Shown: piece after piece, positions 1-64,000 of the stretch
How the letters are laid out: each line of letters starts with the position of its first letter
How positions within the stretch are numbered: position 1 is the stretch's first letter
Origin: Candidatus Peribacteria bacterium
Lineage (GTDB): Bacteria > Patescibacteriota > Gracilibacteria > Peribacterales > Peribacteraceae
Length of the DNA: 64,000 nt
Assembly (NCBI GenBank): GCA_023038255.1
Contig: CP082927.1
Coordinates: forward strand, 944,146-1,008,145
Reading direction: 5' to 3'
Position numbers and translations under genes: made by a program
Notes under the pieces: generated by a model
The model's database searches: none
Told to the model about the DNA's origin: nothing
Seen by the model: the letters and a program-made list of their open reading frames with translations, nothing else

Positions 1-1074
1 TGCCTGCGAGACATGTCCGTAGAGCGTTGCATAGCCGTCGCGGTGACCGATGAGAATGTAGCTGTAGCCTTTCAGTCCTCCATCGCGGACAAGGAAGACG
101 ACACCGTCTGCTGCTGCATAGACAGCACTGTCCTGCGGCACGACGATATCGGTCCCGAGGTGCGGTACGCCGAAGAATTTCTTGTAACTGGCATTCATGA
201 ATCCGGCAGAAACAGAACCGTAGGCCGGCCAGTGGAATACCGGCGTGGATGGAACGGATGAACCGCCTGCAAGTTTCGAGGGATCGAGCAGACCTTTTTC
301 GATGAGCGCACGTTCGGCTTTGCTCTTCAGACGGGCATCAATACGTGCAAGATCGCTCTGGATTTTGAGCACCTGGTTATGCACATCCATCGTGATTTTC
401 TGGATCTCTGTCAGACTCGAATCCCCGCTCTCTTCCAGTTGCAACCCATCAGCTATTTCCTGCTGTGCGGCATTGTAATCAGCCATAACGGCTGCACGTT
501 CTTTTTCCAGAACCGGCAGTGCGAGGAATGCTTTCTCGGCAATGGAGAGATCTGCAAGGAAGCGCATCTGGGCGGACTGCATATCGTCCGCATCTATCAG
601 CGAGTTGTTTCCCGCCGCAGCATGAAGCATGGAATCGACAATGATCTGACGCGGCGCATCGTTTGTGGAAAGCTGCAGGCGGAAATACCGCGCGCGGACC
701 ATGCGGACCAGACGCGTTTTTTCGGCAGTAATCACTTTCGCAATCTGACCGCTGCCTGTGAGGGTGATGCCGTACACTCTCGAGACAGTCGCAATCACTT
801 TTTTCTGTGCGACGATTTTTTTACGGAGTTCCAGTTTGCGCGCTTCGAGCTGCTGAATACGCGCCTCCCCTTTCTCCTGCAGACTCTGACCTTTTGTTAA
901 GCGCGACTGAGCTGCACCGCGCTGGCGGTAACTGTTCACTGCGTCGTTCAGTGCATCCTGCAGCGATTCCTCCGCCTGTTCCCGCTGATCCAGTGACACA
1001 AGCGCAAACGTACCGGCCGGTAACATAACGACCAGAACAAAGAGCGCAGTCAGGATCCGGTTAAGGGTGTGCAT
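1..1074 (-). CDS. M23-family murein hydrolase (EnvC/NlpD-like), C-terminus cut by window edge
   Basis: The reading frame starts at the ATG at 1072-1074 and is still open at base 1, so 358 codons are visible. Residues 1-24 form a signal peptide or membrane anchor. Residues of about 27-250 are a long Lys/Glu/Gln-rich coiled coil. The M23 (LytM) domain begins near residue 280. It shows the zinc ligands of the HxxxD motif in PHLGTDIVVP (His305, Asp309) and the later H in LYGHVS (His354). This is the layout of EnvC-type peptidoglycan hydrolases or hydrolase activators: exported coiled coil followed by a LytM domain. Because the metal residues seen so far are intact, an active endopeptidase is more likely than a degenerate activator. 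It is divergent from ruvA, with 74 bases between the starts. Confidence 0.85.
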   Translation of the reverse strand, partial: MHTLNRILTALFVLVVMLPAGTFALVSLDQREQAEESLQDALNDAVNSYRQRGAAQSRLTKGQSLQEKGEARIQQLEARKLELRKKIVAQKKVIATVSRVYGITLTGSGQIAKVITAEKTRLVRMVRARYFRLQLSTNDAPRQIIVDSMLHAAAGNNSLIDADDMQSAQMRFLADLSIAEKAFLALPVLEKERAAVMADYNAAQQEIADGLQLEESGDSSLTEIQKITMDVHNQVLKIQSDLARIDARLKSKAERALIEKGLLDPSKLAGGSSVPSTPVFHWPAYGSVSAGFMNASYKKFFGVPHLGTDIVVPQDSAVYAAADGVVFLVRDGGLKGYSYILIGHRDGYATLYGHVSQA

Positions 1075-1148
1075 TTCCAGATATTATACATGAAAAAGGC
1101 ATTTCCGGAAAGCACATGCCCGCAGGCAGTTTGCTATGCTCCGCGCAT

Positions 1149-1727
1149 ATGATCGCAAGTCTGCGGGGAACCATCGGCAAAACGACTCCCGGCAGCATTA
1201 TTGTGGACGTACAGGGCGTCGGCTACGGCGTCTCGGTGCCTATCACCATGTGGGATGATCTGGAGGAAGGGGTGGTTGCGCAACTGCATGTCAGCACCTA
1301 CGTGCGCGAAGACCGGTTCGATCTGTTCGGATTCACCGATATGCAGACCAAACACCTGTTTGATGCACTCATTCAGGTCAACGGCATCGGTCCGCGGATG
1401 GGACTCGAGCTCTGCGCCGTCCCGCGCGGCATTCTGGTGCAGGCAATTAATGAAGAAGATCCTGCCGTTCTCACATCCATCAAAGGAATCGGCAGAAAGA
1501 CAGCAGAAAAATTACTCCTTGAACTCAAGTCTCTCGCGGAGAAACACATGGAAATGTTCTCGACAGAAGCGATGGCGATTTCCGGTTCCCGCTTCGACCG
1601 CGACGCAATTGCCGCCCTCTCCCAACTCGGATTTGCCAGCCCGGACATCATGCGCGCCCTCGAATCATTACCATCAGATCTCACATCCACCGAGGAGCGT
1701 GTGACCGCCGCACTACGCAATCTATAA
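1149..1727 (+). CDS. ruvA: Holliday junction branch migration protein RuvA
   Basis: A 192-residue protein of normal RuvA length. RuvA binds the four-way junction as a tetramer and loads the RuvB motor. The N-terminal OB-fold (1-62) starts MIASLRGTI and carries the conserved DVQGVGYGV strand. Two helix-hairpin-helix motifs follow, VNGIGPRMGLEL (77-88) and IKGIGRKTAEKL (111-122), and a short domain III (about 145-192) ends the protein. I chose the ATG at 1149 over one 33 bases upstream because MIASLRG is the typical RuvA start. No Shine-Dalgarno is visible. ruvB and ruvC are not in this window. pgi follows 42 bases downstream on the same strand. Confidence 0.96.
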   Translation: MIASLRGTIGKTTPGSIIVDVQGVGYGVSVPITMWDDLEEGVVAQLHVSTYVREDRFDLFGFTDMQTKHLFDALIQVNGIGPRMGLELCAVPRGILVQAINEEDPAVLTSIKGIGRKTAEKLLLELKSLAEKHMEMFSTEAMAISGSRFDRDAIAALSQLGFASPDIMRALESLPSDLTSTEERVTAALRNL

Positions 1728-1769
1728 GCATCCCAATAACCAATCACCAGTAACCAATAACCCGCCCGT

Positions 1770-3053
1770 ATGCTTCACCTCGACATCACCTCCGTCCTCG
1801 CCAAAGTCCTCACGCCGTCTCTGGGACTCCCTGAACATGAGCTGACCGCCATGAAAACGTCCATGAAACGGATGATTGCGGACGTGCAGCTGGAACGGCA
1901 AAAAGGCCAGCATGCGTGGATGGAAGATCCGTTCAATGAAGCGATGGTCAAGCGATGCCGCGAGATTGCGGAACGTGCGCAGAGCGAAAAAATCCAGACT
2001 GTGCTGTGGATCGGCATCGGCGGATCGGGGCTGGGTCCGAAAGTGCTGCAGGAAATGTTTGAAGGTCCGGAGACGATGGAATTTATTCTGGTCGATACAA
2101 TCGATCCATCCTTCATCGAACTCTATCTGCAGATTGTCGACTGGAAGCACACACTCGTGGTGGTCGTGAGCAAGTCCGGAGAGACACTCGAGTCCATGAG
2201 CGCGTTCTTTTTGTTCTACGAAGAACTGAAAAAAGCGATGGGAAAGAAGGCCGCATCCCGTGTGATTGCCATCACCGATCCGGAGAGTGGATCACTCCAT
2301 GCATTGTCCACACGTGAAGGAATTGAGATGCTCCCGATTCCGAAAAATGTCGGCGGACGCTACTGCATTTTCTCTCCTGTCGGACTCCTTCCTCTTGCGC
2401 TTCTAGATGCGGATATCGGCAAGTTTGTGCAGGGTGCGATCGATATGGACAGCGCCTGCCAGAATGATCTGATGGAAGAAAACCCCGCCGCACTTCTGGC
2501 CGCAGTGCAGTACTTACTTGATACAAAAAAAGGCTACCTGATCCGTGTGATTATGCCCTACGCCCAGCGCCTCCAATCCATCGCGCGCTGGAATCAGCAG
2601 CTCGTGGCAGAGAGCCTGGGAAAGAATGAAGTGCATAACCCCTTCCCCGTCGCCGCGATCGGCACACAGGATCAGCACTCGCTCCTGCAGCAGTGGATTC
2701 AGGGCCCGCACAAATGCTGGCATCTCTTTATAACTGAAACCGAAAAACCACGCGTCACCGTCCCGACGGATGTACCGGAGGAATGGAGATATATTGCAGG
2801 CAAAAGTTTCGGCCAGCTGGTCGATGCGTGTCTGGCAGGAACAAGCCAGGGGCTGACTGCCGCGCGCCGCGCACATGTGACTGTGTCGCTCACCAGACTC
2901 GATGAATATCATTTGGGCCAACTCTTCTACTTCTTCCTGATGGAAGTGGTCCTCCTTGGGAAGCTCTACCGCATTGATCCGTACGGCCAGCCGGGAGTCG
3001 AACTCAGCAAGAGAATTGCGAAGGATCTTCTTGGACACGGCCGCGAAAACTGA
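1770..3053 (+). CDS. pgi: Glucose-6-phosphate isomerase
   Basis: A 427-residue phosphoglucose isomerase, which interconverts glucose-6-phosphate and fructose-6-phosphate in glycolysis. It has the two SIS sugar-isomerase lobes. GIGGSGLGPKVL (82-93) is the first sugar-phosphate loop and SKSGETLE (134-141) is the phosphate-binding PGI signature. IGTQDQHSLLQQ lies in the second lobe near residue 300, and a late Lys-containing C-terminal segment is present. The length matches the short bacterial/archaeal-type PGI (about 400-450 residues) rather than the 550-residue E. coli form. The spacer before it is an AC-rich string of repeated CCAATAACC-like words with no Shine-Dalgarno. Confidence 0.95.
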   Translation: MLHLDITSVLAKVLTPSLGLPEHELTAMKTSMKRMIADVQLERQKGQHAWMEDPFNEAMVKRCREIAERAQSEKIQTVLWIGIGGSGLGPKVLQEMFEGPETMEFILVDTIDPSFIELYLQIVDWKHTLVVVVSKSGETLESMSAFFLFYEELKKAMGKKAASRVIAITDPESGSLHALSTREGIEMLPIPKNVGGRYCIFSPVGLLPLALLDADIGKFVQGAIDMDSACQNDLMEENPAALLAAVQYLLDTKKGYLIRVIMPYAQRLQSIARWNQQLVAESLGKNEVHNPFPVAAIGTQDQHSLLQQWIQGPHKCWHLFITETEKPRVTVPTDVPEEWRYIAGKSFGQLVDACLAGTSQGLTAARRAHVTVSLTRLDEYHLGQLFYFFLMEVVLLGKLYRIDPYGQPGVELSKRIAKDLLGHGREN

Positions 3054-3104
3054 GATACTATTTCTCCGTCCCCATAACCCATAACTCATTACCCATAACC
3101 CACC

Positions 3105-3428
3105 ATGTCCCACGTGATCAATGACGCCGACTTCGAATCCGTTGTCCTCAAATCGGACGTCCCCGTTCTTGTTGATTTCTGGGCTCCGTGGTGCGGTCCA
3201 TGCAAGGCAATGACGCCGATTATGGAAGAGCTGGAGCAAGCCTACGCAGGGAAAGTAAAAATCGCGAAAATGAACGTCGATGAGAACATGGATGTTCCGG
3301 GAAAATTCAACGTCATGAGCATCCCAACATTCATCATCGTCAAAAACGGTGCAGTCGTCTCCCAGTTTGTCGGCGCCCGTTCGAAGGCAGACATGCAGAA
3401 GGAACTCGACAACGCCATTGCGGCCTAA
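3105..3428 (+). CDS. trxA: Thioredoxin
   Basis: A 107-residue classical thioredoxin, a cytoplasmic dithiol reductant. The active site is WCGPC with Cys30 and Cys33. The buried Asp of DFWAPW and the cis-proline of MSIPTF are present, so all catalytic features are intact. The spacer before the ATG (3062-3104) consists of CCATAACCC-like words and lacks a Shine-Dalgarno. The next gene starts four bases after the stop, so the two are probably co-transcribed. No thioredoxin reductase is in the window. Confidence 0.96.
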   Translation: MSHVINDADFESVVLKSDVPVLVDFWAPWCGPCKAMTPIMEELEQAYAGKVKIAKMNVDENMDVPGKFNVMSIPTFIIVKNGAVVSQFVGARSKADMQKELDNAIAA

Positions 3429-3432
3429 GTTC

Positions 3433-3702
3433 ATGTCTATTTTCCTCTCCATCTGCGGGATTATCCTCTCGATTTTCATGCTCAAGTACCGTGAGCGGAT
3501 CGGGGACTTTATGGGTGAAGCGGACTGGATGCGTTACACGGGAGGTGTCTACAACTTCGTGATCCTCCTCGCAATTTTCATCTTCCTCTGGAGCCTGGCC
3601 ACCATGACTGGCACAACAGATGCACTCTTTATGCCGTTTTTGTATCTACTGCCGGGTGGCGTGAATCCGGGGGCGCAGAGCGGGATGGCGCCGATACAGT
3701 AG
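3433..3702 (+). CDS. Small two-helix membrane protein, unknown function
   Basis: An 89-residue protein with two hydrophobic helices (about 2-18 and 35-57) separated by a short charged loop, ERIGDFMGEADW. A hydrophobic stretch follows near 66-76, then a Pro/Gly-rich end. I do not recognise a family. Its start lies four bases after the trxA stop, so it is likely translated from the trxA message. The loop motif KYRERIGDFMGEADWMRYTGG is the part most useful for homologue searches. A role in the envelope is inferred only from the helices. Confidence 0.7.
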   Translation: MSIFLSICGIILSIFMLKYRERIGDFMGEADWMRYTGGVYNFVILLAIFIFLWSLATMTGTTDALFMPFLYLLPGGVNPGAQSGMAPIQ

Positions 3703-3768
3703 ATTTCCCAAAATATCCCATTTCACGCCTTTTCCCGGATGTGATTTTTCTCTATGCTGACGCGCACT

Positions 3769-3843
3769 GGTGCCGTAGCCAAGTAGTAAGGCAGGGGTCT
3801 GCAAAACCCCCATACGCGGGTGCAGTTCCCGCCGGCACCTCCA
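3769..3843 (+). tRNA. tRNA-Cys (GCA)
   Basis: Cloverleaf with acceptor stem GGTGCCG / CGGCACC, anticodon stem GGGGT / ACCCC around the loop CTGCAAA (anticodon GCA), discriminator T and an encoded CCA. The D-arm is short and the T-loop reads GCAGTTCCC. Confidence 0.93.
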
Positions 3844-3939
3844 AAACTCAGATTCCAGTTGAATGCCTGCCTAAATGCCATTACACTCGGCGCACTCCTG
3901 ATCATTCCAGCGTCGTTGACCATTGAAATTCCCATCCGT

Positions 3940-4016
3940 GGGGCTGTAGCTCAGCTGGTCAGAGCATCTGCTTTGCAAGCAGAGGGTCAAGGGTTCGAAT
4001 CCCTTCAGCTCCACCA
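3940..4016 (+). tRNA. tRNA-Ala (TGC)
   Basis: Cloverleaf with acceptor stem GGGGCTG / CAGCTCC. It includes the G3-T70 (G-U) pair that is the identity element for alanine. The anticodon loop TTTGCAA gives TGC. The T-arm GGGTTCGAATCCC is standard and CCA is encoded. It lies 96 bases after tRNA-Cys on the same strand. Confidence 0.97.
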
Positions 4017-4085
4017 ACCTTCGCAGAAGGTTGTCAGCCATAACCTCGCCAGAGCGAGCGACGGCTGGCTCTTTTGCTATCACAC

Positions 4086-4116
4086 AAAAAAACGCCCATC
4101 CAGAGACGGGCGCCTT
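4086..4116 (-). terminator. Intrinsic terminator, probably bidirectional
   Basis: Stem CGCCC / GGGCG with a 10-base loop. Read on the minus strand it is followed by seven T residues, so it suits the lipoprotein gene ending at 4136. Read on the plus strand it is followed by CCTTTT, so it may also end the tRNA transcript. Confidence 0.75.
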
Positions 4117-4135
4117 TTGAGGATCGATGCATTTT

Positions 4136-4699
4136 TTATTCCGCTGCTGCCTTTGGATCTTTCATCGTCATATTCTTGAGGATGAGGAGTACCTGCTGTT
4201 CCAGCGTGTTTCCGACCGCAACAGGCGTTGCAGCTGTAAAGGTGTAACCAGTCATGCCACTGATGGCGCTGACCTGGGCAAAGCGGGTTTTTGGCTCATC
4301 TGTGCGGGGCTGAGCAGTGAAGGTGTGCAGAATCACTTCTTCTCCGTCGACGGTGATGGATTCACTGTCAACCTTCGTGTAACCGGCAACCGTACTCACA
4401 GACTGAATGCTGGCATCGCTGTATTCGGTGGATGTCATCTGGCGTGTGAGTGGCTCACGGATAACAGTGACTGTCGCATATTGTCCGGAAAAAGGCTCAT
4501 CAGCCTGGAAAGCAATAATCGCTTCCGGCGGCACGCCGCGATCATCCAGCGCAGCGCGGTCTACCACGTGCCATCCGGCCGGGAGACAGGTGCCAACCGT
4601 TCCATCCCAATACTGGTTTTGACAGGAAACAGTAGCGCTTTCACCGCCACAAGCAGCAAGAGCGAGGAAACAAAGGGAGGAAAGGAGGATTTTTTTCAT
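4136..4699 (-). CDS. Small exported lipoprotein, unknown function
   Basis: A 187-residue protein with a lipoprotein signal: MKKILLSSLCFLALAACGG, lipobox LAAC with the modified Cys at 17. The rest is a mature domain without a recognised family. Two further Cys residues (near 27 and 38, around the QYWDG segment) could form a disulfide. Later strands alternate polar and hydrophobic residues, suggesting a beta-rich fold. I chose the ATG at 4697-4699 because it gives a perfect lipoprotein signal; the frame stays open upstream, but that extension has no signal-like start. The leader is pyrimidine-rich with no Shine-Dalgarno. The gene is divergent from the surface protein at 4853, and both are probably envelope components. 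Confidence 0.8.
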   Translation of the reverse strand: MKKILLSSLCFLALAACGGESATVSCQNQYWDGTVGTCLPAGWHVVDRAALDDRGVPPEAIIAFQADEPFSGQYATVTVIREPLTRQMTSTEYSDASIQSVSTVAGYTKVDSESITVDGEEVILHTFTAQPRTDEPKTRFAQVSAISGMTGYTFTAATPVAVGNTLEQQVLLILKNMTMKDPKAAAE

Positions 4700-4813
4700 A
4701 CGACAGAGTGTATCAGAAAGAGAAAGCGAACGAAAACAACCGGACAAATCCGGTCTCGACCCAAGATCTCCATAGACAATATCTGCAAATGATGTCTGAT
4801 ATACCTCGTAGAA

Positions 4814-4842
4814 TTGAGCAAATAAACGTTTCGTGCTACAAT
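4814..4842 (+). promoter_or_regulatory. Sigma70-type promoter of the surface-protein gene
   Basis: TTGAGC (4814-4819), a 17-base spacer, and TACAAT (4837-4842). The ATG of the next gene is only 10 bases beyond the -10 box. A start at the usual distance would give a leader of about four bases. Confidence 0.65.
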
Positions 4843-4852
4843 ACTGAGATTT

Positions 4853-7231
4853 ATGAAACACACACACTTCCAAAAAATCGTCCTGCTGACTGCGGCACTG
4901 CTCGTTCCATTCGAGGCAATCGCTGCTGCGCAGATGACGGTAAACGATTCCATCGCAGGTCTCGGGATGACCGTGAATGTCCGCTCGATGACGAATGCTG
5001 ATGGTGCGCTCCTCAGCGTACAAAATCCGAACGGAAAAGAGACGACACTCCCCGTGCAGACAGACGCTCAGGGAAACGCAATGGTGAATGTGAGTGGCAA
5101 ACATACACAGACTGCAGGCACCTATACCGTCGCCCTGAAAGACAACAGCAAGACACTTGCGAGCGCATCGGTCGCTGTACTGCCAGAAACGATGGACCCT
5201 GCTATTTCCGAGCTCCAGTCCTGGACACCACGCATCCGCGCTGATGGTTCCGACACTGCGGATTTGAGTGTTACCCTCCGTGACCGCTACGGCAATATTC
5301 TGCCAGGCCGTCCGGTCGCGCTTGTGAGCAGCCGCAACGCAGACCGCATTACCGCTCTCACACCGGAAACCGGGAAAGACGGTACACAGCACTTTTCACT
5401 GAAGACAGATGAAAGCGGCACGGCCGTTATTCGTGCTGTGGATCTTTTGAGCGGCAACACGCTCACATCAACCGTGGAAATCCAGGCCGGTACCCAGGCT
5501 GCGATGGGCGGCACGACACAGCAGATGTATGCCGCAAGCACTCTCGACAACGGGCGTCGTTTCTACGCACAGGTCGGCAGCAATTCTTTCGATCTTGTAT
5601 ACAGTTTCGACATCGTCGCACCCACCACCCTCCCGCTCGGAGAAGAGGCGCAGAAAGTAGTCATCCGCGCAATGGACCGCAACGGGAATACAGTTGAAAA
5701 TTACGTGGGCACCGTTGTGTTTGAATCGACAGATCCACTCGCGACTCTCCCGAACTTCGGCACCTACACATTTAAAGACAGAGATCTTGGACAGAAATCT
5801 TTCCCGCTCGTCCTCACCTTCAAAACGCCGGGCGAACAGATCTTCCGTGTGACAGACAGAGGCGATCCGTCTATTGAAGGAAGCGCCACCATCCTGGTAC
5901 AGGGTGGAAACGGACAGAGTGCCAACGGCATCACGCTCACGTCACACAAAGACGGTGACGCTGTGAATTCCCTGGATATTCTGGTGACAGGAAAAGGCCC
6001 CCGTTATGCAAACCTGATTGTGATGGGCGGCATACAGGATGCAGTCGGCATGACCGATGCAGACGGCGCATTCGCCATTCCGGTCACCCTGTCCGATTCG
6101 CAGCAGGACTTCACACTCCGCGTGCAGGATGACACCCGTCAGAATGATTCCGGTTCCATTCACCTCACACTCGACAGGACACCTCCGGCTATCGGCGGCA
6201 TCACGTTCTCACCGGGTGAACCGACCACAGGCGAGAAAGTGCTCGCGGTGGTGGAGAGTGATCCTGGCCTCTCCCAAATCACAATCGCTATTAATGAACA
6301 GGTAGTGACGCTCACGGAAAGCTCCGCTGCATCCGGATCGTATCAGGGATTCTTCACTGCTCCTGAAGGCGGTTCGTACCAGCCTGCAGTCACCGCGATT
6401 GATAAGGCAGGAAACAAGACCGAAGTCCGCACCACCTTCAATGTCGGCGCGCAGAGCCTTCCAACCGTACAAAATCTCACAGCAGAGGCACGTGTGAATG
6501 CTGTCGGTCTCCAGTGGGATCCGCTCAACGATGCGACGATTGACGGGTACCGCGTCTACGTCGGCGAGTCTCCGGAGAACTTCCTCTATACGCTCGACAC
6601 CGGACGCGTGACCACGAAGGCAACGGTTGCCGGCCTGACACCGGGTCGTCCGTATTACTTTGCCGTCACCGCTGTAAAAGGCAGTCTGGAAAGCGGCAGC
6701 AAGAGCGACATTGCACAGGTCATACCTCTCGGTCTCTCACTGGATGTCGTCCCGGGAGACAGCTCCCTGCAGATCAAGTGGACCTCTCTGTCGACCGATC
6801 TCCCCCTCTCCGCATTCACACTTGAGTACGGCACTGCTGAAGAGACGTATACAGAAACACGTACCCTCAACGCCGGACTCCGCGACTTCACCATCCGTGA
6901 TCTCATCAACGGTGTCCCCTACTTTATCCGGCTCGTCCCGGTCACGGTGACCGGCGACACGCTGGAGGATCTTGCAGCCAAGGGTCAGGGTACCCCGGAC
7001 GGTAGCGGCTTCCATGCCGGTCCGAATGATCCGGTCCCGGGCAACCTCGGTACAACGCCGGGCGGCGTGAATCCCGCTCCGGGAAATCCAACGACAGGTC
7101 TGCCGACCGCAGCGTGGATGATTGTTGTCTTCCTGGGTCTTGCAGGTGCACTCTATGGTTGGCACCGCAGAACAGCAGCCCGCCACACCGATGCATTTTT
7201 GGCAGCGATTCAGTCGCAGTATCATCGATAA
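4853..7231 (+). CDS. Large surface protein with Ig-like and fibronectin type III domains, C-terminal membrane anchor
   Basis: A 792-residue protein. Residues 1-25 are a signal peptide. A beta-sandwich region follows, then an invasin/Big1-like Ig domain (about 115-215, containing LRDRYGNILPGRPV), a second Ig-like unit with DRNGNTVENYVG (about 250-350), and two more beta units (355-530). Two fibronectin type III domains cover about 533-710; the first shows LQWDPLNDATIDGYRVYVG. A Pro/Gly/Asn linker (about 715-750) leads to one membrane helix (about 752-772) and a short Arg-rich tail. It is therefore displayed outside and anchored at its C-terminus. Function is inferred as adhesion or surface structure. 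Both Ig-like and FN3 folds are generic, so no ligand can be named. Confidence 0.85.
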   Translation: MKHTHFQKIVLLTAALLVPFEAIAAAQMTVNDSIAGLGMTVNVRSMTNADGALLSVQNPNGKETTLPVQTDAQGNAMVNVSGKHTQTAGTYTVALKDNSKTLASASVAVLPETMDPAISELQSWTPRIRADGSDTADLSVTLRDRYGNILPGRPVALVSSRNADRITALTPETGKDGTQHFSLKTDESGTAVIRAVDLLSGNTLTSTVEIQAGTQAAMGGTTQQMYAASTLDNGRRFYAQVGSNSFDLVYSFDIVAPTTLPLGEEAQKVVIRAMDRNGNTVENYVGTVVFESTDPLATLPNFGTYTFKDRDLGQKSFPLVLTFKTPGEQIFRVTDRGDPSIEGSATILVQGGNGQSANGITLTSHKDGDAVNSLDILVTGKGPRYANLIVMGGIQDAVGMTDADGAFAIPVTLSDSQQDFTLRVQDDTRQNDSGSIHLTLDRTPPAIGGITFSPGEPTTGEKVLAVVESDPGLSQITIAINEQVVTLTESSAASGSYQGFFTAPEGGSYQPAVTAIDKAGNKTEVRTTFNVGAQSLPTVQNLTAEARVNAVGLQWDPLNDATIDGYRVYVGESPENFLYTLDTGRVTTKATVAGLTPGRPYYFAVTAVKGSLESGSKSDIAQVIPLGLSLDVVPGDSSLQIKWTSLSTDLPLSAFTLEYGTAEETYTETRTLNAGLRDFTIRDLINGVPYFIRLVPVTVTGDTLEDLAAKGQGTPDGSGFHAGPNDPVPGNLGTTPGGVNPAPGNPTTGLPTAAWMIVVFLGLAGALYGWHRRTAARHTDAFLAAIQSQYHR

Positions 7232-7235
7232 AGTT

Positions 7236-7312
7236 TTTGGTTTTTCGTTTCTGGTTATTGGTTCATCAGCAGAAAAAACCATAAACTAGCGACGAGAAAC
7301 CAGTAACCAAAC
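7236..7312. repeat. Low-complexity spacer with imperfect inverted repeat
   Basis: The left half carries GTTTCTGGTTATTGGTT. The right half carries GAAACCAGTAACCAAAC, its imperfect reverse complement, with AACCATAAAC between. The transcript could fold into a hairpin just before the PfkB gene. It belongs to the word-repeat spacer class described in the findings. Confidence 0.6.
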
Positions 7313-7319
7313 CCGTCAC

Positions 7320-8303
7320 ATGTCTTCACCCGCCACCCGTACCGCTCCGATCAAAACTCTCTCGATAGGAGGGGCCACCTTTGATCTGTTTGTACGGACC
7401 GACGAATCCGTCGTCCATGCGCAGGACGGACTCGATCACCTCTCATTGCCGCTCGGACAGAAAATCCGGATCAATGACGTCATCAGTACCGCAGGCGGAG
7501 GCGCCGCCAATACATCCGTCGGCTTGTCGCGCCTGGGATGCGAGGCTGCATTTTGCGGTATTGTCGGCGAAGACCAGTGGGGTTCCGCGATTCTTGAGAC
7601 CTTCAAAAAGGAAGGGGTCCGCACTGATGCCGCGACCGTCGTCGACAAAGAAACATCCAGCTTTTCCCTGATCCTCTCAGCAGCAAGTGGCGAGCGTGTG
7701 ATTCTCAATCACCCGGGAACAGCCCGCCATCTGCACGATGTCACCTTTGACCGTGATGCCATCAGGAATGTGGATGCCGTATTTTTGAATCACATTCACC
7801 GCGAATCCTGCATTATCCAGGACGATATTATTGAGGCCTTCACAAGCAATCCCCAGATCCACTTAAGCTGGAATCCAGGCGGTTGTCAGATTGAGCTGGG
7901 ACTGGAAGAAGAACATAACAAAGCGCTCGTTGCCGTGACCGATATCCTCTTTCTCAACAAAGAAGAGGCGCTCGCCTTTACCCACGCCGACACAGTGGCA
8001 GATGCAATGGATCTGCTGATTGCTGCGGGCGCGGGCATCGTCTGTGTGACGGACGGCAAAAACGGGTCGATCGCGACCGACGGAAAACAGGTCTACACCT
8101 GTCCGATTGTCGAGGGTCCGGTCGTGGATATGACCGGGGCCGGAGACGCCTTCGGTACAGGGGTCACATGGGCCATTGTAAACGGCAAAAACTTGCCAAC
8201 AAGCCTCAGAGCAGGTACTATAAACGCGAGGAGTGTCGTTGGTGTCATTGGTGCCCAGAAGGGCCTCCTGACCGCCACTCAGATGCTATCGGAACTGAAC
8301 TGA
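7320..8303 (+). CDS. PfkB-family sugar or nucleoside kinase
   Basis: A 327-residue ribokinase/adenosine-kinase fold protein that phosphorylates a sugar or nucleoside hydroxyl using ATP. The N-terminal substrate motif GGGAANTSVGLSRLG is near residues 58-72. The C-terminal PfkB signature DMTGAGDAFGTG (about 270-281) holds the catalytic Asp and the anion-hole glycines. ADP/ATP-binding segment VCVTDGKNGS is also present. The substrate cannot be fixed from sequence; ribokinase, fructokinase or adenosine kinase are all possible. The neighbours give no pathway hint. The leader is AC-rich (AACCAAACCCGTCAC) without Shine-Dalgarno. Confidence 0.88.
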   Translation: MSSPATRTAPIKTLSIGGATFDLFVRTDESVVHAQDGLDHLSLPLGQKIRINDVISTAGGGAANTSVGLSRLGCEAAFCGIVGEDQWGSAILETFKKEGVRTDAATVVDKETSSFSLILSAASGERVILNHPGTARHLHDVTFDRDAIRNVDAVFLNHIHRESCIIQDDIIEAFTSNPQIHLSWNPGGCQIELGLEEEHNKALVAVTDILFLNKEEALAFTHADTVADAMDLLIAAGAGIVCVTDGKNGSIATDGKQVYTCPIVEGPVVDMTGAGDAFGTGVTWAIVNGKNLPTSLRAGTINARSVVGVIGAQKGLLTATQMLSELN

Positions 8304-8337
8304 TCCTCACACACAATCCCCTTACCTACTTCTACTC

Positions 8338-9012
8338 ATGGCAGACGATTCTCTTATTCTTATCCAGGAACTGCTCGACAGTGCGCAGGCGTCTCTCAAG
8401 ACCGCCAACGCTATGCTTCGTGAGATGACCGGCGTCGCCGATCCGTCCCGCGAACGCCATGTCTCCAACGCAAGCAGAACTCCGGTGATGACAGGTCCAG
8501 TCAGCGGCCGCATCATTGAGGGAATTTTCGATGGCCAGAACATGGTGGACAGTACGGGTCAGAGTTATCCGGTCCCGGCAAACTATGCATCGAAGAGCAA
8601 GCTCGTGGAGGGTGACGGCATGAAACTGACAATCACGGATGAAGGAAAATTCATCTACAAGCAAATCTCCCCTGTCGACCGCAGACTCGGCAAAGGTGTA
8701 CTTATTCAGGAAGACGGACAGTACAAAGTTCTCACGGAAGGCAAAGCACTCCGCGTCCTTCTTGCGTCCGTTACATTCTACCGCGCGGAAGTCGGCGACC
8801 AGATTACTGTCCTTCTGCCGGAAACCGGCGAAGCACAGTGGGCCGCCATTGAAGCAGTCATTCCGAAGCACCTGGCCGAAGCGGCAGCACACGACATTGT
8901 CAGCGCCATGAGCGACGGTGAAATGAGCCCGACCATGATGGAACAGGTGCCGTCGTTTGAGGATGAGGACATTGCGCCGAAGAAGACACGCAAGAAGAAG
9001 ACGGATGAGTAG
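8338..9012 (+). CDS. Unrecognised cytoplasmic protein with basic C-terminal tail
   Basis: A 224-residue soluble protein without membrane segments. Residues 1-35 look helical and Ser/Ala-rich (LLDSAQASLKTANAML). Residues 60-160 look beta-rich, with the segment GRIIEGIFDGQNMVD and a run of VTFYRAEVGDQITVLLP. The end is acidic and then strongly basic (PKKTRKKKTDE), which could touch nucleic acid. It starts 34 bases after the PfkB gene with a pyrimidine-rich leader, and it is followed by a strong terminator. I do not recognise the family. Confidence 0.75.
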   Translation: MADDSLILIQELLDSAQASLKTANAMLREMTGVADPSRERHVSNASRTPVMTGPVSGRIIEGIFDGQNMVDSTGQSYPVPANYASKSKLVEGDGMKLTITDEGKFIYKQISPVDRRLGKGVLIQEDGQYKVLTEGKALRVLLASVTFYRAEVGDQITVLLPETGEAQWAAIEAVIPKHLAEAAAHDIVSAMSDGEMSPTMMEQVPSFEDEDIAPKKTRKKKTDE

Positions 9013-9032
9013 GCTTCCTACAATGAATGATC

Positions 9033-9056
9033 AGGACCCGGAAGGGTCCTTTTTTG
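9033..9056 (+). terminator. Intrinsic terminator
   Basis: Stem AGGACCC / GGGTCCT with loop GGAA, followed directly by six T residues. It ends the PfkB and 8338 transcript. A second hairpin (9076-9106, GAACCCC / GGGGTTC arms) follows without a T-run. Confidence 0.88.
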
Positions 9057-9159
9057 AAATGATAATACGAAAAGTGAACCCCTTCTTTGCAAAGAAAGAG
9101 GGGTTCTGAGTAGAAAGGGTCAGACGTGTGTGGGATTTTTAGGTCCCGGAATCAGATTC

Positions 9160-10182
9160 CTACACAGGTAGGAACATTGTACTACTGAGCTGGTGGCCAC
9201 GCTGCCGGATACCGGCAAACAGTATGTTCAAGAGAGTCTTTGAGGCATGCTCATACTCGCCTCTTGGAAGATTGCCGTCTTCAGCAAGAACCGTCAGCAT
9301 CTTTGCAGCCAGAATATAGTCACTCTCCTACTCTCTCCACAGACAAAAGGTCTCCCAGGGAATACCGCGTGCTTCTACAAGAGCGCGCATTACTGCTTCG
9401 TCGCCACCGCTTTCCTGTGTCACAGTGTGAAGATGCTGCAAAACAGCAGCGGGTTCCCACGAAGGAATCTCCACACAAGGAGCTGGTTCAAGAGGCGCCT
9501 CAGAACAACATGATCCTTTGCAGTCAGCAGCACAGGTACAGGGCACCACTGACAAACCGGCAGGGATTGCGGCAGAAACTGCCTCATCCGGAACGCTCTC
9601 TAGCGGATCTCGTTTTATCGGTGGCCTGGAGGCAATGTGCGGCTCATTCATGATTCGTTTTTCTACAGGCACAGATAGCACTGAATCAGACTCGGAAGAC
9701 CTGTCTCTTCCGGCATCCATAGCAGTTTGAGGGGTGTGTTTTTGTTGGACATGCCCTGGCTGAAGAGGCTTTATTTTCATGGCATACTTCCAGGAAGCCC
9801 GTACAAAATGCTCCTTAATATCAAGAGCGACAGGCGTATAGATACTAGCTCCCTTGTGATGCATTGAATGATTTAACGTAGCACGATCAATAAGTGTACT
9901 GATTTGCTGCCGGATAGAACGCAGCTCTCCGTACAGTGTCACTGTTGTGGCTGTTTTCAGAATTTGGTCGAATAAATCATCCACTAATTCGTTATTTATA
10001 GGATGACGATGGGCCACAAGACCTCCGGCAGGAAAATATCTGTCTATCAATTTCAATATTGATTGGCGCGCATCTTCTATGTCCGATTGGATATCCGACT
10101 CATTAATGACCTCCGGGAGCGACGCATCGTCCGGTATCTGCGGGAAACAGTCAGCAGCATTGCTTATAAAGCTTTGAGCCAT
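9160..10182 (-). pseudogene. Unknown protein interrupted by an in-frame TAG
   Basis: Reading from the ATG at 10180-10182 gives 284 residues to a TAG at 9328-9330. The same frame then continues with protein-like sequence for 55 more codons (ESDYILAAKMLTVLAEDGN..., with KTLLNILFAGIRQRG) to a second TAG at 9160-9162. The first part is helical at its N-terminus (residues 30-110). Its middle is low-complexity and Pro/Ser-rich, and a Cys cluster CTCAADCKGSCC lies near residue 220. The ending WETFCLWRE runs smoothly into the continuation. The simplest reading is a nonsense mutation in a formerly 340-residue gene. Readthrough, or a functional 284-residue form, cannot be excluded. No family recognised. 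Confidence 0.6.
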
Positions 10183-10194
10183 AAAATCTTGCAG

Positions 10195-10222
10195 ATAGTA
10201 CCCGTATATTTTTTAATAACAA
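10195..10222 (-). promoter_or_regulatory. Promoter of the interrupted gene
   Basis: On the minus strand: TTGTTA (10217-10222), a 16-base spacer, and TACTAT (10195-10200). The ATG is 12 bases past the -10 box, so the predicted leader is about five bases. Confidence 0.5.
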
Positions 10223-10324
10223 TATAAAAGAGAAAGGGCACATGATGTACACATCTTTCATTATCCGCCACAGAACAACCCCCAAAACCTAGAAGCCACA
10301 AGCTAAAACCTATAAGCTGTCTGC

Positions 10325-11629
10325 ATGCCTCTCTCCCCCCGCATCACCCTCCCCATCAGCGCTGCCCTCTTATGCGCCATTGCAGCGGGAGGATTTTTGT
10401 TCTGGCAGCTGGATAGCACCAGAGCCATGTTGAGTGCGGGCATCCAGAAACCAACGGGAACCGGTGCAGCCACCGTCCCACAGACAACGCCGCTGGCCGC
10501 TATAGATACCGGCAATGAATCACTCCTCCGTCTCCGTCAGGGCGACGTATTCGCACTGCGCGGCGAATGGAAAAATGCGCAGGAGGAATATCAGAAATCA
10601 GTGGATGCAGGAGGTGGACTGACTGCTCTGCGTAAACTGGCCCAGGCTCAGATGCAAAGACGCGACATCCGCGGCGCACAGACGACGCTGGATCAGCTCC
10701 GCAGAAGTGGCGCCAAGAAAGAAGACACACTGCTCCTCGAAAGTATTATTGATCTGCGCACCGGTGAACTCGGCAAAGCACTCACCCTTCTGAATGCGAG
10801 TGAGGACAGCCCGCAGAAACACTACGGCCTTGCACTGGTCGGCATTATTACCGGCGACACAGAGACCGCACGCAAGGAACTCGCTCTTGTCGAAACAGGA
10901 TGGGAGCCGGTCCTGCGGACCTACGCACGCACACTCCAGAAAGCCTACGAGGAATTCGCCCTCTTCCCGGAAAGCCCGGAACTGCATCTGCTCACCCTCC
11001 TCGGCCACGCTCTCGCAGACGTGCAGGAATGCGAACTCGCGCTGCCGCTTTTGTCTGAAGCAACCAATCAGCAGGACGACTACCGCGACGCATGGATTCT
11101 GCAGGGATTCTGCGAACTCACCACCGAACGCCTGACCGAAGCACTGGCCTCTCTCGAACGCGCGTATCAGCTCGATCCGGAAAAGCCGGAAACACAGTAC
11201 TTCCTTGGCCGCGTGTACAGCGCACAGGAAGATCACGGCAATGCTCTCACCTTCCTCCAGTACGCGCTGGAAAACGGATTCCAGCCGGAAGCAGAAGTCC
11301 GCAGGCTCATTGCAAAAGAAGCGCTCATCACCGGCAATGTCACCCTCGCACTTGATCAGCAGGACGCCCTCACCAGGCTCCCGGATGCAGGACTCCAGAG
11401 CTACAGCGACTACATTGCAGCCGCACTCACGTCCGACAAAAAACAGGAGGCGCAGGTAAAGGCGGAAGAAGCAGTTGCCAAGTGGCCGAACGACGCAGTC
11501 GCCTACATGCTGCTCGGATGGGTGCAGGCGGAAAACGGCAACACTGCAGAAGCGCGCTCGAATCTGGAAAAAGCACTGTCGATGAACCCGGAATTAACGA
11601 GCGCTCGCGAGAGACTCAATAAACTGTAA
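10325..11629 (+). CDS. Membrane-anchored TPR-repeat protein
   Basis: A 434-residue protein. Residues 7-28 form one hydrophobic helix (a membrane anchor or uncleaved signal). The rest is outside the membrane and consists of tetratricopeptide-like helical repeats. Clear units are at about 68-100 (RQGDVFALRGEWKNAQEEYQ), 230-300 (LASLERAYQLDPEKPETQYF) and 380-430 (YMLLGWVQAENGNTAEARSN). Such proteins are scaffolds; in this type of genome they often sit beside envelope or pilus genes. It is 18 bases upstream of the gene at 11648 and probably co-transcribed with it. No partner can be named. Confidence 0.82.
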   Translation: MPLSPRITLPISAALLCAIAAGGFLFWQLDSTRAMLSAGIQKPTGTGAATVPQTTPLAAIDTGNESLLRLRQGDVFALRGEWKNAQEEYQKSVDAGGGLTALRKLAQAQMQRRDIRGAQTTLDQLRRSGAKKEDTLLLESIIDLRTGELGKALTLLNASEDSPQKHYGLALVGIITGDTETARKELALVETGWEPVLRTYARTLQKAYEEFALFPESPELHLLTLLGHALADVQECELALPLLSEATNQQDDYRDAWILQGFCELTTERLTEALASLERAYQLDPEKPETQYFLGRVYSAQEDHGNALTFLQYALENGFQPEAEVRRLIAKEALITGNVTLALDQQDALTRLPDAGLQSYSDYIAAALTSDKKQEAQVKAEEAVAKWPNDAVAYMLLGWVQAENGNTAEARSNLEKALSMNPELTSARERLNKL

Positions 11630-11647
11630 ACCGACTCCCATCCTTCC

Positions 11648-12970
11648 ATGCAATCCCTCTTCACAAAGCAACTCCTCATCGGCTTCGGCGCAGCAGGAAT
11701 AATTATTGTGACGACGGCTGCCGCTTTTCTTTCACTTCCATCCGGGAAAAACGATCCAGCCCGCATGGTCCCGGCAGAGGAAACCATCGCCTTTTTCACC
11801 AATATCACGACGCAGAACATCGGCACCTTCTCAGCACACATCGGCGCGCTCGCGAATGTTCCTGTAACCGATACACCATCCGCAGTCGCACTCCTGAAAA
11901 CCGGCAGCGGCAAAACAGGATGGGCCGTGGTGGAACCGGTGATGGGTGGCGATCAACCGTTCACAATCCGCACATCCGATCCATCGTTTGATCCGCTGTT
12001 TCAGGCAGTCACCAATCCACTCAGCCGTCAGTACAGCTATAGCGCACTGGCCGATGACGAGACGTCTCTCCCGAGCGGCTGGCTGGCGTTTCCATCAGTC
12101 GCACTCAAAGCGCAGTCCCCTGTCGCATCTCTCCTGCAAACCAATCAGCCTGTGATGATGATCAGCCTTGCAGACGGACTGGAACTCCGACTGGTGACCG
12201 ATGGTGTGCGCCTGCCAATGCTCACAAGCGGTCCTAAGGAATTATTTGAAAAACCTCTCTTCATTATTCATGTCTCCAATGGCACCGCATTTCTGGATCT
12301 CCTGTCCGACACTTTCCAGAACGATGACGTGACAGTGCTGCAAACCGTTCTCCAAAGCACACTCACAAATTTCTTCGGCAAAGAGCTGAGTCCGACCTAC
12401 GACCTGCCGCCACTCCTTGAAGGCACAACAACATTGGAAGTTGCAAAGAAAGACACAGGCAATGGACTGCGTGTCTATCTGGAAGGAGAGATGCCGGATA
12501 ATGAAGCGACCCTGGATCATCTCACAGATCTGTTCCTGGCCACTCTCAAAACCGCTTCCGTACACACCGAGACGTTCGACGACAAATTCAACTGGCAGGA
12601 TATCCGTCAGGATGAAAGCCTGATTGATGACACAACAAAGACCGAATACGGCTGGACTGTCCGCACGCTCCGCCAGAAAAATGCGGACACCGTTCTCGTG
12701 AAAGCGATACGCAGTAATCGGTATATTTTGAGTAATGACACAGACGCCGTCGAGAAAGCTGTCAGCCAGACCGCATCATCACTCGCGGGTCTGGACGATA
12801 TTCCGGCCGCTCTGGGCCTCATTCACAGTGCAGAATGGAATGCCTTCCTCCACCACACCCTGCCAACCGTCTCCAAAGGAGCGATTGTCCCTGCTGGCAC
12901 CTCCGGTCATATGAAATGGAAGATGAGTCAAAACGGGCGCATTCTGACGATTGTGCTCAAGAAAATCTAA
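11648..12970 (+). CDS. Membrane-anchored extracytoplasmic protein, unknown (possibly DUF3352-like)
   Basis: A 440-residue protein with one N-terminal hydrophobic helix (about 9-31) and a long soluble remainder. The start of the mature part, MVPAEETIAFFTNIT, and the general layout resemble DUF3352 proteins. I cannot confirm that without a profile search. Segments such as GLRVYLEGEMPD and RYILSNDTDAVEKAVSQ suggest repeated alpha/beta modules. There are no Cys residues in the soluble part. It is paired with the TPR protein just upstream. Leader CCGACTCCCATCCTTCC is pyrimidine-rich. Confidence 0.72.
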   Translation: MQSLFTKQLLIGFGAAGIIIVTTAAAFLSLPSGKNDPARMVPAEETIAFFTNITTQNIGTFSAHIGALANVPVTDTPSAVALLKTGSGKTGWAVVEPVMGGDQPFTIRTSDPSFDPLFQAVTNPLSRQYSYSALADDETSLPSGWLAFPSVALKAQSPVASLLQTNQPVMMISLADGLELRLVTDGVRLPMLTSGPKELFEKPLFIIHVSNGTAFLDLLSDTFQNDDVTVLQTVLQSTLTNFFGKELSPTYDLPPLLEGTTTLEVAKKDTGNGLRVYLEGEMPDNEATLDHLTDLFLATLKTASVHTETFDDKFNWQDIRQDESLIDDTTKTEYGWTVRTLRQKNADTVLVKAIRSNRYILSNDTDAVEKAVSQTASSLAGLDDIPAALGLIHSAEWNAFLHHTLPTVSKGAIVPAGTSGHMKWKMSQNGRILTIVLKKI

Positions 12971-13065
12971 AGAAAAAGAAAATGGGGCAGGTGGGAGGAA
13001 TCCTCAATTCTCAATTTTCAATTCTCCATTTTTCCTGTAGTCTCCGATCCCGTTAACGCCTTTCT

Positions 13066-13962
13066 ATGTCTTTCATCAAACTTTCACGGTTCTTCCTGCC
13101 CCTTTCAGGCCTTCTGGTCCTGGCGTCTATTGTGGTCTTCATCTATCCGGGCCCCAATGTCAGCATTGAATTCACCGGAGGCACACTGATGGAAATCGGT
13201 CTGCCGGAAGGAAAAACACAGCAGGATCTTGAAACAGCCATCCGCTCTTTCCAGGTAGAGGGTGAATCCTTGGATGCACACTTCTCCCGGACCAAGACCG
13301 GTACATGGTTTGTAAAGACCGAAACATTGACCAATGAACAGCACACCGAGCTTCTCACCCATGTGGAAAGCGCCATTGGCGATGTGCAGGAGCTGCAGTA
13401 CACCACCATTGGCCCGACCGTTGGTGCCAACCTGAAGCAGCGCGCTTTCTGGGCACTGTTGATCGCGAGCCTTGCGATCATGGCCTTCGTCGCGTTCTCC
13501 TTCCGCGCAGTCCCCCGCAGCCTGAACCCATGGACATTCGGTCTCGCAACTATTCTGGCTCTCATGCATGACATTATTATCCTGCTCGGTGTCTTCACCG
13601 TGCTGAGTTACGTCACGACCTTCCAGGTCGACACTCTGTTTGTGACAGCACTCCTGAGCATCATGGGTCACTCTGTGTCCGATACGATCGTGATCTTCGA
13701 CCGTATCCGTGAAACGCTTACAGGAAGCGACAAGCACGCAAAACTCGCAGACGTTGCAGACAAGGCTCTCTGGGCCTGTATCAGCCGCACGTTCAACACA
13801 GGATTCGGACTGCTCATCATGCTCTTCGCTCTCTTTATCTTCGGATCTGAATCCATCCGCTGGTTCATGCTGGCACTCATTATCGGAAGTATTGTCGGTA
13901 TGTACTCCTCGTACTTCGTCGCCACCCCGATTCTCGTCTTCCTCAGAAAGCGCGATCGGTAA
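13066..13962 (+). CDS. secF: Protein translocase subunit SecF
   Basis: A 298-residue SecF of usual length, an RND-fold subunit that pulls translocating proteins out of SecYEG using ion motive force. It has six membrane helices: one at about 10-28, then five from about 125 to the end. The periplasmic P1 domain lies between, starting FTGGTLMEIGLP. The conserved helix-4 motif HSVSDTIVIFDRIRE and the preceding MHDIIILLG (with His-Asp) are intact. secD is not adjacent, so it must be elsewhere or absent. Its 5' spacer is a CAATTCTC word repeat. The trigger factor gene follows, so two protein-biogenesis genes sit together. Confidence 0.93.
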   Translation: MSFIKLSRFFLPLSGLLVLASIVVFIYPGPNVSIEFTGGTLMEIGLPEGKTQQDLETAIRSFQVEGESLDAHFSRTKTGTWFVKTETLTNEQHTELLTHVESAIGDVQELQYTTIGPTVGANLKQRAFWALLIASLAIMAFVAFSFRAVPRSLNPWTFGLATILALMHDIIILLGVFTVLSYVTTFQVDTLFVTALLSIMGHSVSDTIVIFDRIRETLTGSDKHAKLADVADKALWACISRTFNTGFGLLIMLFALFIFGSESIRWFMLALIIGSIVGMYSSYFVATPILVFLRKRDR

Positions 13963-14042
13963 TAGGATGGAATGATGATGTGACAGAGCGTTCCATACGT
14001 CATTCTCCATCCTCAATTCTCCATTCTTCATCCCCCTCGTCT

Positions 14043-15323
14043 ATGTCAGCTCAGAACATTTCTGTTGAACGTCTGCCAAAATCCCGCGTCGTCTGCACTG
14101 CGTCTTTCACCAAGGAAGAACAGACCGCTGCTGAGGAACATGCACTCTCACACCTGGCATCGAACGTGAATATCAAAGGATTCCGCGTCGGACATGCTCC
14201 GGCAGATATGGTCAGAAACCGCATTCCGAAGGATCAACTGCTTGAGGAAACAGTCCGCGAACTCGTCCGCACCGCTCTTCCCGCTATTATTGATGAGCAC
14301 AAGATTCTGCCCGTCATCCCTCCGAAAATCGAGATTGTAACCGCAGAGCCGCTCAGCGTGAAAATCACATTTGTGGAGCGTCCGGTTGTGAAGGTAAAGA
14401 ATATCGACACGCTGAAGATTGAGAAGAAGACCATCAAGGCTGATGAAAAAGATGTCAACCGCGTCGTGGAATCCGTCCTGAACGATCACCGCACATCGAC
14501 CGAAGTGGAGCGTGCCGCGACTGAGAATGACCGCCTGATGCTCAATTTCCATGCAACGAACGATCAGGGAACAGAGATTACCGGCATGCGTGCAGAAGGA
14601 TATGACGCACTGATTGGATCCAATACCCTGCTGCCCGGCTTTGAAGAGCAGCTCAAGGGACTGAAGAAAGGAGATTCAAAATCTTTCACGCTCACACTCC
14701 CGGAAAAATTCCAGGAAGAAAGTCTCCGCGGCAAACAGGCAACGTTCCACGTGACCGTCACCAAAGTGGAAGAGACAAAGCTCCCTGAACTGAACGACAC
14801 GTTTGCCAAAGAGAAACTGAACGCGCCCTCCGCAGCCGAGTTCCGCTCGATTGTCGAAAAGTCGATCACGATGCAGGAAGAGCAGTTTGACCGCATGCGC
14901 CGCGAACGCGAACTGATGGACGAAATCCGCAAGCGCACCGATGTTGAGATTGCCGACGAACTGCTCGACGAAGAAATGCGCGGACTGATTGATGAATGGA
15001 GCCAGCAACTCGAGCGCCAGAATATGACGATTGCCGATGCGCTCAAGAAAGAAGGCAAGACGGTGGAGCAGGCAGAAGCAGACCTGAAAAAGCAGGCCGA
15101 AGACCGCTGGAAACTGCGCCTCGGCATGGCAAAACTGATTGAAGAAAAAGGTGTCACTGTCACCGACGAAGAAGTCGCTGCAAGCGGTGACAACTTCATC
15201 AGCGGCCTCCCCGAAGAACAGAAAGTCCAGGCACGTAAAGAATTCGACAGTCACGGCAACCTCTATGAAGAACTGCGCTGGAGAGCACTCGTGGAAAAAG
15301 TGATGGAGGGATTACTGGCGTAA
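14043..15323 (+). CDS. tig: Trigger factor (ribosome-associated chaperone / prolyl isomerase)
   Basis: A 426-residue trigger factor. The N-terminal ribosome-binding domain (1-115) carries the signature as NIKGFRVGHAPADMV, equivalent to the usual GFRxGxxP loop that contacts L23. The FKBP-type isomerase domain is at about 155-240 (LPGFEEQLKGLKKGDSKSF). A long helical Glu/Arg/Lys-rich C-terminal domain forms the chaperone arms. I chose the ATG at 14043 because the 21 residues upstream are Ser/His low-complexity text encoded by the intergenic word repeat. The gene follows secF by 80 bases. Confidence 0.93.
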   Translation: MSAQNISVERLPKSRVVCTASFTKEEQTAAEEHALSHLASNVNIKGFRVGHAPADMVRNRIPKDQLLEETVRELVRTALPAIIDEHKILPVIPPKIEIVTAEPLSVKITFVERPVVKVKNIDTLKIEKKTIKADEKDVNRVVESVLNDHRTSTEVERAATENDRLMLNFHATNDQGTEITGMRAEGYDALIGSNTLLPGFEEQLKGLKKGDSKSFTLTLPEKFQEESLRGKQATFHVTVTKVEETKLPELNDTFAKEKLNAPSAAEFRSIVEKSITMQEEQFDRMRRERELMDEIRKRTDVEIADELLDEEMRGLIDEWSQQLERQNMTIADALKKEGKTVEQAEADLKKQAEDRWKLRLGMAKLIEEKGVTVTDEEVAASGDNFISGLPEEQKVQARKEFDSHGNLYEELRWRALVEKVMEGLLA

Positions 15324-15328
15324 ATTCT

Positions 15329-15385
15329 AAATCCGAAAATCGAAACTCGAGTCTATTCGGATTTCGGATTTCGATTTTCGGATTT
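15329..15385. repeat. Perfect 17-base inverted repeat between tig and relA
   Basis: Arm AAATCCGAAAATCGAAA (15329-15345) is exactly complementary to 15369-15385, with a 23-base loop that itself contains TTCGGATTTCGG copies. It can act as a shared transcription stop between the two convergent genes. The relA stop (15353-15355) and its last eight or so codons lie inside it. Confidence 0.75.
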
Positions 15386-17299
15386 CAGCGCCTCAGCGCG
15401 GTTTGTCCATTTCACGCCGATCTTCCGAGCCGGATTCACATTCTTCAGCATCTTGCACCCCGTGAGATGCACGCGGATATCCCCTGTTCTGCTGATGACG
15501 CCAATCACCGGACTGCCTTCAGAGCTATCCGGTTTGCAGCACTTTGCAAAAAGCACAGGCATCGGAATATTGCCGTCTACTTTTGCAATGAGCGATGTGC
15601 CCCGTACAAACACCGCCGGCCGCTGCGGCCGCTCCTGCAGCCGATCTTTGAGGAGCGTGAGATGCGGCAGAAAAGAAGATACGTTCTGCATCCCCTGCCC
15701 GATGCGGACAAGCAGATCCTCGCGCTCGGACATGGTGCGCGATTCATGATCGACCAGACGCAGGAGTGAGAGATCTGTGTCGAGTAACGGCAGATGATGT
15801 TTCTGCAATTCCTCATTGAGCGCATCACGCCCGATTGCCAGATGCATCGGACGTTCCTGTGAATGCAGATAATGTTTCAGGCGGGACCGCGCAGACGCAG
15901 TCCTGAGCAGCGTGATCCACTGCGGGGATGGGCGCGGATCCGGATGTTTGAGAATTTCGATAATGTCACCGTTCTCCAGAATATGGTCGATAGGAACAAT
16001 ATTGCCGTTCACCTTCGCACCTTTGAATGAGAGCCCGAGCGTCGTGTGCACATGGAACGCGAAGTCGAGCGGTGTTGCTCCTTCCGGCAGCTGAATGACA
16101 TCGCCGTGCGGCGTCAGGACGAAGATGCGGCTGTTTGTGCTGTCCAGTGCCGGATTGTCGCCAATCGGTTGTGTGAGGGCCCGCTGAATCTGGGCACGCT
16201 GCAACGCATGTTCAGCTGTCCCTCCCTCTTTATAACTCCAGTGCGCGGCAATACCGTATTCCGCTTCGCGTTGCATGGCGACGGTACGGATCTGCACCTC
16301 AATGAAGACCCCTTCAGGAACACCGGGCAACTGTGCCAGTGTGGTGTGCAGACTTTTGTAACCGTTTGGTTTCGGAAAGGCGATGTAGTCCTTGAAACGC
16401 CCCGCCACCGGATGTCCGAGACGATGTAGGACACCAAGGGCCTGATAGCATTCGCTCTCATCAGACACAATGACGCGGAGCGCAAAGAGATCGTACAGAT
16501 CTTCCACCTGTGACAGACTCTTAAGCTGCATTTTATGGAAAATACTGTAGGGCTGCTTTTCACGGATCTGCACACGGGCCAGGATGCCGGCCAGCGCAAG
16601 ATCTTTCATGAGCAGTGTGGATGCCAGCTGCAAAAACTGTCCATGTTTTGCATGCATGTTTTCGAGCTGTTCTGCAATGTGTGTTGCGTCGACCGGATAC
16701 ATGACAGGAAAAGCCCGCGCCTCCATCTGGTGTTTGAGCGTGTAAATACCCAGACGTGCAGCAACCGGTGAGTAGATTTGTAATGTATCACGGCAGATGC
16801 GTTTGCGGTCCTCGCTGCTCATAGCATCCAGACGCTCAAGAAGATGATACTGCTGACTCAGGAGAAGCAGAATGAGACGCGCGTCTCCTGACACTTTCAG
16901 AAACATCAGACGCAGCTGTTCGAGCGACATGCGCCGGTTTTTGACCGTCGCATGCGACAACAGATTTTCCCCGCTGATCATATTACGGACCGCTGTGCCG
17001 TACCGCCGTTCCAGCTCTGCAAGTGTGCAGGCGCCGGCATCAATCGTATGATGAAGCAAGCAGGCGATGATCGTGTCATCATCGGGTTCAAACTGCAGGA
17101 GAGTGCGTAAAATTCCCAGGCAATGATCCATCACCGTCTCCTTCGTCCAGTGCATTGTGTTGCCGTAGTGCGAGTCTGCAAAAGCATACGCCTCACGGAG
17201 ACGTTCGATATCGGTAGGAACCGACGCGCGGGAACGGATGGTCATCAGCATGTCGAATGCAGTCTGAGACGGCGCAATGGTGCGTTGGTCGATGAGCAT
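15353..17299 (-). CDS. relA: RelA/SpoT-family (p)ppGpp synthetase with degenerate hydrolase site
   Basis: A 648-residue protein from the ATG at 17297-17299. Domains in order: HD-type region (about 20-170), synthetase (about 200-370, with NGYKSLHTTLA and EVQIRTVAMQREAEYGIAAHW), TGS (about 390-450, starting RIFVLTPHGDVIQLPEGATP), then a C-terminal segment to GVISRTGDIRVHLTGC; no full ACT domain is obvious. In the HD region the motif normally HDxxED reads HHTIDA, so the hydrolase metal site looks lost. It probably makes but does not degrade alarmone. The last residues, ALKSENRNPKSE, are encoded by the intergenic repeat. dtd lies 46 bases upstream in the same direction, a common bacterial pairing. 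Confidence 0.88.
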   Translation of the reverse strand: MLIDQRTIAPSQTAFDMLMTIRSRASVPTDIERLREAYAFADSHYGNTMHWTKETVMDHCLGILRTLLQFEPDDDTIIACLLHHTIDAGACTLAELERRYGTAVRNMISGENLLSHATVKNRRMSLEQLRLMFLKVSGDARLILLLLSQQYHLLERLDAMSSEDRKRICRDTLQIYSPVAARLGIYTLKHQMEARAFPVMYPVDATHIAEQLENMHAKHGQFLQLASTLLMKDLALAGILARVQIREKQPYSIFHKMQLKSLSQVEDLYDLFALRVIVSDESECYQALGVLHRLGHPVAGRFKDYIAFPKPNGYKSLHTTLAQLPGVPEGVFIEVQIRTVAMQREAEYGIAAHWSYKEGGTAEHALQRAQIQRALTQPIGDNPALDSTNSRIFVLTPHGDVIQLPEGATPLDFAFHVHTTLGLSFKGAKVNGNIVPIDHILENGDIIEILKHPDPRPSPQWITLLRTASARSRLKHYLHSQERPMHLAIGRDALNEELQKHHLPLLDTDLSLLRLVDHESRTMSEREDLLVRIGQGMQNVSSFLPHLTLLKDRLQERPQRPAVFVRGTSLIAKVDGNIPMPVLFAKCCKPDSSEGSPVIGVISRTGDIRVHLTGCKMLKNVNPARKIGVKWTNRAEALKSENRNPKSE

Positions 17300-17345
17300 C
17301 TTCTGCTGACTGTACCACAAAACTGTCAAAAATATGTGTTTTTTC

Positions 17346-17783
17346 TCAACGATCCAGCCAGAGCGTATACGGCCCTTCGTTGGTGAGCTCAACAGACATA
17401 AAAGCACCAAAACGACCTGTTTCCACGAGTATGCCGCGAGATCGCAATGCCTCTGCAAAGTGGAGATACAGCGGTTCTGCCACAGGTCCCGGGGCTGCAT
17501 ACCCATAATCCGGCTTCGTCCCCCGATCCGTCTGAGCCGCCAGGGTGAATTGCGAGACAAGAAGGATCGATCCGCCGTGTTCCAGAATAGTCTGCTTATT
17601 GTCGCCTTCCTCCGTGGCATACAGACGCAAACTGAGCACTTTGTCCGCGAGCCAATCCGCCTGTGCGGCTGTATCACCATGTAAAACACCGAGAAACAGC
17701 ACATAGCCATCTTGAATGGAGCCGATTGTCTCTTTGTCGACAATCACGCGGGCTTTACTCACTTTCTGAAGAAGAAGACGCAT
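17346..17783 (-). CDS. dtd: D-aminoacyl-tRNA deacylase
   Basis: A 145-residue protein, the normal DTD length. DTD removes D-amino acids (and glycine mischarged on tRNA-Ala) from tRNA. Signature elements are MRLLLQKVSKARV at the start, the catalytic SQFTLAA segment near residue 78, and the Gly-cisPro loop NEGPYTLWLD at the end. The start at 17783 was chosen because MRLLLQKV is the family N-terminus. It lies directly upstream of relA on the same strand and is probably in the same transcript. Confidence 0.94.
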   Translation of the reverse strand: MRLLLQKVSKARVIVDKETIGSIQDGYVLFLGVLHGDTAAQADWLADKVLSLRLYATEEGDNKQTILEHGGSILLVSQFTLAAQTDRGTKPDYGYAAPGPVAEPLYLHFAEALRSRGILVETGRFGAFMSVELTNEGPYTLWLDR

Positions 17784-17820
17784 AGACAAACAGAATAATC
17801 CAAAGTCTGAGCACAATCTG

Positions 17821-17848
17821 TTGACATATTTTTGACACCCGCTATGAT
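17821..17848 (+). promoter_or_regulatory. Strong sigma70-type promoter of rplJL
   Basis: Perfect -35 TTGACA (17821-17826), 16-base spacer, and -10 TATGAT (17843-17848). It lies just upstream of the structured rplJ leader. Confidence 0.85.
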
Positions 17849-17854
17849 GCAGAC

Positions 17855-18068
17855 CTGTCCGAAGACCGGAGGCATTAGGTCGCAGACCGAAGGTAAGCCC
17901 TCCCGAGGCACACAGCATCGCTCATCCGGCTCCGGCTTGGTGATTCGTGCCGTTTGCCTCGTTGGTCTCCCGGGCGGAAGGGAACCAACGATTTTTTGTA
18001 TAAAAATTACTACAAAAATCACCCTTACCTCCTCTAAAAGCTAATCCCTATAACCTATCCCCTAGATT
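17855..18068 (+). promoter_or_regulatory. Ribosomal L10 leader with an attenuator
   Basis: The leader of rplJ is about 214 bases. Its 5' part has CCGAAGACCGGAGGC (about 17861), which matches the L10-binding kink-turn pattern seen in other L10 leaders. Further on, TCGTTGGT (17959-17966) pairs with ACCAACGA (17984-17991), followed by six T (17992-17997): an intrinsic terminator before the gene. CGAGGCA (17904-17910) can instead pair with TGCCTCG (17955-17961), which overlaps the 5' arm of the terminator, so an antiterminator is possible. The likely sense is that free L10 favours termination. The pairing is seen in the sequence; the direction of control is inference. Confidence 0.75.
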
Positions 18069-18725
18069 ATGGCCCTCACCAAGAAGCAGAAATCGGCCCA
18101 GCTCCAGGAGCTCAAGGATAAAATGCAGAAGAGCAGCTCCGTGATGTTCGCTCACTACATTGGACTCACTGTCCACGATGTCAGCGACTTCCGCGATCAG
18201 CTCCGCGCATCCGATGCAGAAATGAAAGTCGCCAAGAAGACCCTCATGCAGCTTGCTGCGAAGGATCTTGGTCTGCCGGAACTGACAGATAAGGCAATTG
18301 AAGGACCTGTTGCCTGTATCTTCAGCTTTTCCGATCCTCTGACAGGCGCTCAGGTTGCATTCAAGTTCGGAAAGACAAACCCGCAGGTTGAACTCATCGG
18401 CGGTATCTTCGAAGGCAAGCTTCTCTCCAAAGAGGAAGCAGTCCGTCTCGCGAAGATCCCTGGCAAGCTCCAGTTGCTTGGTATGTTTGCTGCCATGTTG
18501 AACAGCCCTCTCACGTCGTTTGCTCGCGGCCTCACGGAGCTTGCAAAACAGAAGGAAGCGCCTGCTCCAAAAGAAGAACCGAAGGTAGAAGCAGCTCCGG
18601 CAACGGACGCTCCTGCTGCTGAAACAAAGACAGAAGAAGCAGCGCCTGCAGCAGATGCTGCCCCAACTACAGAAGCCGCACCGGAAACTCCCGCAGCACC
18701 TGCTGCCGATGCTCCTGCCGCTTAA
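18069..18725 (+). CDS. rplJ: 50S ribosomal protein L10 with acidic Ala/Pro-rich tail
   Basis: A 218-residue L10, the base of the ribosomal stalk that anchors L7/L12 dimers to 23S rRNA. The globular N-terminus (1-130) starts ALTKKQKSAQLQELKD and contains the conserved ASDAEMKVAKKTLM segment. The helical L12-binding tail follows. An unusual extension of about 55 residues after residue 160 consists almost only of Ala, Pro, Glu and Thr (for example EAAPATDAPAAETK). Typical L10 is 165-180 residues. It is preceded by its own regulatory leader and followed 38 bases later by rplL. Confidence 0.95.
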   Translation: MALTKKQKSAQLQELKDKMQKSSSVMFAHYIGLTVHDVSDFRDQLRASDAEMKVAKKTLMQLAAKDLGLPELTDKAIEGPVACIFSFSDPLTGAQVAFKFGKTNPQVELIGGIFEGKLLSKEEAVRLAKIPGKLQLLGMFAAMLNSPLTSFARGLTELAKQKEAPAPKEEPKVEAAPATDAPAAETKTEEAAPAADAAPTTEAAPETPAAPAADAPAA

Positions 18726-18763
18726 TTCGTTACATTTTTTAATCCCCTCTACTCCCCCCTATT

Positions 18764-19168
18764 ATGGCTGATACAGCTACCATCGAGCTCACCGCAGAGG
18801 AGAAGGCAGTCATTACCGCCCTCGAAAAGCTCAACGTTGTCTCCCTGAACAACGTCGTTAAATACATGGAAGAAACATACGGTATTTCTGCCGCTCCGGT
18901 CGCTATGGCTGGTGGCGCTGCTGCCGACGGTGCTGCCGCTGGCGGTGCTGAAGAGAAGGCTGCGTACGATGTCGAATTGGCAGAAGCAGGCGCTCAGAAG
19001 ATCGCCGTGATCAAGGTTGTCCGCGAAATCACGGGTCTTGCACTCGGTGACGCAAAGGCAGCTGTCGACGGAGCACCGAAGATCATCAAGGAAGGTGTGC
19101 CGAAGGCTGACGCTGAGGCTATGAAGAAGAAACTCGAAGAGGCTGGTGCAAAGGTGAACCTCAAGTAA
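18764..19168 (+). CDS. rplL: 50S ribosomal protein L7/L12
   Basis: A 134-residue stalk protein that recruits translation GTPases. It has an N-terminal dimerisation helix pair (about 8-38), a Gly/Ala hinge ([19 protein letters not shown], about 46-64) and a C-terminal factor-binding domain with [20 protein letters not shown] and the conserved [16 protein letters not shown]. It follows rplJ in the usual order and shares its transcript. It ends at a clear terminator. Confidence 0.97.
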
Positions 19169-19190
19169 TTCTTCTCATCTCATTGATTCT

Positions 19191-19219
19191 AAAAAGACGG
19201 CCTTCGGGTCGTCTTTTTT
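19191..19219 (+). terminator. Intrinsic terminator of rplJL
   Basis: AGACGGCC / GGTCGTCT stem with TTCG loop, flanked by A5 and T6. Confidence 0.92.
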
Positions 19220-19250
19220 GTGTTATGCAATAATGATAGAATAAGACGCA

Positions 19251-19427
19251 ATGAGCGAAACTCTCCTTATTATAGAAGAAGAGAACCAGACAAGATTAAA
19301 ACCTGTTTTTCCTTTTGATGTGGTAGAAGGCACCTATCATGCAATCGTCGATATACTGGATCTAACGGAAGGCGAAGACGCTATCTTTGAATCAGTGCGG
19401 ACAGGCAATAAAACCGTATCTATTTGA
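19251..19427 (+). CDS. Small acidic protein (58 residues), unknown
   Basis: An uninterrupted frame of 58 codons starting MSETLLIIEEENQTRL and ending GNKTVSI. The composition is protein-like: Glu/Asp-rich, alternating hydrophobic (VVEGTYHAIVDILDL). A possible -10 box TAGAAT ends nine bases before the ATG, which would give an almost leaderless message. It is isolated between the rplL terminator and the promoter at 19447. No family is recognised. The TGA overlaps the palindrome at 19424-19440. Confidence 0.5.
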   Translation: MSETLLIIEEENQTRLKPVFPFDVVEGTYHAIVDILDLTEGEDAIFESVRTGNKTVSI

Positions 19428-19474
19428 CGAAATACGTCAATTTATGTTGACACTGCATATATTCACTGTATAGT
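19424..19474 (+). promoter_or_regulatory. Promoter with upstream palindrome, for the zinc-ribbon gene
   Basis: Promoter TTGACA (19447-19452), 16-base spacer, TATAGT (19469-19474). Just upstream lies the inverted repeat TTGACG-AAATA-CGTCAA (19424-19440), a possible operator. The resulting leader to the ATG at 19591 is about 110 bases and ends in a pyrimidine run. Confidence 0.65.
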
Positions 19475-19590
19475 GACTGCAACAGCTACCTTCGTTTCAA
19501 GTCATACGGCACGACAACCTCACCATAGGCAGTCAAACCAGAGATCAGAAAAGAGGAACACTGTGATTCATTTCTTTCTTTTTTTCTACT

Positions 19591-19887
19591 ATGGCTGATC
19601 AGCAGCTCACGTGCCGCGATTGCGGACAGGCATTTACGTTCACAGACGGTGAACAGGAATTTTACGCTAGCAAGAACTTGAGCGCTCCACAGCGCTGCAA
19701 GAACTGCCGCTCCGCTCGCAAGAACGATCGCGGTGCTATGCGTGAAATGCACGACGCAGTATGTGCCCAGTGTGGCGCAGCTTGCCAGGTGCCGTTCAAA
19801 CCACGTCCGGTTGAGGAAGGCGGAAAGCCGGTCCTCTGCAAGGCTTGTTTCATGGCCAAGCGCGACTCTGATGGTGGCATGGGTTAA
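19591..19887 (+). CDS. Double CxxC zinc-ribbon protein
   Basis: A 98-residue protein with two zinc-binding units. The first has CRDCGQAFTFTDGEQEFYAS followed by CKNC. The second has CAQCGAACQVPFKP followed by CKAC. Both match the short zinc-ribbon families common in candidate-phyla genomes (zf-trcl and the CxxC-x17-CxxC type). The protein is small, soluble and Lys/Arg-rich; nucleic-acid or ribosome contact is plausible but not shown. It has its own promoter and terminator. Confidence 0.88.
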   Translation: MADQQLTCRDCGQAFTFTDGEQEFYASKNLSAPQRCKNCRSARKNDRGAMREMHDAVCAQCGAACQVPFKPRPVEEGGKPVLCKACFMAKRDSDGGMG

Positions 19888-19912
19888 TTCCCCTCTATTG
19901 CATTCAGAAAAG

Positions 19913-19937
19913 ACGCCTCCGCAAGGGGGCGTTTTTC
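19913..19937 (+). terminator. Intrinsic terminator
   Basis: ACGCCTCC / GGGGGCGT stem with GCAA loop, followed by T5. It ends the zinc-ribbon transcript. Confidence 0.9.
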
Positions 19938-19987
19938 GTAGAGGGGGGCCGTGGCATCAGGAAGCCCTTTCTGCTATACTGAGAGTG

Positions 19988-20227
19988 ATGGATCAGATGA
20001 CACCTGCAACACAGACATCCCCCTGGCTTACGATCAGCATCGGTCTCTTTGGCCTGATTCTTGGGTATGTCATTGTGATGGGACAATCCGGAACACTGCT
20101 CTCTGCTTCGAAGAATTACTGCCCCATGAAGCAGGAAGTCTGTACGGGAGAAGGCTGCAATACAAAGGAATGTACCTCCGGTGCGTGCAGCAAAAACTGT
20201 CCGGGTAACTGCAATCACGCTGCATAA
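19988..20227 (+). CDS. Small membrane protein with Cys-rich tail
   Basis: A 79-residue protein. Residues 12-34 form one membrane helix (WLTISIGLFGLILGYVIVMG). The tail after it holds eight Cys in about 33 residues (YCPMKQEVC, GCNTKEC, ACSKNCPGNC), which suggests metal binding or a redox role on one side of the membrane. Two bases separate its stop from the next start, so it is translationally linked to the membrane protein at 20230. No family recognised. The start at 19988 was chosen because the residues before it are encoded by the terminator. Confidence 0.7.
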   Translation: MDQMTPATQTSPWLTISIGLFGLILGYVIVMGQSGTLLSASKNYCPMKQEVCTGEGCNTKECTSGACSKNCPGNCNHAA

Positions 20228-20229
20228 GA

Positions 20230-20667
20230 ATGAACAGACTTTTTCGTTCGCGGCTTTTCTGGATCCCCTTTGGCATCACGCTGATTGTGACGAGTGCATT
20301 TTTTGCATGGCAGCTGGATTTCCTCCAAATGCTCATCCCCGCTCTGCCGGTTCTTCCGCGCACCCCCGCCACCCCCATTGATATCTTCTTCACGATTCTC
20401 CTCGGACTCCTCCTGTCACTCACAGCCGGCCTGATTGTGTGGAACACCCGCGAAGGGAGTTGTCCCAAAGGCACCAAAAGAGCAACAGGTGTAGCGGGAA
20501 TCCTCGGCGCTGTCACACTGTTCTGCCCGGTCTGTCTGGTCCTCCCCGCGTCATTCCTGGGAATCGGCGTCATCATGACATTCCTGACTCCGTTTCTCCC
20601 ACTTCTGCGTCTGATTGCTGTCATTGTCTTGATTGCAGCAGCGTGGATGATGCGACCGCGCCGGTGA
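20230..20667 (+). CDS. Four-helix membrane protein with CPVC motif
   Basis: A 145-residue protein with four predicted membrane helices (about 10-30, 50-72, 88-108, 112-140). The first loop is Pro-rich. A Cys (GSCPKGTK, near 77) and the intramembrane pair FCPVCLVLP (near 98-101) stand out, as in metal-ion or thiol-handling membrane proteins such as Mer-type transporters. I cannot assign it to any of these. It is paired with the Cys-rich protein directly upstream. The pair may act together on a metal or a disulfide; that is inference. Confidence 0.7.
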   Translation: MNRLFRSRLFWIPFGITLIVTSAFFAWQLDFLQMLIPALPVLPRTPATPIDIFFTILLGLLLSLTAGLIVWNTREGSCPKGTKRATGVAGILGAVTLFCPVCLVLPASFLGIGVIMTFLTPFLPLLRLIAVIVLIAAAWMMRPRR

Positions 20668-20672
20668 CGGAT

Positions 20673-20776
20673 AATCGGTTATGAGTGATGGGTTATGAGT
20701 TATGAGGGTAAGGAACTTCTTTTTGATAAGCTATTATTTACGTATCCCATAACCCATAACCGATATCCCATAACCC
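20673..20776. repeat. Word-repeat spacer with inverted halves
   Basis: The left half has GGTTATGAGTGATGGGTT and similar words. The right half has TCCCATAACCCATAACCGAT, which is complementary. A hairpin can form in the leader of the next gene. The ATG of 20777 directly follows the last CCCATAACCC word. Confidence 0.65.
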
Positions 20777-21505
20777 ATGAAGCGCTACCCCGAACTCGAC
20801 ATACTGCGGTCCCTGGCAGTCATCGGCATGATCGTGTATCACGCCGCATTTGATCTGCAGGTTTTTTACGGTGTTGCTATCAATGTGAATCAGGGTGCGT
20901 GGAAAATCTTTCAGGTGACTGTCGCATCGGTCTTCCTGCTGCTCGTCGGCATCAGTTTTGCAATTTCCTACAATCGGACCACTGCAGCAAAGCGCCGGTT
21001 CAAGGTTCTCAAACGGGGGCTACTGCTACTTGGCTGCGGCATGCTCGTCAGCATCGCAACCTACACTGCAGACCCGGACACGTATGTCCGTTTCGGCATC
21101 CTGCATATGATCGGCGTGTCTATCCTGCTCCTTCCCATCTTTGTGCCTCTCAAGCGATGGAATCTGGGGGTGGCAGCCATCTTGCTCGTGCTCTCGCAGT
21201 GGGTCTCATCCATGCGCATTGCTACATCGCTCCTTCTGCCTTTCGGCCTGATGAGCCCGCACTTCCGGACCGTCGATTACTTCCCGCTCATTCCCTGGTT
21301 CGGCGTTGTGCTGATTGGTTTGGTAATCGGCCAAACCTTGTACGTTGATCATCTCATCTGGCGAAAAAACCTCCCGACAATCCTCACCTCTGAATCTCAT
21401 CCCTCAACCCTCACCTCAACCTTTACCATCCCCGGCCGTTACGCCCTCATCATCTATCTTCTCCATCAACCGATCCTGCTCACCGTTCTCTCTATTTTCC
21501 TCTAG
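20777..21505 (+). CDS. DUF1624-type membrane acyltransferase-like protein
   Basis: A 242-residue polytopic membrane protein with about seven helices. The N-terminus, RYPELDILRSLAVIGMIVYH followed by FDL, is the signature of the DUF1624 / heparan-alpha-glucosaminide N-acetyltransferase-like family. The conserved His of YHAAFDL lies in the first helix. Proteins of this family are thought to transfer acyl groups across the membrane onto sugars. The substrate here is unknown. It precedes an LCP cell-wall gene by 38 bases, so a role in modifying a surface glycan is plausible. Confidence 0.82.
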   Translation: MKRYPELDILRSLAVIGMIVYHAAFDLQVFYGVAINVNQGAWKIFQVTVASVFLLLVGISFAISYNRTTAAKRRFKVLKRGLLLLGCGMLVSIATYTADPDTYVRFGILHMIGVSILLLPIFVPLKRWNLGVAAILLVLSQWVSSMRIATSLLLPFGLMSPHFRTVDYFPLIPWFGVVLIGLVIGQTLYVDHLIWRKNLPTILTSESHPSTLTSTFTIPGRYALIIYLLHQPILLTVLSIFL

Positions 21506-21543
21506 CCCTACCCCGGACCCTCACCCTATACTGACCTCCGCCT

Positions 21544-23100
21544 ATGTCATTTACGGTTCGTCGTTTAACAGACGACAAGAAGAAAAAGAGGCGGCCCATC
21601 CCCTGGAAAAAAGTCACGAAGGTGCTGCTGAAAGTCAGCGGCCCGATTCTGGCGTTCAGTGAAATCATGTACGCGCATGCCCAGAAGAAAAGTGAGGAGA
21701 AAGCCAAAAAGAAAGAACGACTCAATGTACTCAAGCGTGTGCTTGTGGTGCTCATTACCGTGCTGTGTGCTGCGCTGCTCTTTGCGGCAACCGTGAAAGC
21801 GCTGGTCAGTCTGAAAGTGCTGAATATCAAGAGTCTGGTGTCTGTCGCTGCATCCGATTTACCAGCAGACGCATACGGCCATACAAACATCCTGCTCCTC
21901 GGAAAAGGCGATGCCGGACACGATGGCGTGGATCTGACGGATACCATCATGATTGCGAGCATCGATCCCACCAAAACCAAGAGCGTCGTGCTGCTCAGTA
22001 TCCCGCGCGATCTGTATCTGCTGCAGACGGAGAAGATGGGCAAAGGCCGCATCAATACCATGTATCGCGATTATAAAGTGGCACTCATCCGTGAGGGGAA
22101 AACCAAAGATGAAGCTGAAACACTGGCTCTGGCAGAAGTCGCGTCGGAACTGGGACGCACATTCGGCATGGAGATTCACGAAGCACTGATGGTCGATTTC
22201 CTTGGCTTTGTAAAGGCAGTGGACGCAATCGGCGGCGTGGATATTGAGGTGCCGGAAGATCTGATTGATACACAATATCCGGCCGATGAAACCAGCTACA
22301 CGACGTTTGAAATCAAGGCCGGCCCGCAGCACCTGGATGGAGAAACCGCACTCAAGTATGCACGCAGCCGCCATTCAACAAGCGACTTCGACCGCTCCCG
22401 CCGTCAGCAGCAGATTCTCAATGCACTCGGCGATAAGCTGAAGGAAGGTGGGGCACTCTCGAAACCCGGCCGCATCCTGGACCTCCTGAAGATTCTTGAA
22501 GAGCACGTCGAAACCACGCTCGCCGTCCGCGAGATGCTCGGCCTTGCGGAAATGGGTGGAGAGATTGACCGCGCGAATATTCTGCCGCTGCAGCTCAATG
22601 ACCAGAACGGTCTGTACGGATCGATGGTCCGCCCGGGCGGCTTCCTCTACACGCCTCCGCGCGCAGAATTCGGTGGCGCCTCTGTCCTACTCCCTGTCTC
22701 GATCCCCCCCATGCCGATCACCTGGAAGCAGATCAATATTCTCGTGGATCTCGTCATTGATAACCGCACCTTCTTTGCAGACCGCACGCCGATTGACGTG
22801 CTGAATGCAGGGGCAGCACCGGGCAGCGGACGCAAACAGAGCGACGAACTTGAGCGGTACAGCTTCACGATCGACAGAGTGGCCAACAGCGACAATGGGG
22901 AAAAGCTGGACCAGTCGACAGTCCGTGCATCGGAAGACAATCGCGAGAAAGCGACCTTCCTCGCCGATCTCCTCAAGATGAAACTGGACATTCTGGCTCC
23001 CGAGGTTGCCGCTGGAATGGACACATCTTCCATTCAGATTCTGCTTGGAAAGGACTATGCTTACACCCCTGTGCAGTCCCTCTTCCAACCCATTCAATGA
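21544..23100 (+). CDS. LytR-CpsA-Psr (LCP) family cell-wall glycopolymer ligase
   Basis: A 518-residue protein. A basic cytoplasmic N-terminus (1-60, rich in Lys) precedes one membrane helix (about 61-86). The LCP domain (about 112-300) has NILLLGKGDAGHDG, the DTIMIAS strand and IPRDLYL, plus the later Arg/Asp residues in ARSRHSTSDFDRSRRQQQ. These residues bind polyprenyl-pyrophosphate. A LytR_C-like domain (about 390-510) ends the protein. The family attaches polymers to peptidoglycan at the outer face of the membrane. The next gene overlaps the stop by four bases (ATGA). Confidence 0.92.
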   Translation: MSFTVRRLTDDKKKKRRPIPWKKVTKVLLKVSGPILAFSEIMYAHAQKKSEEKAKKKERLNVLKRVLVVLITVLCAALLFAATVKALVSLKVLNIKSLVSVAASDLPADAYGHTNILLLGKGDAGHDGVDLTDTIMIASIDPTKTKSVVLLSIPRDLYLLQTEKMGKGRINTMYRDYKVALIREGKTKDEAETLALAEVASELGRTFGMEIHEALMVDFLGFVKAVDAIGGVDIEVPEDLIDTQYPADETSYTTFEIKAGPQHLDGETALKYARSRHSTSDFDRSRRQQQILNALGDKLKEGGALSKPGRILDLLKILEEHVETTLAVREMLGLAEMGGEIDRANILPLQLNDQNGLYGSMVRPGGFLYTPPRAEFGGASVLLPVSIPPMPITWKQINILVDLVIDNRTFFADRTPIDVLNAGAAPGSGRKQSDELERYSFTIDRVANSDNGEKLDQSTVRASEDNREKATFLADLLKMKLDILAPEVAAGMDTSSIQILLGKDYAYTPVQSLFQPIQ

Positions 23101-24002
23101 CGCCGCGGGAAATCATTGCGGAAGCCTGGGCCATTACCACCAAAGAGCGCCCCATCCGGCGATGGGCTTTTACGTCGTCCTTTTTTGAAACACTGCTCGA
23201 TGTAAAACTGCTCGTATACCAGGTCTACTTTGCCTACGAGCATTTCTACGGCAGCGGCGACGCGGGATTCTTCGATATTGAAATCCTCATCTACCAGTCA
23301 CTACCGTTCGGGGTCTTTTTGGCATTCATGATTTTCTTCATCCTGCTGATTGTGGTGGAAATTTTCCTGCCACACCTCTGTACGGGTGCCATCATCGGGC
23401 TGGCCGCCAAATCGTACCGGAAAGAAGATGTGAAAGGCGGACTGGTGCTCGGGCTCTATAACTTCTTTGCAATCTTCGGTATTCACGAATTCCTGGTTTT
23501 GGCCGGCGTATCGACCGTGGTGACTGCATCATCGCTGATTCTGCGCTACGTGGAAGCACCGCTTAGCTACTGGAGCATCTCGATTCTCCTGTTCTTCTTT
23601 GTGCTGAGCAACGTCCTCCGCTTCTTCTTCAGCTTCGCAAACCAGGCGGCCGTCCTCCAGAAAATGAATATTTTTGAGGCGATGGGCAAAAGTTTCAAAC
23701 TGATCGTGAGCCACCTGAGCCACGTGATGTTTTTGCTGCTCCTCCTCTTTGTCATCACGATCCGCATCGTCCTGAATATCGCGATGCTGATCCTCATCCC
23801 CGGCATTATTGTCGCCATCGGCTATCTGCTGGCGCTCTTCATCTCCCCCATTGTGAGCTACACCATCGCGGGCATTGTGGGTGTCGGACTAGTTATTGCC
23901 GCAAGCTATTTCTTTGCGTACCTCCAGGCATTCAAGCACACGGTCTGGACGATTACGTATCTGGAGCTGATCAAGCAGAAGGATCTGGATGAGATTTTGT
24001 GA
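23097..24002 (+). CDS. Polytopic membrane protein, unknown
   Basis: A 301-residue protein with about six membrane helices and two amphipathic N-terminal segments. The region FEAMGKSFKLIVSHLSHVMF resembles the cytoplasmic helices of GDPD-type or DUF975-like integral membrane proteins, but I cannot assign it. Its ATG overlaps the LCP stop (ATGA), so the two are translationally coupled. A role in exporting or anchoring the cell-wall polymer handled by the LCP protein is a guess from context. Confidence 0.7.
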   Translation: MTPREIIAEAWAITTKERPIRRWAFTSSFFETLLDVKLLVYQVYFAYEHFYGSGDAGFFDIEILIYQSLPFGVFLAFMIFFILLIVVEIFLPHLCTGAIIGLAAKSYRKEDVKGGLVLGLYNFFAIFGIHEFLVLAGVSTVVTASSLILRYVEAPLSYWSISILLFFFVLSNVLRFFFSFANQAAVLQKMNIFEAMGKSFKLIVSHLSHVMFLLLLLFVITIRIVLNIAMLILIPGIIVAIGYLLALFISPIVSYTIAGIVGVGLVIAASYFFAYLQAFKHTVWTITYLELIKQKDLDEIL

Positions 24003-24121
24003 GGTTTGTGAGGTGTACGATGTGATCCAGGCGCCGACGTACAGATCATGGGCAACCTCTGAAACCCTGGAAACCTCGGATGCCTTTTCATCAGGGCATA
24101 CTTTGATTAGGATAAACACCT

Positions 24122-24886
24122 ATGTCTCAGACCGTCCTCATCACCGGCGCCACCGCAGGAATCGGCGCAGCAACAGCCGAAACTCTCGCTGCCAACGGTT
24201 TTAATGTCATCATAAACGGGCGGCGCATGGAACGGTTGGAGGCACTTAAAACAAAGCTGGAAGCGCTCCAGAAAGGCCGTGTGCATATTCTGCACTGCGA
24301 CGTCACCGATCGTGCTGGTGTCATAGCTGGTATCACAAACCTGCCGGCAGATTGGAAGAACATCGATATCCTTGTGAATAATGCAGGGCTCGGCCTTGGC
24401 TTGGGACCTATCAACGAAGGCAATCCGACTGACTGGGATACCATGATCGATACGAACATCAAAGGGCTGCTGAATGTCACCCATGCGGTCATGCCGGGGA
24501 TGATCGAACGGAAGAACGGACACATTGTGAACATCGGTTCTATTGCGGGAAAAGAGGTATACGCAGGCGGCAATATTTACTGCATGACCAAACACGCAGT
24601 GGACGCCGTCACCAAAGCGCTACGCATCGATCTCCTCCCCCACAATATCCGCGTCACCTCTGTCGACCCCGGAATGGTAGAAACAGAATTCAACGTCGTC
24701 CGATTCAAAGGTGACCGCGAGAAAGCCAAAGCACGCTATGCAGGACTACGCGTACTGGATGCAGTGGACGTTGCCGAAGCAATTCTCTTTGCCGTCACGC
24801 GCCCGCCACACGTCTGCATCAATGATCTAGTGATCATGCCGACGGCACAGGCAAATACGGCAAACGCGCACAAAACAGAAAAATAA
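24122..24886 (+). CDS. Short-chain dehydrogenase/reductase (YdfG-like)
   Basis: A 254-residue classical SDR. The dinucleotide loop TGATAGIG is at 8-15 and NNAG near residue 90. The catalytic Ser lies in IVNIGSIAGK, and Tyr/Lys in YCMTK. The segment after the active site, SVDPGMVETEFN, is usual for the YdfG/serine-dehydrogenase branch, which oxidises short hydroxy acids or reduces malonic semialdehyde using NADP(H). The Arg in RRMERLEAL after the second strand favours NADP. Substrate is not fixed by sequence. It is a lone gene with a weak AGGA nine bases before the ATG. Confidence 0.9.
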   Translation: MSQTVLITGATAGIGAATAETLAANGFNVIINGRRMERLEALKTKLEALQKGRVHILHCDVTDRAGVIAGITNLPADWKNIDILVNNAGLGLGLGPINEGNPTDWDTMIDTNIKGLLNVTHAVMPGMIERKNGHIVNIGSIAGKEVYAGGNIYCMTKHAVDAVTKALRIDLLPHNIRVTSVDPGMVETEFNVVRFKGDREKAKARYAGLRVLDAVDVAEAILFAVTRPPHVCINDLVIMPTAQANTANAHKTEK

Positions 24887-25041
24887 TACGTACAAAAAGA
24901 TGCACAAGAGTTCTCCACACCCTCTCTGGAAAACTCCTGTTGACTGTGGACAATCGTACACCTATGATGGTGAACGTTCGTCTTCAGTTAAAAAATCATA
25001 AACCTTTCAACCTTCTACTTTTAAACTTTCAAACCCCCAGC

Positions 25042-25647
25042 ATGTCCCTCACTCCCCACCAGCGCACTACGTTAAATTACATCCGCGAATTTCAGCGCAA
25101 GCGTGGCTACAGCCCCTCGCTGTCTGACCTCGCGGTTGCCTTTGGCGTCCGCAGCAAGAACGCAATTGCGAAGGTGGTAAACGCACTCGTACGGGAGAAA
25201 CATCTGGAGAAAGATCCCAAGGGAAGGATTAAAATCTTGGAAAATGAAGATGCACATGACGGCGTCCCTGCATTCAGCCTCCCTCTCTTTGGCCCCATCC
25301 CCGCCGGTTTTGCGGCAGCTGCAGAAGAACAGGCAGAGGAAATGCTGACCATTGAAAACTATCTCGTCCGCGATAAAAACGCGACCTTTCTGCTCCGCGT
25401 CAAAGGCGAAAGCATGCTCGGTGCCGGCATTAACGACGGTGATCTGGTCATTGTCGAGCGCGGCAAAGAACCGAAAGTACACGATATTGTGGTGGGCGTG
25501 CTGGATGGAGCGTACACACTCAAGCGCCTTCGCAAGGACAAGGGGAAGTACTACCTGCAGGCAGAAAACCCTGATTACCCGGACCTGTACGCTATGGATG
25601 AGCTCCAGGTCGCAGGCGTTGTCCGTGGAGTGATCCGCCGCTACTAA
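25042..25647 (+). CDS. lexA: LexA repressor
   Basis: A 201-residue LexA. The N-terminal winged helix (1-65) starts LTPHQRTTLNYIREFQ. The self-cleavage bond is Ala88-Gly89 in GPIPAGF. The serine-lysine catalytic dyad is Ser124 (KGESML) and Lys161 (TLKRL). Stimulated by RecA filaments, LexA cuts itself and releases SOS genes. I chose the ATG at 25042; the 34 codons upstream are low-complexity spacer. It is followed 23 bases later by a Y-family polymerase, giving a compact SOS cassette. No classical LexA box (GAAC-N4-GTTC) is seen upstream; a TGAACGTTC palindrome at about 24972 is the nearest. Confidence 0.93.
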   Translation: MSLTPHQRTTLNYIREFQRKRGYSPSLSDLAVAFGVRSKNAIAKVVNALVREKHLEKDPKGRIKILENEDAHDGVPAFSLPLFGPIPAGFAAAAEEQAEEMLTIENYLVRDKNATFLLRVKGESMLGAGINDGDLVIVERGKEPKVHDIVVGVLDGAYTLKRLRKDKGKYYLQAENPDYPDLYAMDELQVAGVVRGVIRRY

Positions 25648-25670
25648 GACTCTCTTTTCCGTCGATCCCT

Positions 25671-26867
25671 ATGATTGCTCATATTGATGCTGACAGTTTT
25701 TTCGCGTCTGTTTTACAGAGAAAACATCCCGAACTCCGCGGGAAGCCTTTGCTGGCGATGGGCATGGGTGGCAGCTGTGTGATTGCCGCCAGTTACGAAG
25801 CAAAAGCTAAAGGGGTGAAGACCGGGATGCCGCTCAGGATGGCAATGGAACTCTGTCCGGAAGCAGTCCGCATGCCGTCAGATTTTGCGGAGACATCGCT
25901 CGCCTCTCACCAGATAGAAGCCATTCTGCAGAACCATTCCCCTGTTCTGGAACAGATGTCGATTGATGAATGGTTTGTAGATCTGAACGCGCTTGTGGGA
26001 GGTATTCCATTCGATCTTTATATCTGGGCGAAAGATATCCAGCAGGAAGTGCTGAGCATGACTGGCATGTCCGTCTCTGTGGGCATAGGACCGAGCAAGA
26101 CGCTTGCAAAGATGGCCAGCGAGTATCGGAAGCCTGCAGGGGTCACGGTCGTGGAGAAGCGGGATATTGAGACATTTCTGGCCGATCGTCCCGCGGCGGC
26201 GATTCCAGGCATCGGCAGAGCGCGTCAGAAGCATGCTGCGGCAAATAACTGGGTGACGGCACTGGATATGACGGTGGTTGATGACATGACACTCCAGAAA
26301 CTCTTCGGGCGACCGGGTATTGATTTGAAGCGCGAGCTGTTGGGAGAACGACTGTCGAAGGTAGCGAGCAACGAAGAACCGCCTCAATCTATTTCCCGCA
26401 CCCGAACATTCAAAAAAACTATCAGCAAAGAAAAAATCTGGGCACAGCTTCTGGAGCATGTCAGTTACTGCATATTAAAAATGCGGAAACAGGACTTGGC
26501 CACCCGCGGTATCTCCATCTGGCTGCGCGACGGCAATTATCATCACACAGGCCAGCAACAGCGCCTCCCCCAACTGCTTGATACTGAAGATGCCATCACA
26601 CCCGTCGTCAAACGCTGCTTCGAAAAAATGCTCAAAGCCCGCACGCCCTACACCCAAGTCGGCTTCGCGCTCTGGGACCTGCACCCCAAAGCCGCCACCC
26701 AGTTCTCGCTCTTCAAAAGCCCGAAAGAAACCATGCGCAGCGAAATTCTCCAGCAGTCACTGGATAGTCTGCGTGTCCGGTTTGGACGCGATGTCGTGAC
26801 GCGGGGCAGCGCCCTGGGAGTACAGCACAAAAAGAAGCGAGGGGTGAATTTGCCGTTGTATGAGTAG
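25671..26867 (+). CDS. dinB: Y-family DNA polymerase (DinB/Pol IV-like)
   Basis: A 398-residue translesion polymerase. Catalytic carboxylates: Asp6 and Asp8 (HIDADSFFASV), and Asp99-Glu100 in MSIDEWFVDL. The thumb has the helix-hairpin-helix IPGIGRARQKHA. The little-finger domain runs to about 385. The tail HKKKRGVNLPLYE has no obvious beta-clamp motif of the QLxLF kind. It copies past damaged bases with low fidelity. Its place directly after lexA points to SOS control. Confidence 0.92.
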   Translation: MIAHIDADSFFASVLQRKHPELRGKPLLAMGMGGSCVIAASYEAKAKGVKTGMPLRMAMELCPEAVRMPSDFAETSLASHQIEAILQNHSPVLEQMSIDEWFVDLNALVGGIPFDLYIWAKDIQQEVLSMTGMSVSVGIGPSKTLAKMASEYRKPAGVTVVEKRDIETFLADRPAAAIPGIGRARQKHAAANNWVTALDMTVVDDMTLQKLFGRPGIDLKRELLGERLSKVASNEEPPQSISRTRTFKKTISKEKIWAQLLEHVSYCILKMRKQDLATRGISIWLRDGNYHHTGQQQRLPQLLDTEDAITPVVKRCFEKMLKARTPYTQVGFALWDLHPKAATQFSLFKSPKETMRSEILQQSLDSLRVRFGRDVVTRGSALGVQHKKKRGVNLPLYE

Positions 26868-27092
26868 AAATCTTAGCTTTCAGCTTCTAGCTTTCGGCTT
26901 TCAGGAATAAATAAAACAAAGAGTTCCACCAGGTCCATTTTCGCAAAGCGAAAATGAGGTTTCGTTGGGAGGTGTCCGGCCACGGGGGGTGAGGGGGTCA
27001 GCGGTCAGTGGCTCTGGCCGGACCGCACTTTTTGATTCTTTTTGCTGCATGGGCAAAAAGAATGCCCGCCTGGCAAGGCTCCCCGAAGGGAA
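26868..27092. repeat. Intergenic region with nested palindromes
   Basis: Between the convergent dinB and valS genes. It holds an AGCTTTC word repeat (about 26874-26905); the hairpin ATTTTCGC-AAA-GCGAAAAT (about 26937-26955); GTCCGGCCA (26974-26982) paired with TGGCCGGAC (27015-27023); the alternative GCGGTC (27001-27006) paired with GACCGC (27021-27026) and followed by ACTTTTTG; and ATTCTTTTTGC / GCAAAAAGAAT (27034-27062). The last two can serve as terminators. No protein frame is convincing. Confidence 0.65.
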
Positions 27093-29756
27093 TCACAGAC
27101 CCTGTAAACGCTCTGCAATCTTCTGAAGCTTGCCCCTAGCCTCCTCCAACTTCCCCTTCTGTTCTGCCACCAAAGCTTCCGGGGCTCGTGCTACAAATTG
27201 TTCGTTTCCAAGCTTGGCTTCGATTCCCGCAACAAACTTCTCCAGGTTCTCTTTCTCTTTGCTGAGACTCGCTTTCTCTTTCTCAACATCGATCAACCCT
27301 TCAAGAGAGAGATGCACTTCGATGTCTGCCAGGAATACGGACGCCACATTCTCCAGCTTCTGGGCATCGGTAGAAATAGTCAGGTTACCGATCTTTCCCA
27401 TACGGCGGATGTGTGATTCCTGATCTTCCAACACCTTGGAATACAGACCGGTCACAATCGTCACAGAAATCTCCTTCGCCGGTTCCACCGCCTGCTCTGT
27501 ACGCAGTCTGCGGATAGAGGTAATCACGTCGATCAATATCTGCAATTCACCAAAAGCTGCCTGATCCTTACGCTCTTCTTTTGCAACAGGCCACGCTTCC
27601 GCCATCAACATACCGGCATTTGCAGGCTTGATCTGTGCCCAGAGTTCTTCGGTAATGAACGGACAATACGGATGCAGCAGCTTGTAGAGACGGCGGAGCA
27701 CATGAACCAAAACAGCATGATTCGCAGTCCCCTTCGAGAGTTCCAGGTACCAGTCGCAGAAGTAATCCCACGTGAAACTGTAGAGCTTTTCGCCGGTCTC
27801 GCTCAGGCTGTAGGTCTCCATCCCTTTCGTCACATCCTCAATCAGAATTTCCGATGCATGGAGGATGGCACGGTCTGCGAGAGATAACGTTGATACATCG
27901 GGCAATGATTCAATGCTCTTCGGATCAATACCAGCCGCCTCACACTGCATCAGCACAAAGCGCGATGCGTTCCAGAGCTTGTTGATGAAGTTACGATAGC
28001 CGGCAATCTTTTCTTCGTAGAGACGGGAATCGGCACCCGGACTCTGGCCCACGATCATCGAAAGACGCAGCGCATCTGCTCCGTATTTGCTGATCATATC
28101 CAGCGGATCGATCATGGTTTCGGGATGACTCTTGCTCATTTTTGCACCGTCACGCGTGCGGATGAGACCGTGGAGATACACTGTCTTGAACGGAATCTGC
28201 CCCGTCGCATATGTTGTCATCAGGATCATACGGGCGACCCAGAAGAATAAAATATCGTAGCCGGTTTCCATCACAGAGGTCGGATGGAATTTTTTGAAGT
28301 CAGGACTGCGCTCCAATAATTCGTTGAGTGTCAGCGACGGATCGAGTGCCAGCGCAGGATCAATGAGTGTCGACCACGTCCACATGGCGGATGAGAACCA
28401 GGTGTCGAGAGTGTCAGTGTCCTGTTCCCAACCATCACCTTCAGGCGCCGTCACACCGGTATAAATTTCATCGCCGCGATACCACACCGGAATGCGATGA
28501 CCCCACCAGATCTGACGACTCACACACCAGTCCCGCAGGTTATCAATCCAGTGGAAATACGTCTTGTTGAATCGCTCAGGAATAATCTGAATATCTCCAT
28601 GATGCACGACATCATGCATGATCTGCTTCAGGCTCATTTTCTGATTTTTCCAATCCACCACCTCTTTATTCACATCCATAAACCACTGCAGTTTGATCTG
28701 CGGTTCAATCGTTCCCCCGCCGCGCTGGTTCACGGCTTTGTTGTGCACGTAGCCTTCTTCGGTCTTTACGACGAGCCCCTTTGATTGCAGCTTTTCGACA
28801 ATGAGCGGACGCGCCACTTCGATCTTCATCCCGGCAAATTCCTCAGCGATCGGAAGCAGCTTTCCTTCATAGTCGATCACCTGTTCTTTCTCGAGGCCAT
28901 GGCGCTCGGCAATTTCAAAGTCCGCCGTATCGTGCCACGGGGTAATCGTCATCACTCCTGTACCGAACGCAGGATCGACAGCAGTATCTTTAATGACGGT
29001 TGCACGGACAGGTCCGTTGATCCACTCGGCTTCGAAGGTATCGCCGTGTTTATACTGAGCGTAGCGCTCATCATCCGGATGCATCACCACGTACTTGTCG
29101 CCGAATTTGGTTTCAGGGCGCGCGGTCGAAATCTGAAACGGGCCGTACTGGAACGTATAGAACGGAATGGTCTCCTCCTTCCATTCCACTTCATCGTCGG
29201 ACACGGTGGTCTGGAGTTTCGGGTCCCAGTTCACAATACGGTGACCACGGTAAATGAGACCATCTTCGTACATCTTCTTGAAGACTTCATTCACACAACG
29301 GTTGAGTGACGGCTCAAAAGTGTAACGTTCGCGGGACCAGTCACAGCTCGAACCCATTTTGCGGACCTGACCGCGGATGGTTGTCTTGCTGTTCTCCACA
29401 AACTCCGCAATCTTCCCGACCAGCGCCTCACGTCCCAGTTCTTTGCGCGGATCTTTCATGCCTTCATCTTTTAGCTTCTTGATAACCACGTTCTCCGTCG
29501 CAATCGCCGCATGGTCCGTACCCGGAACCCAAAGCGCCTCTTTCCCCTGCATACGCGCAAAACGCGTGAAAATGTCTTCCAGTGCGAGCATCACAGCATG
29601 GCCAAGATGTAACTGCCCCGTCGCATTGGGCGGCGGCATGCTGATGGTGAATGATTCTTTCGTACTGTTTGCATCAGCCTTAAACGCACCACTGTCCTCC
29701 CACATCGCGTAGATGCGGTCTTCGGTTCCCTTTGGATCGTAGGCTTTCTCGAGCAC
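27093..29756 (-). CDS. valS: Valyl-tRNA synthetase
   Basis: An 887-residue class I synthetase that charges tRNA-Val and edits mischarged threonine. The HIGH motif is HLGH in GQLHLGHAVM. The KMSKS motif is intact in GAKMSKSHPETM. The long CP1 editing insertion, the anticodon-binding domain and a C-terminal coiled coil (LSKEKENLEKFVAGIEAKLG) are present, as expected for ValRS. I prefer the GTG at 29754-29756, giving VLEKAYDPKGTED, over an ATG 108 bases upstream. The extra 36 residues are not ValRS-like, and the GTG has a pyrimidine-rich leader like its neighbours. Confidence 0.95.
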   Translation of the reverse strand: MLEKAYDPKGTEDRIYAMWEDSGAFKADANSTKESFTISMPPPNATGQLHLGHAVMLALEDIFTRFARMQGKEALWVPGTDHAAIATENVVIKKLKDEGMKDPRKELGREALVGKIAEFVENSKTTIRGQVRKMGSSCDWSRERYTFEPSLNRCVNEVFKKMYEDGLIYRGHRIVNWDPKLQTTVSDDEVEWKEETIPFYTFQYGPFQISTARPETKFGDKYVVMHPDDERYAQYKHGDTFEAEWINGPVRATVIKDTAVDPAFGTGVMTITPWHDTADFEIAERHGLEKEQVIDYEGKLLPIAEEFAGMKIEVARPLIVEKLQSKGLVVKTEEGYVHNKAVNQRGGGTIEPQIKLQWFMDVNKEVVDWKNQKMSLKQIMHDVVHHGDIQIIPERFNKTYFHWIDNLRDWCVSRQIWWGHRIPVWYRGDEIYTGVTAPEGDGWEQDTDTLDTWFSSAMWTWSTLIDPALALDPSLTLNELLERSPDFKKFHPTSVMETGYDILFFWVARMILMTTYATGQIPFKTVYLHGLIRTRDGAKMSKSHPETMIDPLDMISKYGADALRLSMIVGQSPGADSRLYEEKIAGYRNFINKLWNASRFVLMQCEAAGIDPKSIESLPDVSTLSLADRAILHASEILIEDVTKGMETYSLSETGEKLYSFTWDYFCDWYLELSKGTANHAVLVHVLRRLYKLLHPYCPFITEELWAQIKPANAGMLMAEAWPVAKEERKDQAAFGELQILIDVITSIRRLRTEQAVEPAKEISVTIVTGLYSKVLEDQESHIRRMGKIGNLTISTDAQKLENVASVFLADIEVHLSLEGLIDVEKEKASLSKEKENLEKFVAGIEAKLGNEQFVARAPEALVAEQKGKLEEARGKLQKIAERLQGL

Positions 29757-29793
29757 GGGTGAAGTATAGGTGAATTGGGGAGAAAGGCGATAT

Positions 29794-29821
29794 TTGACTA
29801 AATTTAAAATGATATTAATAT
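29794..29821 (+). promoter_or_regulatory. Promoter of the 29867 gene
   Basis: TTGACT (29794-29799), 16-base spacer, TAATAT (29816-29821), in an AT-rich stretch. The gene has AAAAGGAT, a weak Shine-Dalgarno, seven bases before its ATG. Confidence 0.5.
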
Positions 29822-29866
29822 GTAAATTGTGTCGATGATCTTTCAAAAGAACAAAAGGATTCAAAA

Positions 29867-30190
29867 ATGATTAGAAGAAACGAAGCAGGCGAAGTATGTG
29901 GTAAACAGGCTCTTCAGGCCGGAGATTGTATTGGTTGGCTCGAAGCAGAGAGGTGCATCCTAGTCTGGACACCTGGCAAAGATGCCAATCATCTGCAATG
30001 GGATTCTGGTAACAATAAGAGATCCGTGAACATATTAACAGATATCAATATGACGCGGTCGGCAGCCGAAATCCTTACACTGCTTGCGGATGCAGCTGGC
30101 CTCATCCTCAGTCACGATGCTCCTCAGGAGGAAAAGCCCCCTCAGCCAATGCATACGTTCTTTATACTGAAAGAGCAGAGCAGGCAGTAA
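29867..30190 (+). CDS. Small unrecognised soluble protein
   Basis: A 107-residue protein without membrane segments or signal. The N-terminal half looks beta-rich (GDCIGWLEAERCILVWTPG). The C-terminal half has an amphipathic helix (SAAEILTLLADAAGLIL) and a Pro-rich stretch. Two Cys are at 11 and 30. It lies in an AT-rich island with its own promoter and is followed by a hairpin (30239-30267, GAAGCGGT / ACCGCTTC). Together with the next gene it may belong to a recently gained or fast-evolving segment. Confidence 0.6.
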   Translation: MIRRNEAGEVCGKQALQAGDCIGWLEAERCILVWTPGKDANHLQWDSGNNKRSVNILTDINMTRSAAEILTLLADAAGLILSHDAPQEEKPPQPMHTFFILKEQSRQ

Positions 30191-30337
30191 AATTCTAAAA
30201 CGACACAACTAACGCTGTACGAAAGAACAGCACATACCGAAGCGGTGCCCCGAAAAGGTACCGCTTCTGCATAACAGAATGTATCGCCGCCAAGTTAGTA
30301 AAACCGAATAAAATGGCGATTTGCATGTAATCAGTAT

Positions 30338-30365
30338 TTGACTTTTTACTATAAAATTATATAAT
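30338..30365 (+). promoter_or_regulatory. Strong promoter directly abutting a start codon
   Basis: TTGACT (30338-30343), 16-base spacer, perfect TATAAT (30360-30365). The ATG at 30372 begins six bases after the -10 box, at the expected transcription start, so a leaderless message is predicted. Confidence 0.75.
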
Positions 30366-30371
30366 AATATT

Positions 30372-30917
30372 ATGAACCAAGAACCCGTATCTGACCATGA
30401 ATTGCAGGCTCTTTTGGAGAGGATTGCAGAAACTCCCATTCCCTATGCAACAATTCAACAGCAAATCCGGCATCTGCAGCACAGCATGCACATCCTTATG
30501 TGGAATCCGGATATTGATCGGAAATCAGAAGCAAACCAAATAGATACAGAAAGGGGCGTTATTGAAGTATCGGAACAGATCAGTCCGCCACTGACTATTC
30601 TTGCACTCATTGCAGAGCAGAGACGGAGCTATGAGGAGTCGGCCGCACAGAATCTATCGGAGACCTATTGCCTTGCCGCTATTGATATTCTGCTCAGAGC
30701 GGAACCGGATCTTGTACAAACATTACTCCCTCAGGCACAAGCCTACATGGCGAGCACATTTGACGAGAAGCCCACGACATCCATGGATATGATGTACAGA
30801 TATGCAGACATCACAGGAAATACAGGCCCCTTTGAAGCAGTAAAAGAGTATCTGAATGGCCTGATGCTTACGATGGGCAAAAGAAAAGACCTTGATGCAT
30901 CGCTGCAGAAGCAATAA
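30372..30917 (+). CDS. Unrecognised helical protein, probably leaderless
   Basis: A 181-residue soluble, mostly helical, acidic protein (LQALLERIAETPIPYATIQQ, LAAIDILLRAEPDLVQTLL). There is no signal peptide and no recognised motif. Base composition upstream is much more AT-rich than in the housekeeping genes. The strong promoter next to the ATG indicates that it is expressed and not a chance frame. It ends shortly before the palindromic repeat at 30930. Confidence 0.62.
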   Translation: MNQEPVSDHELQALLERIAETPIPYATIQQQIRHLQHSMHILMWNPDIDRKSEANQIDTERGVIEVSEQISPPLTILALIAEQRRSYEESAAQNLSETYCLAAIDILLRAEPDLVQTLLPQAQAYMASTFDEKPTTSMDMMYRYADITGNTGPFEAVKEYLNGLMLTMGKRKDLDASLQKQ

Positions 30918-30929
30918 GCCTTGTCGATA

Positions 30930-31037
30930 GCGGCCTCCCTCTTCGACTCGCTACGCTCGCTCAGGGTTGTTTAACCATCGGCTCGCTTTGCTCGCTCTCG
31001 GTTAAACAAAAAAAACGCCGCCCTTTCGGGACAGCGT
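30930..31037. repeat. Dispersed palindromic repeat with two hairpins
   Basis: The first part has CCCTCTTCGACTCGCTACG then CTCGCTCAGGG, one copy of the CCCTTCG-CTCAGGG family. TTGTTTAACC (30967-30976) pairs with GGTTAAACAA (31000-31009). A second hairpin AACGCCGCCC-TTTC-GGGACAGCGTT (31014-31037) follows; read on the minus strand it is trailed by T8. The 179 bases from 31038 to 31216 hold nothing that I can identify. Confidence 0.65.
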
Positions 31038-31216
31038 TCTATGATGGAAAGAACAGGAATCGTTCGCCGTGGCTTGCGCAACAGCTAAAACGAAGCCGGA
31101 ACCTTATACGTGAAGAAATTTTTCGATGCAAGAGAATTTTAACAATTTATGCTTAGAACACGGAAAAAAGTCGGCGTTTTGCTGGCTATCATCAATGAAA
31201 AGACGATAATGATTTC

Positions 31217-31621
31217 ATGAAACGCCCGTACAAAGCATTCCTATCCGGCGAAGCACGGTGTATCCACTTGTTTAAAGAAGTGGGATCGAATCTGAAAACA
31301 TACGGAAAGGATCTGGGTCAAGAATACATTACAGGGCCATACCAAAAGCATGATGCCATCCAGATGATTACCGGTCCGGTCATGGCGGCTGCCAGCGTGA
31401 TTCTGGAGGGAACAGACCAGATTGTGGCAGGTGTGCTGGATCAGAAGCTGGAACCATCCAACGGAACACTGGGCCGCATGCGTCGTGATGGCAAAGAATT
31501 CCTGAAAGACGTCGTGACTCTCCACCCTATCCGCGCCATTGCAGACGGATTCCGGCTGGTAACATCCGATCTTCTTCTGGATGTCGGGGATGCAGTCGGC
31601 GGGCATCGGATGGCGGCATAA
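31217..31621 (+). CDS. Small unrecognised protein
   Basis: A 134-residue, Gly- and Lys-containing protein with a mildly hydrophobic middle (VMAAASVILEGTDQIVAGVL, about 57-76) that could be a membrane-associated helix. The rest is basic and soluble (GRMRRDGKEFLKDVVTLH). No family recognised. It is 67 bases upstream of the FmdB-like gene on the same strand. Confidence 0.62.
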   Translation: MKRPYKAFLSGEARCIHLFKEVGSNLKTYGKDLGQEYITGPYQKHDAIQMITGPVMAAASVILEGTDQIVAGVLDQKLEPSNGTLGRMRRDGKEFLKDVVTLHPIRAIADGFRLVTSDLLLDVGDAVGGHRMAA

Positions 31622-31688
31622 CTGAGCTATGCAGATGCACGATACGAAGGTCTCTACTCGTACCCTCTCCATACGTTATACTTTCACC

Positions 31689-31988
31689 ATGCCAACCTTC
31701 GATTTCACCTGCACCGCCTGCAAGTCTGTCTTTGAAAAAACACTCTCTTTCGGCGTGAAAACGAAACCCGCGTGTCCGGAGTGTGGCAGTAAGAAAACAG
31801 AGAAGATGCTCTCAATGCCCGGCATCGTGTTTAAGGGCAGCGGCTTTTATAAGACGGACAGCAAATCATCATCAATCCCAAAGCAGCCCCCTGCAATGAC
31901 TGACGCAAAGCAGAAGACGGAACCTGAAAAGAAGCCAGACACAAAACCGGCTCAAACAGATAGTGGAAAAACACCGGCGAAGCCGTAG
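31689..31988 (+). CDS. FmdB-family zinc-ribbon protein
   Basis: A 99-residue protein. The first 50 residues are the FmdB (CxxC-CxxC) ribbon: MPTFDFTCTACKSVFEKT, then CPECGSKKTEKML, giving four zinc ligands. The phrase MPGIVFKGSGFYKTD after it is typical of the family. The second half is a disordered Lys/Pro/Thr tail (EPEKKPDTKPAQTDSGK). FmdB proteins were first described as putative regulators; the molecular role is unsettled. The stop lies 11 bases before the channel gene, so the two probably share a transcript. Confidence 0.9.
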   Translation: MPTFDFTCTACKSVFEKTLSFGVKTKPACPECGSKKTEKMLSMPGIVFKGSGFYKTDSKSSSIPKQPPAMTDAKQKTEPEKKPDTKPAQTDSGKTPAKP

Positions 31989-31998
31989 AGTGCCGGCC

Positions 31999-32799
31999 AT
32001 GGCGAAAAAAGTTCGCATGGGCCCATTGGAGAAGCTGAGTAACGCCAGTTACACGAAGCTTTTTCTGTTGTGGATGCTTCTGAACATCGTCTGTGCAGTG
32101 TGGTACTTCGAGCTGGGTGCACTGCATAGTCCCAGCGCCCCCACGCATCTGGCGGAAATGGAGACATGGGATCGCCTCTTCAACAGCTTCTACTTCAGTA
32201 TTATCACCGCTACCTCCATTGGATACGGCGATATTGTGCCGATGGGATTATCTAAGGCCATAGCGATGGTGCAGGCGATTCTGGCACTCCTGATCTTTGC
32301 CATCTTTGTGGCCAAGCTCGTTACCCGCAGGCAGGACATAATCATGGATGACATGCATCGCATGACCTCCGAAAGTATATTCCACAGTCTGCGGCAGGGA
32401 CTTTTCATTGTCCGGAAAGACTTCGATACGCTGATCCAGAGACTGGAGACAGAAAAAACACTGACACCGGAAGAATGGGACATTCTTGCAACCGCCTACA
32501 TCCAAGCCGAAAAACTGATGGAAGACATGCCCCAGCTCTACGGCAGCCGCATTGATGCCAAGCGCGACACCCTGCTTCTGGAAGCCATCCAGCGCACACT
32601 CCGTCGCATGAAGACACTGACAGATCTGCTCACGAAAAAGAAAATTGCCTGGAAGAAACACGAGAGTGCGAGTGAGCTGAAAGAACTGATTTCCATCGTG
32701 GAAACCGTCATGCCGCACTGGCAGCAGACACATAAAACCAAGAGCCCGATTTTTAAGGAGATTATGAGTATTACCAAAGGGCTGAAGGCATCACTTTGA
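31999..32799 (+). CDS. Two-helix potassium channel with cytoplasmic helical domain
   Basis: A 266-residue protein. Two membrane helices (about 20-42 and 88-112) flank a pore loop with the K+ selectivity filter in TATSIGYGDI. The rest (113-266) is cytoplasmic and helical, without a recognisable RCK/TrkA-N nucleotide domain. Segments such as LRRMKTLTDLLTKKKIAWKK look like coiled coil. The ATG at 31999 was chosen over 31963, which lies inside the upstream gene. Four subunits would form the pore. It could set membrane potential or K+ balance, perhaps for the K+-dependent pyrophosphatase encoded at 60 kb; that link is speculation. Confidence 0.88.
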   Translation: MAKKVRMGPLEKLSNASYTKLFLLWMLLNIVCAVWYFELGALHSPSAPTHLAEMETWDRLFNSFYFSIITATSIGYGDIVPMGLSKAIAMVQAILALLIFAIFVAKLVTRRQDIIMDDMHRMTSESIFHSLRQGLFIVRKDFDTLIQRLETEKTLTPEEWDILATAYIQAEKLMEDMPQLYGSRIDAKRDTLLLEAIQRTLRRMKTLTDLLTKKKIAWKKHESASELKELISIVETVMPHWQQTHKTKSPIFKEIMSITKGLKASL

Positions 32800-32807
32800 A
32801 TAGAGGC

Positions 32808-32886
32808 GTCACTCTGAGGACACTCGAAGGGTCGACACCGAGCCCGTCCTTGAACGTGCCTATGCTTCGAGCGTCCTCAGCATGAC
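32808..32886. repeat. Dispersed inverted repeat (GTCACTCTGAG family)
   Basis: Left arm GTCACTCTGAGGACACTCGAAG pairs with right arm CTTCGAGCGTCCTCAGCATGAC, with two or three mismatched positions per arm. The centre GGTCGACACCGAGCCCGTCC also recurs at 40628 as AGTCGACACGAGTCC. Confidence 0.75.
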
Positions 32887-32898
32887 ACGTGCCTGACA

Positions 32899-32926
32899 CA
32901 AAAAAGCCCCGACTTTCATCGGGGCC
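32899..32926 (-). terminator. Intrinsic terminator of pnp
   Basis: On the minus strand: GCCCCGA / TCGGGGC stem with a six-base loop, followed by T6. Confidence 0.9.
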
Positions 32927-32957
32927 TCTTGAGTCAATCCTGGAAGCTGACAGCTAT

Positions 32958-35180
32958 TTAGCGGCGGAATCCACCTGGACGGCCACCACCGAATCCACCC
33001 GGGCGTCCTCCACTCATCGGCGGGCGGCGGACTGGGGCAACGTAGCCTTCCGGAGGCGCAGTCATCTGCTTGAGAGACATGCGGGTCTTGCCTTCCTGTG
33101 CATCGAATTCGACACACTTGGCCTGGATCACATCGCCGACTTTCACGACGTCTTCGACCTTCTCGGTACGACCCCATGCGAGCTCGGAGATGTGGATCAT
33201 TGCATCTTTGCCCTTCAGGAATTCAACGATGGCACCGGTGCCGTCAATGATGCGGACAACCTTACATTCGTAGACCTTTCCGACTTCCGGCTTGGCAACA
33301 ATGCCTTCAATCCACTCCTTCGCCTTCGCCATTGAGTCTCCGTTGAGAGCCGTGACGAACACGAGTCCGCTGTCGTCGATGTCGATTTCGACACCGAGTT
33401 CACCGGTGATCTTCTGGATGGTTTCGCCACCCTTTCCAATCACGAGACGGATATCGTCCGGGTTAATGGTGATGGTTTCGATGCGTGGTGCGTACGGGCT
33501 CATCTCTTTGCGTGGCTCTGGGATAGCTTTGAGCATGACATCGAGAATGAATGCGCGGCCGACTTTGGAACGCTCGAGAGCGTCTGCAAAGACGGAATCC
33601 GGCAGACCCTTGATCTTGATATCCATCTGGATAGCCGTCACACCTTTCGCAGTTCCGGTGAGCTTGAAGTCCATATCACCGCCGAAGTCTTCTTCATCCT
33701 GGAGATCGGAGAGAATGACGTACTGTCCCTTCTCCTCGTCAGAAATAAGACCGAGCGCGATTCCGGACACCGGAGCACTGATTGGCACACCGGCAGCCAT
33801 GAGCGCGAGTGTGGAACCACAGGTTGCAGCCATGGAGGATGAACCGTTACTTTCGAGGATTTCGGTAACAGTGCGGATGGTGTACGGGAATTCGGCTTCC
33901 GTCGGGAGCACCGGCAGGAGTCCGCGCTGTGCGAGGTTTCCGTGTCCGATTTCGCGGTTACCGGTCATCAGGCGATTGGATGTTTCACCAACGGAGAACG
34001 GCGGGAAGTTATAGTGGTGCATGTAGCGGAGTTCATGCTCCCCTTCCATTCCCTCCACGAGCTGCTTGTCACCCGGGGATCCGAGCGTACAGGTCGTCAT
34101 ACCCTGCGTCTCTCCACGCTGGAAGAGAGCGGAGCCATGCACACGCTTCGGAAGAATATCCACTTCTGCAGTCAGCGGGCGGATTTCATCAATCTTGCGG
34201 CTGCTCATGCGAATACCCTCTTCGAGGACGAGGCGGCGCATTTCATTCTTGATAATTTTGTCGAGGAACACGGACCCATGTGTGTAGAGGGTTGCCAGTG
34301 TTTCATCGTCGCCGGCCGGACCGTACTTCTCTTCGAGCTTCGCGTTGGCATCGGCAATAAGCTGATTGAAAATCGCGCGGCGGGCCTTCTTGGACATGTC
34401 GTCCTTAATCGCCTTGCTGATGGTCGGCACTGCCCATTCCTTCAGATAGTTGTACCCTTCTTCGTGCATGAACGGCGCCTCGACCACAAACTTCTCTTTA
34501 CCGATTTCCTTGCGGATTTCGTCGAGGAACTTTGCGATTTTCTGTGCCCACTTCTTTCCGAATTCAATTGCGCGGAGGATATCAGCCTCAGGCACCTGGT
34601 TGGCACCGGCTTCAATCATCACCACACGTTCGAGTGAGGCGGTGAGGAACATATCGAGGTCGCTTTTCTTGAGAGCTTCCACAGACGGATTCAACACGAG
34701 TTCGCCGCCGATCAATCCAACACGGACAGATCCGAGAGCGCCTTCGAACGGACAATCGGAGATGGCAACAGCAAGGCTGGCTGCATTTGCCGCGAGGACA
34801 TCGTGTTCATTTTCACCGTCGTACGAGAGGACGGTGCAGAACACCTGGATGTCGTTTCTCATGTACTTCGGGAACATCGGGCGAAGACCGCGATCAATCA
34901 CACGGGCAAGGAGCACGTAGTCATCACTCGGACGACCTTCGCGCTTGCGGTAACGACCGCCGCAGATTTTGCCGCCTGCGTAGTACTTTTCCTGATACAC
35001 CAGCTGGAGCGGCAGGAAATCGACGCCGTCGCGCGGCTTTTCGGACACTGTCACGTTACCCATACAGACGGTATCACCCATCTGCGCAAGTACGGTGGCA
35101 TTGGCCTGACGGGCGATTTTGCCCGTCGAGAATGTGAGCTTCTGATCACCCAGCTCAAGGGTGTATTGCTTTTCAGCCAT
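32958..35180 (-). CDS. pnp: Polyribonucleotide nucleotidyltransferase (PNPase)
   Basis: A 740-residue 3'-5' phosphorolytic exoribonuclease. Order: RNase PH core 1 (about 10-135), an all-helical linker, RNase PH core 2 with DEEDFGGDMDFKLTGTAKG (catalytic Asp and Lys), a KH domain (RLVIGKGGETIQKITGELG) and an S1 domain (GAIVEFLKGKDAMIHISEL). The tail is Gly/Arg-rich (SGGRPGGFGGGRPGGF). The ATG at 35178-35180 was chosen because MAEKQYTLELGDQ begins the first domain and has a CT-rich leader. rpsO, its common partner, is 1.3 kb upstream in the same direction but separated by a terminator. Confidence 0.96.
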   Translation of the reverse strand: MAEKQYTLELGDQKLTFSTGKIARQANATVLAQMGDTVCMGNVTVSEKPRDGVDFLPLQLVYQEKYYAGGKICGGRYRKREGRPSDDYVLLARVIDRGLRPMFPKYMRNDIQVFCTVLSYDGENEHDVLAANAASLAVAISDCPFEGALGSVRVGLIGGELVLNPSVEALKKSDLDMFLTASLERVVMIEAGANQVPEADILRAIEFGKKWAQKIAKFLDEIRKEIGKEKFVVEAPFMHEEGYNYLKEWAVPTISKAIKDDMSKKARRAIFNQLIADANAKLEEKYGPAGDDETLATLYTHGSVFLDKIIKNEMRRLVLEEGIRMSSRKIDEIRPLTAEVDILPKRVHGSALFQRGETQGMTTCTLGSPGDKQLVEGMEGEHELRYMHHYNFPPFSVGETSNRLMTGNREIGHGNLAQRGLLPVLPTEAEFPYTIRTVTEILESNGSSSMAATCGSTLALMAAGVPISAPVSGIALGLISDEEKGQYVILSDLQDEEDFGGDMDFKLTGTAKGVTAIQMDIKIKGLPDSVFADALERSKVGRAFILDVMLKAIPEPRKEMSPYAPRIETITINPDDIRLVIGKGGETIQKITGELGVEIDIDDSGLVFVTALNGDSMAKAKEWIEGIVAKPEVGKVYECKVVRIIDGTGAIVEFLKGKDAMIHISELAWGRTEKVEDVVKVGDVIQAKCVEFDAQEGKTRMSLKQMTAPPEGYVAPVRRPPMSGGRPGGFGGGRPGGFRR

Positions 35181-35353
35181 AAAAATAAGAAGAAAGGATA
35201 CGAAAAACCTTTCCTCTACTGAGACTCTACCTACCAGAGTGGATTCACATTTCAGTATCCGCGCACGGAGACTCGAACGTAAACCCAGAAGGAAGCAGGG
35301 AGACGGCAGAGGGAAGGAACTAGGGATAGTATACAGATTTTGACATTTTAAGG

Positions 35354-35384
35354 AAAGCCCCATTCTCAGGGAAAATGGGGCTTT
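35354..35384. terminator. Bidirectional-type hairpin
   Basis: AAAGCCCCAT (35354-35363) pairs exactly with ATGGGGCTTT (35375-35384). It sits after the small gene ending at 35399 (minus strand). T-runs are short on both sides, so efficiency is uncertain. Confidence 0.6.
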
Positions 35385-35398
35385 CTCTTACATCTTTG

Positions 35399-35677
35399 CT
35401 AAGAAAGCTTCTCACCAGTGAAGGGATCAAAAATCCATCGATGAGGATAAGAATCTCCCTCACGATAGTTCTTGCGACCACACCCGCCAATACAGGGACG
35501 ATAGTAGAGAACGTCATCCTCCACGCCCCATGCAACGACCAAGCCAGGAACCCGATGCAAAAACTGCTTTCCATAATACGTAAATTCAAGCGTATCCAGA
35601 CGCTCCCCTGTAAACGGGTGAAAGATCATCCCCTCACCATGATTCAATTGCCGGGCTGTATATGCACGTCGGAACAT
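35399..35677 (-). CDS. Small protein with duplicated IFxPFTGExL motif and a strong Shine-Dalgarno
   Basis: A 92-residue protein. The motif occurs twice: IFHPFTGERL (about 18-27) and IFDPFTGEKL (about 82-91), the second at the very end. Between them lie Tyr/Trp-rich strands (EFTYYGKQFLH, VAWGVEDDVLYYRP) and a CIGGCGRK pair of Cys. No family recognised. The leader holds AAGGAGG eight bases before the ATG, which is exceptional in this window. That suggests either acquisition from another lineage or special translational control. It lies between the TrpR-like gene and pnp, same strand. Confidence 0.68.
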   Translation of the reverse strand: MFRRAYTARQLNHGEGMIFHPFTGERLDTLEFTYYGKQFLHRVPGLVVAWGVEDDVLYYRPCIGGCGRKNYREGDSYPHRWIFDPFTGEKLS

Positions 35678-35807
35678 ACTGAAATCCTCCTTCTCTTTCT
35701 AAGCATTGATGTAAAAGATCTGCAGCGCCAAAAGAAAAATCTTTTGGCCATGCCCTGCGCACGTGAGCAGAGCGCACTGCAGACGAATCATCTTCAACGC
35801 GCTCCGC

Positions 35808-35993
35808 TCAGGAAAGAGGCAGCACACGGCTGCCTTCTCCCCACCCTCCTTGTCTGCTTCTCGGAAAAGAATTCGCAATTTTTTTGTGATACTTCGTTAT
35901 GGCATCTGTAACCTGAAGCACCACATTCACCGGCTCCGGCAGCACAACTGCTTCCGGATTCGTCTCTGCCGATGGCAATGCTTCTGTACTCAT
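35808..35993 (-). CDS. Doubtful small protein
   Basis: A frame of 61 residues starting MSTEALPSAETNPEAVVLPE. The first 45 residues look protein-like (VNVVLQVTDAITKYHKKIAN), the last 15 do not. The rest of the 396-base gap (35678-36074) holds a strong hairpin GCCAAAAGA / TCTTTTGGC (35727-35748) and the palindrome TCCGCCT-T-AGGCGGA (36053-36067), just past the end of the TrpR-like gene. No promoter was found for this frame. Confidence 0.3.
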   Translation of the reverse strand: MSTEALPSAETNPEAVVLPEPVNVVLQVTDAITKYHKKIANSFPRSRQGGWGEGSRVLPLS

Positions 35994-36074
35994 GTAACGT
36001 TGCAACGGTACATCAGGACACACGACAGATCAAGAGCATTTTAACAGGTCGATCCGCCTTAGGCGGACGAGACC

Positions 36075-36359
36075 CTATTTCTTCTGTAACTTGCCTAGAA
36101 AATGCTTGAATCCCCCTTCGCCAAACTGCAGCATGCGACTTCCCCGGGTGATTTTACTGATGCTGATCTCCAGTTTTTCTGCAATCTCGCGCTGGGGCAT
36201 TCCCTTGTTAAGCGCCTGAATCAGTTGCCAGCGTTCTGCGAGCGACTCCAGTTCCTGCGGTGTGAGGATATCGGTCAGGAGCAGCTTTGCTTCTTTCTCG
36301 TCTTCAACAGATGCAAAGAGTTCGTAGAGTTCGGCGATGTGCTTTTTGGAAACGGCCAT
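36075..36359 (-). CDS. TrpR/YerC-family DNA-binding regulator
   Basis: A 94-residue helical protein of the Trp-repressor superfamily (YerC/YecD branch). Key part: LTPQELESLAERWQLIQALNKG followed by the helix-turn-helix MPQREIAEKLEISISKITRG. TrpR itself binds tryptophan; YerC-type members lack a known ligand, and none can be read here. It lies downstream of rpsO after a terminator, on the same strand, in a region with no tryptophan genes. Target genes are unknown. Confidence 0.87.
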   Translation of the reverse strand: MAVSKKHIAELYELFASVEDEKEAKLLLTDILTPQELESLAERWQLIQALNKGMPQREIAEKLEISISKITRGSRMLQFGEGGFKHFLGKLQKK

Positions 36360-36390
36360 ACAGAAAGAATACTCCGGGGCCGGTTCCGAT

Positions 36391-36418
36391 ACAAAAAAGG
36401 CTCCTTGCGGAGCCTTTT
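36391..36418 (-). terminator. Intrinsic terminator of rpsO
   Basis: AAAAGGCTCC / GGAGCCTTTT stem with TTGC loop; on the minus strand it runs into T6. Confidence 0.92.
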
Positions 36419-36435
36419 GAATGCTGGATGATCAT

Positions 36436-36705
36436 TTATTTCTTGAGCCCGTGTGTTTCGAGAACCTTCTGGTACTCGTTCGGCTTGTTCATGCGGAGGT
36501 AGTTCAAAAGTTTGCGGCGCTGTGCAACCTTACCAAGCAGTCCACGGCGTGCGGAATGATCCTTCTTGTGTTCCTGAAGGTGGCCGGTGAGGAGACCGAT
36601 TTCCTTGGTGAGGATAGCGATCTGCACCTGCGGGGAGCCGGTATCCTTTTCGTGGATCTGGCTGTCCGTGATCAGTTTCTTCTTGGTTTTGCGCTTGATG
36701 GCCAT
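36436..36705 (-). CDS. rpsO: 30S ribosomal protein S15
   Basis: An 89-residue S15 of exactly the usual length. It binds the 16S central domain early in assembly. It contains DTGSPQVQIAILTKEIGLLT, the helix HLQEHKKDHSARRGLLGKV and the final LNYLRMNKPNEYQKVLETHGLKK-type ending. The ATG at 36703-36705 was chosen; the frame is open upstream, but MAIKRKTKK is the S15-like start. The leader is GTTGTCTCCTCCCCACTTACC, pyrimidine-rich and SD-less. Confidence 0.97.
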   Translation of the reverse strand: MAIKRKTKKKLITDSQIHEKDTGSPQVQIAILTKEIGLLTGHLQEHKKDHSARRGLLGKVAQRRKLLNYLRMNKPNEYQKVLETHGLKK

Positions 36706-36857
36706 GGTAAGTGGGGAGGAGACAACAAAAATAAGGAGTCCACCGAGCCTCTGGAAGCAAAAGCGCTTTCTGAAGCACGGATAGGCGCCTATTGTACGAA
36801 AACGCCAAAAATTGGCAAGTGAAAATGACATTGTTTTCGGCCGAAGAGTGTACTAAC

Positions 36858-36888
36858 GTTCACCCTTCGGCTACGCTCAGGGGTGAAC
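36858..36888. repeat. Dispersed palindromic repeat (CCCTTCG-CTCAGGG family)
   Basis: GTTCACCC (36858-36865) pairs with GGGTGAAC (36881-36888). The inside, TTCGGCTACGCTCAG, matches the copy at 59971 read on its minus strand. Confidence 0.7.
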
Positions 36889-36944
36889 CCCATGCTCTAT
36901 AGAACGAAAAAATGATACGATGAATTCCCTTTTCTTTCATTCTT

Positions 36945-38171
36945 ATGACCACAGCCTCTATCATCCTCGGAATCCTCGGCCTTGCCGGCATCGGGTACAT
37001 TGCCTGGAAGCTCTCTGTAAAACAGGAAATTCAGGCAGATAACACGCAGGAACTCCGCGAAGAAAATGCGCAGCTGAAGGCCGAGCTCAATCAGCGGACA
37101 GAGGAAATCGGACGGATGACTGTCAAAATTGATGCGGAGCGGTCTGAGAAGGACAAGTGGGCGGGAACCAACAAGCAGATGTTTCTGGAGGCAACCAAGC
37201 TTGAAGCAAAAATTGAGGCACTGACGATGGAGCGCGACAGCCTGAAGAAACAGGTGGTGAAGTTTGAAACAGACAAAGAACAGCATGAGCGTGATTTTTC
37301 CGAGAAGATGACCAGACTGGAAGGTATAAAACTCAGCCTGGATCAGGAGCGCCAGCGTGTGATCCGTGAAGACGAGGAGCGCAGAGCGCAGGAGCTTCTG
37401 GAACGCGATCGCCTCTGGGCTGACCACGAAAACGGTGTGATTGCCACACTGACGGATCTGTGTAAGCAGCCGCAGTTTGCGTTCACGTCGTACTCCAACA
37501 CCAATTTACCGGAAGGATTTGATGGCAGCCTGAAGCCGGATTTCATGATTGAGTTTTTGGACCAGTATGTCGTGTTCGATGCAAAAGTCTCGAAAGCAAA
37601 AAGCCTGCAGACCTACGTAAATGATCAGGTGAAAAAGACGGTGGAGAAAGTAAAAAACAACGAGCGTATCTACAAATGGATTTTCCTCGTCGTCCCGGCA
37701 ACAGCGCTCAGCGAGCTCAAAGTGCATCACTATCCGGTGGAAGGGTATCAGCTCTTCGTCATCTCTCCGGAAGCCATTCCTGCCGTCCTTGCCTCTCTCA
37801 AAAATATCACGCGCTACGAATTTGCCGAGCAGATGGACCCGCAGCAGCGCGAGAACATTATCCAGACCATTGCCGAACTCGACTTCCACGTAAACCTCCG
37901 GAACGCCGTCGATATTGTCATGTCAAAAATGGGCGTTGATCTGCTCCGCAAAACCCAGCGGATTGATCCGGCCATTGCCGACGAAGTGGCTCTCAAGAAA
38001 ATCCCGATGAACGCAAAAGCATCTGTTGCAGCCACGGAAATCAAAAAAATCGTCAGTGATTTCACGGCGCAGAATGTCGAGGCACAACGCCTGGTCTCAC
38101 CGGATGCACCCGTAAAAAAGCAGAGCCTGAATGACGCTGAGACATTACTGACAGACACGCTCTTTTCATGA
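36945..38171 (+). CDS. RmuC-like protein: membrane helix, coiled coil, nuclease-like domain
   Basis: A 408-residue protein. One N-terminal membrane helix (about 4-22), a long coiled coil (about 28-160), and a C-terminal domain (about 165-360) with the PD-(D/E)XK-like pattern KPDFMIEF followed by VVFDAKVSKAKSL. That is the RmuC layout; RmuC limits DNA inversion events in E. coli and is predicted to be a nuclease. Sequence similarity beyond the motif is moderate, so RmuC-like is as far as I go. It is followed by a UvrD/PcrA helicase on the same strand, fitting a DNA-repair role. Leader TTCCCTTTTCTTTCATTCTT has no Shine-Dalgarno. Confidence 0.8.
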   Translation: MTTASIILGILGLAGIGYIAWKLSVKQEIQADNTQELREENAQLKAELNQRTEEIGRMTVKIDAERSEKDKWAGTNKQMFLEATKLEAKIEALTMERDSLKKQVVKFETDKEQHERDFSEKMTRLEGIKLSLDQERQRVIREDEERRAQELLERDRLWADHENGVIATLTDLCKQPQFAFTSYSNTNLPEGFDGSLKPDFMIEFLDQYVVFDAKVSKAKSLQTYVNDQVKKTVEKVKNNERIYKWIFLVVPATALSELKVHHYPVEGYQLFVISPEAIPAVLASLKNITRYEFAEQMDPQQRENIIQTIAELDFHVNLRNAVDIVMSKMGVDLLRKTQRIDPAIADEVALKKIPMNAKASVAATEIKKIVSDFTAQNVEAQRLVSPDAPVKKQSLNDAETLLTDTLFS

Positions 38172-38304
38172 AAACGAGCAACAAGCAACCAGGAACAAAA
38201 CTCCGTTCGCTCAAGAAAAATAAGAATTTCTTCCAGGGCTCCCGAAAAGACAATTGTCAGGGAAACTTGGTCGAGACCCGTCCCCTTTCCGCTACACTCC
38301 CTCC

Positions 38305-40575
38305 GTGGAAACCCTCAACAACGACGCGATTTTGAATGGCCTGAATGAAGAGCAGCAGCAAGCAGTGCTCCAGACAAACGGACCTGTGCTTATTCTGGCT
38401 GGAGCGGGTTCAGGCAAGACGCGCGCACTCACGCACCGCATTGCGTATCTCATCAGCAAAGGCGTACAGCCGTGGCAGATCCTCTCGGTCACTTTCACGA
38501 ACAAGGCGGCCACCGAGATGAAAGAGCGCATCAAATCGATGCTGCATTTGAGCGATCCGGATACGCCGGGCCCATTCGACCAGTCGCAGGGTGACCGACA
38601 TTCAAAACTGCCGGTGATGGGAACATTTCACAGTATTTGTGTCCGCATTCTCCGGCGCGACATTGAAAAGCTCGGACGCGACCGGAACTTCGTGATTTAC
38701 GATGGGGACGATCAGGAGAAACTAATGAAGACAGTCCTGAAAGACATGCGCATTCCGGAGGAGGAAATGAAGGCGCGCGCGGCGCTCAGTTATATCGGCA
38801 AATTCAAGTCTGAAGCCTACAGTCCGAAGGAAGCTCTCGCGCAAGCAACGACCGATAAAATGATTAAAATTGCCCAGATGTACGAGCGGTACCAGACGGC
38901 ACTGCGCCAGAGTAATGCACTCGATTTTGATGACCTGATTCTTGAGACCGTTCGCCTCTTTCATGAGTGCCCGGATGTGCTCGATAGGTACCAGGAGACC
39001 TGGCGGTATCTGCATGTGGATGAGTATCAGGATACGAACCACGGACAATATCTGCTGATTACTCTGCTCGCGCAGAAGTACCGGAATATCTGCGTGATCG
39101 GTGATCCGGATCAGTCCATTTACGGTTTCCGCGGTGCGGATATCCGGAACATTCTGGAGTTTGAGAAAGAATATAAAGACGCTGTGCGCATCAAACTCGA
39201 ACAGAACTATCGCTCCACCCAGCCCATTCTGACTGCAGCCGACAAGGTGATTTCTGCAAACCCGAACCGCCCGGACAAGAACATGTGGACCAACCGTACA
39301 GAGGGTCCGATGATTATCGTGAATGAAGTCCGGGACGAACGACGCGAAGCGGAAGAAGTGGTGAAGGCAGTGCAGCAGATGCTCGCAAGTGGAACACCTC
39401 TCCGCGAACAAGTCATTCTGTACCGCACCCATGCACAATCCCGCGTCTTTGAAGAAGCCTGCATGCGCTCCGGCATCCCCTACCGCATTCTGGGCGGCGT
39501 GAAATTCTACGCACGCAAGGAAGTGAAGGATGTGCTCGCGTATCTGTATGCCATCCTGAACCCCTACGACACCGTGTCGATGCTCCGCATTGTAAACGTA
39601 CCGTCGCGCAAAATCGGAGAGACAACGCTGTCCAAAATCCAGGCATTCGCGAGCGAGCAACACCTGAGTCTGTGGGACAGTCTGAACTACGCATCGCAGA
39701 TTGAGACACTGGATGACGGCGTCCGAAACCGCATCAATAATTTCACAGCTCTCCTGAGCCTCTACAAAAACATGTCAAAGACCGTCGTGGTAAGCGCTCT
39801 TGCGGAGCAGTTACTGACCGATCTTGGTATGGAAAAATGGCTGACCGAAGGCGAAGAGGAAGGCGAGGAGCGCTGGCGCAACGTCCAGGAATTGCTGACG
39901 GTTATGCACAAATATGACGCTCTTGATCCGGAAACCTCGCTGATGAGCTTCCTCGAGGAAGTTGCCCTCGTGTCCGAAGTGGACAAGCTGTCAGAGGGCA
40001 GAACCGACGCTCTTACGCTGATGACGCTGCACCTGTGCAAGGGGCTTGAGTTCGAACATGTGATGATTGTGGGCTGCGAGGAAGGCCTCTTCCCGCACAG
40101 CAACAGCATGTACGACAAGGAGCAGCTGGAAGAAGAGCGCCGCATTATGTATGTGGGTATGACACGCGCCAAAACACAGCTGCGACTCTTCTTCGCAAAG
40201 AGCCGCTTCATGTGGGGCGAAGGCAAAAGCAATCCCCACAGCCGCTTCCTGGATGACCTGCCGGAAGAGGTGCTTGAACGCAGAAGTGACGATGTGCTGA
40301 GTGCATTCTCCTGGGCCAGTGGCCAGGGTGAGCAGCGGATGCGCGGCGGCAAACTGGAACCGTTCCGTCAGCAGACAAACGACGTGGAGATCGAGTTCAA
40401 TCAGGATGTGGACTTTGGCGCAGAGGGCGACCCGGATGTCGGCTCCCGTGTGGAGCACCCGCTCTACGGCAAAGGAACAATCGAAACCAAGCGCGGCGAT
40501 ATTGTGGAAATCATTTTTGATGGAGGACCCAAGAAAACCTTCGCCCTCAGCATTGCCCCGCTCAAGCTGCTTTAA
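38305..40575 (+). CDS. pcrA: UvrD/PcrA-type ATP-dependent DNA helicase
   Basis: A 756-residue superfamily 1A 3'-5' helicase. Motifs: Q-motif LNEEQQQAV, Walker A AGAGSGKTRALTHRIAY, TFTNKAATEMKERI (Ia), VDEYQDTN (II), GDPDQSIYGFRGA (III), QNYRST (IV), TLHLCKGLEFEHVMIVG (V) and RRIMYVGMTRAK (VI). The end has a Tudor-like PcrA tail (VEHPLYGKGTIETKRGDIVEI) that in PcrA contacts RNA polymerase or UvrB. The start is taken as GTG at 38305, which gives VETLNNDAILNGLN; an upstream TTG is possible. It unwinds DNA in repair and replication restart. Confidence 0.95.
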   Translation: METLNNDAILNGLNEEQQQAVLQTNGPVLILAGAGSGKTRALTHRIAYLISKGVQPWQILSVTFTNKAATEMKERIKSMLHLSDPDTPGPFDQSQGDRHSKLPVMGTFHSICVRILRRDIEKLGRDRNFVIYDGDDQEKLMKTVLKDMRIPEEEMKARAALSYIGKFKSEAYSPKEALAQATTDKMIKIAQMYERYQTALRQSNALDFDDLILETVRLFHECPDVLDRYQETWRYLHVDEYQDTNHGQYLLITLLAQKYRNICVIGDPDQSIYGFRGADIRNILEFEKEYKDAVRIKLEQNYRSTQPILTAADKVISANPNRPDKNMWTNRTEGPMIIVNEVRDERREAEEVVKAVQQMLASGTPLREQVILYRTHAQSRVFEEACMRSGIPYRILGGVKFYARKEVKDVLAYLYAILNPYDTVSMLRIVNVPSRKIGETTLSKIQAFASEQHLSLWDSLNYASQIETLDDGVRNRINNFTALLSLYKNMSKTVVVSALAEQLLTDLGMEKWLTEGEEEGEERWRNVQELLTVMHKYDALDPETSLMSFLEEVALVSEVDKLSEGRTDALTLMTLHLCKGLEFEHVMIVGCEEGLFPHSNSMYDKEQLEEERRIMYVGMTRAKTQLRLFFAKSRFMWGEGKSNPHSRFLDDLPEEVLERRSDDVLSAFSWASGQGEQRMRGGKLEPFRQQTNDVEIEFNQDVDFGAEGDPDVGSRVEHPLYGKGTIETKRGDIVEIIFDGGPKKTFALSIAPLKLL

Positions 40576-40577
40576 GT

Positions 40578-40661
40578 GTCACTCTGAGCCCAGCTTGCAC
40601 TGAGCGCGACGAAGTGTCGAAGAGTCGACACGAGTCCATGTTTCGACGAGCTCAACATGAC
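40578..40661. repeat. Dispersed inverted repeat (GTCACTCTGAG family)
   Basis: Starts GTCACTCTGAGCCCAGC, ends TTTCGACGAGCTCAACATGAC, with AGTCGACACGAGTCC in the centre. It is the same element as at 32808-32886. Confidence 0.72.
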
Positions 40662-40671
40662 ACACATGTAT

Positions 40672-40701
40672 AAAAAAAACAGGGACCCGATTGGATCCCT
40701 G
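40672..40701 (-). terminator. Intrinsic terminator of the SLH gene
   Basis: CAGGGA / TCCCTG stem with an inner CC / GG pair; on the minus strand it is followed by T8. Confidence 0.88.
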
Positions 40702-40722
40702 CTTTCCATCATAGAACGATTT

Positions 40723-42594
40723 TTATTGGAACTGTGTTCCACGGACGACAGGCGCACTGCTGTTGCCGATCCATGTGAAACTGGAGGTTCCATCAGTCCA
40801 GGTAATGTCGCCGGCAACGGTGGAGGTGCCCGGTTCATTAATGGTCAGACTGAGGCTCGGGTTGTTGGCTGTACCCGGAACAGTCACATCACCATAGACA
40901 CGGAAGTTTTCGGTACCGGTGATGGTTCCGAAGTTCGTCGGAATGGAGTTACAGGTCACGACGTTACCGGCAATGGTACACGGCACTGTCGTGTCTGATC
41001 CTTCCTGACGGAGTTCGACATTGGAGACGGTTGTACCGCCTGTTGCCTGAACCTGCATGCGGATCTGCTGGAGTTGGACGCTGCCCTGGCTGTCGGTTGC
41101 CGTGGTGTTAAATGCAAACGTTGCGAGGAGCTGGTCATTACCGTTTGTAATGAGGTTCGTTGCCGGACCTGCATTGGTCACAGAGGTGATGACTGCGCGT
41201 GCCACAGCGAATGCCGGGAAACTGTCGGAGGAAGACGAGTTATAGGTATCGTTACTCCACTCACCGGTTCCCGTAATCTGGATGGTGGCAATCTGCAATG
41301 CCTCTCCGCTCACGCCACCGCTGTCTCTGGCCTTCAGACGGGCACGGAGATAGACAGAGTGATCCACACGGCGCTCAAGGCGCAGCATGTCTGTCGGGAA
41401 AGAGACACGGTAGACAGAGGATGTTCCCTGCTTGGTAGCCGTTCCAAGGAAGCGGCCGTCGTTGTCATACACCAGGAAAGAATCCACGGATGTCGACGGT
41501 GACGCGAGGCTGATGTCCAGAGACTGGACGTTCAGCGGCTCGTTATTGCTGAAGAACTTGGCACTCGCAAGAGCGGGTGTGGTCTGTCCAAGAAGAACGA
41601 TCTGGGAACGGACAGACGTGTCTGTCAGAGGATCATACGTACCGGAACGGGACGATGACGACATCGATGACGCAGATGACATCCAGGACGATGAACGGGA
41701 TGAAGATGAGAGAGACGAGCGGGAAGACGAAGACATGCGTGAGGAGGAAGACCTGCTCTGCGCAGCCTTCAGGAGATCGAGATCTCCTTCGCTGTACGCG
41801 AGGAAGTTTGCAGCCAGACGGGCCATTTCGCCGCGGGTCAGTTTGTCACCGACTCCAACACCGCTGATGGTGATTCCCTTCTGCTGCGCTTCGTTGATGA
41901 ACGGAACGTACCAGTTGTCACCGTTCGTTTCGACAGCGGAATAGGCATAGAGTTTCACAAGAACTTTCACCGCCTCTTCATACTGAACAGGACGGTTCGG
42001 TTCGAATTTCCAGTTCTCCGGAGCAATAGATGCAATGACGTTCCCGCGCACAATACCCATGGACTTGGCACGGCAGACCGCGGCTTCGTACCAGATACCG
42101 CGAGCGACATCCGGGAAACAGTTCATGTATTCGCGGTTGTCGCTGGGAGGCAGCAGACGCATGATAATCTGCACGAACTCCGCACGATTGAGCGTGGAGC
42201 TTGCACGGAATGTTCCGGATGGATCACCCTCAAGCACACCGGCCTGCGTCAGCACGCTGATAGCAACGCTCGACGGAAGATCCCAGTTTGCCCGGTCCGT
42301 ATAGCGTCCGATGTTCGACGTGTCATAGTCACGACGACCCGTTGAACGCATGGAGGAACGGGACGAGGAAGAGAGAGACGACGAACGTGAGGACGAAGAC
42401 AGGGAAGACGACATCGACGACATCCAGGAAGACATGGATGATGACATCCATGACGATGACTGGGATGAGGGCATCGACGACCAGGAGGACGACGAAAGGG
42501 AGGAAATAGAAGAAGATGAAGCGCTCTGTGCCATGGCCGTCACTGCGGGGAACAGCAACAGAGCGGCCGATAATGGAAGTAGTGTTTTACGCAT
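40723..42594 (-). CDS. Exported S-layer-homology protein with serine-rich linkers
   Basis: A 623-residue protein. Residues 1-22 are a signal peptide. Residues of about 23-90 are almost only Ser with Met, Arg and Trp (SSSLSSSSRSSMRS). Two or three SLH repeats follow (about 105-285; GVLEGDPSGTFRASSTLNRA, and KGITISGVGVGDKLTRGEMA). A second Ser-rich linker (about 290-330) leads to a beta-rich C-terminal domain (340-623). SLH repeats bind secondary cell-wall polymers, so it is likely part of a surface coat. The complement of the Ser-rich DNA gives long Asp/Glu frames that are not genes. Confidence 0.88.
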   Translation of the reverse strand: MRKTLLPLSAALLLFPAVTAMAQSASSSSISSLSSSSWSSMPSSQSSSWMSSSMSSWMSSMSSSLSSSSRSSSLSSSSRSSMRSTGRRDYDTSNIGRYTDRANWDLPSSVAISVLTQAGVLEGDPSGTFRASSTLNRAEFVQIIMRLLPPSDNREYMNCFPDVARGIWYEAAVCRAKSMGIVRGNVIASIAPENWKFEPNRPVQYEEAVKVLVKLYAYSAVETNGDNWYVPFINEAQQKGITISGVGVGDKLTRGEMARLAANFLAYSEGDLDLLKAAQSRSSSSRMSSSSRSSLSSSSRSSSWMSSASSMSSSSRSGTYDPLTDTSVRSQIVLLGQTTPALASAKFFSNNEPLNVQSLDISLASPSTSVDSFLVYDNDGRFLGTATKQGTSSVYRVSFPTDMLRLERRVDHSVYLRARLKARDSGGVSGEALQIATIQITGTGEWSNDTYNSSSSDSFPAFAVARAVITSVTNAGPATNLITNGNDQLLATFAFNTTATDSQGSVQLQQIRMQVQATGGTTVSNVELRQEGSDTTVPCTIAGNVVTCNSIPTNFGTITGTENFRVYGDVTVPGTANNPSLSLTINEPGTSTVAGDITWTDGTSSFTWIGNSSAPVVRGTQFQ

Positions 42595-42753
42595 ACGAGG
42601 GTTAAGACAGTAGTCTGACCGAAAAGTGACAAAAAAGCGCTTGCATCATGAAGGATGTGTTTTATGGGTTTGTACCGGCATTTTAATGGTTCAAGGGTGT
42701 ACAGACGTGCGAAACAGGCCTCCTCTGGAGCATAAATGCTCTACACTGTGTGT

Positions 42754-43560
42754 ATGGCCACCCTGGCAGACACCATCCGGCTCTTCTGCAAAAAGCAGAA
42801 ACTCGTCATGAATACCGATCTGGGTCAGCATTTTTTGGTTGATAGCCAGATTCTGGAAAAAATTCTGGAGGCGGCAGATATTCAGAAAGACGAAACTATC
42901 CTGGAAATCGGTGCAGGTATCGGCATCCTCACGCATGAGCTGCTCCGCAGAACCAAACATGTGACCACAATCGAAATCGATGCACACCTGGTTCCCCTGC
43001 TGCACGCATACATCAAAGCACAGGGTGAAAATAAAGTGCCGACGGTTATTCAGGGCAATGCACTCAATGTTGCCTTCCCGACCACGCCCTACAAAATTGT
43101 CGCAAACATTCCCTATCACATCACATCCCCTCTCCTGCGACACGCGTTTTTGGAAGGCACACAGTCACCCAAAAGTCTGACACTTCTGATCCAGCGCGAA
43201 GTCGCGGAGAAAATCTGTGATACGAAAGATGCAGGCATCCTGACCATTGTCGTCGCACTCTTCGGTTGCCCGCGCATTGTCGTGAACGTACCGCCTGCCG
43301 CCTTCATGCCGCCGCCCAAAGTGGAGTCGGCCGTGCTCCACATTGATTGTTTTGAAAAACCACTCGCGGACAAAGACACGATGGACCGCGTATTCGCTCT
43401 GACCAAACTCGCATTCAGCCAGAAGCGAAAGATGCTCCGGAACACACTCGGCAGTCTGCCAAACGGCGACGCGATGATGGAAGCCTGCGGCATTGAACCG
43501 ACCCGCAGACCGCAGACTCTTTCCATAGACGAATGGATCAGACTCGCACAGTACCGGTAA
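42754..43560 (+). CDS. rsmA: 16S rRNA dimethyladenosine transferase
   Basis: A 268-residue RsmA/KsgA. It dimethylates two adjacent adenosines in the 3' hairpin of 16S rRNA using SAM. SAM motif I is EIGAGIGILT, the acidic end of motif II IEIDAHLVP, and the catalytic motif IV NIPYHITS. The C-terminal helical domain ends RPQTLSIDEWIRLAQ. The ATG at 42754 is preferred over one 18 bases upstream, since MATLADTIRL is a plausible N-terminus; either is possible. Its last 28 bases overlap comEC. Confidence 0.95.
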   Translation: MATLADTIRLFCKKQKLVMNTDLGQHFLVDSQILEKILEAADIQKDETILEIGAGIGILTHELLRRTKHVTTIEIDAHLVPLLHAYIKAQGENKVPTVIQGNALNVAFPTTPYKIVANIPYHITSPLLRHAFLEGTQSPKSLTLLIQREVAEKICDTKDAGILTIVVALFGCPRIVVNVPPAAFMPPPKVESAVLHIDCFEKPLADKDTMDRVFALTKLAFSQKRKMLRNTLGSLPNGDAMMEACGIEPTRRPQTLSIDEWIRLAQYR

Positions 43561-45086
43561 AATCCTCGACGGTCGCTTACGTCTTTCTTGGAAGCTTTCT
43601 CGTATCCGTGTTGGCGCTGCAGTGGTGGCAAAAAACATCCTATCCATTGGAACTTTGGATCATCCTCGGAATCCTCGGACTCTTCGGAACCGTCGGCATC
43701 CTTTTGAAGAAAGGCGTCATCGCCAGCATCATTCTTGCAGCAACAATAGCCATCAGCCTCGCACTCTTCACCGTCTCCCGCACCACCCACATCCCCTCGC
43801 AAACAACAATCGATACCTATGCAACAGGAAAGACCGCCACCATCCACGGCATCATCGCTGACGCCCCCGATGACCGGCAGATTTTTATCCGCTACACCGT
43901 TGATGCAACCGATGTGCAGCTCTTTGCGACTGGCGCCGTGATTCCCGTCACCGGAAAAATCCTCGTAACCGACAGACGTCACTGGCCGCGCTACCGGTAC
44001 GGCGACAGTGTAATGATCAAAGGAATAGTGGATCTCCCGAAAAACAGCGAAACCTTTGCCTACGACAACTACCTAAGCCGCTTTGGGATCTACACCACCA
44101 TGCGTGCATCGGTGATCGAACAAATATCTGAAGGTCACAAAAATCCCGTCATGGCCGGACTGATCCGTCTGCGCGAAGCATTCGAAGCACAGATCAACCG
44201 CGTGTTCCCGGAACCACAGGCCTCGTTCCTCGCAGGGCTCCTGACGGGTAGCCGTCGCGGGATGCCAGACCATCTGACCGATGCATTCAAGGCAACGGGT
44301 CTCTCGCACATCGTCGCGATTTCGGGATTCAATATCACAATTATTATCACGATCATTTCCGGTGCCCTGTTCTTCCTGCCGCTCAAGTGGCGGTTTATGC
44401 CGGCTGTCGTCACCATCATTCTTTTTACGCTCTTCGTCGGCGCAAGCGCCTCTGTAGCAAGAGCCTCGATCATGGGCATTCTCGGACTCTTTGCACTGCA
44501 GACAGGACGCTTAAAAAACATCCGCCTGCTTATTGCGTGGACCGCGTTTTTCATGCTGCTCTGGAACCCCAAACTCCTCTGGTACGACGCCGGATTCCAG
44601 CTCTCGTTTCTGGCGGTCATCGGCCTTTCTGAAACAGCACCCATTCTCGAACGATGGCTCAAAAGAATTCCCAATGTCCTCGGTGTCCGGGAAGCACTCA
44701 CTGTCACCATCGCCGCTCAGGTCTTTGCGATGCCATGGGTTGTGCTGCAGTTTGGGACACTGTCTCTCATTTCTCCTCTCGCCAATATTCTCGTCGCCCC
44801 GCTCATTCCGTTTGCAATGCTCTGTGGATTCCTGGGAACCGTCATCAGCATCGTCTCACTCCCCGTCGGACAGCTGACCGGGTTTGTGGCGTGGGGATGC
44901 ATGGAATTGATTCTCTTGATAGCCACCACTCTCGCCCGCATCCCATTCGCATCTCTCACACTTCCAAAAATCGGAGTGGCAATAGTCGGGCTCTATTACG
45001 TCCTGATCATTACAGGATTGATTACCCTGCACGGGCGAACAATCCGATCATATCTCTCATCAGTCATCAAAATCCTCCGAGTGTGA
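43533..45086 (+). CDS. comEC: ComEC/Rec2 DNA-uptake channel, without metallo-beta-lactamase domain
   Basis: A 517-residue polytopic membrane protein, about ten to twelve helices. The N-terminal extracellular OB-like part (about 90-165) has GKILVTDRRHWPRYRYGDSV. The competence domain has the hallmark GLSHIVAISGFNITII near residue 250 and GASASVARASIMGILGL. It ends soon after the last helix, so the C-terminal metallo-beta-lactamase domain of longer ComEC proteins is absent. The channel passes single-stranded DNA into the cell. Its start overlaps the end of rsmA; the ATG at 43533 is the first in frame and fits the topology. Confidence 0.92.
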   Translation: MDQTRTVPVKSSTVAYVFLGSFLVSVLALQWWQKTSYPLELWIILGILGLFGTVGILLKKGVIASIILAATIAISLALFTVSRTTHIPSQTTIDTYATGKTATIHGIIADAPDDRQIFIRYTVDATDVQLFATGAVIPVTGKILVTDRRHWPRYRYGDSVMIKGIVDLPKNSETFAYDNYLSRFGIYTTMRASVIEQISEGHKNPVMAGLIRLREAFEAQINRVFPEPQASFLAGLLTGSRRGMPDHLTDAFKATGLSHIVAISGFNITIIITIISGALFFLPLKWRFMPAVVTIILFTLFVGASASVARASIMGILGLFALQTGRLKNIRLLIAWTAFFMLLWNPKLLWYDAGFQLSFLAVIGLSETAPILERWLKRIPNVLGVREALTVTIAAQVFAMPWVVLQFGTLSLISPLANILVAPLIPFAMLCGFLGTVISIVSLPVGQLTGFVAWGCMELILLIATTLARIPFASLTLPKIGVAIVGLYYVLIITGLITLHGRTIRSYLSSVIKILRV

Positions 45087-45326
45087 CCGGACCATTGCGC
45101 GCATGGCGATCACTGCATTGATTGCATCGTTCTGCGCAAGGGGAAGATCACGGCCGCGCATCTGCTGCCTGTACATGAAGCGGATTTCGGCAACCTGTGC
45201 CGCAGTGATTTCCGGATATCCCCGCATATTGATGGTATCTGCCAGTGCCTGATTCTCCAGTGCGTCCGGCTGCACAGCCTCAGTTCGTTCAATCAGGGGC
45301 ATGTCTAAGGTGGTTGCTTCTGACAT
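45060..45326 (-). CDS. Small acidic helical protein, unknown
   Basis: An 88-residue soluble protein, mostly helical and polar (ITAAQVAEIRFMYRQQMRG, AINAVIAMRAMVRSH). No motif recognised. Its 3' end overlaps the comEC 3' end by 27 bases in a convergent arrangement. The leader is CCATTTCCTCTCCTTTTGT, typical of this window. It is followed upstream by another small gene of similar style on the same strand (45359), and the two are probably co-transcribed. Confidence 0.6.
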   Translation of the reverse strand: MSEATTLDMPLIERTEAVQPDALENQALADTINMRGYPEITAAQVAEIRFMYRQQMRGRDLPLAQNDAINAVIAMRAMVRSHSEDFDD

Positions 45327-45358
45327 ACAAAAGGAGAGGAAATGGAAATGCTGCCTTT

Positions 45359-45595
45359 TTAGAGAGCTTCGTTTGCAGCAACCTCATTCATGGCCTGGCG
45401 CAAAATCTCTGTCTGCTCCGATCGATCCTTCTTCAGGAAAGCAGTATAAAGCGCTTTGCGGGCTGTGCAGGAAGCGATGACATCTTCCGTGTGCTGCATT
45501 TTTTCCTGCTGAAGCGACAGGACATTTGCGGAATCAGCCTGTTCTACAGAACCAATCTCGGCAGAAGTACAATTATGATGATACGAACGATACAT
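45359..45595 (-). CDS. Small helical protein, unknown
   Basis: A 78-residue protein from the ATG at 45593-45595. An alternative ATG 33 bases upstream would add a hydrophobic MPAIFFFSTLC stretch. The chosen form is polar and helical (ARKALYTAFLKKDRSEQTEI, LRQAMNEVAANEAL), with Cys at 9 and 42. No family recognised. It is 32 bases upstream of the 45060 gene. The leader is pyrimidine-rich. Confidence 0.55.
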   Translation of the reverse strand: MYRSYHHNCTSAEIGSVEQADSANVLSLQQEKMQHTEDVIASCTARKALYTAFLKKDRSEQTEILRQAMNEVAANEAL

Positions 45596-45752
45596 ACAGA
45601 GGGTTGAAAAGAAAAAGATTGCGGGCATTCTAATGAGCCCTTTAAAAAATGCACGCCGAAAGAATCCGAAACCCAGGCAACCCCGTATTTGGCTCTAAAA
45701 CAAGAGAAAAACACAGAGCGCCTGAAGATTGAATCTGGTAGAATGACCGTCT

Positions 45753-46934
45753 GTGAGCACCTATCCGACTCTCCGGCTGAAACCCGAACGCGAGGCATCC
45801 GTGTTAAACCGGCACCATGCCATTTACCGGACATCGTTTGACCGGGCTCCGGATGTGCCGAACGGTTCGATTGCAGAAATCCAAACAAGCGAAGGTGATT
45901 TCCTCTGCTACGCCACCATCAATACGCGCGCCTACATTTGCGGACGTGCGATTGCCTTTGAACCGGGAGATCCTTTGATGACGCTGCGCCGCACCATGAA
46001 AAGCGCGATAGAACTGCGCAATCAATTCTTCTCAAGCGCAGACACAACGGCCTATCGCCTGATTAATGCCGAAGGTGACGGCGTCCCGGGGCTGATTGTC
46101 GATAGATACGGCGATGTGATTGTGCTGCAGCTCACGACACTCGGAATGGATAAGATGCGGGCATGGATTATCAACACGATTGCAGACCTGACAGGGGCTA
46201 CGCTCATCTACGAAAAGTCGACCAGTCAGAGCCGCAAGAATGAAGGACTGGAACCGCGCGAGCAGTGGCTGCGCGGAAACGGGAAGACGACAATCGAGAT
46301 ACAGGAACGCGGCGTGAAGTTTCAGATTGATCTGACCGGTAGCCAGAAGACAGGCTTCTTTCTGGATCAGCGCGAGATGCGTTCGCTTGTAAAACAGCTA
46401 GCTCCCGGCCGGACTGTGCTTGATTGCTGCAGTTACGTGGGAGGCTTCGCCCTCTCCGCTCTCGCCGGAGGCGCCATTGCCGCAGATGCCGTCGACTACG
46501 ATCCGGAAGCCATTGTGAAAGCCAACCAGCATCGTGATCTGAACAACATCGACCCCTCACAATTCGACGCATTTGATGAAGATGTCTTCGATTTCCTCCG
46601 CCGCGAACCCCTCCCCCGCCCATACGACTTTATTATTCTCGATCCACCAGCGTTTGCAAAAAACGCCGAATCGCTCGATCTTGCGAAGCACAAATACACG
46701 GACATGAACCGCATGGCCATTAAAGCTCTGCCTCCCGGCGGATTACTCCTTACCTGTTCGTGTTCGTTTCAAATTACCCCAGACATTCTGCAAACCATCG
46801 TCTTCCACGCCGCGCGACAGGCGAACCGATCGGTCAGAATTCTGCAGCGTCATCACCTGGCGTACGATCATCCGGTGAATATTTATTATCCGGAGACGGA
46901 TTACTTAAAGAGTTTATTGCTTTGGGTTGAATAG
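45753..46934 (+). CDS. rlmI: RlmI-family 23S rRNA cytosine-5 methyltransferase
   Basis: A 393-residue class I SAM methyltransferase. It begins with a PUA-like domain (1-75), followed by the small N-terminal EEHEE-type region and the Rossmann methyltransferase (about 195-393). SAM site: VLDCCSYVGGFALSALAGGA; motif IV ILDPPAF; later CSCSFQITPDIL with the Cys expected for cytosine-5 chemistry. E. coli RlmI makes m5C1962. The start is GTG at 45753, giving STYPTLRLKPERE, a good PUA start. It stands alone on this strand. Confidence 0.9.
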   Translation: MSTYPTLRLKPEREASVLNRHHAIYRTSFDRAPDVPNGSIAEIQTSEGDFLCYATINTRAYICGRAIAFEPGDPLMTLRRTMKSAIELRNQFFSSADTTAYRLINAEGDGVPGLIVDRYGDVIVLQLTTLGMDKMRAWIINTIADLTGATLIYEKSTSQSRKNEGLEPREQWLRGNGKTTIEIQERGVKFQIDLTGSQKTGFFLDQREMRSLVKQLAPGRTVLDCCSYVGGFALSALAGGAIAADAVDYDPEAIVKANQHRDLNNIDPSQFDAFDEDVFDFLRREPLPRPYDFIILDPPAFAKNAESLDLAKHKYTDMNRMAIKALPPGGLLLTCSCSFQITPDILQTIVFHAARQANRSVRILQRHHLAYDHPVNIYYPETDYLKSLLLWVE

Positions 46935-46955
46935 GCTTTATAGACCTGAAAAGTA

Positions 46956-47639
46956 TTACCCCCCAAACGTATTTTTATTTCTACGACGCTTGGTTTTTTG
47001 CGTCTTGGTACACGCATCAATAGCCGCCTGCAATTCTGCCCGTATACCTTCAAGCCCGGGTACATACTGCAGGTACAGCAATTTATCATGGCACCATTCT
47101 GGCGGCCAGCTTTGGATATTCTCACGTAACACCGATTGATCTGCAGACACATGAACCCTTTCCATAGGAACGTGTTCTTCGATCAATACTTCGGGAATAA
47201 CGTACTGCATCTCTTCATTCACATACTGCTGCAACGGCACAATACTTTTCACATATGCAGTCTCTGCTTCCAATCGTGTCTGATGCGCAAAGCGAGACGG
47301 GACCGTAAAGTCAGGATTGTGTCCTGCACCTCTCAAATATCCTTCGCGGTGCCCCCACTCCACTACCGATGTCTGCGCAGGATCCACATCAATTTCGAGG
47401 AGCAATTTTCCGACATTTCGCATAAGACTTTCCCAGGGGCTGCTGCCTTCAGGAAAATCCGGACAGTGAGTCCATCCGTTTGGTTTTGGCTGCAGGAGCG
47501 CAAAAATAGCGGACCGCTCACTTGCTCCTTTGTATTGTTCACCCAAACGTATTCCCGGGATCAGGCCTGTCTTTTTTCCATCTTGCTCACATGCAATATC
47601 CCTCCAGTTCTCCAGCCTGCTGTAATGATAGACTTTCAT
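46956..47639 (-). CDS. Unknown protein, possibly ADP-ribosyltransferase-like
   Basis: A 227-residue soluble protein from the ATG at 47637-47639 (the frame is open 57 bases further). The start MKVYHYSRLENWRDI recalls the YHxT/NL opening of DarT-type and related ADP-ribosyltransferase folds. The later YVIPEVLIEEHVPMERV recalls the strand with the catalytic Glu. These are weak resemblances, read by eye. The end is a basic tail (TKTQKTKRRRNKNTFGG). The upstream 47640-47819 region is AT-rich and holds nothing I can identify. If it is a toxin, no antitoxin is evident beside it. Confidence 0.6.
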   Translation of the reverse strand: MKVYHYSRLENWRDIACEQDGKKTGLIPGIRLGEQYKGASERSAIFALLQPKPNGWTHCPDFPEGSSPWESLMRNVGKLLLEIDVDPAQTSVVEWGHREGYLRGAGHNPDFTVPSRFAHQTRLEAETAYVKSIVPLQQYVNEEMQYVIPEVLIEEHVPMERVHVSADQSVLRENIQSWPPEWCHDKLLYLQYVPGLEGIRAELQAAIDACTKTQKTKRRRNKNTFGG

Positions 47640-47819
47640 TAAGTTTATTATAAAACAAACAATAAATAAGTCAAAAATGTGCACTGCTGTTATCACCTAT
47701 AAACCGCATGTTCTGGGCAGCAATAAATAAAACGTACGCAGAGACCCACAAGTAACACGTAAGGAAAGCTTCTCTCAAACGTCATATCTATAAGACCTCA
47801 TCCTTCCCCCCTTCCTCCT

Positions 47820-47969
47820 ATGGGCGCTATCGCACCTTTCATCGTTCTTCTGATCGTCGCACTGATTTTCAATTACATTCCTATGGACGCAAAGCTGAAG
47901 CGTATCGGGTACATTGTGATCGGCGTTATTGCGCTGGTGATGCTCCTGAGATTCGCGGGAATTTTCTAA
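47820..47969 (+). CDS. 49-residue membrane protein (Thivi_2564-like)
   Basis: A tiny protein with two hydrophobic helices (about 4-17 and 29-46) joined by the conserved-looking YIPMDAKLKRI turn. That turn and the overall layout match the small Thivi_2564-type membrane proteins, whose function is unknown. The leader CTTCCCCCCTTCCTCCT is pure pyrimidine, in line with other genes here. A terminator follows 17 bases after the stop, so it is a one-gene unit. Confidence 0.7.
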   Translation: MGAIAPFIVLLIVALIFNYIPMDAKLKRIGYIVIGVIALVMLLRFAGIF

Positions 47970-47985
47970 ACAGATGAATAAACGG

Positions 47986-48020
47986 AAAGCCCGGTAATAT
48001 CTCTGTTATTGGGCTTTTTA
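47986..48020 (+). terminator. Intrinsic terminator
   Basis: AAAGCCCGGTAA / TTATTGGGCTTT stem (with G-T pairs) followed by TTTT. Confidence 0.85.
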
Positions 48021-48067
48021 AAATGCATGAGTAAAGCGGTATCATTCTATCGTTTCCCTCTCTCCCC

Positions 48068-48388
48068 ATGATCATCACCACCACCCCATCCATCGAAGGC
48101 AAACACATCGAATCGTACCTTGGCGTGATTACCGGCGAAGCGATTGTCGGTGTAAACGTCTTCCGCGATATCTTCGCCTCTATCCGCGACATCGTGGGCG
48201 GCCGCACACAGTCGTACGAAAGAGTCCTCGACGAAACCCGCGCGCTTGCACAGAAAGATCTGGTCGATGCCGCAGCCGAATTAGGCGCCGACGCGATTGT
48301 GGGCGTCGACATTGATTACGAAGTCCTCGGTCAGGCCAACGGCATGCTGATGGTGTCTATTTCAGGAACGGCGGTAAAGCTGAAATAA
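48068..48388 (+). CDS. YbjQ/UPF0145 family protein
   Basis: A 106-residue member of the YbjQ (DUF74) family, which forms pentamers. Signature: [19 protein letters not shown] and [20 protein letters not shown], then [13 protein letters not shown]. It was once called a heavy-metal-binding domain, but the function is not settled. It is cytoplasmic, with no signal. Leader TATCGTTTCCCTCTCTCCCC is pyrimidine-rich. Single gene. Confidence 0.93.
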
Positions 48389-48458
48389 CAGAACACTGCA
48401 CTGGACGTTTGTGAATGATGCGAACAACTACCCCTCAACTCAGAGAGTACTGAATAGT

Positions 48459-48857
48459 TTATTCCGTTGTCTTCCCCTCGAATTCTTCCTCACTCGTTTC
48501 AGCATCCTTTTTGGTTTGATGGATCACTCCGTCCTTATGATGTGGCGGAGAATAGATAGTGTAGAGCTTCATCGCATCAGTAGCAGATGTATTGATGAGA
48601 TTGTGGCGTGCACCGGCGGGAATAATAAAGCCTGAACCGTCCCGTATTTCATACTCATTGTCATCAATCACACACGTCCCCTGCCCTTTTTCGCAGCGGA
48701 AGAACTGATCGTTTTCCTCATGCACCTCCATACCGATTTCCTCCCCCGGCTGCAGACTCATCACAACCAATTGGCTGTGCTCTGCAGTGTAGAGAACATG
48801 TCGAAAATGATCGTTGCCGAGTGTTTTCGTCTCGATGTTTGCGTGGAATCCTTTCAT
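48459..48857 (-). CDS. Cupin-domain protein
   Basis: A 132-residue single cupin. Metal ligands: GMEVHEENDQFFRCEKG (the HxH-type site is His-Glu-Glu-Asn here) and, in the second motif, IPAGARHNLINT (His). Such small cupins bind Fe or Mn and act as isomerases, dioxygenases or sensors; the reaction is not fixed by sequence. The last 20 residues are a charged tail. It is minus strand, between ybjQ and tRNA-Glu. Confidence 0.88.
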   Translation of the reverse strand: MKGFHANIETKTLGNDHFRHVLYTAEHSQLVVMSLQPGEEIGMEVHEENDQFFRCEKGQGTCVIDDNEYEIRDGSGFIIPAGARHNLINTSATDAMKLYTIYSPPHHKDGVIHQTKKDAETSEEEFEGKTTE

Positions 48858-48919
48858 AGGAAAATCTTACTCCTCATTCTTCCTGTGACCTAAGATTTTC
48901 GGCTCTTTTACAGGATAGG

Positions 48920-48994
48920 TGGCAGCCCCACGGAGAATCGAACTCCGATTACAGGAATGAAAATCCTGCGTCCTAACCGTTAGACGATGGGGCC
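48920..48994 (-). tRNA. tRNA-Glu (TTC)
   Basis: On the minus strand: acceptor GGCCCCA / TGGGGCT, anticodon stem CAGGA / TCCTG with loop TTTTCAT (anticodon TTC), T-arm GGAGTTCGATTCTCC, discriminator G and encoded CCA. The 5' G1 faces T, a wobble pair at the end of the acceptor stem. Confidence 0.96.
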
Positions 48995-49054
48995 GTGACT
49001 GGAAAAGAGCTGTCTCGCGTGGCGAGGAAGCCTGCGCAGTATACGAAACCGGGG

Positions 49055-49083
49055 TTGTCTTTGCCAGTGAATTAATATATAAT
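49055..49083 (+). promoter_or_regulatory. Promoter of the 49110 gene
   Basis: TTGTCT (49055-49060), 17-base spacer, TATAAT (49078-49083). The leader is about 20 bases. Confidence 0.65.
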
Positions 49084-49109
49084 ATTAATGATTTCTGTCA
49101 AATACACAT

Positions 49110-49451
49110 ATGAACATCCTCTATCGCATTGTGACCGCATTGGTTCTGGATACCGGTATTGCCGTGACTATTGGAAACAGTATTGCCTATGCCAGAGCGG
49201 AGCTGACCGGTATGGGAACTGATCTCCTGCTCCACAATGCCGCTCTCCCGACGCCTCCGGAAGCGATTGTGCATGTGTATGAAAGAGCCTATGCAGCAGA
49301 GGACATGGCAATTGGCATGCTTCTGATTCTCCTCGGTTTTTGTTTGCACGCGCTGATGGTAGCCCGCGAAGAACGCAGAGTCCCGATTACCGTCGTATCC
49401 CGCAAGCGCTTCCAGACGCCTCGCTGGTTCTGGATTGAAATGCGTATCTGA
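49110..49451 (+). CDS. Small two-helix membrane protein, unknown
   Basis: A 113-residue protein. Helix 1 is about 6-28 and helix 2 about 66-86 (MAIGMLLILLGFCLHALMVA). The loop between is outside or inside the cell (AELTGMGTDLLLHNAALPTP). The C-terminus is basic (RKRFQTPRWFW). No family recognised. It has its own promoter and the terminator at 49463. Confidence 0.68.
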   Translation: MNILYRIVTALVLDTGIAVTIGNSIAYARAELTGMGTDLLLHNAALPTPPEAIVHVYERAYAAEDMAIGMLLILLGFCLHALMVAREERRVPITVVSRKRFQTPRWFWIEMRI

Positions 49452-49462
49452 GATGATAAAGC

Positions 49463-49492
49463 AAAAGGCGCCCCGCAAGCGGAACGCCTTTT
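49463..49492. terminator. Bidirectional terminator
   Basis: AAAAGGCG...CCCGC / GCGGAACGCCTTTT stem, AA loop. It ends in TTTT on the plus strand (for 49110) and TTTT on the minus strand (for the tiny frame at 49510). Confidence 0.82.
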
Positions 49493-49509
49493 AGAATGCA
49501 ATGTAGTGC

Positions 49510-49548
49510 TTAGCAGCAGCCACCGCATCCGCCATCAGTCTTTGTCAT
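49510..49548 (-). CDS. Candidate 12-residue Cys-rich peptide
   Basis: Frame MTKTDGGCGGCC then TAA. Three Cys and four Gly occupy the last seven positions. Evidence that it is a gene and not chance: a promoter (TAGACA-16-TATACT) ends 33 bases upstream; the leader TTTCATTTCTTTTCCCCCATCTCCC is the pyrimidine type seen before other genes here; and an intrinsic terminator starts 18 bases after the stop. A peptide of this kind could bind metal or be a leader for regulation. Alternatively the unit is a small RNA and the frame is accidental. Confidence 0.4.
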   Translation of the reverse strand: MTKTDGGCGGCC

Positions 49549-49581
49549 GGGAGATGGGGGAAAAGAAATGAAAACATCCAC

Positions 49582-49632
49582 AGTATACCTACTGGCGGAA
49601 CTTTGTCTATCACTCTCGCTTGACGAGTGATA
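49582..49632 (-). promoter_or_regulatory. Promoter with overlapping inverted repeat (possible operator)
   Basis: Minus strand: -35 TAGACA (49604-49609), 16-base spacer, -10 TATACT (49582-49587). TATCACTC (49608-49615) and GAGTGATA (49625-49632) form an 8+8 inverted repeat touching the -35 box. It could also be the stem that ends the pyrK transcript, though no T-run follows. Confidence 0.55.
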
Positions 49633-49706
49633 ACGATGGACCAAGCAGGATTTCCTATCCTCGCGCATTTTCAAAAAGCATTCAAGAAAATGGTCTTCTT
49701 TCTTTG

Positions 49707-50573
49707 TTACTTCGCACCAAATTCATGCTTCTTTCCCAGGTCATCACGGTGGTATGTCCCAAATTCATTGAGCTTCAGAAGAACATCATTCTTCACAACC
49801 GGCCCCTCCGTACACATACGGATGCCCAGAGGATCAATCACGCAGTTTCCGCATAGTCCGAATCCGCACTTCATGTAGCGTTCCATAGAAAGCTGAGCCG
49901 GAACATTGTGTGCGGCAGCAATCTCGGAAATGCGCTTGAGCATCATCTCCGGTCCGCACCCAAAAATCTGATCAATAGGATCACATTCCCCCTTCTTCAG
50001 CTTCTTTCCCTTTTCGGGTACCGGACAGCTCGCGAGCAGTTTTTCCAGTACCTCGGTATTGAACCCCTTGTATCCGACGGAACCATCGTTGGTCGCAATG
50101 TGCAGGGAAACGTGTGGCAGTTTTTCAAACTCTTCCAGGTACAGAAGATGCTCTTTGCCGCGCGCACCAACAATCACTTCCAGGGTACAGCCGTGACCAA
50201 CTGTACTGGCTGCAATGAAGTACATGGGAGCCGCACCATAACCTCCTGCAACGAGCACAATGTGCTGGCCGGGTTTCCACTCGTAGGACGTTCCAAACGG
50301 GCCGCGGAGCCCCACCAAATCCCCTACCTGACACTTTGCCAGCTCTTCCGACATGTCACCGACTGCGAAGAAGGTAATCTTTGTTTCCGCGCCATCGTCA
50401 TACGCAACGCTCATCGGATTTTCATCCACTCCGGGAAGCCACACCATCACGAACTGTCCCGGTTTTGCACCGAGCGATCCATCGAACGTATAGGTCCGCA
50501 CCATCTCCGTTTCCTGCTTGATGTGTTTGATGCGATACGTGCGCGGGAGCTGTGATTGAAGCTGGATAGCCAT
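49707..50573 (-). CDS. pyrK: Dihydroorotate dehydrogenase electron-transfer subunit
   Basis: A 288-residue ferredoxin-reductase-like protein. FAD domain (1-100), NAD domain with VLVAGGYGAAPMYFIA, and the 2Fe-2S cysteines of YMKCGFGLCGNCVID followed by a Cys at MCTEG. It passes electrons from dihydroorotate oxidation in PyrD to NAD+. The start at 50573 was chosen over a frame extension. It starts five bases from the pyrD stop, so the two are one operon, in the order pyrD-pyrK. The insertion EKGKKLKKGECDP in the NAD domain is unusual. Confidence 0.93.
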   Translation of the reverse strand: MAIQLQSQLPRTYRIKHIKQETEMVRTYTFDGSLGAKPGQFVMVWLPGVDENPMSVAYDDGAETKITFFAVGDMSEELAKCQVGDLVGLRGPFGTSYEWKPGQHIVLVAGGYGAAPMYFIAASTVGHGCTLEVIVGARGKEHLLYLEEFEKLPHVSLHIATNDGSVGYKGFNTEVLEKLLASCPVPEKGKKLKKGECDPIDQIFGCGPEMMLKRISEIAAAHNVPAQLSMERYMKCGFGLCGNCVIDPLGIRMCTEGPVVKNDVLLKLNEFGTYHRDDLGKKHEFGAK

Positions 50574-50577
50574 GAGA

Positions 50578-51519
50578 TTACGGACGGGAAGTAAGTTGCT
50601 TGTGCATGCCACCAATCATATCGCTCACCTCCCACACTCCTTCGTTCGTGCACCAGAGCTGCATTTCGTCACAGATTTTCTGGAAGACATCGATTCCGCG
50701 TGCGGAGAGTGCGGTGCCAACGCCAATAAGCGAGGCGCCCGCCAGCATCAGTTCAAGAGCATCTTCGCCTGTGTATACGCCTCCCGTTCCGATGATCGGC
50801 AACTTTCCTTCCGTTGCAGCGTAGACATCAGCGGTGCAGCGAACAGCGATGGGCTTGATGGCACGACCCGACATTCCACCGGTCTTGTTTGCCAGGATCG
50901 GCATGCGGCTGCGGAGGTCGATCGCCATGCCCGGACCGACGGTGTTGATAAGCGTAAATCCGTCAGCACCGGCTTCGGCACAGGCACGCGCAATAGCTCC
51001 GATGTTTTCGACGTTTGGGGACAGCTTGATGAAGACCGGCGTTTTTCCGGATACTTTCTTCACCGCCTTTGTCACACTCGAGGCATCCGCCGCACTACAT
51101 GCAAACGGGCGGCCGAATTCGTCTTCAATGTTCGGGCAGCTGATGTTCACTTCCAGGAAATCCACCCCGAGCGGCAGAATTGCCTCCGCAGTCAGTGCAT
51201 AGTTTTCGATCGATTCCGCAATGATGTTGCCGATAAGCGGCACAGGCTTGTCTTTGTTATATGCACCAATCTCCTCTCTCGCCTTTTCGGGTCCGGCATC
51301 CGGCACACCAACTGCATTGAGCGTCCAGTAATCCGTCGAGATGATGGTCGGGTTTCTGTGACCTTTGTGTTCGTGGAGCCACAGAGATTTTGTGGTGATG
51401 CCTCCTGCTCCGTTCTCTGCGCAATACTTCCAGCTCGAGGACGTAATTCCCATAATCCCGGACGCGAGAACAGTCGGGTTTGAGAAGTCGACACCGAGGA
51501 TGGTTTGGGAGAGGTTCAT
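50578..51519 (-). CDS. pyrD: Dihydroorotate dehydrogenase, class 1B catalytic subunit
   Basis: A 313-residue FMN-binding TIM barrel. It oxidises dihydroorotate to orotate, the fourth step of UMP synthesis. Key features: start NLSQTILGVDFSNPTVLASG, NISCPN, the Lys/Asn strand VFIKLSPN and GMSGRAIKPIAVR, and IIGTGGVYTGEDALELMLAGA for FMN phosphate. The partner PyrK makes it class 1B. The start is the ATG at 51517-51519 with leader CCGGTATAGTTTTTCC. Other de novo pyrimidine genes except pyrG are not in view. Confidence 0.95.
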   Translation of the reverse strand: MNLSQTILGVDFSNPTVLASGIMGITSSSWKYCAENGAGGITTKSLWLHEHKGHRNPTIISTDYWTLNAVGVPDAGPEKAREEIGAYNKDKPVPLIGNIIAESIENYALTAEAILPLGVDFLEVNISCPNIEDEFGRPFACSAADASSVTKAVKKVSGKTPVFIKLSPNVENIGAIARACAEAGADGFTLINTVGPGMAIDLRSRMPILANKTGGMSGRAIKPIAVRCTADVYAATEGKLPIIGTGGVYTGEDALELMLAGASLIGVGTALSARGIDVFQKICDEMQLWCTNEGVWEVSDMIGGMHKQLTSRP

Positions 51520-51560
51520 TGGAAAAACTATACCGGATACAGGGAAGAAGAGGCCAGATA

Positions 51561-51598
51561 TAAAAATGGATCGGATACACACAGCGTGTATCCGATCC
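51561..51598 (-). terminator. Strong intrinsic terminator upstream of pyrD
   Basis: GGATCGGATACAC (51568-51580) pairs perfectly with GTGTATCCGATCC (51586-51598), five-base loop. On the minus strand ATTTTTATAT follows. It ends whatever is transcribed from 51600-51840, or pyrG readthrough, before pyrD. Confidence 0.85.
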
Positions 51599-51599
51599 G

Positions 51600-51840
51600 A
51601 AGACGAAGGCCGATAAGCGTGAGACTCTCCTTCACTCAGTCAGGTGCCCGGATGGGTGGTACAGACCACCTTTTCCTGGAAAACCTGTCTCCCCGATTCC
51701 CAATAGAGATGGAACGGGGGTAGAGCGGAGGAGGCTCGATGAGTTTTGCAACCAGATTGGACCTTATGATCCAACAGAAAATGCAAACCATCTGCATCGG
51801 GACCTCCTTTCTACCTGCCTCAGCAGGGTTGGCGATATAC
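51600..51840 (-). ncRNA. Candidate structured RNA between pyrG and pyrD
   Basis: No convincing long gene fills this space. The region folds on paper. Outer arms 51716-51741 and 51795-51819 pair in blocks (GGTAGA/TCTACC, GGAGG/CCTCC, CGATG/CATCG), then GTTTGCA/TGCAAAAC, then an apical TTGGA/TCCAA stem. Two more stems are CCCCG-TTCC / GGAA-CGGGG (51691-51719) and GGTGGT-ACAG-ACCACC (51655-51670). On the minus strand a weak promoter (TTGACT at 51862-51867, TAGTAT at 51837-51842, 19-base spacer) precedes it and the strong terminator at 51561-51598 ends it. The strand is not certain, as inverted repeats fold in both senses. It matches no RNA family that I know. Confidence 0.45.
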
Positions 51841-51891
51841 TACGAGCAACTAAAAGAGAGTCAATGGCAAATTCACATTCTCATCTAAGCA
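51739..51891 (+). CDS. Doubtful 50-residue protein
   Basis: Frame starting MSFATRLDLMIQQKMQ, with a short hydrophobic part (TICIGTSFLPASAGLAIYYY). GGAGGAGG lies four bases before the ATG, which looks like a Shine-Dalgarno but is also one arm of the RNA stem described at 51600. A similar SD-led 53-residue frame runs opposite. It is included only because of the SD. Confidence 0.25.
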
Positions 51892-51894
51892 CGC

Positions 51895-53547
51895 TTATTT
51901 TGCCACCACCGCATGCATAAACCCTGCAAACAACGGATGCGGCCTGTGCGGGCGGCTCTTGAATTCCGGGTGGAACTGGCTTCCCATCATGAACGGATGA
52001 TTCTTGATTTCGACAATTTCCATCAGCCCCGTATCGGGGTTGCTTCCGGAGAAAATCAGACCGTTCTTTTCCAGGTCTTTGTGGAATGACTGATTGAATT
52101 CGTAGCGGTGTCTGTGGCGCTCGGAGATCATGTCTGCACCATAGAGCGCATGCGCCTTTGTGCCCGGTACCAGCTTGCAATCATATGCACCAAGTCTGAG
52201 TGTGCCCCCCTTCTCCTTTCCTTTGTGCTGACCCGGCAGGAAGTGCACCACGTACTTGTCCGGCGTGAGCGTGTCTTCTTCATCAAATTCTTCACTGGTC
52301 AGTGTCTTGTCTCCCAGCACATCACGCGCAAATTCAATCGCGAGAATCTGGGATCCCAAGCAGAGTCCCAGATACGGCACTTTTTCGGTACGCGCATATT
52401 TTGCCGCTTTGATCTTTCCCTCGATGCCGCGCTTTCCAAACCCTCCCGGCACCACAATTCCATCTGCGGATTTGAGCAGATTCCACGTCTCTTCATCCTC
52501 CTTTTCCAGCTTCTCACTGTCCACCCACAGCAGTTCGACTTTCGCACCATCAAACACGGCAGCAGCCTTGATGGATTCGATCACGCTCAAATATGCATCT
52601 TCGAGGTTTGTATACTTTCCGACCAGCGCGATCTTCACATCTTTCGTTACTTGTTCATGGCGCTTCTTTCCCTCTTCCCATTCAGTCATATCCGGATGCA
52701 GTTCGCCAAGATCCAGCTTTTTGCCGATGATCTGCGCAATATTGTAATTGTTTAATCCCAATGGGACATCGTAAATGGAGTGCAACGTGGGAGCGGGAAT
52801 CACTGCAGCACGATCCACACCACAGAAGGTACTGATTTTATCCAGAAGATCATCTGCAATCTTGTAGTCCGCTCTCGCAAGGATCATATCCGGCTGCAGG
52901 CCGATGCGACGGAGTTCGCGGACAGAGAGCTGCGTCGGCTTGGTCTTCAGTTCTTTGGATCCTTTGAGGTACGGCAGCAGTGTGAGATGCACATGGAAGA
53001 GTCTCTGTGGACCCAAATCATTGCGAAGCTGGCGGATGGCTTCCAGGAACGGCTCTCCTTCAATGTCTCCCACGGTTCCGCCAATCTCCACCATCATCAC
53101 ATCGGCATTCGTTTTGCTGGCTGCGTTCGTAATCACTCCTTTGATAGCATCGGTAATATGCGGTACCACCTGAATGGTTCCCCCGAGGAAATCCCCTTTG
53201 CGTTCGCGCGCGAGGACATCGGTGTAGATCTTTCCGGTTGTGACCGTGCTGAGCTTGCTCATCGGTTCATCAATAAAACGCTCGTAGTGGCCAAGGTCCA
53301 GGTCTGTCTCTGCTCCGTCGTCTGTCACAAATACTTCTCCATGCTGGAACGGACTCATGGTTCCCGGATCCACGTTCAGATAGGGATCGAGTTTCTGCAC
53401 AAAGATTTTCAATCCGCACGTTTTCAAAATGGCTCCGATGGATGCGGCGGCGATGCCTTTTCCAAGTGAGCTGCAGACTCCTCCGGTGACGATAATAAAG
53501 CGTGTATGTGTGCTCGTTTCCGGCGATTCTTTCTTAGGTGGAATCAT
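51895..53547 (-). CDS. pyrG: CTP synthase
   Basis: A 550-residue enzyme that makes CTP from UTP, ATP and glutamine. The synthetase half (1-270) has GGVCSSLGKGIAAASIGAIL and the Mg/ATP residues of LDPYLNVDPGTMSPFQHGEV. The amidotransferase half has the nucleophile Cys in YLGLCLGSQ and the His-Glu pair in GSQFHPEF. The start at 53547 (MIPPKKESPETS) gives a short N-terminal extra of about 14 residues; the upstream frame is Arg-rich and unlikely. It is separated from pyrD by the structured region. Confidence 0.96.
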   Translation of the reverse strand: MIPPKKESPETSTHTRFIIVTGGVCSSLGKGIAAASIGAILKTCGLKIFVQKLDPYLNVDPGTMSPFQHGEVFVTDDGAETDLDLGHYERFIDEPMSKLSTVTTGKIYTDVLARERKGDFLGGTIQVVPHITDAIKGVITNAASKTNADVMMVEIGGTVGDIEGEPFLEAIRQLRNDLGPQRLFHVHLTLLPYLKGSKELKTKPTQLSVRELRRIGLQPDMILARADYKIADDLLDKISTFCGVDRAAVIPAPTLHSIYDVPLGLNNYNIAQIIGKKLDLGELHPDMTEWEEGKKRHEQVTKDVKIALVGKYTNLEDAYLSVIESIKAAAVFDGAKVELLWVDSEKLEKEDEETWNLLKSADGIVVPGGFGKRGIEGKIKAAKYARTEKVPYLGLCLGSQILAIEFARDVLGDKTLTSEEFDEEDTLTPDKYVVHFLPGQHKGKEKGGTLRLGAYDCKLVPGTKAHALYGADMISERHRHRYEFNQSFHKDLEKNGLIFSGSNPDTGLMEIVEIKNHPFMMGSQFHPEFKSRPHRPHPLFAGFMHAVVAK

Positions 53548-53627
53548 AGGAGAAACTGGGCGGATTACGGGGAGAAGCCCGCGACGTATTCTACGGAACG
53601 CGGTCAAAGAAGCAAGAAAAGAAAGCC

Positions 53628-55901
53628 TCAGAGGCCCAATCTCTGGATAACAGGTTTCAAATAAGGCGGAACCTGCAAACCTGTATAGTCTGCATCACGG
53701 AGGGTGCGGCTCATTGCCTTCCTCACAATTTCATCCGGAACACCGCATTTTGACCAGAAGGCTGCCGGATCATCCATAAACGGCCGGATAACCTTTTCAT
53801 ATGTCTGAAGGTAGGACTGCTCAAGAACAGTCATATTCGCCACGTACGGCGAGCGGGTCAGCTGCACGGGAATGCCTCCGGGAATATCTGTCGTTTCCGT
53901 GTACTGATGCTCTAATTGCATCACCGGTGACCACAAATGCGAACGGTCGGCCCCCAAACCGATTGGATCAATATACGACACAGGAGCCAACTGGCTTTTG
54001 GCAATTTTGGCATGCACGCGTTCAAGAGCACCCTCAAATTCTGATCCCTGCGCACCCGGGCCGATAATCGGAATGGCGCTGCAGCGGGACATCAGCCCCT
54101 GACGCGGACTAAATCCGTCTTCATCAAAGAATGTGCCTGCATCTAATTCATCTTCTGTGGTCTCCTGTCCGGCAATGTGATTCGCCACACCGATAGTCAC
54201 AATCCCCCTGTCCCTGGCAATGAGGTTTGCATAATGCATTGCTCCGTTTTTTGCAGCACCGGTAATAATGGCCGCATGAGGGAAATCCCTTTTGATTGCA
54301 TCAATAAACTGTGGATACTCCGCCAATTCCAGCAAACGATCAGCACCGGTCGCACTCGCACAATAGATGCAGAAACGCACATCAATATCCTGCATTTTTT
54401 CCAGAGAATGCACATCTACAAAGAAGTTCTTCCACATCTTTCTGATGATTTTCGGAGTGATCAGATACAAATTCAATCCCTTCTTTTCGAGCTCACGGTA
54501 ATGCTGCAAAAGAGAGTCGCTGACGTACATATCGGACTCATTCTGCGCAATGTTTGACGTCACAATCGAACGAACACCGCAATCCATCAGCTCCCGTATT
54601 TTTTCTGAAGATGGCGTCTGCTTGGCAAACAGAATGGCACGCTGGCGGGGGTCACTCATGTTTCTCATGTAATTACACAGATCCTGGTATTGCCCCGGCG
54701 TCGGTTGTACCCCCTCACGCAAATACCGTTTTGTTGAGGCCACCATCGCCTGATCCTGCTGGACGGCGTGCCGCTCCTGACGGATCTCATGAATACCGTT
54801 CGCCCCAAGCAGGAAACCTGCCAGGTCAGCTCTTTCCTCAAGTGTCGTAAGAATGTCACGAAAGCGCTGGGCATGGGAAGGATCGGACTGCAGATACTGA
54901 TCAATACTCAGCCCCTGATGTCTGACTTTATTGAAAGAATGACCCATGACACTGGCAGTGACTCCGTCTGCCTGAGGGGCAGGATATAGAGACAGTTTCA
55001 CGCCATATTTGGTTGCATCAATAGGCTGATCGGAACGATTTTTCACTTCCAGATGGCGCGGCTGATTGATACCCGTTGTCTTGCCGTTGTCCCAGACACG
55101 GGAAGAACCATGGAGCAGCAATGAGCTTCTATTCTTCGTGTGCAATTCTATCATCTGGTTTTCCAGCACACCCCGGTGCTCAAGAAGGGAACAGCGTGTC
55201 GATCCGATACCATAGGAATGTGGCGCAATGACGAGGTTTTCCTGAATACGCGGCTGAATCGAATCGATTGTCCCCCGCCCCGAACCCGCAAGGGCATCAA
55301 TCACATTGAATTCATTCATGAGATCGTAACGCAGAGGGTACCGCTCATGCGGATGCACCGGAAGCAGAACACCGCCATCACTCAGAACATGTGCGCCGTT
55401 GATCTCCAGAGATCCCAGTTCTTTGGCACGATGAATTTCTACAGCACTGAGTGCGTGACGATCCGGAGGGCGTATGAAAAGACGGCCACAGGCAATGCGC
55501 AAACGGCCTTTGTATCGTTCCAGAAGAGCCGGCAAAGGATTTTCCACGGCAAGGCCGTCTGCATTTTCCCAGGGATGAAAAGCGAACTTTGCCATCAGTG
55601 ATGCATCCCCGTTGTTGCCAATATGGAAGGTATCAGACTGAATGCTGTGCACATCAAACCCCAAACGCGCTTTCACGCTGCGACTCGTCCACTCGGCAGA
55701 CCGCCTGATCATATCGATGCTGGAATGCTCAATGGCAGTCTGAATTTCCCCGAGCTGTGATTGCTTGATAACAATAATACCGTTCGCAATAACTGCTCCG
55801 GAAGCAGAGTCGCTCTCTGCATGATCCAGATCGATTTCATCCACAACACCATCCTGGCTGACCAGCAGCTGATCGAACAGAGATGCAGAATCGTGCGTCA
55901 T
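53628..55901 (-). CDS. Large unknown protein with C-terminal LOG-like (phosphoribohydrolase-type) domain
   Basis: A 757-residue soluble protein. The N-terminal 480 residues are not recognised; they include SYGIGSTRCSLLEHRG and GRLFIRPPDRHALSAVEIHR. From about 520 the sequence looks like a Rossmann fold of the LOG family: FCIYCASATGADRLLELAEY, ITGAAKNGAMHYANLIARD, then RQGLMSRCSAIPIIGPGAQG and SEFEGAL. The last segment fits the LOG signature PGGxGTxxE with two conservative changes (PGAQGSEFE). LOG proteins release bases from nucleotide monophosphates. A role in nucleotide salvage fits its place among pyrG, guaB, ada and guaB1. The fusion to a long N-terminal region is unusual. Confidence 0.7.
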   Translation of the reverse strand: MTHDSASLFDQLLVSQDGVVDEIDLDHAESDSASGAVIANGIIVIKQSQLGEIQTAIEHSSIDMIRRSAEWTSRSVKARLGFDVHSIQSDTFHIGNNGDASLMAKFAFHPWENADGLAVENPLPALLERYKGRLRIACGRLFIRPPDRHALSAVEIHRAKELGSLEINGAHVLSDGGVLLPVHPHERYPLRYDLMNEFNVIDALAGSGRGTIDSIQPRIQENLVIAPHSYGIGSTRCSLLEHRGVLENQMIELHTKNRSSLLLHGSSRVWDNGKTTGINQPRHLEVKNRSDQPIDATKYGVKLSLYPAPQADGVTASVMGHSFNKVRHQGLSIDQYLQSDPSHAQRFRDILTTLEERADLAGFLLGANGIHEIRQERHAVQQDQAMVASTKRYLREGVQPTPGQYQDLCNYMRNMSDPRQRAILFAKQTPSSEKIRELMDCGVRSIVTSNIAQNESDMYVSDSLLQHYRELEKKGLNLYLITPKIIRKMWKNFFVDVHSLEKMQDIDVRFCIYCASATGADRLLELAEYPQFIDAIKRDFPHAAIITGAAKNGAMHYANLIARDRGIVTIGVANHIAGQETTEDELDAGTFFDEDGFSPRQGLMSRCSAIPIIGPGAQGSEFEGALERVHAKIAKSQLAPVSYIDPIGLGADRSHLWSPVMQLEHQYTETTDIPGGIPVQLTRSPYVANMTVLEQSYLQTYEKVIRPFMDDPAAFWSKCGVPDEIVRKAMSRTLRDADYTGLQVPPYLKPVIQRLGL

Positions 55902-55921
55902 AATACAAAAGTATTTATATA

Positions 55922-55950
55922 TTTATACTCACATTTATAAATAATGTAAA
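55922..55950 (-). promoter_or_regulatory. Promoter of the LOG-like gene
   Basis: Minus strand: TTTACA (55945-55950), 17-base spacer, TATAAA (55922-55927), in a very AT-rich gap after guaB. Confidence 0.5.
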
Positions 55951-55982
55951 TACTTTGAAAAAAGCCGTATTGAAGCCAAAAA

Positions 55983-57140
55983 TTAAGCTCTATACGCCCC
56001 TCCGAGATCCGTAATGGCACTGAGGCTGTGCGGATGACTCTCCTGCAAACTCGCCTGCGTGATACGCACGAACTTTGCCTTCCTGTGGAACTCCCCGATG
56101 TTCTTGCTGCCCAGGTAATAGAACGATGAGCGCAGTGCACCCGCTGCCTGATAGAGGAAATCATCGGCATCGCCTTTGAACGCAACCAGACCTTCCACAC
56201 CTTCTGCCACAAGCTTCTTGGCTTCCGTCTTCATATTCTGTCCGTAGCGTTCCGCACCACCCTTCTGCATGGCTCCAATAGAACCCATGCCGCGGTACTG
56301 CTTGTACCACACACCACCCTGCTTGATCTTCTGACCGGGCGACTGTTCGTAGCCCGCAAGCATGGAACCGAGCATGACCGCTGCAGCGCCTGTGGCGAGA
56401 GCCTTGGCCATGTCGCCCATCTGGCGGATACCGCCGTCTGCGACGAAGGTGACTTTGCTTCCTTTCACAGCGCGAGCCACTTCCATCAGAGCGGTAACCT
56501 GCGGGACGCCCATGCCGGTGACAACGCGGGTTGTGCAGATACTGCCGGGGCCAACGCCCACGCGGAGGATGTCAGCGCCTGCTTTCATCATTGCCTTGGC
56601 TCCGTCGTAGGTCGCAACGTTGCCCGCCATGACAACAACTTTATTCTTGTAGTTCTTCTTGATGAACGTGACACAGTCCATGATGTACTGACTGTGGCCA
56701 TGTCCGGAATCAACAACAATAACATCAACGCCTGCACCGACCAATGCCTTCACACGTTCTTCCATATCCGCACCCGCACCGATTGCCGCACCGACCAGAT
56801 AGCGACCCTGCTTGTCGACACTGGCGATCGTTTTGTCTTCAACCTTCGCCTTCTTCACTACCTCCACCATTTTCCGTTGTGCATCCACCTGAAGATTTCT
56901 GTGAATGATCCCAAGTCCCCCGCTCTGCGCCATGGCGATGGCCATATCCGTCTCGGTGACGGTATCCATCGGCGAAGAGATGATCGGCAGCTTGAGCGTA
57001 ATCGAAGAGTGCAGTTTGGTAGTGAGTTCTGCCTGCTCGCGGGGGAACGTCGTGTAGTTCGGAAGAAGCAGGAGATCATCAAACGTGAGTCCTTCCATGA
57101 CGATCTGTGAAGATGCGGAGGAGGATTTTTTGGCGGCCAT
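55983..57140 (-). CDS. guaB: IMP dehydrogenase lacking CBS domains
   Basis: A 385-residue TIM-barrel enzyme that oxidises IMP to XMP for guanine nucleotides. It has TFDDLLLLPNYTTFPREQ, the catalytic loop VGPGSICTTR (Cys nucleophile) and the flap GGVWYKQYRGMGS with RYGQ (Arg-Tyr) later. Usual GuaB is about 490 residues with two inserted CBS domains; here the barrel runs uninterrupted from VTETDMAIAMAQSGGLGIIH through KAKVEDKTIASVDK to the catalytic part, so the nucleotide-sensing module is missing. It is 5 bases downstream of the adenosine-deaminase-like gene, clearly one operon. Confidence 0.92.
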   Translation of the reverse strand: MAAKKSSSASSQIVMEGLTFDDLLLLPNYTTFPREQAELTTKLHSSITLKLPIISSPMDTVTETDMAIAMAQSGGLGIIHRNLQVDAQRKMVEVVKKAKVEDKTIASVDKQGRYLVGAAIGAGADMEERVKALVGAGVDVIVVDSGHGHSQYIMDCVTFIKKNYKNKVVVMAGNVATYDGAKAMMKAGADILRVGVGPGSICTTRVVTGMGVPQVTALMEVARAVKGSKVTFVADGGIRQMGDMAKALATGAAAVMLGSMLAGYEQSPGQKIKQGGVWYKQYRGMGSIGAMQKGGAERYGQNMKTEAKKLVAEGVEGLVAFKGDADDFLYQAAGALRSSFYYLGSKNIGEFHRKAKFVRITQASLQESHPHSLSAITDLGGAYRA

Positions 57141-57145
57141 AGGAT

Positions 57146-58165
57146 TTAGAGGTAAAGATTACGACCGGGTTCCGTCGGAATGAACGTGCATTCAAACGCC
57201 CAGCGGGTGAGCTGATCGATCTGATCTTCATCGAAAATATCGTACTGGCGGAGCAGGTCGATTTCCTTCGTGAGGTTCGTGCGCAGCATCGACGGATTGT
57301 CGGTGTTGATGCAGAACTTCACCTCGTTCTTCCAGAGTGTCTGGAGTACTTCTTTCAGGTGCGCGCCGTCCTTGATGAATCCGACACTGAGGTTGGACGT
57401 GGGACACAAACACATGGTCAGGTTCTTGTCGCGGACTTTCTTCATGAGCGCAGGATCGGTGTAGGCGCGGAAACCATGATTGAGACGGTCGAGTGGGAGC
57501 ACGTCGATGACGTGGTTCATCTCCTCAGCGGTTCCATCCTCACCTGTATGCACTGTGGTTTTCAGGCCATTGGCGCGGGCTTCGGCATAGAGATCGGCAT
57601 ATTCAGCATAGTTAAACACCTCGCCTTTCTTGAGCGGTCCTGCAATGTCGATACCCACCACACCGCGGCTTCTGTATTTGATGGCTTTGCGGACGATGAT
57701 GGCGTTCACTTCTTTCGGCAGACGGCGGTCGAGCATGAGCATCAGACCGGCGCGGACCTGCGGGAATTCCGCAAGTGCACGCTCCATACCACGGAGGGCG
57801 GCGAGGATAATCTGATCCAAATCACGCTCTCCTTCCCGGTTTCTGTAGAGCGGGTTAAAGCCCGGTTCCAGCAATGTGATGTTATTTACACGGTACGCTC
57901 CGGAAATCACTTCGTAGAGCGTCCGCTCCATCGCAACCGGCGAGCTCTGAATAAGTTCGGTGAGGTGGAACAGGGAATGATAGTCCTCCCATGTCACCGT
58001 TTCCTTGTTGAGGGTGACCAAATCGTAAAACTCCCAGTAGTCCTTGGATGGCAGTTTAATACCCTGCTCATGCGCAATAGACCACAAGACGTGTGGCTCG
58101 ACCGACTGTCCGAGGTGGAAATGTAACTCCGCTAGCTCCTTGGTGGGTCTGCTTTGCGTAACCAT
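57146..58165 (-). CDS. Adenosine deaminase-like protein
   Basis: A 339-residue metal-dependent deaminase. Metal ligands: His15 and His17 (ELHFHLG), the His of VHTGEDG with the catalytic Glu, the His of RLNHGF, and Asp in NTDNPS. In standard adenosine deaminase the first motif is HxHLDG and the last TDDP; here they read HFHLGQ and TDNP, so the second Asp that touches the substrate is Asn. It may act on a related nucleoside or base, or on 6-substituted adenines. It lies between guaB1 and guaB in an apparent operon, so it probably feeds inosine/IMP metabolism. Confidence 0.85.
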   Translation of the reverse strand: MVTQSRPTKELAELHFHLGQSVEPHVLWSIAHEQGIKLPSKDYWEFYDLVTLNKETVTWEDYHSLFHLTELIQSSPVAMERTLYEVISGAYRVNNITLLEPGFNPLYRNREGERDLDQIILAALRGMERALAEFPQVRAGLMLMLDRRLPKEVNAIIVRKAIKYRSRGVVGIDIAGPLKKGEVFNYAEYADLYAEARANGLKTTVHTGEDGTAEEMNHVIDVLPLDRLNHGFRAYTDPALMKKVRDKNLTMCLCPTSNLSVGFIKDGAHLKEVLQTLWKNEVKFCINTDNPSMLRTNLTKEIDLLRQYDIFDEDQIDQLTRWAFECTFIPTEPGRNLYL

Positions 58166-58201
58166 GAGCTATTATTAGCCCAAGGCAGTGGTGTTGGCAA
58201 A

Positions 58202-59872
58202 TCAGAATTTCTCTTTTGCCGTTCCTTCCTGGAATCCGCTCGTCGTTTGGATACCCATAACAGCTTCATTCGGGAATTCCTGCAATGATAATGCATTGGC
58301 GTAACCGGAACTTGAAGCGGGGCCATCAAGCAAGTCATGATGCAAAAGCGCAACAGATTCGCGATTTGGCTTTAGGTAGACTCTACTCTCGCTAATTCCT
58401 TCCGAGCGCTGCCCTACAATTGCGCGGAATATTTCCTTGTCCGTTTTTCTTTGCTGACCAAATGTACGCAATACGGAAGCGCGTGTAGAAGCCATCCCGT
58501 AATTCACTTTGTAGAATCCATTCTTTTCATCGCCCAACAAATCGGACGGGCTTTCATAGGTTCCTGCAAAAAGGCTGCCCACCATGATGTAATCCGCACC
58601 TGCAGCAAGATCGATGGCCACGTCACGCGGGTGCGTTACACCGCCATCCGCCACCACAAATCCTCCGCGCTTATTTGCTTCCTCCGCACATTCCAAAACA
58701 GCAGACACCTGCGGACGTCCCACTCCTGTTTGCATACGTGTTGTACACATAGCACCGGGGCCAACTCCCACTTTTACAAATTTTGCACCGGCAGCGAGGA
58801 TATCGCGCGTTGCTTTTCTGGTGACAACATTACCAGCCATCAGATTAATATCGACACCACGTTGCTCGGCAATGTTCCTCACCTTTTCAATATTGCGATA
58901 CGGAACAATCCCCTGATCAAAATTCGCTGTGTCCAATAAAATATCGTACACACCAAGATCCAGAAGATACTTCACACGATCAATCGGATTTTTATTCAGA
59001 GCGCCAATGGTATAGAGAGCACGCAATCCTCCATTACGTGTATCGAGATTGGGGTTGTACCGCAGTCTCATTGCAGCATCCATCAGAGGCAATACACCTG
59101 TCACCTTTTTGTCACCGGTCACAATCGGCAAATATGACACATGCTTTTCGTCCATGTAATCAATAGCAGCACGGGGTCCAATGCCATCGGGCTGTGTTTC
59201 AAAATTTTCTCTGCGAATAAATGCACTAACCGAAATATCGTTATTCACACCATCCGGTATGTCTTTTTTGCCAAGCACTCCAATAAGAGTGCCATCTGCA
59301 TCGACTGCGACAGCCATGTTATGAGAGCGCTTCGTGAGTAACTTATGGAATTCGTGGATTTTCGTATCTTCTGTAACTGTTATCGGCGTCTCGTACACAT
59401 CATGACGTGTACGCATGTATTCCGTGATACTTTTAAGCTCTTCATCAGTTTTATCCTGAGGAACGGCAGCAATACCTCCCACACGCGCAATTGCTTCTGC
59501 CATACGCTTCCCTGTCACGTTATTCATGTTTGCCACAATGAGAGGTGTATTGGACAGTCCACCGCGCGGCTTCAAATCAACGTCATCACGAGAAAAAGAT
59601 CCACCGATTTTGTGCAGCTCTGCAATCTCCAATAAGACGGAACGATATTCTTGGTATGCAGGAAAATCTATTTCTGTATCGGCATTTTCGACAAGTGGCT
59701 GTCTTTCATCGGTAATCTGAAGATATTTGCGACATGCCGCCTGGATACGCATCCGCTCTTCATCGGTTGCAACCTTCAATACCTTTTTCTGAATATCGTT
59801 ATTCGGAAGAAGAAAAATATCATTAAACGTTGCGTCCGGATGTTCGTCTTTATTGAAGAGAAGTTGAGCCAT
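58202..59872 (-). CDS. guaB1: GuaB1-type IMP dehydrogenase-related protein (likely GMP reductase) with CBS pair
   Basis: A 556-residue protein from the ATG at 59870-59872. It has FNDIFLLPN at the start, then an unusual helical insertion (about 20-85), then TPLIVANMNNVTGKRMAEAI and VGGIAAVPQD as in GuaB1. A CBS pair follows (about 155-275; NMAVAVDADGTLIGVLGKKD and HVSYLPIVTGDKKVTGVLPL), and the catalytic loop is VGPGAMCTTRMQTGVG. GuaB1 of actinobacteria is a GMP reductase. With guaB, it would allow GMP-IMP recycling. Here the CBS domains sit on this protein while guaB lacks them. Confidence 0.85.
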   Translation of the reverse strand: MAQLLFNKDEHPDATFNDIFLLPNNDIQKKVLKVATDEERMRIQAACRKYLQITDERQPLVENADTEIDFPAYQEYRSVLLEIAELHKIGGSFSRDDVDLKPRGGLSNTPLIVANMNNVTGKRMAEAIARVGGIAAVPQDKTDEELKSITEYMRTRHDVYETPITVTEDTKIHEFHKLLTKRSHNMAVAVDADGTLIGVLGKKDIPDGVNNDISVSAFIRRENFETQPDGIGPRAAIDYMDEKHVSYLPIVTGDKKVTGVLPLMDAAMRLRYNPNLDTRNGGLRALYTIGALNKNPIDRVKYLLDLGVYDILLDTANFDQGIVPYRNIEKVRNIAEQRGVDINLMAGNVVTRKATRDILAAGAKFVKVGVGPGAMCTTRMQTGVGRPQVSAVLECAEEANKRGGFVVADGGVTHPRDVAIDLAAGADYIMVGSLFAGTYESPSDLLGDEKNGFYKVNYGMASTRASVLRTFGQQRKTDKEIFRAIVGQRSEGISESRVYLKPNRESVALLHHDLLDGPASSSGYANALSLQEFPNEAVMGIQTTSGFQEGTAKEKF

Positions 59873-59891
59873 AGTGAAGCATTTTCTGCTG

Positions 59892-59910
59892 TTTGACATA
59901 TATTGTCAAA
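59892..59910. promoter_or_regulatory. Perfect palindrome upstream of guaB1 (possible operator)
   Basis: TTTGACA-TATAT-TGTCAAA, a perfect 19-base palindrome 20 bases before the guaB1 ATG. Its minus-strand TTGACA could also serve as a -35 box. It resembles the palindrome at 19424-19440. Confidence 0.5.
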
Positions 59911-59924
59911 TATAGTGTTTTAAA

Positions 59925-59953
59925 CAAAAAAACAACCCCCTTCCGGAGGCTGT
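59925..59953 (-). terminator. Intrinsic terminator of hppA
   Basis: Minus strand: ACAGCCTCC / GGGGGTTGT stem with GGAA-type loop followed by T7. Confidence 0.85.
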
Positions 59954-59970
59954 CTTTGTTTCAATGAAAA

Positions 59971-59997
59971 TGTCACCCTGAGCGGAGCCGAAGGGTT
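59971..59997. repeat. Half copy of the CCCTTCG-CTCAGGG repeat
   Basis: TGTCACCCTGAGCGGAGCCG followed by AAGGGTT. It overlaps the last bases of the hppA stop codon. Confidence 0.6.
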
Positions 59998-62080
59998 AGT
60001 TCCACCATCCACTCACGCCATACAAACTGGCTGTGAGCACAGAAACGATGGACATCAGCTTCACGAGAATGTTGAGCGCTGGTCCGGATGTATCCTTGAA
60101 CGGATCACCGACAGTGTCACCCACGACAGCTGCCTTGTGCGGATCGGAACCCTTGCCGCCGAGGTTGCCGGATTCGATGTACTTCTTCGCGTTGTCCCAT
60201 GCTCCACCAGAGTTCGCCATGGACATACCGAGCATCATGGAGCTCACAAGTGCACCGGCGAGCAGTCCTCCCAGTGCCTCGCGGCCGAGGAGCAGACCAA
60301 TGAACACCGGAGAGACGATAGCGAGCACACCCGGCAGGATCATCTGGCGGATAGCGGACGCGGTGGCGATGCTTACACAGCGGGCGGTGTCGCCTTCTGC
60401 GGTTCCTTCCATCAGTCCTTTGATCTCGCGGAACTGACGGCGGACTTCTTCAATCATCGCAATAGCGGCGCGGCTGACAGCGCGCATGGTCATGGAGCTG
60501 AAGAGGAACGGTAGCATTCCTCCGATAAGGAGACCGATCAGGGTGAATGCGTTGCTGACGTCGATGGATTCGAGTCCGGACTCTTCCTTGAATGCGCCGA
60601 AGAGTGCGAGACACATGAAGCCGGCGACGGCGATGGCAAAGCCCTTTCCGATAGCAGCGGTTGTGTTTCCTGCAGCATCGAGAGCATCTGTGCGCTCGCG
60701 GACTTCGTGCGGGAGCTTGGACATTTCTGCAATGCCGCCCGCGTTATCTGCCACCGGACCGAAGGCGTCGATCGCGAGGGTCATACCGAGAGTGGAAAGC
60801 ATTCCGACTGCACCAGCACCGATGCCGTAGAGGCCAGCCTGCACATAGGCGATACCCATGGCGAGGACGATGACGATGAGTGGAAGTGCGGTGGAGAGGT
60901 AACCAAGAGCAAGTCCTTCAATGAGCACGGTTCCTGCTCCTGTCTTCGAAGAATGTGCAAGGGCGCGGACCGGGCCGTAGCTGTGGGAGGTGTAATATTC
61001 CGTGATACCGCCAACGAGCACACCGGCAACAAGTCCGGCTGTGACTGCGAAGAAGACGCTGTTTGCGACACCGACCGGAAGCCACATTTTTGTGAAGAAC
61101 CAGGTACCGGCAAGCATCAGCACAGACGCGATGATCATACCGTTTTTAAGAGCGGCCTGAACGCCGTCAGCCTTCTTTGTGCGGACGAAATAGGTAGCGA
61201 TGATGGTGGCAATCACACCGATTGCAGAGACGAAGAGCGGATACAGAAGCGCGCGCTCAATGTATTCAATACCCCAGGTGACATGCAGACCCACAAGCAT
61301 GGTCGCAAGAATGGCACCGATGTAACTTTCGAAAAGGTCTGCACCCATTCCGGCCACATCTCCCACGTTGTCACCGACGTTATCGGCAATCACGGCAGGG
61401 TTGCGTGGATCGTCCTCCGGAATACCTGCCTCCACTTTTCCAACGAGGTCCGCTCCGACGTCTGCGGCTTTTGTGTAGATACCGCCACCCACGCGGGCGA
61501 AGAGAGCCACACAGGACGCACCGAAGCTAAATCCTGTGAGAGACTGCAATGCAGCCGTCATGCTGACGTGCTGGAGCAGGTAGTAGAGCACACCTGTAAA
61601 GCCGAGGAGTCCGAGACCGACGACAGCAAGACCCATCGTGGCGCCACTCATGAATGCAATGCGGAGAGCTCTGGTCATGCTTGTGCGCGCAGCCTGAGCC
61701 GTGCGGACGTTCGCCATGGTGGCGGTACGCATACCAATGAGTCCGGCGAGTCCGGAACACACACCTCCCATAATAAAGCTGAGAGCAGTATAAGGAGCGC
61801 CCCAGTTATGCTCCCCTGCCGCTGCAACGCGTACATCAAGGAACAGGTACAGAAGCACACCGACGGCAATCATAAACGGGACAATGACAGAGTATTCCTT
61901 TGTGAGGAAAGCCATGGCACCGACACGGATTTTGCCCGCGATCTTCTGCATAACATCTGTTCCGTCGCTCTCGCGACCGATGATGAAGCGGAAGATAGCT
62001 GCAAACACGAGGGCGATAACTCCCGAGAGGGCAACAATACCGAGTGAGTTGGATAAGGATACAGACAGAAGGTACGTCAT
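59996..62080 (-). CDS. hppA: Membrane-bound proton/sodium-pumping pyrophosphatase, K+-dependent type
   Basis: A 694-residue integral membrane enzyme, about 16 helices, that couples PPi hydrolysis to ion export. The catalytic stretch has ADVGADLVGKVEAGIPEDDP and DNVGDNVGDVAGMGADLFES. The late helix has DAAGNTTAAIGKGF: Ala rather than Lys after GNTTA marks the K+-dependent subclass. Whether it pumps H+ or Na+ cannot be read with confidence by eye. It saves the energy of PPi made in biosynthesis and could supply ion motive force to SecF and transport. Its ATG is at 62078-62080. Confidence 0.95.
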   Translation of the reverse strand: MTYLLSVSLSNSLGIVALSGVIALVFAAIFRFIIGRESDGTDVMQKIAGKIRVGAMAFLTKEYSVIVPFMIAVGVLLYLFLDVRVAAAGEHNWGAPYTALSFIMGGVCSGLAGLIGMRTATMANVRTAQAARTSMTRALRIAFMSGATMGLAVVGLGLLGFTGVLYYLLQHVSMTAALQSLTGFSFGASCVALFARVGGGIYTKAADVGADLVGKVEAGIPEDDPRNPAVIADNVGDNVGDVAGMGADLFESYIGAILATMLVGLHVTWGIEYIERALLYPLFVSAIGVIATIIATYFVRTKKADGVQAALKNGMIIASVLMLAGTWFFTKMWLPVGVANSVFFAVTAGLVAGVLVGGITEYYTSHSYGPVRALAHSSKTGAGTVLIEGLALGYLSTALPLIVIVLAMGIAYVQAGLYGIGAGAVGMLSTLGMTLAIDAFGPVADNAGGIAEMSKLPHEVRERTDALDAAGNTTAAIGKGFAIAVAGFMCLALFGAFKEESGLESIDVSNAFTLIGLLIGGMLPFLFSSMTMRAVSRAAIAMIEEVRRQFREIKGLMEGTAEGDTARCVSIATASAIRQMILPGVLAIVSPVFIGLLLGREALGGLLAGALVSSMMLGMSMANSGGAWDNAKKYIESGNLGGKGSDPHKAAVVGDTVGDPFKDTSGPALNILVKLMSIVSVLTASLYGVSGWWN

Positions 62081-62128
62081 GGAAAAAATGGGAAACGGCT
62101 CAAAAAACTATTCGCCATACATCATGAA

Positions 62129-62163
62129 GGCGCACGCACCCCGAGACAAGGGGAACGTGCGCC
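62129..62163. repeat. Stem-loop between the YtxH-like gene and hppA
   Basis: GGCGCACG...CCCC pairs with GGGG..CGTGCGCC. There is no T-run, so it may slow transcription or protect mRNA ends. Confidence 0.55.
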
Positions 62164-62179
62164 AACTGTATAAAAATGC

Positions 62180-62557
62180 TTATTTGCTTGTTTTTGCCTT
62201 TTTTGTGGCCTTCTTTGCAGCTGTTTTCTTCGGTTTTGCAGCTTTTGCAGCCTTCGGCGCAGCCTTTTTCTTGGTGCCGGACACCATGGACTTGAGATCG
62301 CCCTGCAGCTTCTTGGCGTTCTTGGTCACGTAGGTCTGTGCCTTCTTCATGTTCTTCTGGACAACATCACTTTCGACAAACGACTTCACTTCCTTACCGA
62401 TCTGCTTTCCGTCGGTGGAAAGATGCTTGGCCAGAATGCGTCCAGCCTCTTCGGCATCTTTTGCAGTGGCGAGTTCATCGCGGAGTTTGGTGTTACTAAA
62501 AACATATCCGGCCATGGCACCACCAAGAGTGCCGAGGAGGAGAGAAAGTTTTTTCAT
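62180..62557 (-). CDS. YtxH-like small protein with histone H1-like tail
   Basis: A 125-residue protein. Residues 1-20 are a membrane helix (LSLLLGTLGGAMAGYVFSN), followed by a helical region (25-85) like YtxH/DUF-type stress proteins. The C-terminal 35 residues consist of Lys, Ala, Pro and Thr (KAAKPKKTAAKKATKKAK), as in histone H1-like bacterial proteins. It may tether nucleic acid or acidic surface polymers to the membrane; that is inference. It is upstream of hppA on the same strand, 99 bases away. Confidence 0.75.
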   Translation of the reverse strand: MKKLSLLLGTLGGAMAGYVFSNTKLRDELATAKDAEEAGRILAKHLSTDGKQIGKEVKSFVESDVVQKNMKKAQTYVTKNAKKLQGDLKSMVSGTKKKAAPKAAKAAKPKKTAAKKATKKAKTSK

Positions 62558-62692
62558 AGAATCGAAGGGGAAAGAATGTCTGAGATACTACAACGATCAA
62601 AAGATGAACGCGAGAAAAAAACAGAGCAAACGGAAAGACAGACACAGAAAAAAGGAAGTGTAGAATGCACATAACTTTCCACACACTCTCCC

Positions 62693-63280
62693 ATGTCTGC
62701 ACACTCTTCTGTCGTATCGCACAAAGGGTACTATCTTTTTTTGATGGCAGTCCTTCTGCTCACCGTCAGTCAGACAGCATCTGCGACACTCTGCAGCAAA
62801 AAGGTAAGTGTGATGAGCGAGTATCTGTCGGCAGACATTGTGTTCATCGGACATGTCACGCGCACGAAACAGCTGAAGGAGCCTGCATCGAGTAGTATGT
62901 ACACTCTGAAAACAGACGCGCTCTTGAAAGGGTGGGCCATGGGAGAGGTGCAGATTGAGAACAATGGATTCGGTCTTTTTTTAGAGGCGGGACACACCTA
63001 TATCCTCGCAGTACATGAAAGCAGCAGGAATGTCGGAATGTACCGTGTGGATGATTGTATCAATAACAAGCCGATCGACAGCAGGATCGCTGCACTTCTG
63101 CGTTTTCTGCCTGTTTTCGGGCTCATTCTTATCACCCTCTGCGGCTATGGACTGCTGAAAGTCCGGTCATCGGGCATGAAAAAGTGGAACAGGATTCTGG
63201 CGCAGACAGGACTCGGTATTGTCATGCTCCTGGTTGCCTACTCGTCGGTCCTCCCGCTCATCGGTCTGCTGTTTTTATAG
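62693..63280 (+). CDS. Membrane protein with exported N-terminal domain, unknown
   Basis: A 195-residue protein. Residues 13-32 are a signal sequence (YLFLMAVLLLTVSQTASA). The exported domain (33-130) has two Cys (near 34 and 121, CSKK and DDCINN) that may pair. Two membrane helices (about 137-157 and 172-192) follow. In topology it resembles tissue-inhibitor-of-metalloproteinase-like small exported domains (LCSKKVSVMSEYLSADIVF), but I cannot confirm that. It overlaps the 3' end of uvrC by six bases, convergent. Confidence 0.7.
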   Translation: MSAHSSVVSHKGYYLFLMAVLLLTVSQTASATLCSKKVSVMSEYLSADIVFIGHVTRTKQLKEPASSSMYTLKTDALLKGWAMGEVQIENNGFGLFLEAGHTYILAVHESSRNVGMYRVDDCINNKPIDSRIAALLRFLPVFGLILITLCGYGLLKVRSSGMKKWNRILAQTGLGIVMLLVAYSSVLPLIGLLFL

Positions 63281-64000
63281 TACCTGCCGCAGCCCCGCGA
63301 TCTGCTCTTCACTAATCACCTCCAGCAGCGTCTCATCTGTCTGCTTCCGGATGGTATCGACGTCGCCGAATGTCAGGAGCAGTTTGCGCTTCCCCTCTTC
63401 GCCCAGTCCCGGCACACGATCGAGCTGTGATTCGAATGCATGTTTCGAGACACGCTTTTTGCGGTGGCGGTTTGCAAAGCGGTGTGCCTCGTCACGCAGG
63501 CGCATCAGCATGAATTTGGCCTGGCTGTCTTTCGGGAAAATAATCGGATCGGATTTTCCGGGCACAAAGACTTCCTCTTCGCGCTTCGCGAGACCGATCA
63601 CAGGAATCTGGATATCAAACTGCTTGAGCACGTCGTGCACCGTACTGAGCTGCCCCTTGCCGCCGTCGATCACAAGCAGATCCGGAGGTGTGCCAAGCGA
63701 GCTGTCTGTTTTTTGCGATGCCGAGTCATAGACCATCACCATTTTCTCGCCACACTCTTCCAGGCCTTTCGGATTTTTGAGCACATGCCGGAACCCGAGC
63801 GACGCATATTCCTGCTCCAGTGATGGATCGATACACACATACACTTTCCCTTTTTTCACCGTCCGCAGAATAGCTCTGATAAGAAACTGTCCGAGCTTCG
63901 TGTGCTGGAACTGCTCATCAATCCAGAGCGAAGAAAGCTCGACCGTTTTACTCTCATGCTGATGCAGTCTCACAAATCCCATCAACTCACTTTCATGTCG
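63275..64000 (-). CDS. uvrC: UvrC C-terminal part with GNAT-like domain in front, truncated at window edge
   Basis: 241 residues visible; the frame is open at base 64000, so the N-terminus is missing. From about residue 105 the sequence is UvrC: PDLLVIDGGKGQLS (second catalytic Asp), VIGLAKREEEVFVPG, RLRDEAHRFANRHRKKR (catalytic His) and the helix-hairpin-helix RVPGLGEEGKRKLLLTFG. UvrC makes both cuts in nucleotide excision repair. The visible segment before it, about 90 residues, does not look like UvrC; it reads as a GNAT acyltransferase (ELSSLWIDEQFQHTKLGQFL, then a Y-x-x-LGFRHV end). Where one would expect the first half of the RNase H-like domain stands this domain. The missing upstream part decides whether it is an insertion. 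Confidence 0.82.
   Translation of the reverse strand, partial: RHESELMGFVRLHQHESKTVELSSLWIDEQFQHTKLGQFLIRAILRTVKKGKVYVCIDPSLEQEYASLGFRHVLKNPKGLEECGEKMVMVYDSASQKTDSSLGTPPDLLVIDGGKGQLSTVHDVLKQFDIQIPVIGLAKREEEVFVPGKSDPIIFPKDSQAKFMLMRLRDEAHRFANRHRKKRVSKHAFESQLDRVPGLGEEGKRKLLLTFGDVDTIRKQTDETLLEVISEEQIAGLRQVL

Follow-up and report, generated by a model that had tools for sequence, protein, structure and literature searches.

What could be the role of a transcription unit whose frame counts only 12 codons? The question is raised by a locus on the minus strand of the window (the whole stretch of 64,000 nucleotides analysed here), where the frame MTKTDGGCGGCC, preceded by a promoter (TAGACA-16-TATACT) and a leader and closed by a strong terminator, forms a self-contained unit. 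The original prediction, which also included an inverted repeat overlapping the promoter, was borne out, since all of these parts were found at their place on the minus strand, with a predicted transcript of about 115 nt. The repeat additionally displayed a CIRCE form, which had not been recognised earlier. The features of the locus are the following.

49607..49633, minus strand: CIRCE-type element (putative HrcA operator), TTATCACTC-GTCAAGCGA-GAGTGATAG, overlapping the -35 hexamer
49604..49609, minus strand: -35 hexamer TAGACA (promoter scan, 10/12 together with the -10 hexamer)
49582..49587, minus strand: -10 hexamer TATACT, spacer of 16
49549..49575, minus strand: pyrimidine-rich 5' leader without Shine-Dalgarno motif; a similar leader precedes most units
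49510..49548, minus strand: micro-ORF MTKTDGGCGGCC, 12 codons followed by TAA
49462..49493, minus strand: intrinsic terminator, hairpin of 14 pairs with a T-rich tail
49707..50615, minus strand: pyrK (dihydroorotate dehydrogenase B electron-transfer subunit; PF10418), upstream and conserved neighbour, a separate gene
49110..49451, plus strand: convergent ORF of 113 aa beyond the terminator, without Pfam match

As judged from the sequence, the transcript would start at position 49575. The micro-ORF reads ATG ACA AAG ACT GAT GGC GGA TGC GGT GGC TGC TGC TAA (49548-49510) and codes for a peptide of 12 residues, in which three cysteines lie close together amid glycine. In the 301 bases scanned, one promoter-like site (the one scoring 10/12) was found against a mean of 0.3 in shuffled sequences, and two terminator-like matches, nested, were recorded against a mean of 0.3. 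The unit is far beyond chance because the whole of it recurs in relatives (see below). As the next ORF past the terminator is convergent, nothing is co-transcribed behind the peptide frame; weak homologues of this 113-aa ORF adjoin some of the other units.

CIRCE is the operator of the heat-shock repressor HrcA and its consensus is composed of 9-bp arms round a 9-bp spacer (TTAGCACTC-N9-GAGTGCTAA). The window repeat, TTATCACTC-N9-GAGTGATAG (49633-49607), which overlaps the -35 hexamer, has this form when set against the consensus as commonly given: its arms TCACTC/GAGTGA are one base off per side, with a further one at the outer end. The form of the repeat points to an operator specifically of the HrcA/CIRCE type, to which HrcA is predicted to bind. 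The genome of the window (1.24 Mb in one contig) contained six DCACTCN9GAGTGHNA sites, versus one match of the reversed control. Besides the window site, there is one ahead of each of hrcA, dnaK, clpB and a clpC-like gene, and the sixth stands before a pair of 88- and 126-codon genes. HrcA itself is encoded in the same genome (PF01628 at C1:935045-935446, E 1.7e-22, protein checked). Likewise, the CIRCE pattern was present in 71 of the 74 genomes of the family and an HrcA match in 68 of the 74. In the stretch fetched for groESL of the window's genome (L315, G000:C1:632800-636500), no CIRCE was detected by the pattern used. With the known HrcA/CIRCE regulon (groE, dnaK, hrcA and clp operons) the unit shares a CIRCE-type operator over the promoter, a genomic HrcA and sister sites at hrcA, dnaK, clpB and the clpC-like gene, but its target is a monocistronic Gly/Cys micro-ORF. 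The regulon is of a known kind; an effector of the Gly/Cys type is new to it.

Two other small-gene loci with CIRCE were encountered. The site ahead of the 88- and 126-codon genes is located at L280:2601-3289 (G000:C1 about 288100-288790); the 126-aa protein has no Pfam match and both genes are possible further members of the heat-shock regulon. Genome G059 (L043, minus strand, C5 near 22190) displayed a second CIRCE-driven small gene, coding for a zinc-ribbon-like protein of 48 aa (MRKIYQCQDCGHEY...) with two CXXC pairs.

Recurrence of the unit was examined at the DNA and pattern levels. A DNA search of 58 genomes uncovered a 72%-identical unit over about 125 bases in one of them (G029) and shorter pieces in others. 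The pattern CIRCE-N40..70-ATG-N3..33-GGNTGYGG gave 27 matches in 25 of the 74 family genomes, versus a single one for the reversed control pattern. Pattern searches of these 74 genomes, together with loci from the DNA and CIRCE searches, were filtered for units with two or more Cys, a Gly+Cys share of 30% or more, no more than 40 residues and an ATG 30-85 bases past CIRCE. This provided a set of 36 non-redundant CIRCE-driven units from 35 genomes, with 34 distinct peptides of 9-29 residues (e.g. MIGGESGCGGCC, MVTGGGCGGCC, MTGGGKGGCGGCCGCC, MCTCGGGCCGK and MISGPGCGSCGFGPGCGSCGFGPGCGSCS); G059 and G060 hold two further CIRCE units besides these 36. The best-scoring -35 hexamer was situated in or on CIRCE in all 36 units, being TAGACA in 22, TTGAGA or TTGCGA within the spacer in 12 and others in two. 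A simple scan detected a terminator-like hairpin in 29 of the 36 (shuffle mean 1.1), and the remaining seven displayed, by eye, interrupted stems with T runs. The layout of own promoter, ORF and terminator is therefore also that of the relatives. CIRCE spacers are regarded as unconstrained in sequence; by eye, the 9-base spacer begins with GTCAA in 11 of the 36 units, window included, and holds the -35 hexamer in another 12.

Half of the family genomes (37/74) displayed a Gly/Cys micro-ORF with CIRCE, and 46/74 when pyrK-adjacent copies without CIRCE were added. No copy was found in 28 of the 74, so the gene is not universal. The check that the original prediction had suggested, a search of the relatives for the frame, thus gave recurring Gly/Cys frames in family genomes, and its proposal of a regulated frame so short that annotation could overlook it is supported, the frame being conserved in relatives. 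The heat-shock control site together with the recurrence in many family genomes makes the product look like a real stress peptide. Outside the family, 279 genomes of the class yielded three pattern matches, one at groES and two without Gly/Cys peptide in the stretch displayed. A scan of 84,980 species recorded the Gly/Cys micro-ORF in at least nine records among the 119 stretches listed; eight of these nine were named Peribacteria, Peribacteraceae, Peribacterales or Peregrinibacteria and one simply 'bacterium', and the rest of the 119 were nearly all groES, hrcA or chance frames. Among the matches listed, those of the same pattern scan in other phyla likewise preceded mostly groES and hrcA, or were unrelated frames. 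Rarer unit-bearing records beyond this lineage may exist besides the matches listed.

Gene order provided a further way to follow the unit. In 28 of the 36 units, pyrK lies upstream on the same strand within about 415 bp; it is farther upstream in one more and convergent downstream in one. Because of this adjacency, the pyrK flanks were inspected in genomes without a unit. The gene was found in 59 of the 74 genomes and stretches were taken from 29, of which 26 were without a unit so far. A Gly/Cys micro-ORF occurred on the pyrK strand in 11 of these 26 genomes, and none was found on the opposite strand in the 29 stretches. The operators of the pyrK-adjacent copies were of several sorts: CIRCE in G059 and G060, a decayed CIRCE in G075, and, in five genomes from two genera (G019, G078, G004, G085 and G086), a promoter with a non-CIRCE palindrome, TTGACAATTAGTTTAGTTCTAAACTATACT or a near variant. 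Peptides behind this palindrome have only 8-10 residues (MTGPGCGC, MTGGCGCK). The copies in G021, G068 and G089 had no recognisable operator. In G089 (L340 about 190-300), the CIRCE-less unit MSDGHCNCLGGGRCNCKKCNCS displayed a long imperfect inverted repeat, CAACATCATC...GATGACGTTG, over the -10 region, which is perhaps a third operator type.

Since in two genera the gene has kept its position although its palindrome is another one, it is the peptide, and not the operator, that is conserved, and the gene does not exist for the sake of HrcA. The second operator, AGTTNAGTNCTNAACT, also precedes a nitroreductase gene beside msrA (G019) and an ABC transporter (G004). These two non-peptide sites compare with two control matches in the 74 genomes, so that a link to electrophile or oxidative stress is only a hint.

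Over the family, the peptides vary between 8 and 29 aa and keep their composition (44% Gly, 25% Cys). The cysteines are clustered and the spacing between them is near random, without strict CXXC, although CGC, CC and CXXC motifs occur. Cysteine is the last residue in 22 of the 34 distinct peptides (8.7 expected), and an N-terminal M-x-GG is present in 16 of the 34. Variable length, kept composition, near-random Cys spacing and frequent C-terminal Cys fit a bulk thiol or metal function rather than a fold. With a probability of roughly 0.6, we consider the unit to be a protein-coding micro-gene of the HrcA regulon in Peribacteria, repressed by HrcA and induced by stress, whose cytosolic peptide would bind soft metals and/or serve as a sacrificial thiol. 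It is composition and regulation that suggest this thiol/metal-binding role. The metal binding put forward in the original prediction is plausible.

For the window unit, HrcA binding, induction and translation are predicted from the letters of the DNA. In unstressed cells, HrcA sitting on CIRCE would cover the -35 hexamer. Folding stress would draw chaperones off HrcA and the operator would be freed, whereupon an mRNA of about 115 nt would be made and terminated. Translation from the leader without Shine-Dalgarno motif would then deliver the 12-residue cytosolic peptide, which would most likely act in bulk via its thiols, by binding soft metal ions, be they toxic metals or the zinc, copper or iron that damaged proteins release, and/or as a sacrificial thiol during the repair of damaged proteins. 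A broader proposal is more tentative and, in our opinion, has about one chance in four: Peribacteria may own a ribosomally encoded minimal thiol, made of Gly/Cys peptides of 8-29 residues down to MTGPGCGC and MTGGCGCK, that would replace glutathione, bacillithiol or phytochelatin in these pathway-poor bacteria and be wired to whichever stress repressor is available (mostly HrcA, but in two genera a different repressor that binds a palindrome).

Bacterial metallothioneins (SmtA, MymT) and phytochelatins are among the nearest comparators. Shared traits are a very high Cys content, a small size, an apparent stress control, the absence of a signal sequence and the CGC, CC and CXXC motifs. The peptides described here are, however, much shorter (8-29 aa) and have glycine instead of mixed residues between the cysteines, and their control is of the HrcA type and not by a metal sensor. 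Nor did they match metallothionein or other family models: no match was obtained in Pfam for six peptides of 22-29 aa, or in NCBIfam for ten peptides of 21-29 aa, with E up to 1 in both cases. These searches took peptides of at least 20 residues, a limit below which the 12-aa window peptide falls. PDB sequences gave no match for one 29-aa peptide, and nothing on HrcA-controlled cysteine peptides or heat shock in Peribacteria was found in the open-access literature searched. The proteome of five Peribacteria genomes was described as unusually cysteine-rich (PMC4736985); the words 'heat', 'chaperone' and 'small protein' are absent from the main text of that paper.

Among bacterial heat-shock regulons this one ranks with the best studied, and such a gene adds to it an extremely small, non-chaperone effector, in an uncultured lineage whose regulation is hardly known. 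It also illustrates that genes of 8-16 codons can be recognised with confidence from operator, promoter, terminator, synteny and codon evidence together. Should the proposed function in thiol or metal chemistry hold true, the peptides would represent a counterpart of glutathione or phytochelatin that is encoded by a gene.

Membership in a chaperone and protease regulon, along with the common M-x-GG N-terminus (16/34) and the Cys often placed last (22/34), could also suit a regulatory or signalling peptide that addresses one partner (a chaperone, a protease or a repressor) and tunes the stress response, its cysteines acting as a redox switch. We hold this to be unlikely. With 8-29 residues and a varying sequence, little is kept beyond composition. 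Moreover, G019 has both HrcA and a CIRCE-dnaK, yet its peptide promoter uses the other palindrome; because of this operator swap despite HrcA, the peptide is no fixed partner of HrcA control. The GroEL tails, too, are ordinary ones. A link to their Gly-Gly-Met ends was considered and rejected, as 30 family loci and five further stretches displayed GGM-type tails, one of them cut short.

A precursor of a ribosomally synthesised and modified peptide (RiPP), in which the Gly/Cys stretch would be the core on which enzymes encoded elsewhere act by cyclisation or heterocyclisation, is improbable. Thiazole-forming RiPPs typically have Gly/Cys-rich cores, a composition comparable to that observed here, and the enrichment of C-terminal Cys also speaks in its favour. 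Yet forms of 8-16 residues are too short for a leader peptide, the conserved neighbours are pyrK/pyrD, and within the window no modification enzyme was seen beside the unit.

In favour of a protein-coding micro-gene, the codon evidence is as follows. Across the 36 units, Gly+Cys reached 69% (0.69) in frame, whereas the two remaining frames had 3% and 2%. All four Gly codons were used (GGC 102, GGT 111, GGA 38, GGG 14), as were both Cys codons (TGC 112, TGT 36). Five pairs, when pooled, displayed 19.5 synonymous changes over 66.6 sites versus 9.5 nonsynonymous changes over 215.4 sites, the choice of pairs (same length, identity of 70% or more) favouring low nonsynonymous values; the three within-genus pairs had 9.5 synonymous versus 1.5 nonsynonymous changes.

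These figures bear directly on the suggestion that the RNA itself is the product, i.e. an HrcA-controlled small RNA with an incidental ORF. The short predicted transcript (about 115 nt), its strong terminator and a pyrimidine-rich segment common to many units would be in keeping with it. The small RNA that had been envisaged as an alternative is nonetheless improbable as the main product, because of the one-frame Gly/Cys bias and the synonymous codon exchanges; stretches between stop and terminator further differ widely among units, the pyrimidine leader is also found ahead of ordinary genes, and Rfam gave no match over the window unit.

Attenuator cysteine leader peptides are a known system, and they share with the unit a micro-ORF and a run of Cys codons shortly before a hairpin; but a leader peptide sensing cysteine or glycine supply, the other role initially put forward, is highly improbable and was rejected because no gene follows that could be attenuated, the ORF having, in relatives too, its own regulated promoter and its own terminator, past which nothing is directly co-oriented and the next gene in the window is convergent.

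In the window, Shine-Dalgarno-like motifs precede few starts, namely those of 9 of the 54 predicted ORFs, some of these being false, and pyrimidine-rich leaders are present ahead of several ORFs. A table of PMC10783764 places Peribacter riflensis among Shine-Dalgarno-scarce organisms without conserved CCUCC. Start selection in this lineage looks worth study. When formulated as a regular expression, the pyrimidine leader was not enriched before ATG in the window (8 occurrences versus 4-10 for other triplets), and the pattern is therefore not usable as a gene finder. The same kind of leader, without CIRCE, was observed in G005:C22 (L023 about 1525-1670), ahead of a gene coding for a small, acidic, Cys-rich protein (MTDCDCGTEKCATCDKCPTCEECECETG...).

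Follow-up and report, generated by a model that had tools for sequence, protein, structure and literature searches.

The 757-residue protein encoded beside the CTP synthase gene in the window (the 64,000-nucleotide stretch of Candidatus Peribacteria DNA analyzed here) is probably a nucleotide 5′-monophosphate nucleosidase fused to a module that binds or processes pyrimidine (d)NTPs; we refer to this architecture as type A. By its fold and its catalytic residues, the C-terminal part is a true LOG/SLOG phosphoribohydrolase domain whose enzymatic activity is predicted. Predicted models strongly indicate that the N-terminal region adopts a two-domain dCTP-deaminase fold. The position beside pyrG is conserved, and in relatives PpnN or another LOG protein replaces type A there. 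The assignment of the N-terminal fold, the exchange with PpnN, and the existence of the N-terminal module as a free-standing protein are what the present analysis adds to the initial annotation of this DNA.

The type A gene, its neighbors, and its family

The open frame of 757 codons begins with an ATG and occupies exactly the positions first given for it, 53628-55901, on the minus strand, which had been left unsaid. Its reading frame survives in 0 of 2000 base shuffles, indicating that it is coding, and its codon usage correlates with that of the neighboring genes in frame (r = 0.73) as opposed to the other two frames (0.03 and -0.04). The gene order, all on the minus strand, is hppA-guaB1-ada-guaB-type A gene-pyrG-pyrD-pyrK, with pyrD and then pyrK downstream of pyrG, and the nucleotide-related neighbors pyrG, guaB, ada, and guaB1 are as the initial annotation had named them (Table 1). 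The cluster carries two IMPDH-family genes on either side of the adenosine deaminase gene: guaB, whose product has 385 residues, and guaB1, whose 565-residue GuaB1-like product has a CBS match. The 81 bases upstream of the type A gene (window 55902-55982) are very rich in A+T, so this stretch is a candidate promoter of its own for the gene.

Table 1. Features of the type A gene and its surroundings, in window coordinates
Feature	Position	Strand	Basis
757-aa fusion protein (type A), whole gene	53628..55901	-	ORF, coding check, homologues
Tandem dCTP-deaminase/dUTPase-like module (predicted), about residues 8-310	54972..55880	-	AF2 model, VIA-align to 2r9q, profile
RSVKAR, residues 74-79, counterpart of dCTP deaminase RSSLGR motif; S75 on Ser111	55665..55682	-	Alignments
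RHLEV, residues 282-286; E285 on dCTP deaminase Glu138	55044..55058	-	Global hhalign; conservation
Residues 311-442, mostly helical	54576..54971	-	Secondary structure of AF2 model
LOG/SLOG phosphoribohydrolase domain, about residues 506-725	53727..54386	-	Profile and structure matches
TGAAKNGAM, residues 547-555, LOG phosphate-binding loop	54237..54263	-	Family alignment
R600, counterpart of CgLOG Arg99	54102..54104	-	Alignment; catalytic role PMC4979012
PGAQGSEFE, residues 615-623; E623 counterpart of CgLOG Glu122	54033..54059	-	Alignment; PMC4979012
pyrG, CTP synthase, directly downstream	51895..53544 (likely start about 53544)	-	E 1e-230
guaB, IMP dehydrogenase, directly upstream	55983..57140	-	E 8e-121
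ada, adenosine-deaminase family protein	57146..58165	-	E 4e-54
guaB1, GuaB1-like IMPDH	58202-59899	-	E 2.5e-131
hppA	59996-62080	-	Gene order

As a lone query against genome contigs, the window protein returned no match, because the family is too divergent and a profile is needed. When 58 genomes were searched with a single protein, eight had matches, at about 20-28% identity, and the profile search found matches in 17 of 74 genomes from the host's taxonomic family. Full-length type A proteins also occur in other families of the class (genomes G430, G409, and G326), and members range from 725 to 923 aa. In the same genomes pyrG is about 75% identical, versus about 20% for type A, which therefore evolves far faster than its neighbor. 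The viral contigs and phage records searched held no type A homologue, and our literature search found no paper joining SLOG and dCTP deaminase.

Three loci stand apart. At L042 6797-7315 (G067), type A is reduced to a broken C-terminal remnant in two frames beside pyrG, a recent decay. At L099 4681-7053, a type A homologue lies on a contig assigned to an Alphaproteobacteria MAG, reflecting either transfer or mis-binning. At L037 8360-9181 (G091), a weakly phosphoribosyltransferase-like gene sits directly upstream of type A and would fit the salvage of freed bases.

The C-terminal part is a LOG domain

Single-sequence matches of the window protein to LOG families are weak and under the curated cut-offs (YAcAr, 4.8e-4; TIGR00730, 1.8e-3). 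An 11-member profile matches LOG structures by hmmsearch, namely the type-II LOG 5wq3 (9.2e-13) and 9us2 (3.2e-12). Foldseek with the predicted model retrieved 3qua (E 1.6e-7), and VIA-align placed model residues 506-725 on LOG 5zbl with a Z of 15.7 and an rmsd of 3.0 over 183 residues; PpnN aligns to the LOG-domain model with a Z of about 13, and the model of the L096 homologue agrees on the LOG fold. The initial annotation had proposed a LOG-type domain here, to be given up if this region took another fold or lacked the catalytic Arg and Glu. The fold is that of LOG, and R600 and E623 are present and invariant in 15 of 15 family members. In CgLOG their counterparts are Arg99 and Glu122, which have been proposed as its catalytic pair (PMC4979012). 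In a phmmer alignment to 3qua, R600 falls on the catalytic Arg and a gap moves E623 by one position.

The TGAAKNGAM loop that had been pointed out lies within this domain. The PGAQGSEFE segment had been said to match PGGxGTxxE position by position; this holds for four of the six fixed letters (P, G, G, and E), the second G being replaced by A617 and the T by S620. The expected G at 617 and T at 620 are kept in 14 of the 15 family members, and the window copy alone deviates at three near-invariant LOG positions (G550A, G617A, and T620S), so this enzyme might work slowly or differently. With the type-II LOGs (CgLOGII 5wq3, Neisseria YgdH 9us2, and TtLOGII 1wek), type A shares the C-terminal fold, the nucleotide-binding motif in part, and the catalytic Arg and Glu. 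Type-II LOGs are about 200-260 aa long and have the motif GGxGT, whereas the window protein has 757 residues, a separate N-terminal module, and GAQGS.

The N-terminal region resembles a two-domain dCTP deaminase

The initial annotation found the long N-terminal region unlike anything it recognized. That description gives way, at least in the predicted models, to a tandem dUTPase/dCTP-deaminase-like fold over about residues 8-310. A likeness to dCTP deaminase (RSxxSRxGL and LSxxEIxxAxxxGxL) was spotted in the alignment prior to any fold search. In the models, which were built on 8-sequence alignments (mean pLDDT 72 for the window protein and 75 for L096), VIA-align superposes residues 8-309 of the window protein on the two-domain dCTP deaminase 2r9q with a Z of 11.7 (223 residues, rmsd 4.2) and residues 4-296 of L096 on the same structure with a Z of 13.9 (244 of 327 residues, rmsd 3.8). 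Single-domain dCTP deaminases give Z values of 10-12 against the predicted models.

Profile comparisons with dCTP deaminases are fainter. The domain-1 profile matches a set of 25 weakly, scoring 25.7 against 18.5 or less in shuffles (0 of 150 as high), and the domain-2 profile scores 21.0, equaled by 1 of 150 shuffles. With hhalign, significant local matches were obtained only to single-domain dCTP deaminases and not to the two-domain ones. Pfam returned no match for the N-termini of 12 members, DCD families included, at E up to 5, and an N-terminus profile against the PDB found nothing credible by sequence. We therefore rejected a sequence-level family assignment and call the module dCTP-deaminase-like rather than a member of the DCD family.

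Conservation within the module is confined to few positions. Only four columns are invariant in 12 N-terminal sequences: S75, G176, R282, and E285. S75 aligns with Ser111 and E285 with Glu138, which we take to be the catalytic residues of E. coli Dcd; the latter register comes from a global hhalign alignment and is less certain than that of S75. Within the phylum, genuine dCTP deaminases with two domains have KSSxGR in the first domain and the LEV glutamate in the second. The L163 homologue has ARSVLGRLGIEV, versus GRSSLGRLGIIV in the host's own dCTP deaminase. In the L038/L039 subgroup, Ser75 and Glu285 are lost and the LOG site is kept. The tandem fold of type A would put the Ser motif in its first domain and the Glu in its second, as two-domain dCTP deaminases (2r9q; Pfam DCD_N) do; type A differs from them in having no detectable sequence-family match, a shortened hairpin, and a LOG domain after the module. 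The following part, residues about 320-440, gave no fold match confined to it, which is not evidence of a new fold.

LOG-type enzymes alternate beside pyrG

We fetched the pyrG-upstream region from the family's genomes and typed the neighbor. Type A stands beside pyrG in 10 of the 74, with further copies at contig ends. Another 10 have a LOG protein of about 330 aa (297-343) in this place, truncated by the end of the contig in one case; seven have a full PpnN (DUF4478 + LOG + PpnN_C; typed by Pfam in three and by profile in the rest), and in a single genome the neighbor is a LOG relative of 412 aa. Different kinds never occur together in a genome (zero overlap between 12 genomes and 18 genomes among the 74; one-sided p = 0.025, uncorrected for common descent). 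All three kinds are found within genus g34 (G091, type A; G089, short LOG; G088, PpnN), and genus g14 contains both type A and PpnN. The seven PpnN-type loci, all in Peribacterales genomes, are L071 683-2104, L069 4399-5817, L045 713-2107, L065 4297-5748, L067 4417-5811, L052 699-2162, and L078 702-2126. Elsewhere in the host genome, a 243-aa PF03641 match (G000:C1:568283) was set aside as a short partial match of a kind present in nearly every family genome.

That LOG-type enzymes are swapped in one slot is the strongest hint that type A does the same kind of job, and it lends strength to the earlier guess of a nucleotide-cleaving or nucleotide-sensing enzyme. Like type A, PpnN (E. coli YgdH, a nucleotide 5′-monophosphate nucleosidase) has a LOG-type core with extra domains, and relatives carry a true PpnN in the slot of type A. 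PpnN has DUF4478 (PAG1) and PpnN_C (PAG2) around the core, neither of which a Pfam scan finds in the window protein, and unlike these the extra module of type A is wholly N-terminal and dCTP-deaminase-like.

The N-terminal module also occurs alone. Proteins of 229-290 aa beside pyrG in G029, G033, and G077 consist of it, and G027 has a 480-aa free-standing N-terminal protein away from pyrG (coordinates L041 6245-7117, L054 623-1477, L040 1787-2476, and L014 5549-6991). All keep the Ser75 and Glu285 counterparts, and the module thus seems able to work without LOG. In four of four cases a GTP-cyclohydrolase-II-like gene lies within one or two genes; two of these genes have a GTP_CH_N domain. In G326, from another family, a full type A gene is in line with a GTP-cyclohydrolase-II-like gene and a gene for a PRAI-like barrel protein. 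The L163 3961-8231 locus, which belongs to another family of the class, shows type A in this arrangement, with the barrel protein and a GTP cyclohydrolase II paralogue that is divergent, and G029, G033, and G060 have a similar pair beside pyrG.

A proposed function and its alternatives

For the substrate, the ligand, and the coupling of the two halves, we infer the following. The LOG half most likely hydrolyzes a nucleoside monophosphate to the free base and ribose 5-phosphate via R600 and E623, and the dCTP-deaminase-like half most likely binds a pyrimidine (d)NTP. The ligand-bound N-terminal half may gate the nucleosidase, in the way that PpnN is gated by flanking domains that bind (p)ppGpp (PMC6717881), or may convert the ligand en route to it. 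Cooperative inhibition by dTTP is known for dCTP deaminases (PMC4827122), and a nucleotide-gated LOG would combine this kind of control with gating of the PpnN type. At high CTP or dCTP, the protein, encoded beside CTP synthase, would adjust the nucleotide pool and return bases to salvage; an adenosine deaminase gene and two IMPDH genes adjoin it. A bolder version, conceivable yet rather doubtful, puts everything in a single chain: CTP or dCTP would be deaminated or dephosphorylated in the N-terminal half and the base cut off in the LOG half, making type A a counterweight to the adjoining CTP synthase and a pyrimidine-sensing counterpart of (p)ppGpp-gated PpnN, with which it would have swapped places in evolution.

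How far the N-terminal half is itself catalytic bears on two other readings. In one, possible though on balance unlikely, it is a dCTP/CTP deaminase, perhaps also a diphosphatase, and LOG then cleaves (d)UMP, with the effect of breaking down CTP or dCTP in excess to uracil and sugar phosphate. The Ser111 and Glu138 counterparts are invariant except in one subgroup and are divided between the domains in the manner of double-domain dCTP deaminases, and the 229-290 aa free-standing N-termini near pyrG and GTP-cyclohydrolase-II-like genes keep both residues. Nevertheless, the Arg115 counterpart is R or Q, the residue preceding the Ser is R or K, and between the domain-2 core and the Glu the chain is shorter than a dCTP deaminase motif-3 hairpin; the host also encodes its own dCTP deaminase (dcd) and dUTPase (dut) and does not need N-terminal catalysis. 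Furthermore, LOG enzymes are best known to act on purine ribonucleotides. At the other extreme, the N-terminus might be only an oligomer-forming scaffold on an ordinary LOG enzyme, as dUTPase folds being trimers, the low overall N-terminal identity, and the N-terminal extension of type-II LOGs, which serves hexamer formation (PMC5379747), would allow. We consider this unlikely, since the invariant positions are exactly those equivalent to catalytic ones and N-terminal copies exist without LOG.

It is also improbable that the window gene is a decaying or inactive copy: its LOG motif changes (G550A, G617A, and T620S) and the real decay of some relatives, such as the two-frame remnant in G067, would fit, but the gene is full length and open with typical codon usage, and R600/E623 and S75/E285 are all retained. 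A conflict-type SLOG nucleotide sensor acting in defense or signaling rather than metabolism, for which fast evolution and the role of SLOG domains as ligand sensors in defense systems such as Thoeris would speak, seems very improbable. No effector domain is seen, the cluster is a housekeeping one, the catalytic residues are kept, the position beside pyrG recurs, and the records searched contain no phage homologue. Among the known defense families in PADLOC, the window protein has no match, and one relative has a weak GajB match (4.8e-4).

Significance

We thus favor a nucleosidase joined to a pyrimidine-(d)NTP module as the probable nature of type A. PpnN gated by (p)ppGpp is described in the literature as a feature of Proteobacteria only (PMC6717881); despite this description, PpnN-type proteins stand beside pyrG in seven Peribacterales genomes. 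The alternation of PpnN, short LOG, and LOG fusion next to CTP synthase suggests that nucleotide breakdown beside synthesis is a recurrent need in these reduced genomes, and that enzymes differing in their regulatory parts can stand in for one another to serve it. With type A, this uncultured lineage has a gene that can be tested directly.

Follow-up and report, generated by a model that had tools for sequence, protein, structure and literature searches.

Few repair proteins of bacteria are as conserved as UvrC, subunit C of the UvrABC excinuclease. In the solved UvrC structures, the C-terminal RNase H domain contains a loop of about 5 residues at a position that is of interest here. The UvrC described below shares all core domains and the catalytic residues with the UvrC family (TIGR00194) but, unlike the solved structures, has about 170 extra residues, with a GNAT domain among them, which split the RNase H domain. 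The GNATs that this insert resembles in fold and profile are ElaA (which also shares the Lys of its CoA loop), ArgA/N-acetylglutamate synthase (NAGS) and PRK07757-like proteins, from which it differs in not being free-standing. We found no description of an enzyme domain nested in the 5'-incision domain of UvrC in the open-access PMC papers searched.

Results

The uvrC gene and its genome

The window (the whole stretch of 64,000 nucleotides that was analyzed) ends within uvrC. The part of the reading frame inside it, on the minus strand at 64000-63275, has no interruption and accounts for 241 residues (ORF list), the C-terminal third of a 782-aa UvrC (P0001) whose gene runs past the window end (G000:C1:1007420-1009768, minus strand, corresponding to L002:2421-4769, minus). 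The initial annotation had described an open frame without any separation of a GNAT part from UvrC. Inspection of the sequence beyond position 64000 bears this out, as the frame continues unbroken to a start codon 782 residues before the stop, with UvrC domains on both sides of the GNAT, and a search of the organism's own genome found neither a frameshift nor an internal stop in the full frame. Features within the window are collected in Table 1.

Table 1. Features of the uvrC gene that fall within the window
Feature	Position in the window	Strand	Evidence
3' part of uvrC, residues 542-782 and stop	63275..64000	-	ORF, own-genome search, TIGR00194
Visible piece of the inserted GNAT, residues 542-633 (beta2 to last strand)	63725..64000	-	Pfam, AlphaFold2 secondary structure, Foldseek
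QHTKLG, residues 573-578, where GNATs have their acetyl-CoA pyrophosphate loop	63890..63907	-	Alignment A3, motif count
YASLGF, residues 606-611, Y-x-x-x-G-F motif of the GNAT fold	63791..63808	-	Alignment A3
UvrC RNase H endonuclease domain, second half, residues 647-728	63440..63685	-	PF08459, 2nrt alignment
Asp653 of the RNase H domain	63665-63667	-	2nrt alignment; invariant in alignment A1
His714 of the RNase H domain	63482-63484	-	2nrt alignment; invariant in alignment A1
Helix-hairpin-helix-like C-terminal tail, residues 729-782	63278..63439	-	2nrt alignment to residue 776; HHH_5 E=0.15

As the window cuts the gene, it could not by itself exclude an assembly, frameshift or gene-boundary artefact that joined a GNAT gene to uvrC. 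Such an artefact is vanishingly improbable in view of the single 782-aa frame in a single-contig genome, and is refuted by dozens of independent assemblies in which the GNAT is likewise flanked by UvrC on either side. The continuous frame and the recurrence in other genomes likewise exclude a frameshift or a separate GNAT gene.

The host genome consists of one contig of 1.24 Mb (99% complete), and closed Ca. Peribacter genomes are similar in size (PMC4736985). The nearest named relatives are Candidatus Peregrinibacteria and Peribacteria, and the host very probably belongs to this lineage, which together with its relatives forms a large group of tiny bacteria that are uncultured. Since the genome has a single uvrA, a single uvrB and no other uvrC, its excision-repair set is complete and this protein is the UvrC at work in it.

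On the opposite strand, a 195-aa ORF (62693-63280, plus strand) runs 6 bases into the end of uvrC; it is signal-peptide and membrane-like by eye and has no Pfam match. Just beyond the window, an 802-aa protein (L002:6532-8937, minus strand) combines a sugar-transfer-associated ATP-grasp domain (PF14397) with a MATCAP peptidase (PF08014), and a 7TM_transglut protein (PF14402, L002:9040-9999) adjoins this fusion protein.

Anatomy of the UvrC core

The full protein scores 498 bits with TIGR00194, the NCBIfam uvrC equivalog (cut-off 285.45). Pfam places a GIY-YIG domain (PF01541) at residues 23-101 (E=7.7e-11; 1yd6 was also matched) and the UvrC RNase H-like domain (PF22920) at residues 274-387. 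The RNase H endonuclease domain (PF08459, E=1.9e-45) is recovered in two pieces, the second at 638-717. The second half of this domain is also found with the 241-residue window piece alone (1.1e-22). The UVR motif (PF02151, residues 239-259) gives only a weak match, with E=0.018 and 15.2 bits versus a cut-off of 21.5, which is passed by the relatives L049, L050, L089 and L082. The (HhH)2 segment could be aligned with 2nrt to residue 776, and the Pfam match is weak (HHH_5, E=0.15). In four other UvrCs (L015, L018, L032, L034) the RNase H domain is the last part of the protein, the (HhH)2 domain being seemingly absent; many UvrC profile matches in the class of the host end at profile position 330-338, as if without (HhH)2.

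Residues 401-476 and 647-776 align to residues 7-79 and 85-212 of the T. maritima UvrC chain (2nrt), so that about 170 residues are present in the query where the known structure has about 5. Asp423, Asp653 and His714 are aligned with 2nrt and invariant in 45 aligned UvrCs (alignment A1). They match D367, D429 and H488 of the T. maritima protein, which we take to be its catalytic residues, and by this comparison the nuclease residues of the present UvrC appear intact.

A GNAT domain within the RNase H domain

A complete GNAT domain lies within residues 476-646, where it takes the place of a short loop (about 5 residues) that joins the two halves of the C-terminal RNase H domain. In the full protein, three GNAT families match residues 532-614 (E = 2e-7, 3.2e-7 and 4.3e-7), all above their gathering scores (PF13673, 31.5 bits versus 23.6; PF00583, 31.1 versus 20.7; PF13508, 30.7 versus 27). 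Even the window piece alone exceeds the gathering scores of Acetyltransf_10 (7.6e-6) and Acetyltransf_1 (5.8e-5). The GNAT matches have one piece of UvrC_RNaseH_dom on either side, so the GNAT is an insertion within this domain. Of the two placements offered initially, directly in front of the nuclease core or inserted into it, the second holds and the first is excluded.

AlphaFold2 predicts the insert alone with GNAT topology (pLDDT 89.1, pTM 0.84). For the full protein, the mean pLDDT is 85.5, and about 90 in the insert except for the disordered residues 518-529; the pTM is only 0.56, so that the packing of the domains in this model is not trusted. A Foldseek search with the insert gave 469 matches at E<=0.001, and those listed are GNAT-fold acetyltransferases or GNAT-containing enzymes. 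The top match is the N-acetylglutamate synthase 2r8v (E=8e-8, TM 0.62), and ElaA is found with TM 0.61/0.69. In profile comparison, ElaA is the closest relative with a solved structure (1.1e-9), and the ArgA-type 5yge is matched with 6e-7. No named acetyltransferase was reached at NCBIfam cut-offs. The GNAT similarity that had been noticed ahead of the nuclease core was thus recovered by Pfam, AlphaFold2 and Foldseek alike, and on these models the insert is a real GNAT domain, predicted to fold independently.

Distribution among UvrC proteins

The comparison covered 50 UvrC frames found in the first 58 genomes and a further 50 or so that sample the whole class, the genomes being mostly metagenome-assembled. 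The insert is recognizable in 42 of the 46 UvrCs of family f1, that of the host. Among the 46, 41 have a full GNAT, one (L036) has a 90-aa GNAT remnant, two (L019 and L052) have unrecognizable inserts of 145-148 aa, and two (L032 and L034) are cleanly without insert, and their genomes contain nothing further that matches the insert profile. Outside f1, a profile made solely from f1 inserts recognized a GNAT in 39 of the 52 UvrCs of the class (E<1e-3). Of 49 inserts from other families, 40 were detected with this profile at the same threshold, the best of 980 shuffled inserts reaching 0.011. With f1 counted in, the GNAT insert is present in 22 of the 29 families sampled; in families f28 and f31 the GNATs are shortened and degenerate. 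The sampled TGA-recoded families have no insert (f14 and f19 by full reading, f10 and f18 by match spacing).

In a survey of 240 genomes of the phylum, almost all of those listed from outside the class have PF08459 in one piece, and G305 (family f48, locus L082) is the one clear GNAT exception among them. A search for the same arrangement in related genomes, as the initial annotation had proposed, found it in many independent genomes, and judged by these sequences the GNAT insert is class-wide and not peculiar to this genome. An insert general to bacteria was ruled out for the sample, as insert-length matches among 79 named loci were found in Peregrini/Peribacteria only. A single spanning profile match was dropped as a test for presence, since the genome of L049, with a hydrolase at this site, also gives one.

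Other occupants of the insertion site

Three UvrCs of the class, each from a single genome, have the same insertion point as the query and inserted folds that are unrelated to GNAT, flanked on both sides by UvrC domains in one frame. In L049 (259-2799, plus strand), from another family of the class, the site contains an alpha/beta serine hydrolase (PF06821, 7e-12 on the insert), in L050 (310-2649, plus strand) an aminoglycoside-adenylyltransferase-like nucleotidyltransferase (PF10706, 1.7e-6), and in L089 (193-2664, minus strand) a DUF559 (Vsr-like) nuclease (PF04480, 8e-35). By eye, the Ser, Asp, His triad of the L049 hydrolase is seemingly kept. The DUF559 nuclease is followed by a SPHPDPLPEGEG-type repeat peptide, which suggests recent mobile DNA. 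In L087 (1760-2710, plus strand) the 317-aa UvrC insert can be read as two GNATs in tandem, the second recognized by eye and only weakly by profile. In the UvrC of L097, from another part of the phylum, 69 residues in this loop resemble translated short repeat DNA (VIPRKAGIQ).

Loss, decay, doubling and the presence of unrelated domains at the same site point to a permissive, non-essential insertion hotspot.

The closest free-standing homologue of the insert that was found (L206:1450-1896, plus strand; E=1.1e-28 with the insert profile) is a separate 149-aa gene of the TGA-recoded genome G075, from a group whose sampled UvrCs are without insert. It is a possible donor or escaped copy.

Inheritance and selective constraint

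A tree of the UvrC core was built without the insert (SH-aLRT support, quick search). Family f1 forms one clade on this tree (100), and the f1 inserts form one clade on the insert tree (99 SH-aLRT). L034, which has no insert, falls inside a group of GNAT carriers (97 SH-aLRT), which reads as a loss; L032 is inside the same larger clade, and the decayed pair L019/L052 forms a clade of its own (97). The f6 clade (100) brings together two GNATs, one nucleotidyltransferase, one DUF559 nuclease and one bare loop. Core and insert distances are correlated (Mantel r=0.26 within f1 and 0.50 for the other members of the class, with p=0.001 in both), as expected under mostly vertical inheritance. As to a horizontal or independent origin of the L082 insert, the L082 core groups with the outgroups in the free tree, but a clade of the class with L082 was not rejected (p-AU 0.88). 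The f6 GNATs (L042, L116) are found near the stand-alone GNATs (support 80), which weakly suggests an independent origin for them; a tree with the stand-alone proteins apart from all inserts was not rejected (p-AU 0.68).

At unsaturated dS, dN/dS is about 0.14-0.38 for the insert and, in most pairs, about 0.10-0.14 for the N-terminal core. Most pairs show a dN two to four times higher in the insert than in the core, a contrast that is approximate because dS is near saturation in most of them. According to these figures the insert is constrained, but clearly less so than the nuclease. A functionless insert that is merely tolerated and decays by drift would explain the higher dN as well as the repeated loss, shrinkage, decay and replacement. 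We consider such an inert passenger quite improbable, because dN/dS is clearly below 1 (misfolding avoidance alone could account for part of this), the insert persists class-wide in small genomes, and its fold and motifs are conserved in f1.

The putative acetyl-CoA site

The Tyr of the Y-x-x-x-G-F motif is at the usual general-acid position of the GNAT fold, and its Y and F are invariant in alignment A3. Compared with the Q/R-x-x-G-x-G/A pattern, the CoA loop of the window has kept the Q and the last G, and the first G is replaced by K. The first Gly is K, R or H in most f1 members; E. coli ElaA (RGEKVG) has the same K variant as the RGxKLG consensus of these inserts. A loop with R/Q as its first and G/A as its sixth residue is kept, together with the Tyr and the GF, in 36 of 42 f1 inserts and in 17 of 41 GNAT inserts from outside f1. 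The motif is lost in L006, L012, L017, L022, L028 and L036 of f1 and in the remaining 24 of the 41. As most f1 members have kept the signature of the site, acetyl-CoA binding by the insert is plausible.

The main rival of the accessory reading favored below is that the GNAT is a working acetyltransferase or acetyl-CoA sensor, which would modify a repair partner (UvrB, UvrA or another) or make the 5' incision depend on the metabolic state. A complete GNAT fold that is closest to NAGS/ArgA, ElaA and other acetyltransferases, the CoA-loop G and Tyr kept in most of f1, and purifying selection on the insert would all fit this idea. We nevertheless regard it as unlikely, if worth considering, given the altered first Gly (although ElaA also has K), the motif losses in the six f1 loci and in more than half of the other inserts, the retention of UvrC in lineages without the GNAT, and the unrelated domains at the same site elsewhere. 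An extended version, in which the loop between helix A and strand 4 is a module-swapping platform of the class (for GNAT, hydrolase, nucleotidyltransferase and nuclease) and the GNAT is also an active acetyl-CoA-dependent regulator that couples repair to metabolism, is improbable.

Discussion

With a probability of roughly 0.6, we favor the reading that the GNAT insert is an accessory under weak selection, not essential to the cell and housed in a permissive loop of an otherwise ordinary UvrC. It is persistent, foldable and has mostly kept its CoA site in f1, yet it is lost, decayed or replaced elsewhere, as expected of a dispensable accessory. The sole UvrC would make both incisions of excision repair, the GIY-YIG domain the 3' cut and the RNase H domain the 5' cut. 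The GNAT would sit in the surface loop that joins helix A to strand 4, a connection that in the RNase H fold is away from the active-site end, and this loop would tolerate inserts. The GNAT probably entered the loop early in the history of the class and was then mostly inherited with uvrC. In most f1 members the GNAT would keep the features for acetyl-CoA binding and not be needed for incision, and its most likely present role would be that of a docking surface or CoA-binding module. The comparison of genomes shows the anatomy of the domains, their inheritance, the losses and replacements and the relaxed constraint, and from it we infer the tolerance of the loop, the non-essentiality in vivo and any CoA binding.

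Two observations speak against the accessory reading. Motif retention together with dN/dS well below 1 would amount to more constraint than an inert passenger needs, and the insert persists in most of the sampled families. Among the roles considered at the outset, namely acyl-CoA sensing, modification of a partner and a purely structural part, the losses, decay and replacement favor the last; sensing or modification is less favored, though possible.

The series of inserts at this single site, some intact or doubled and others decayed, deleted or swapped, represents a natural experiment on the tolerance of a nuclease for the insertion of whole domains, and the insertion loop marks a spot for placing reporter or regulatory domains into UvrC. 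The GNAT in UvrC also makes an acetyl-CoA input into excision repair directly testable.
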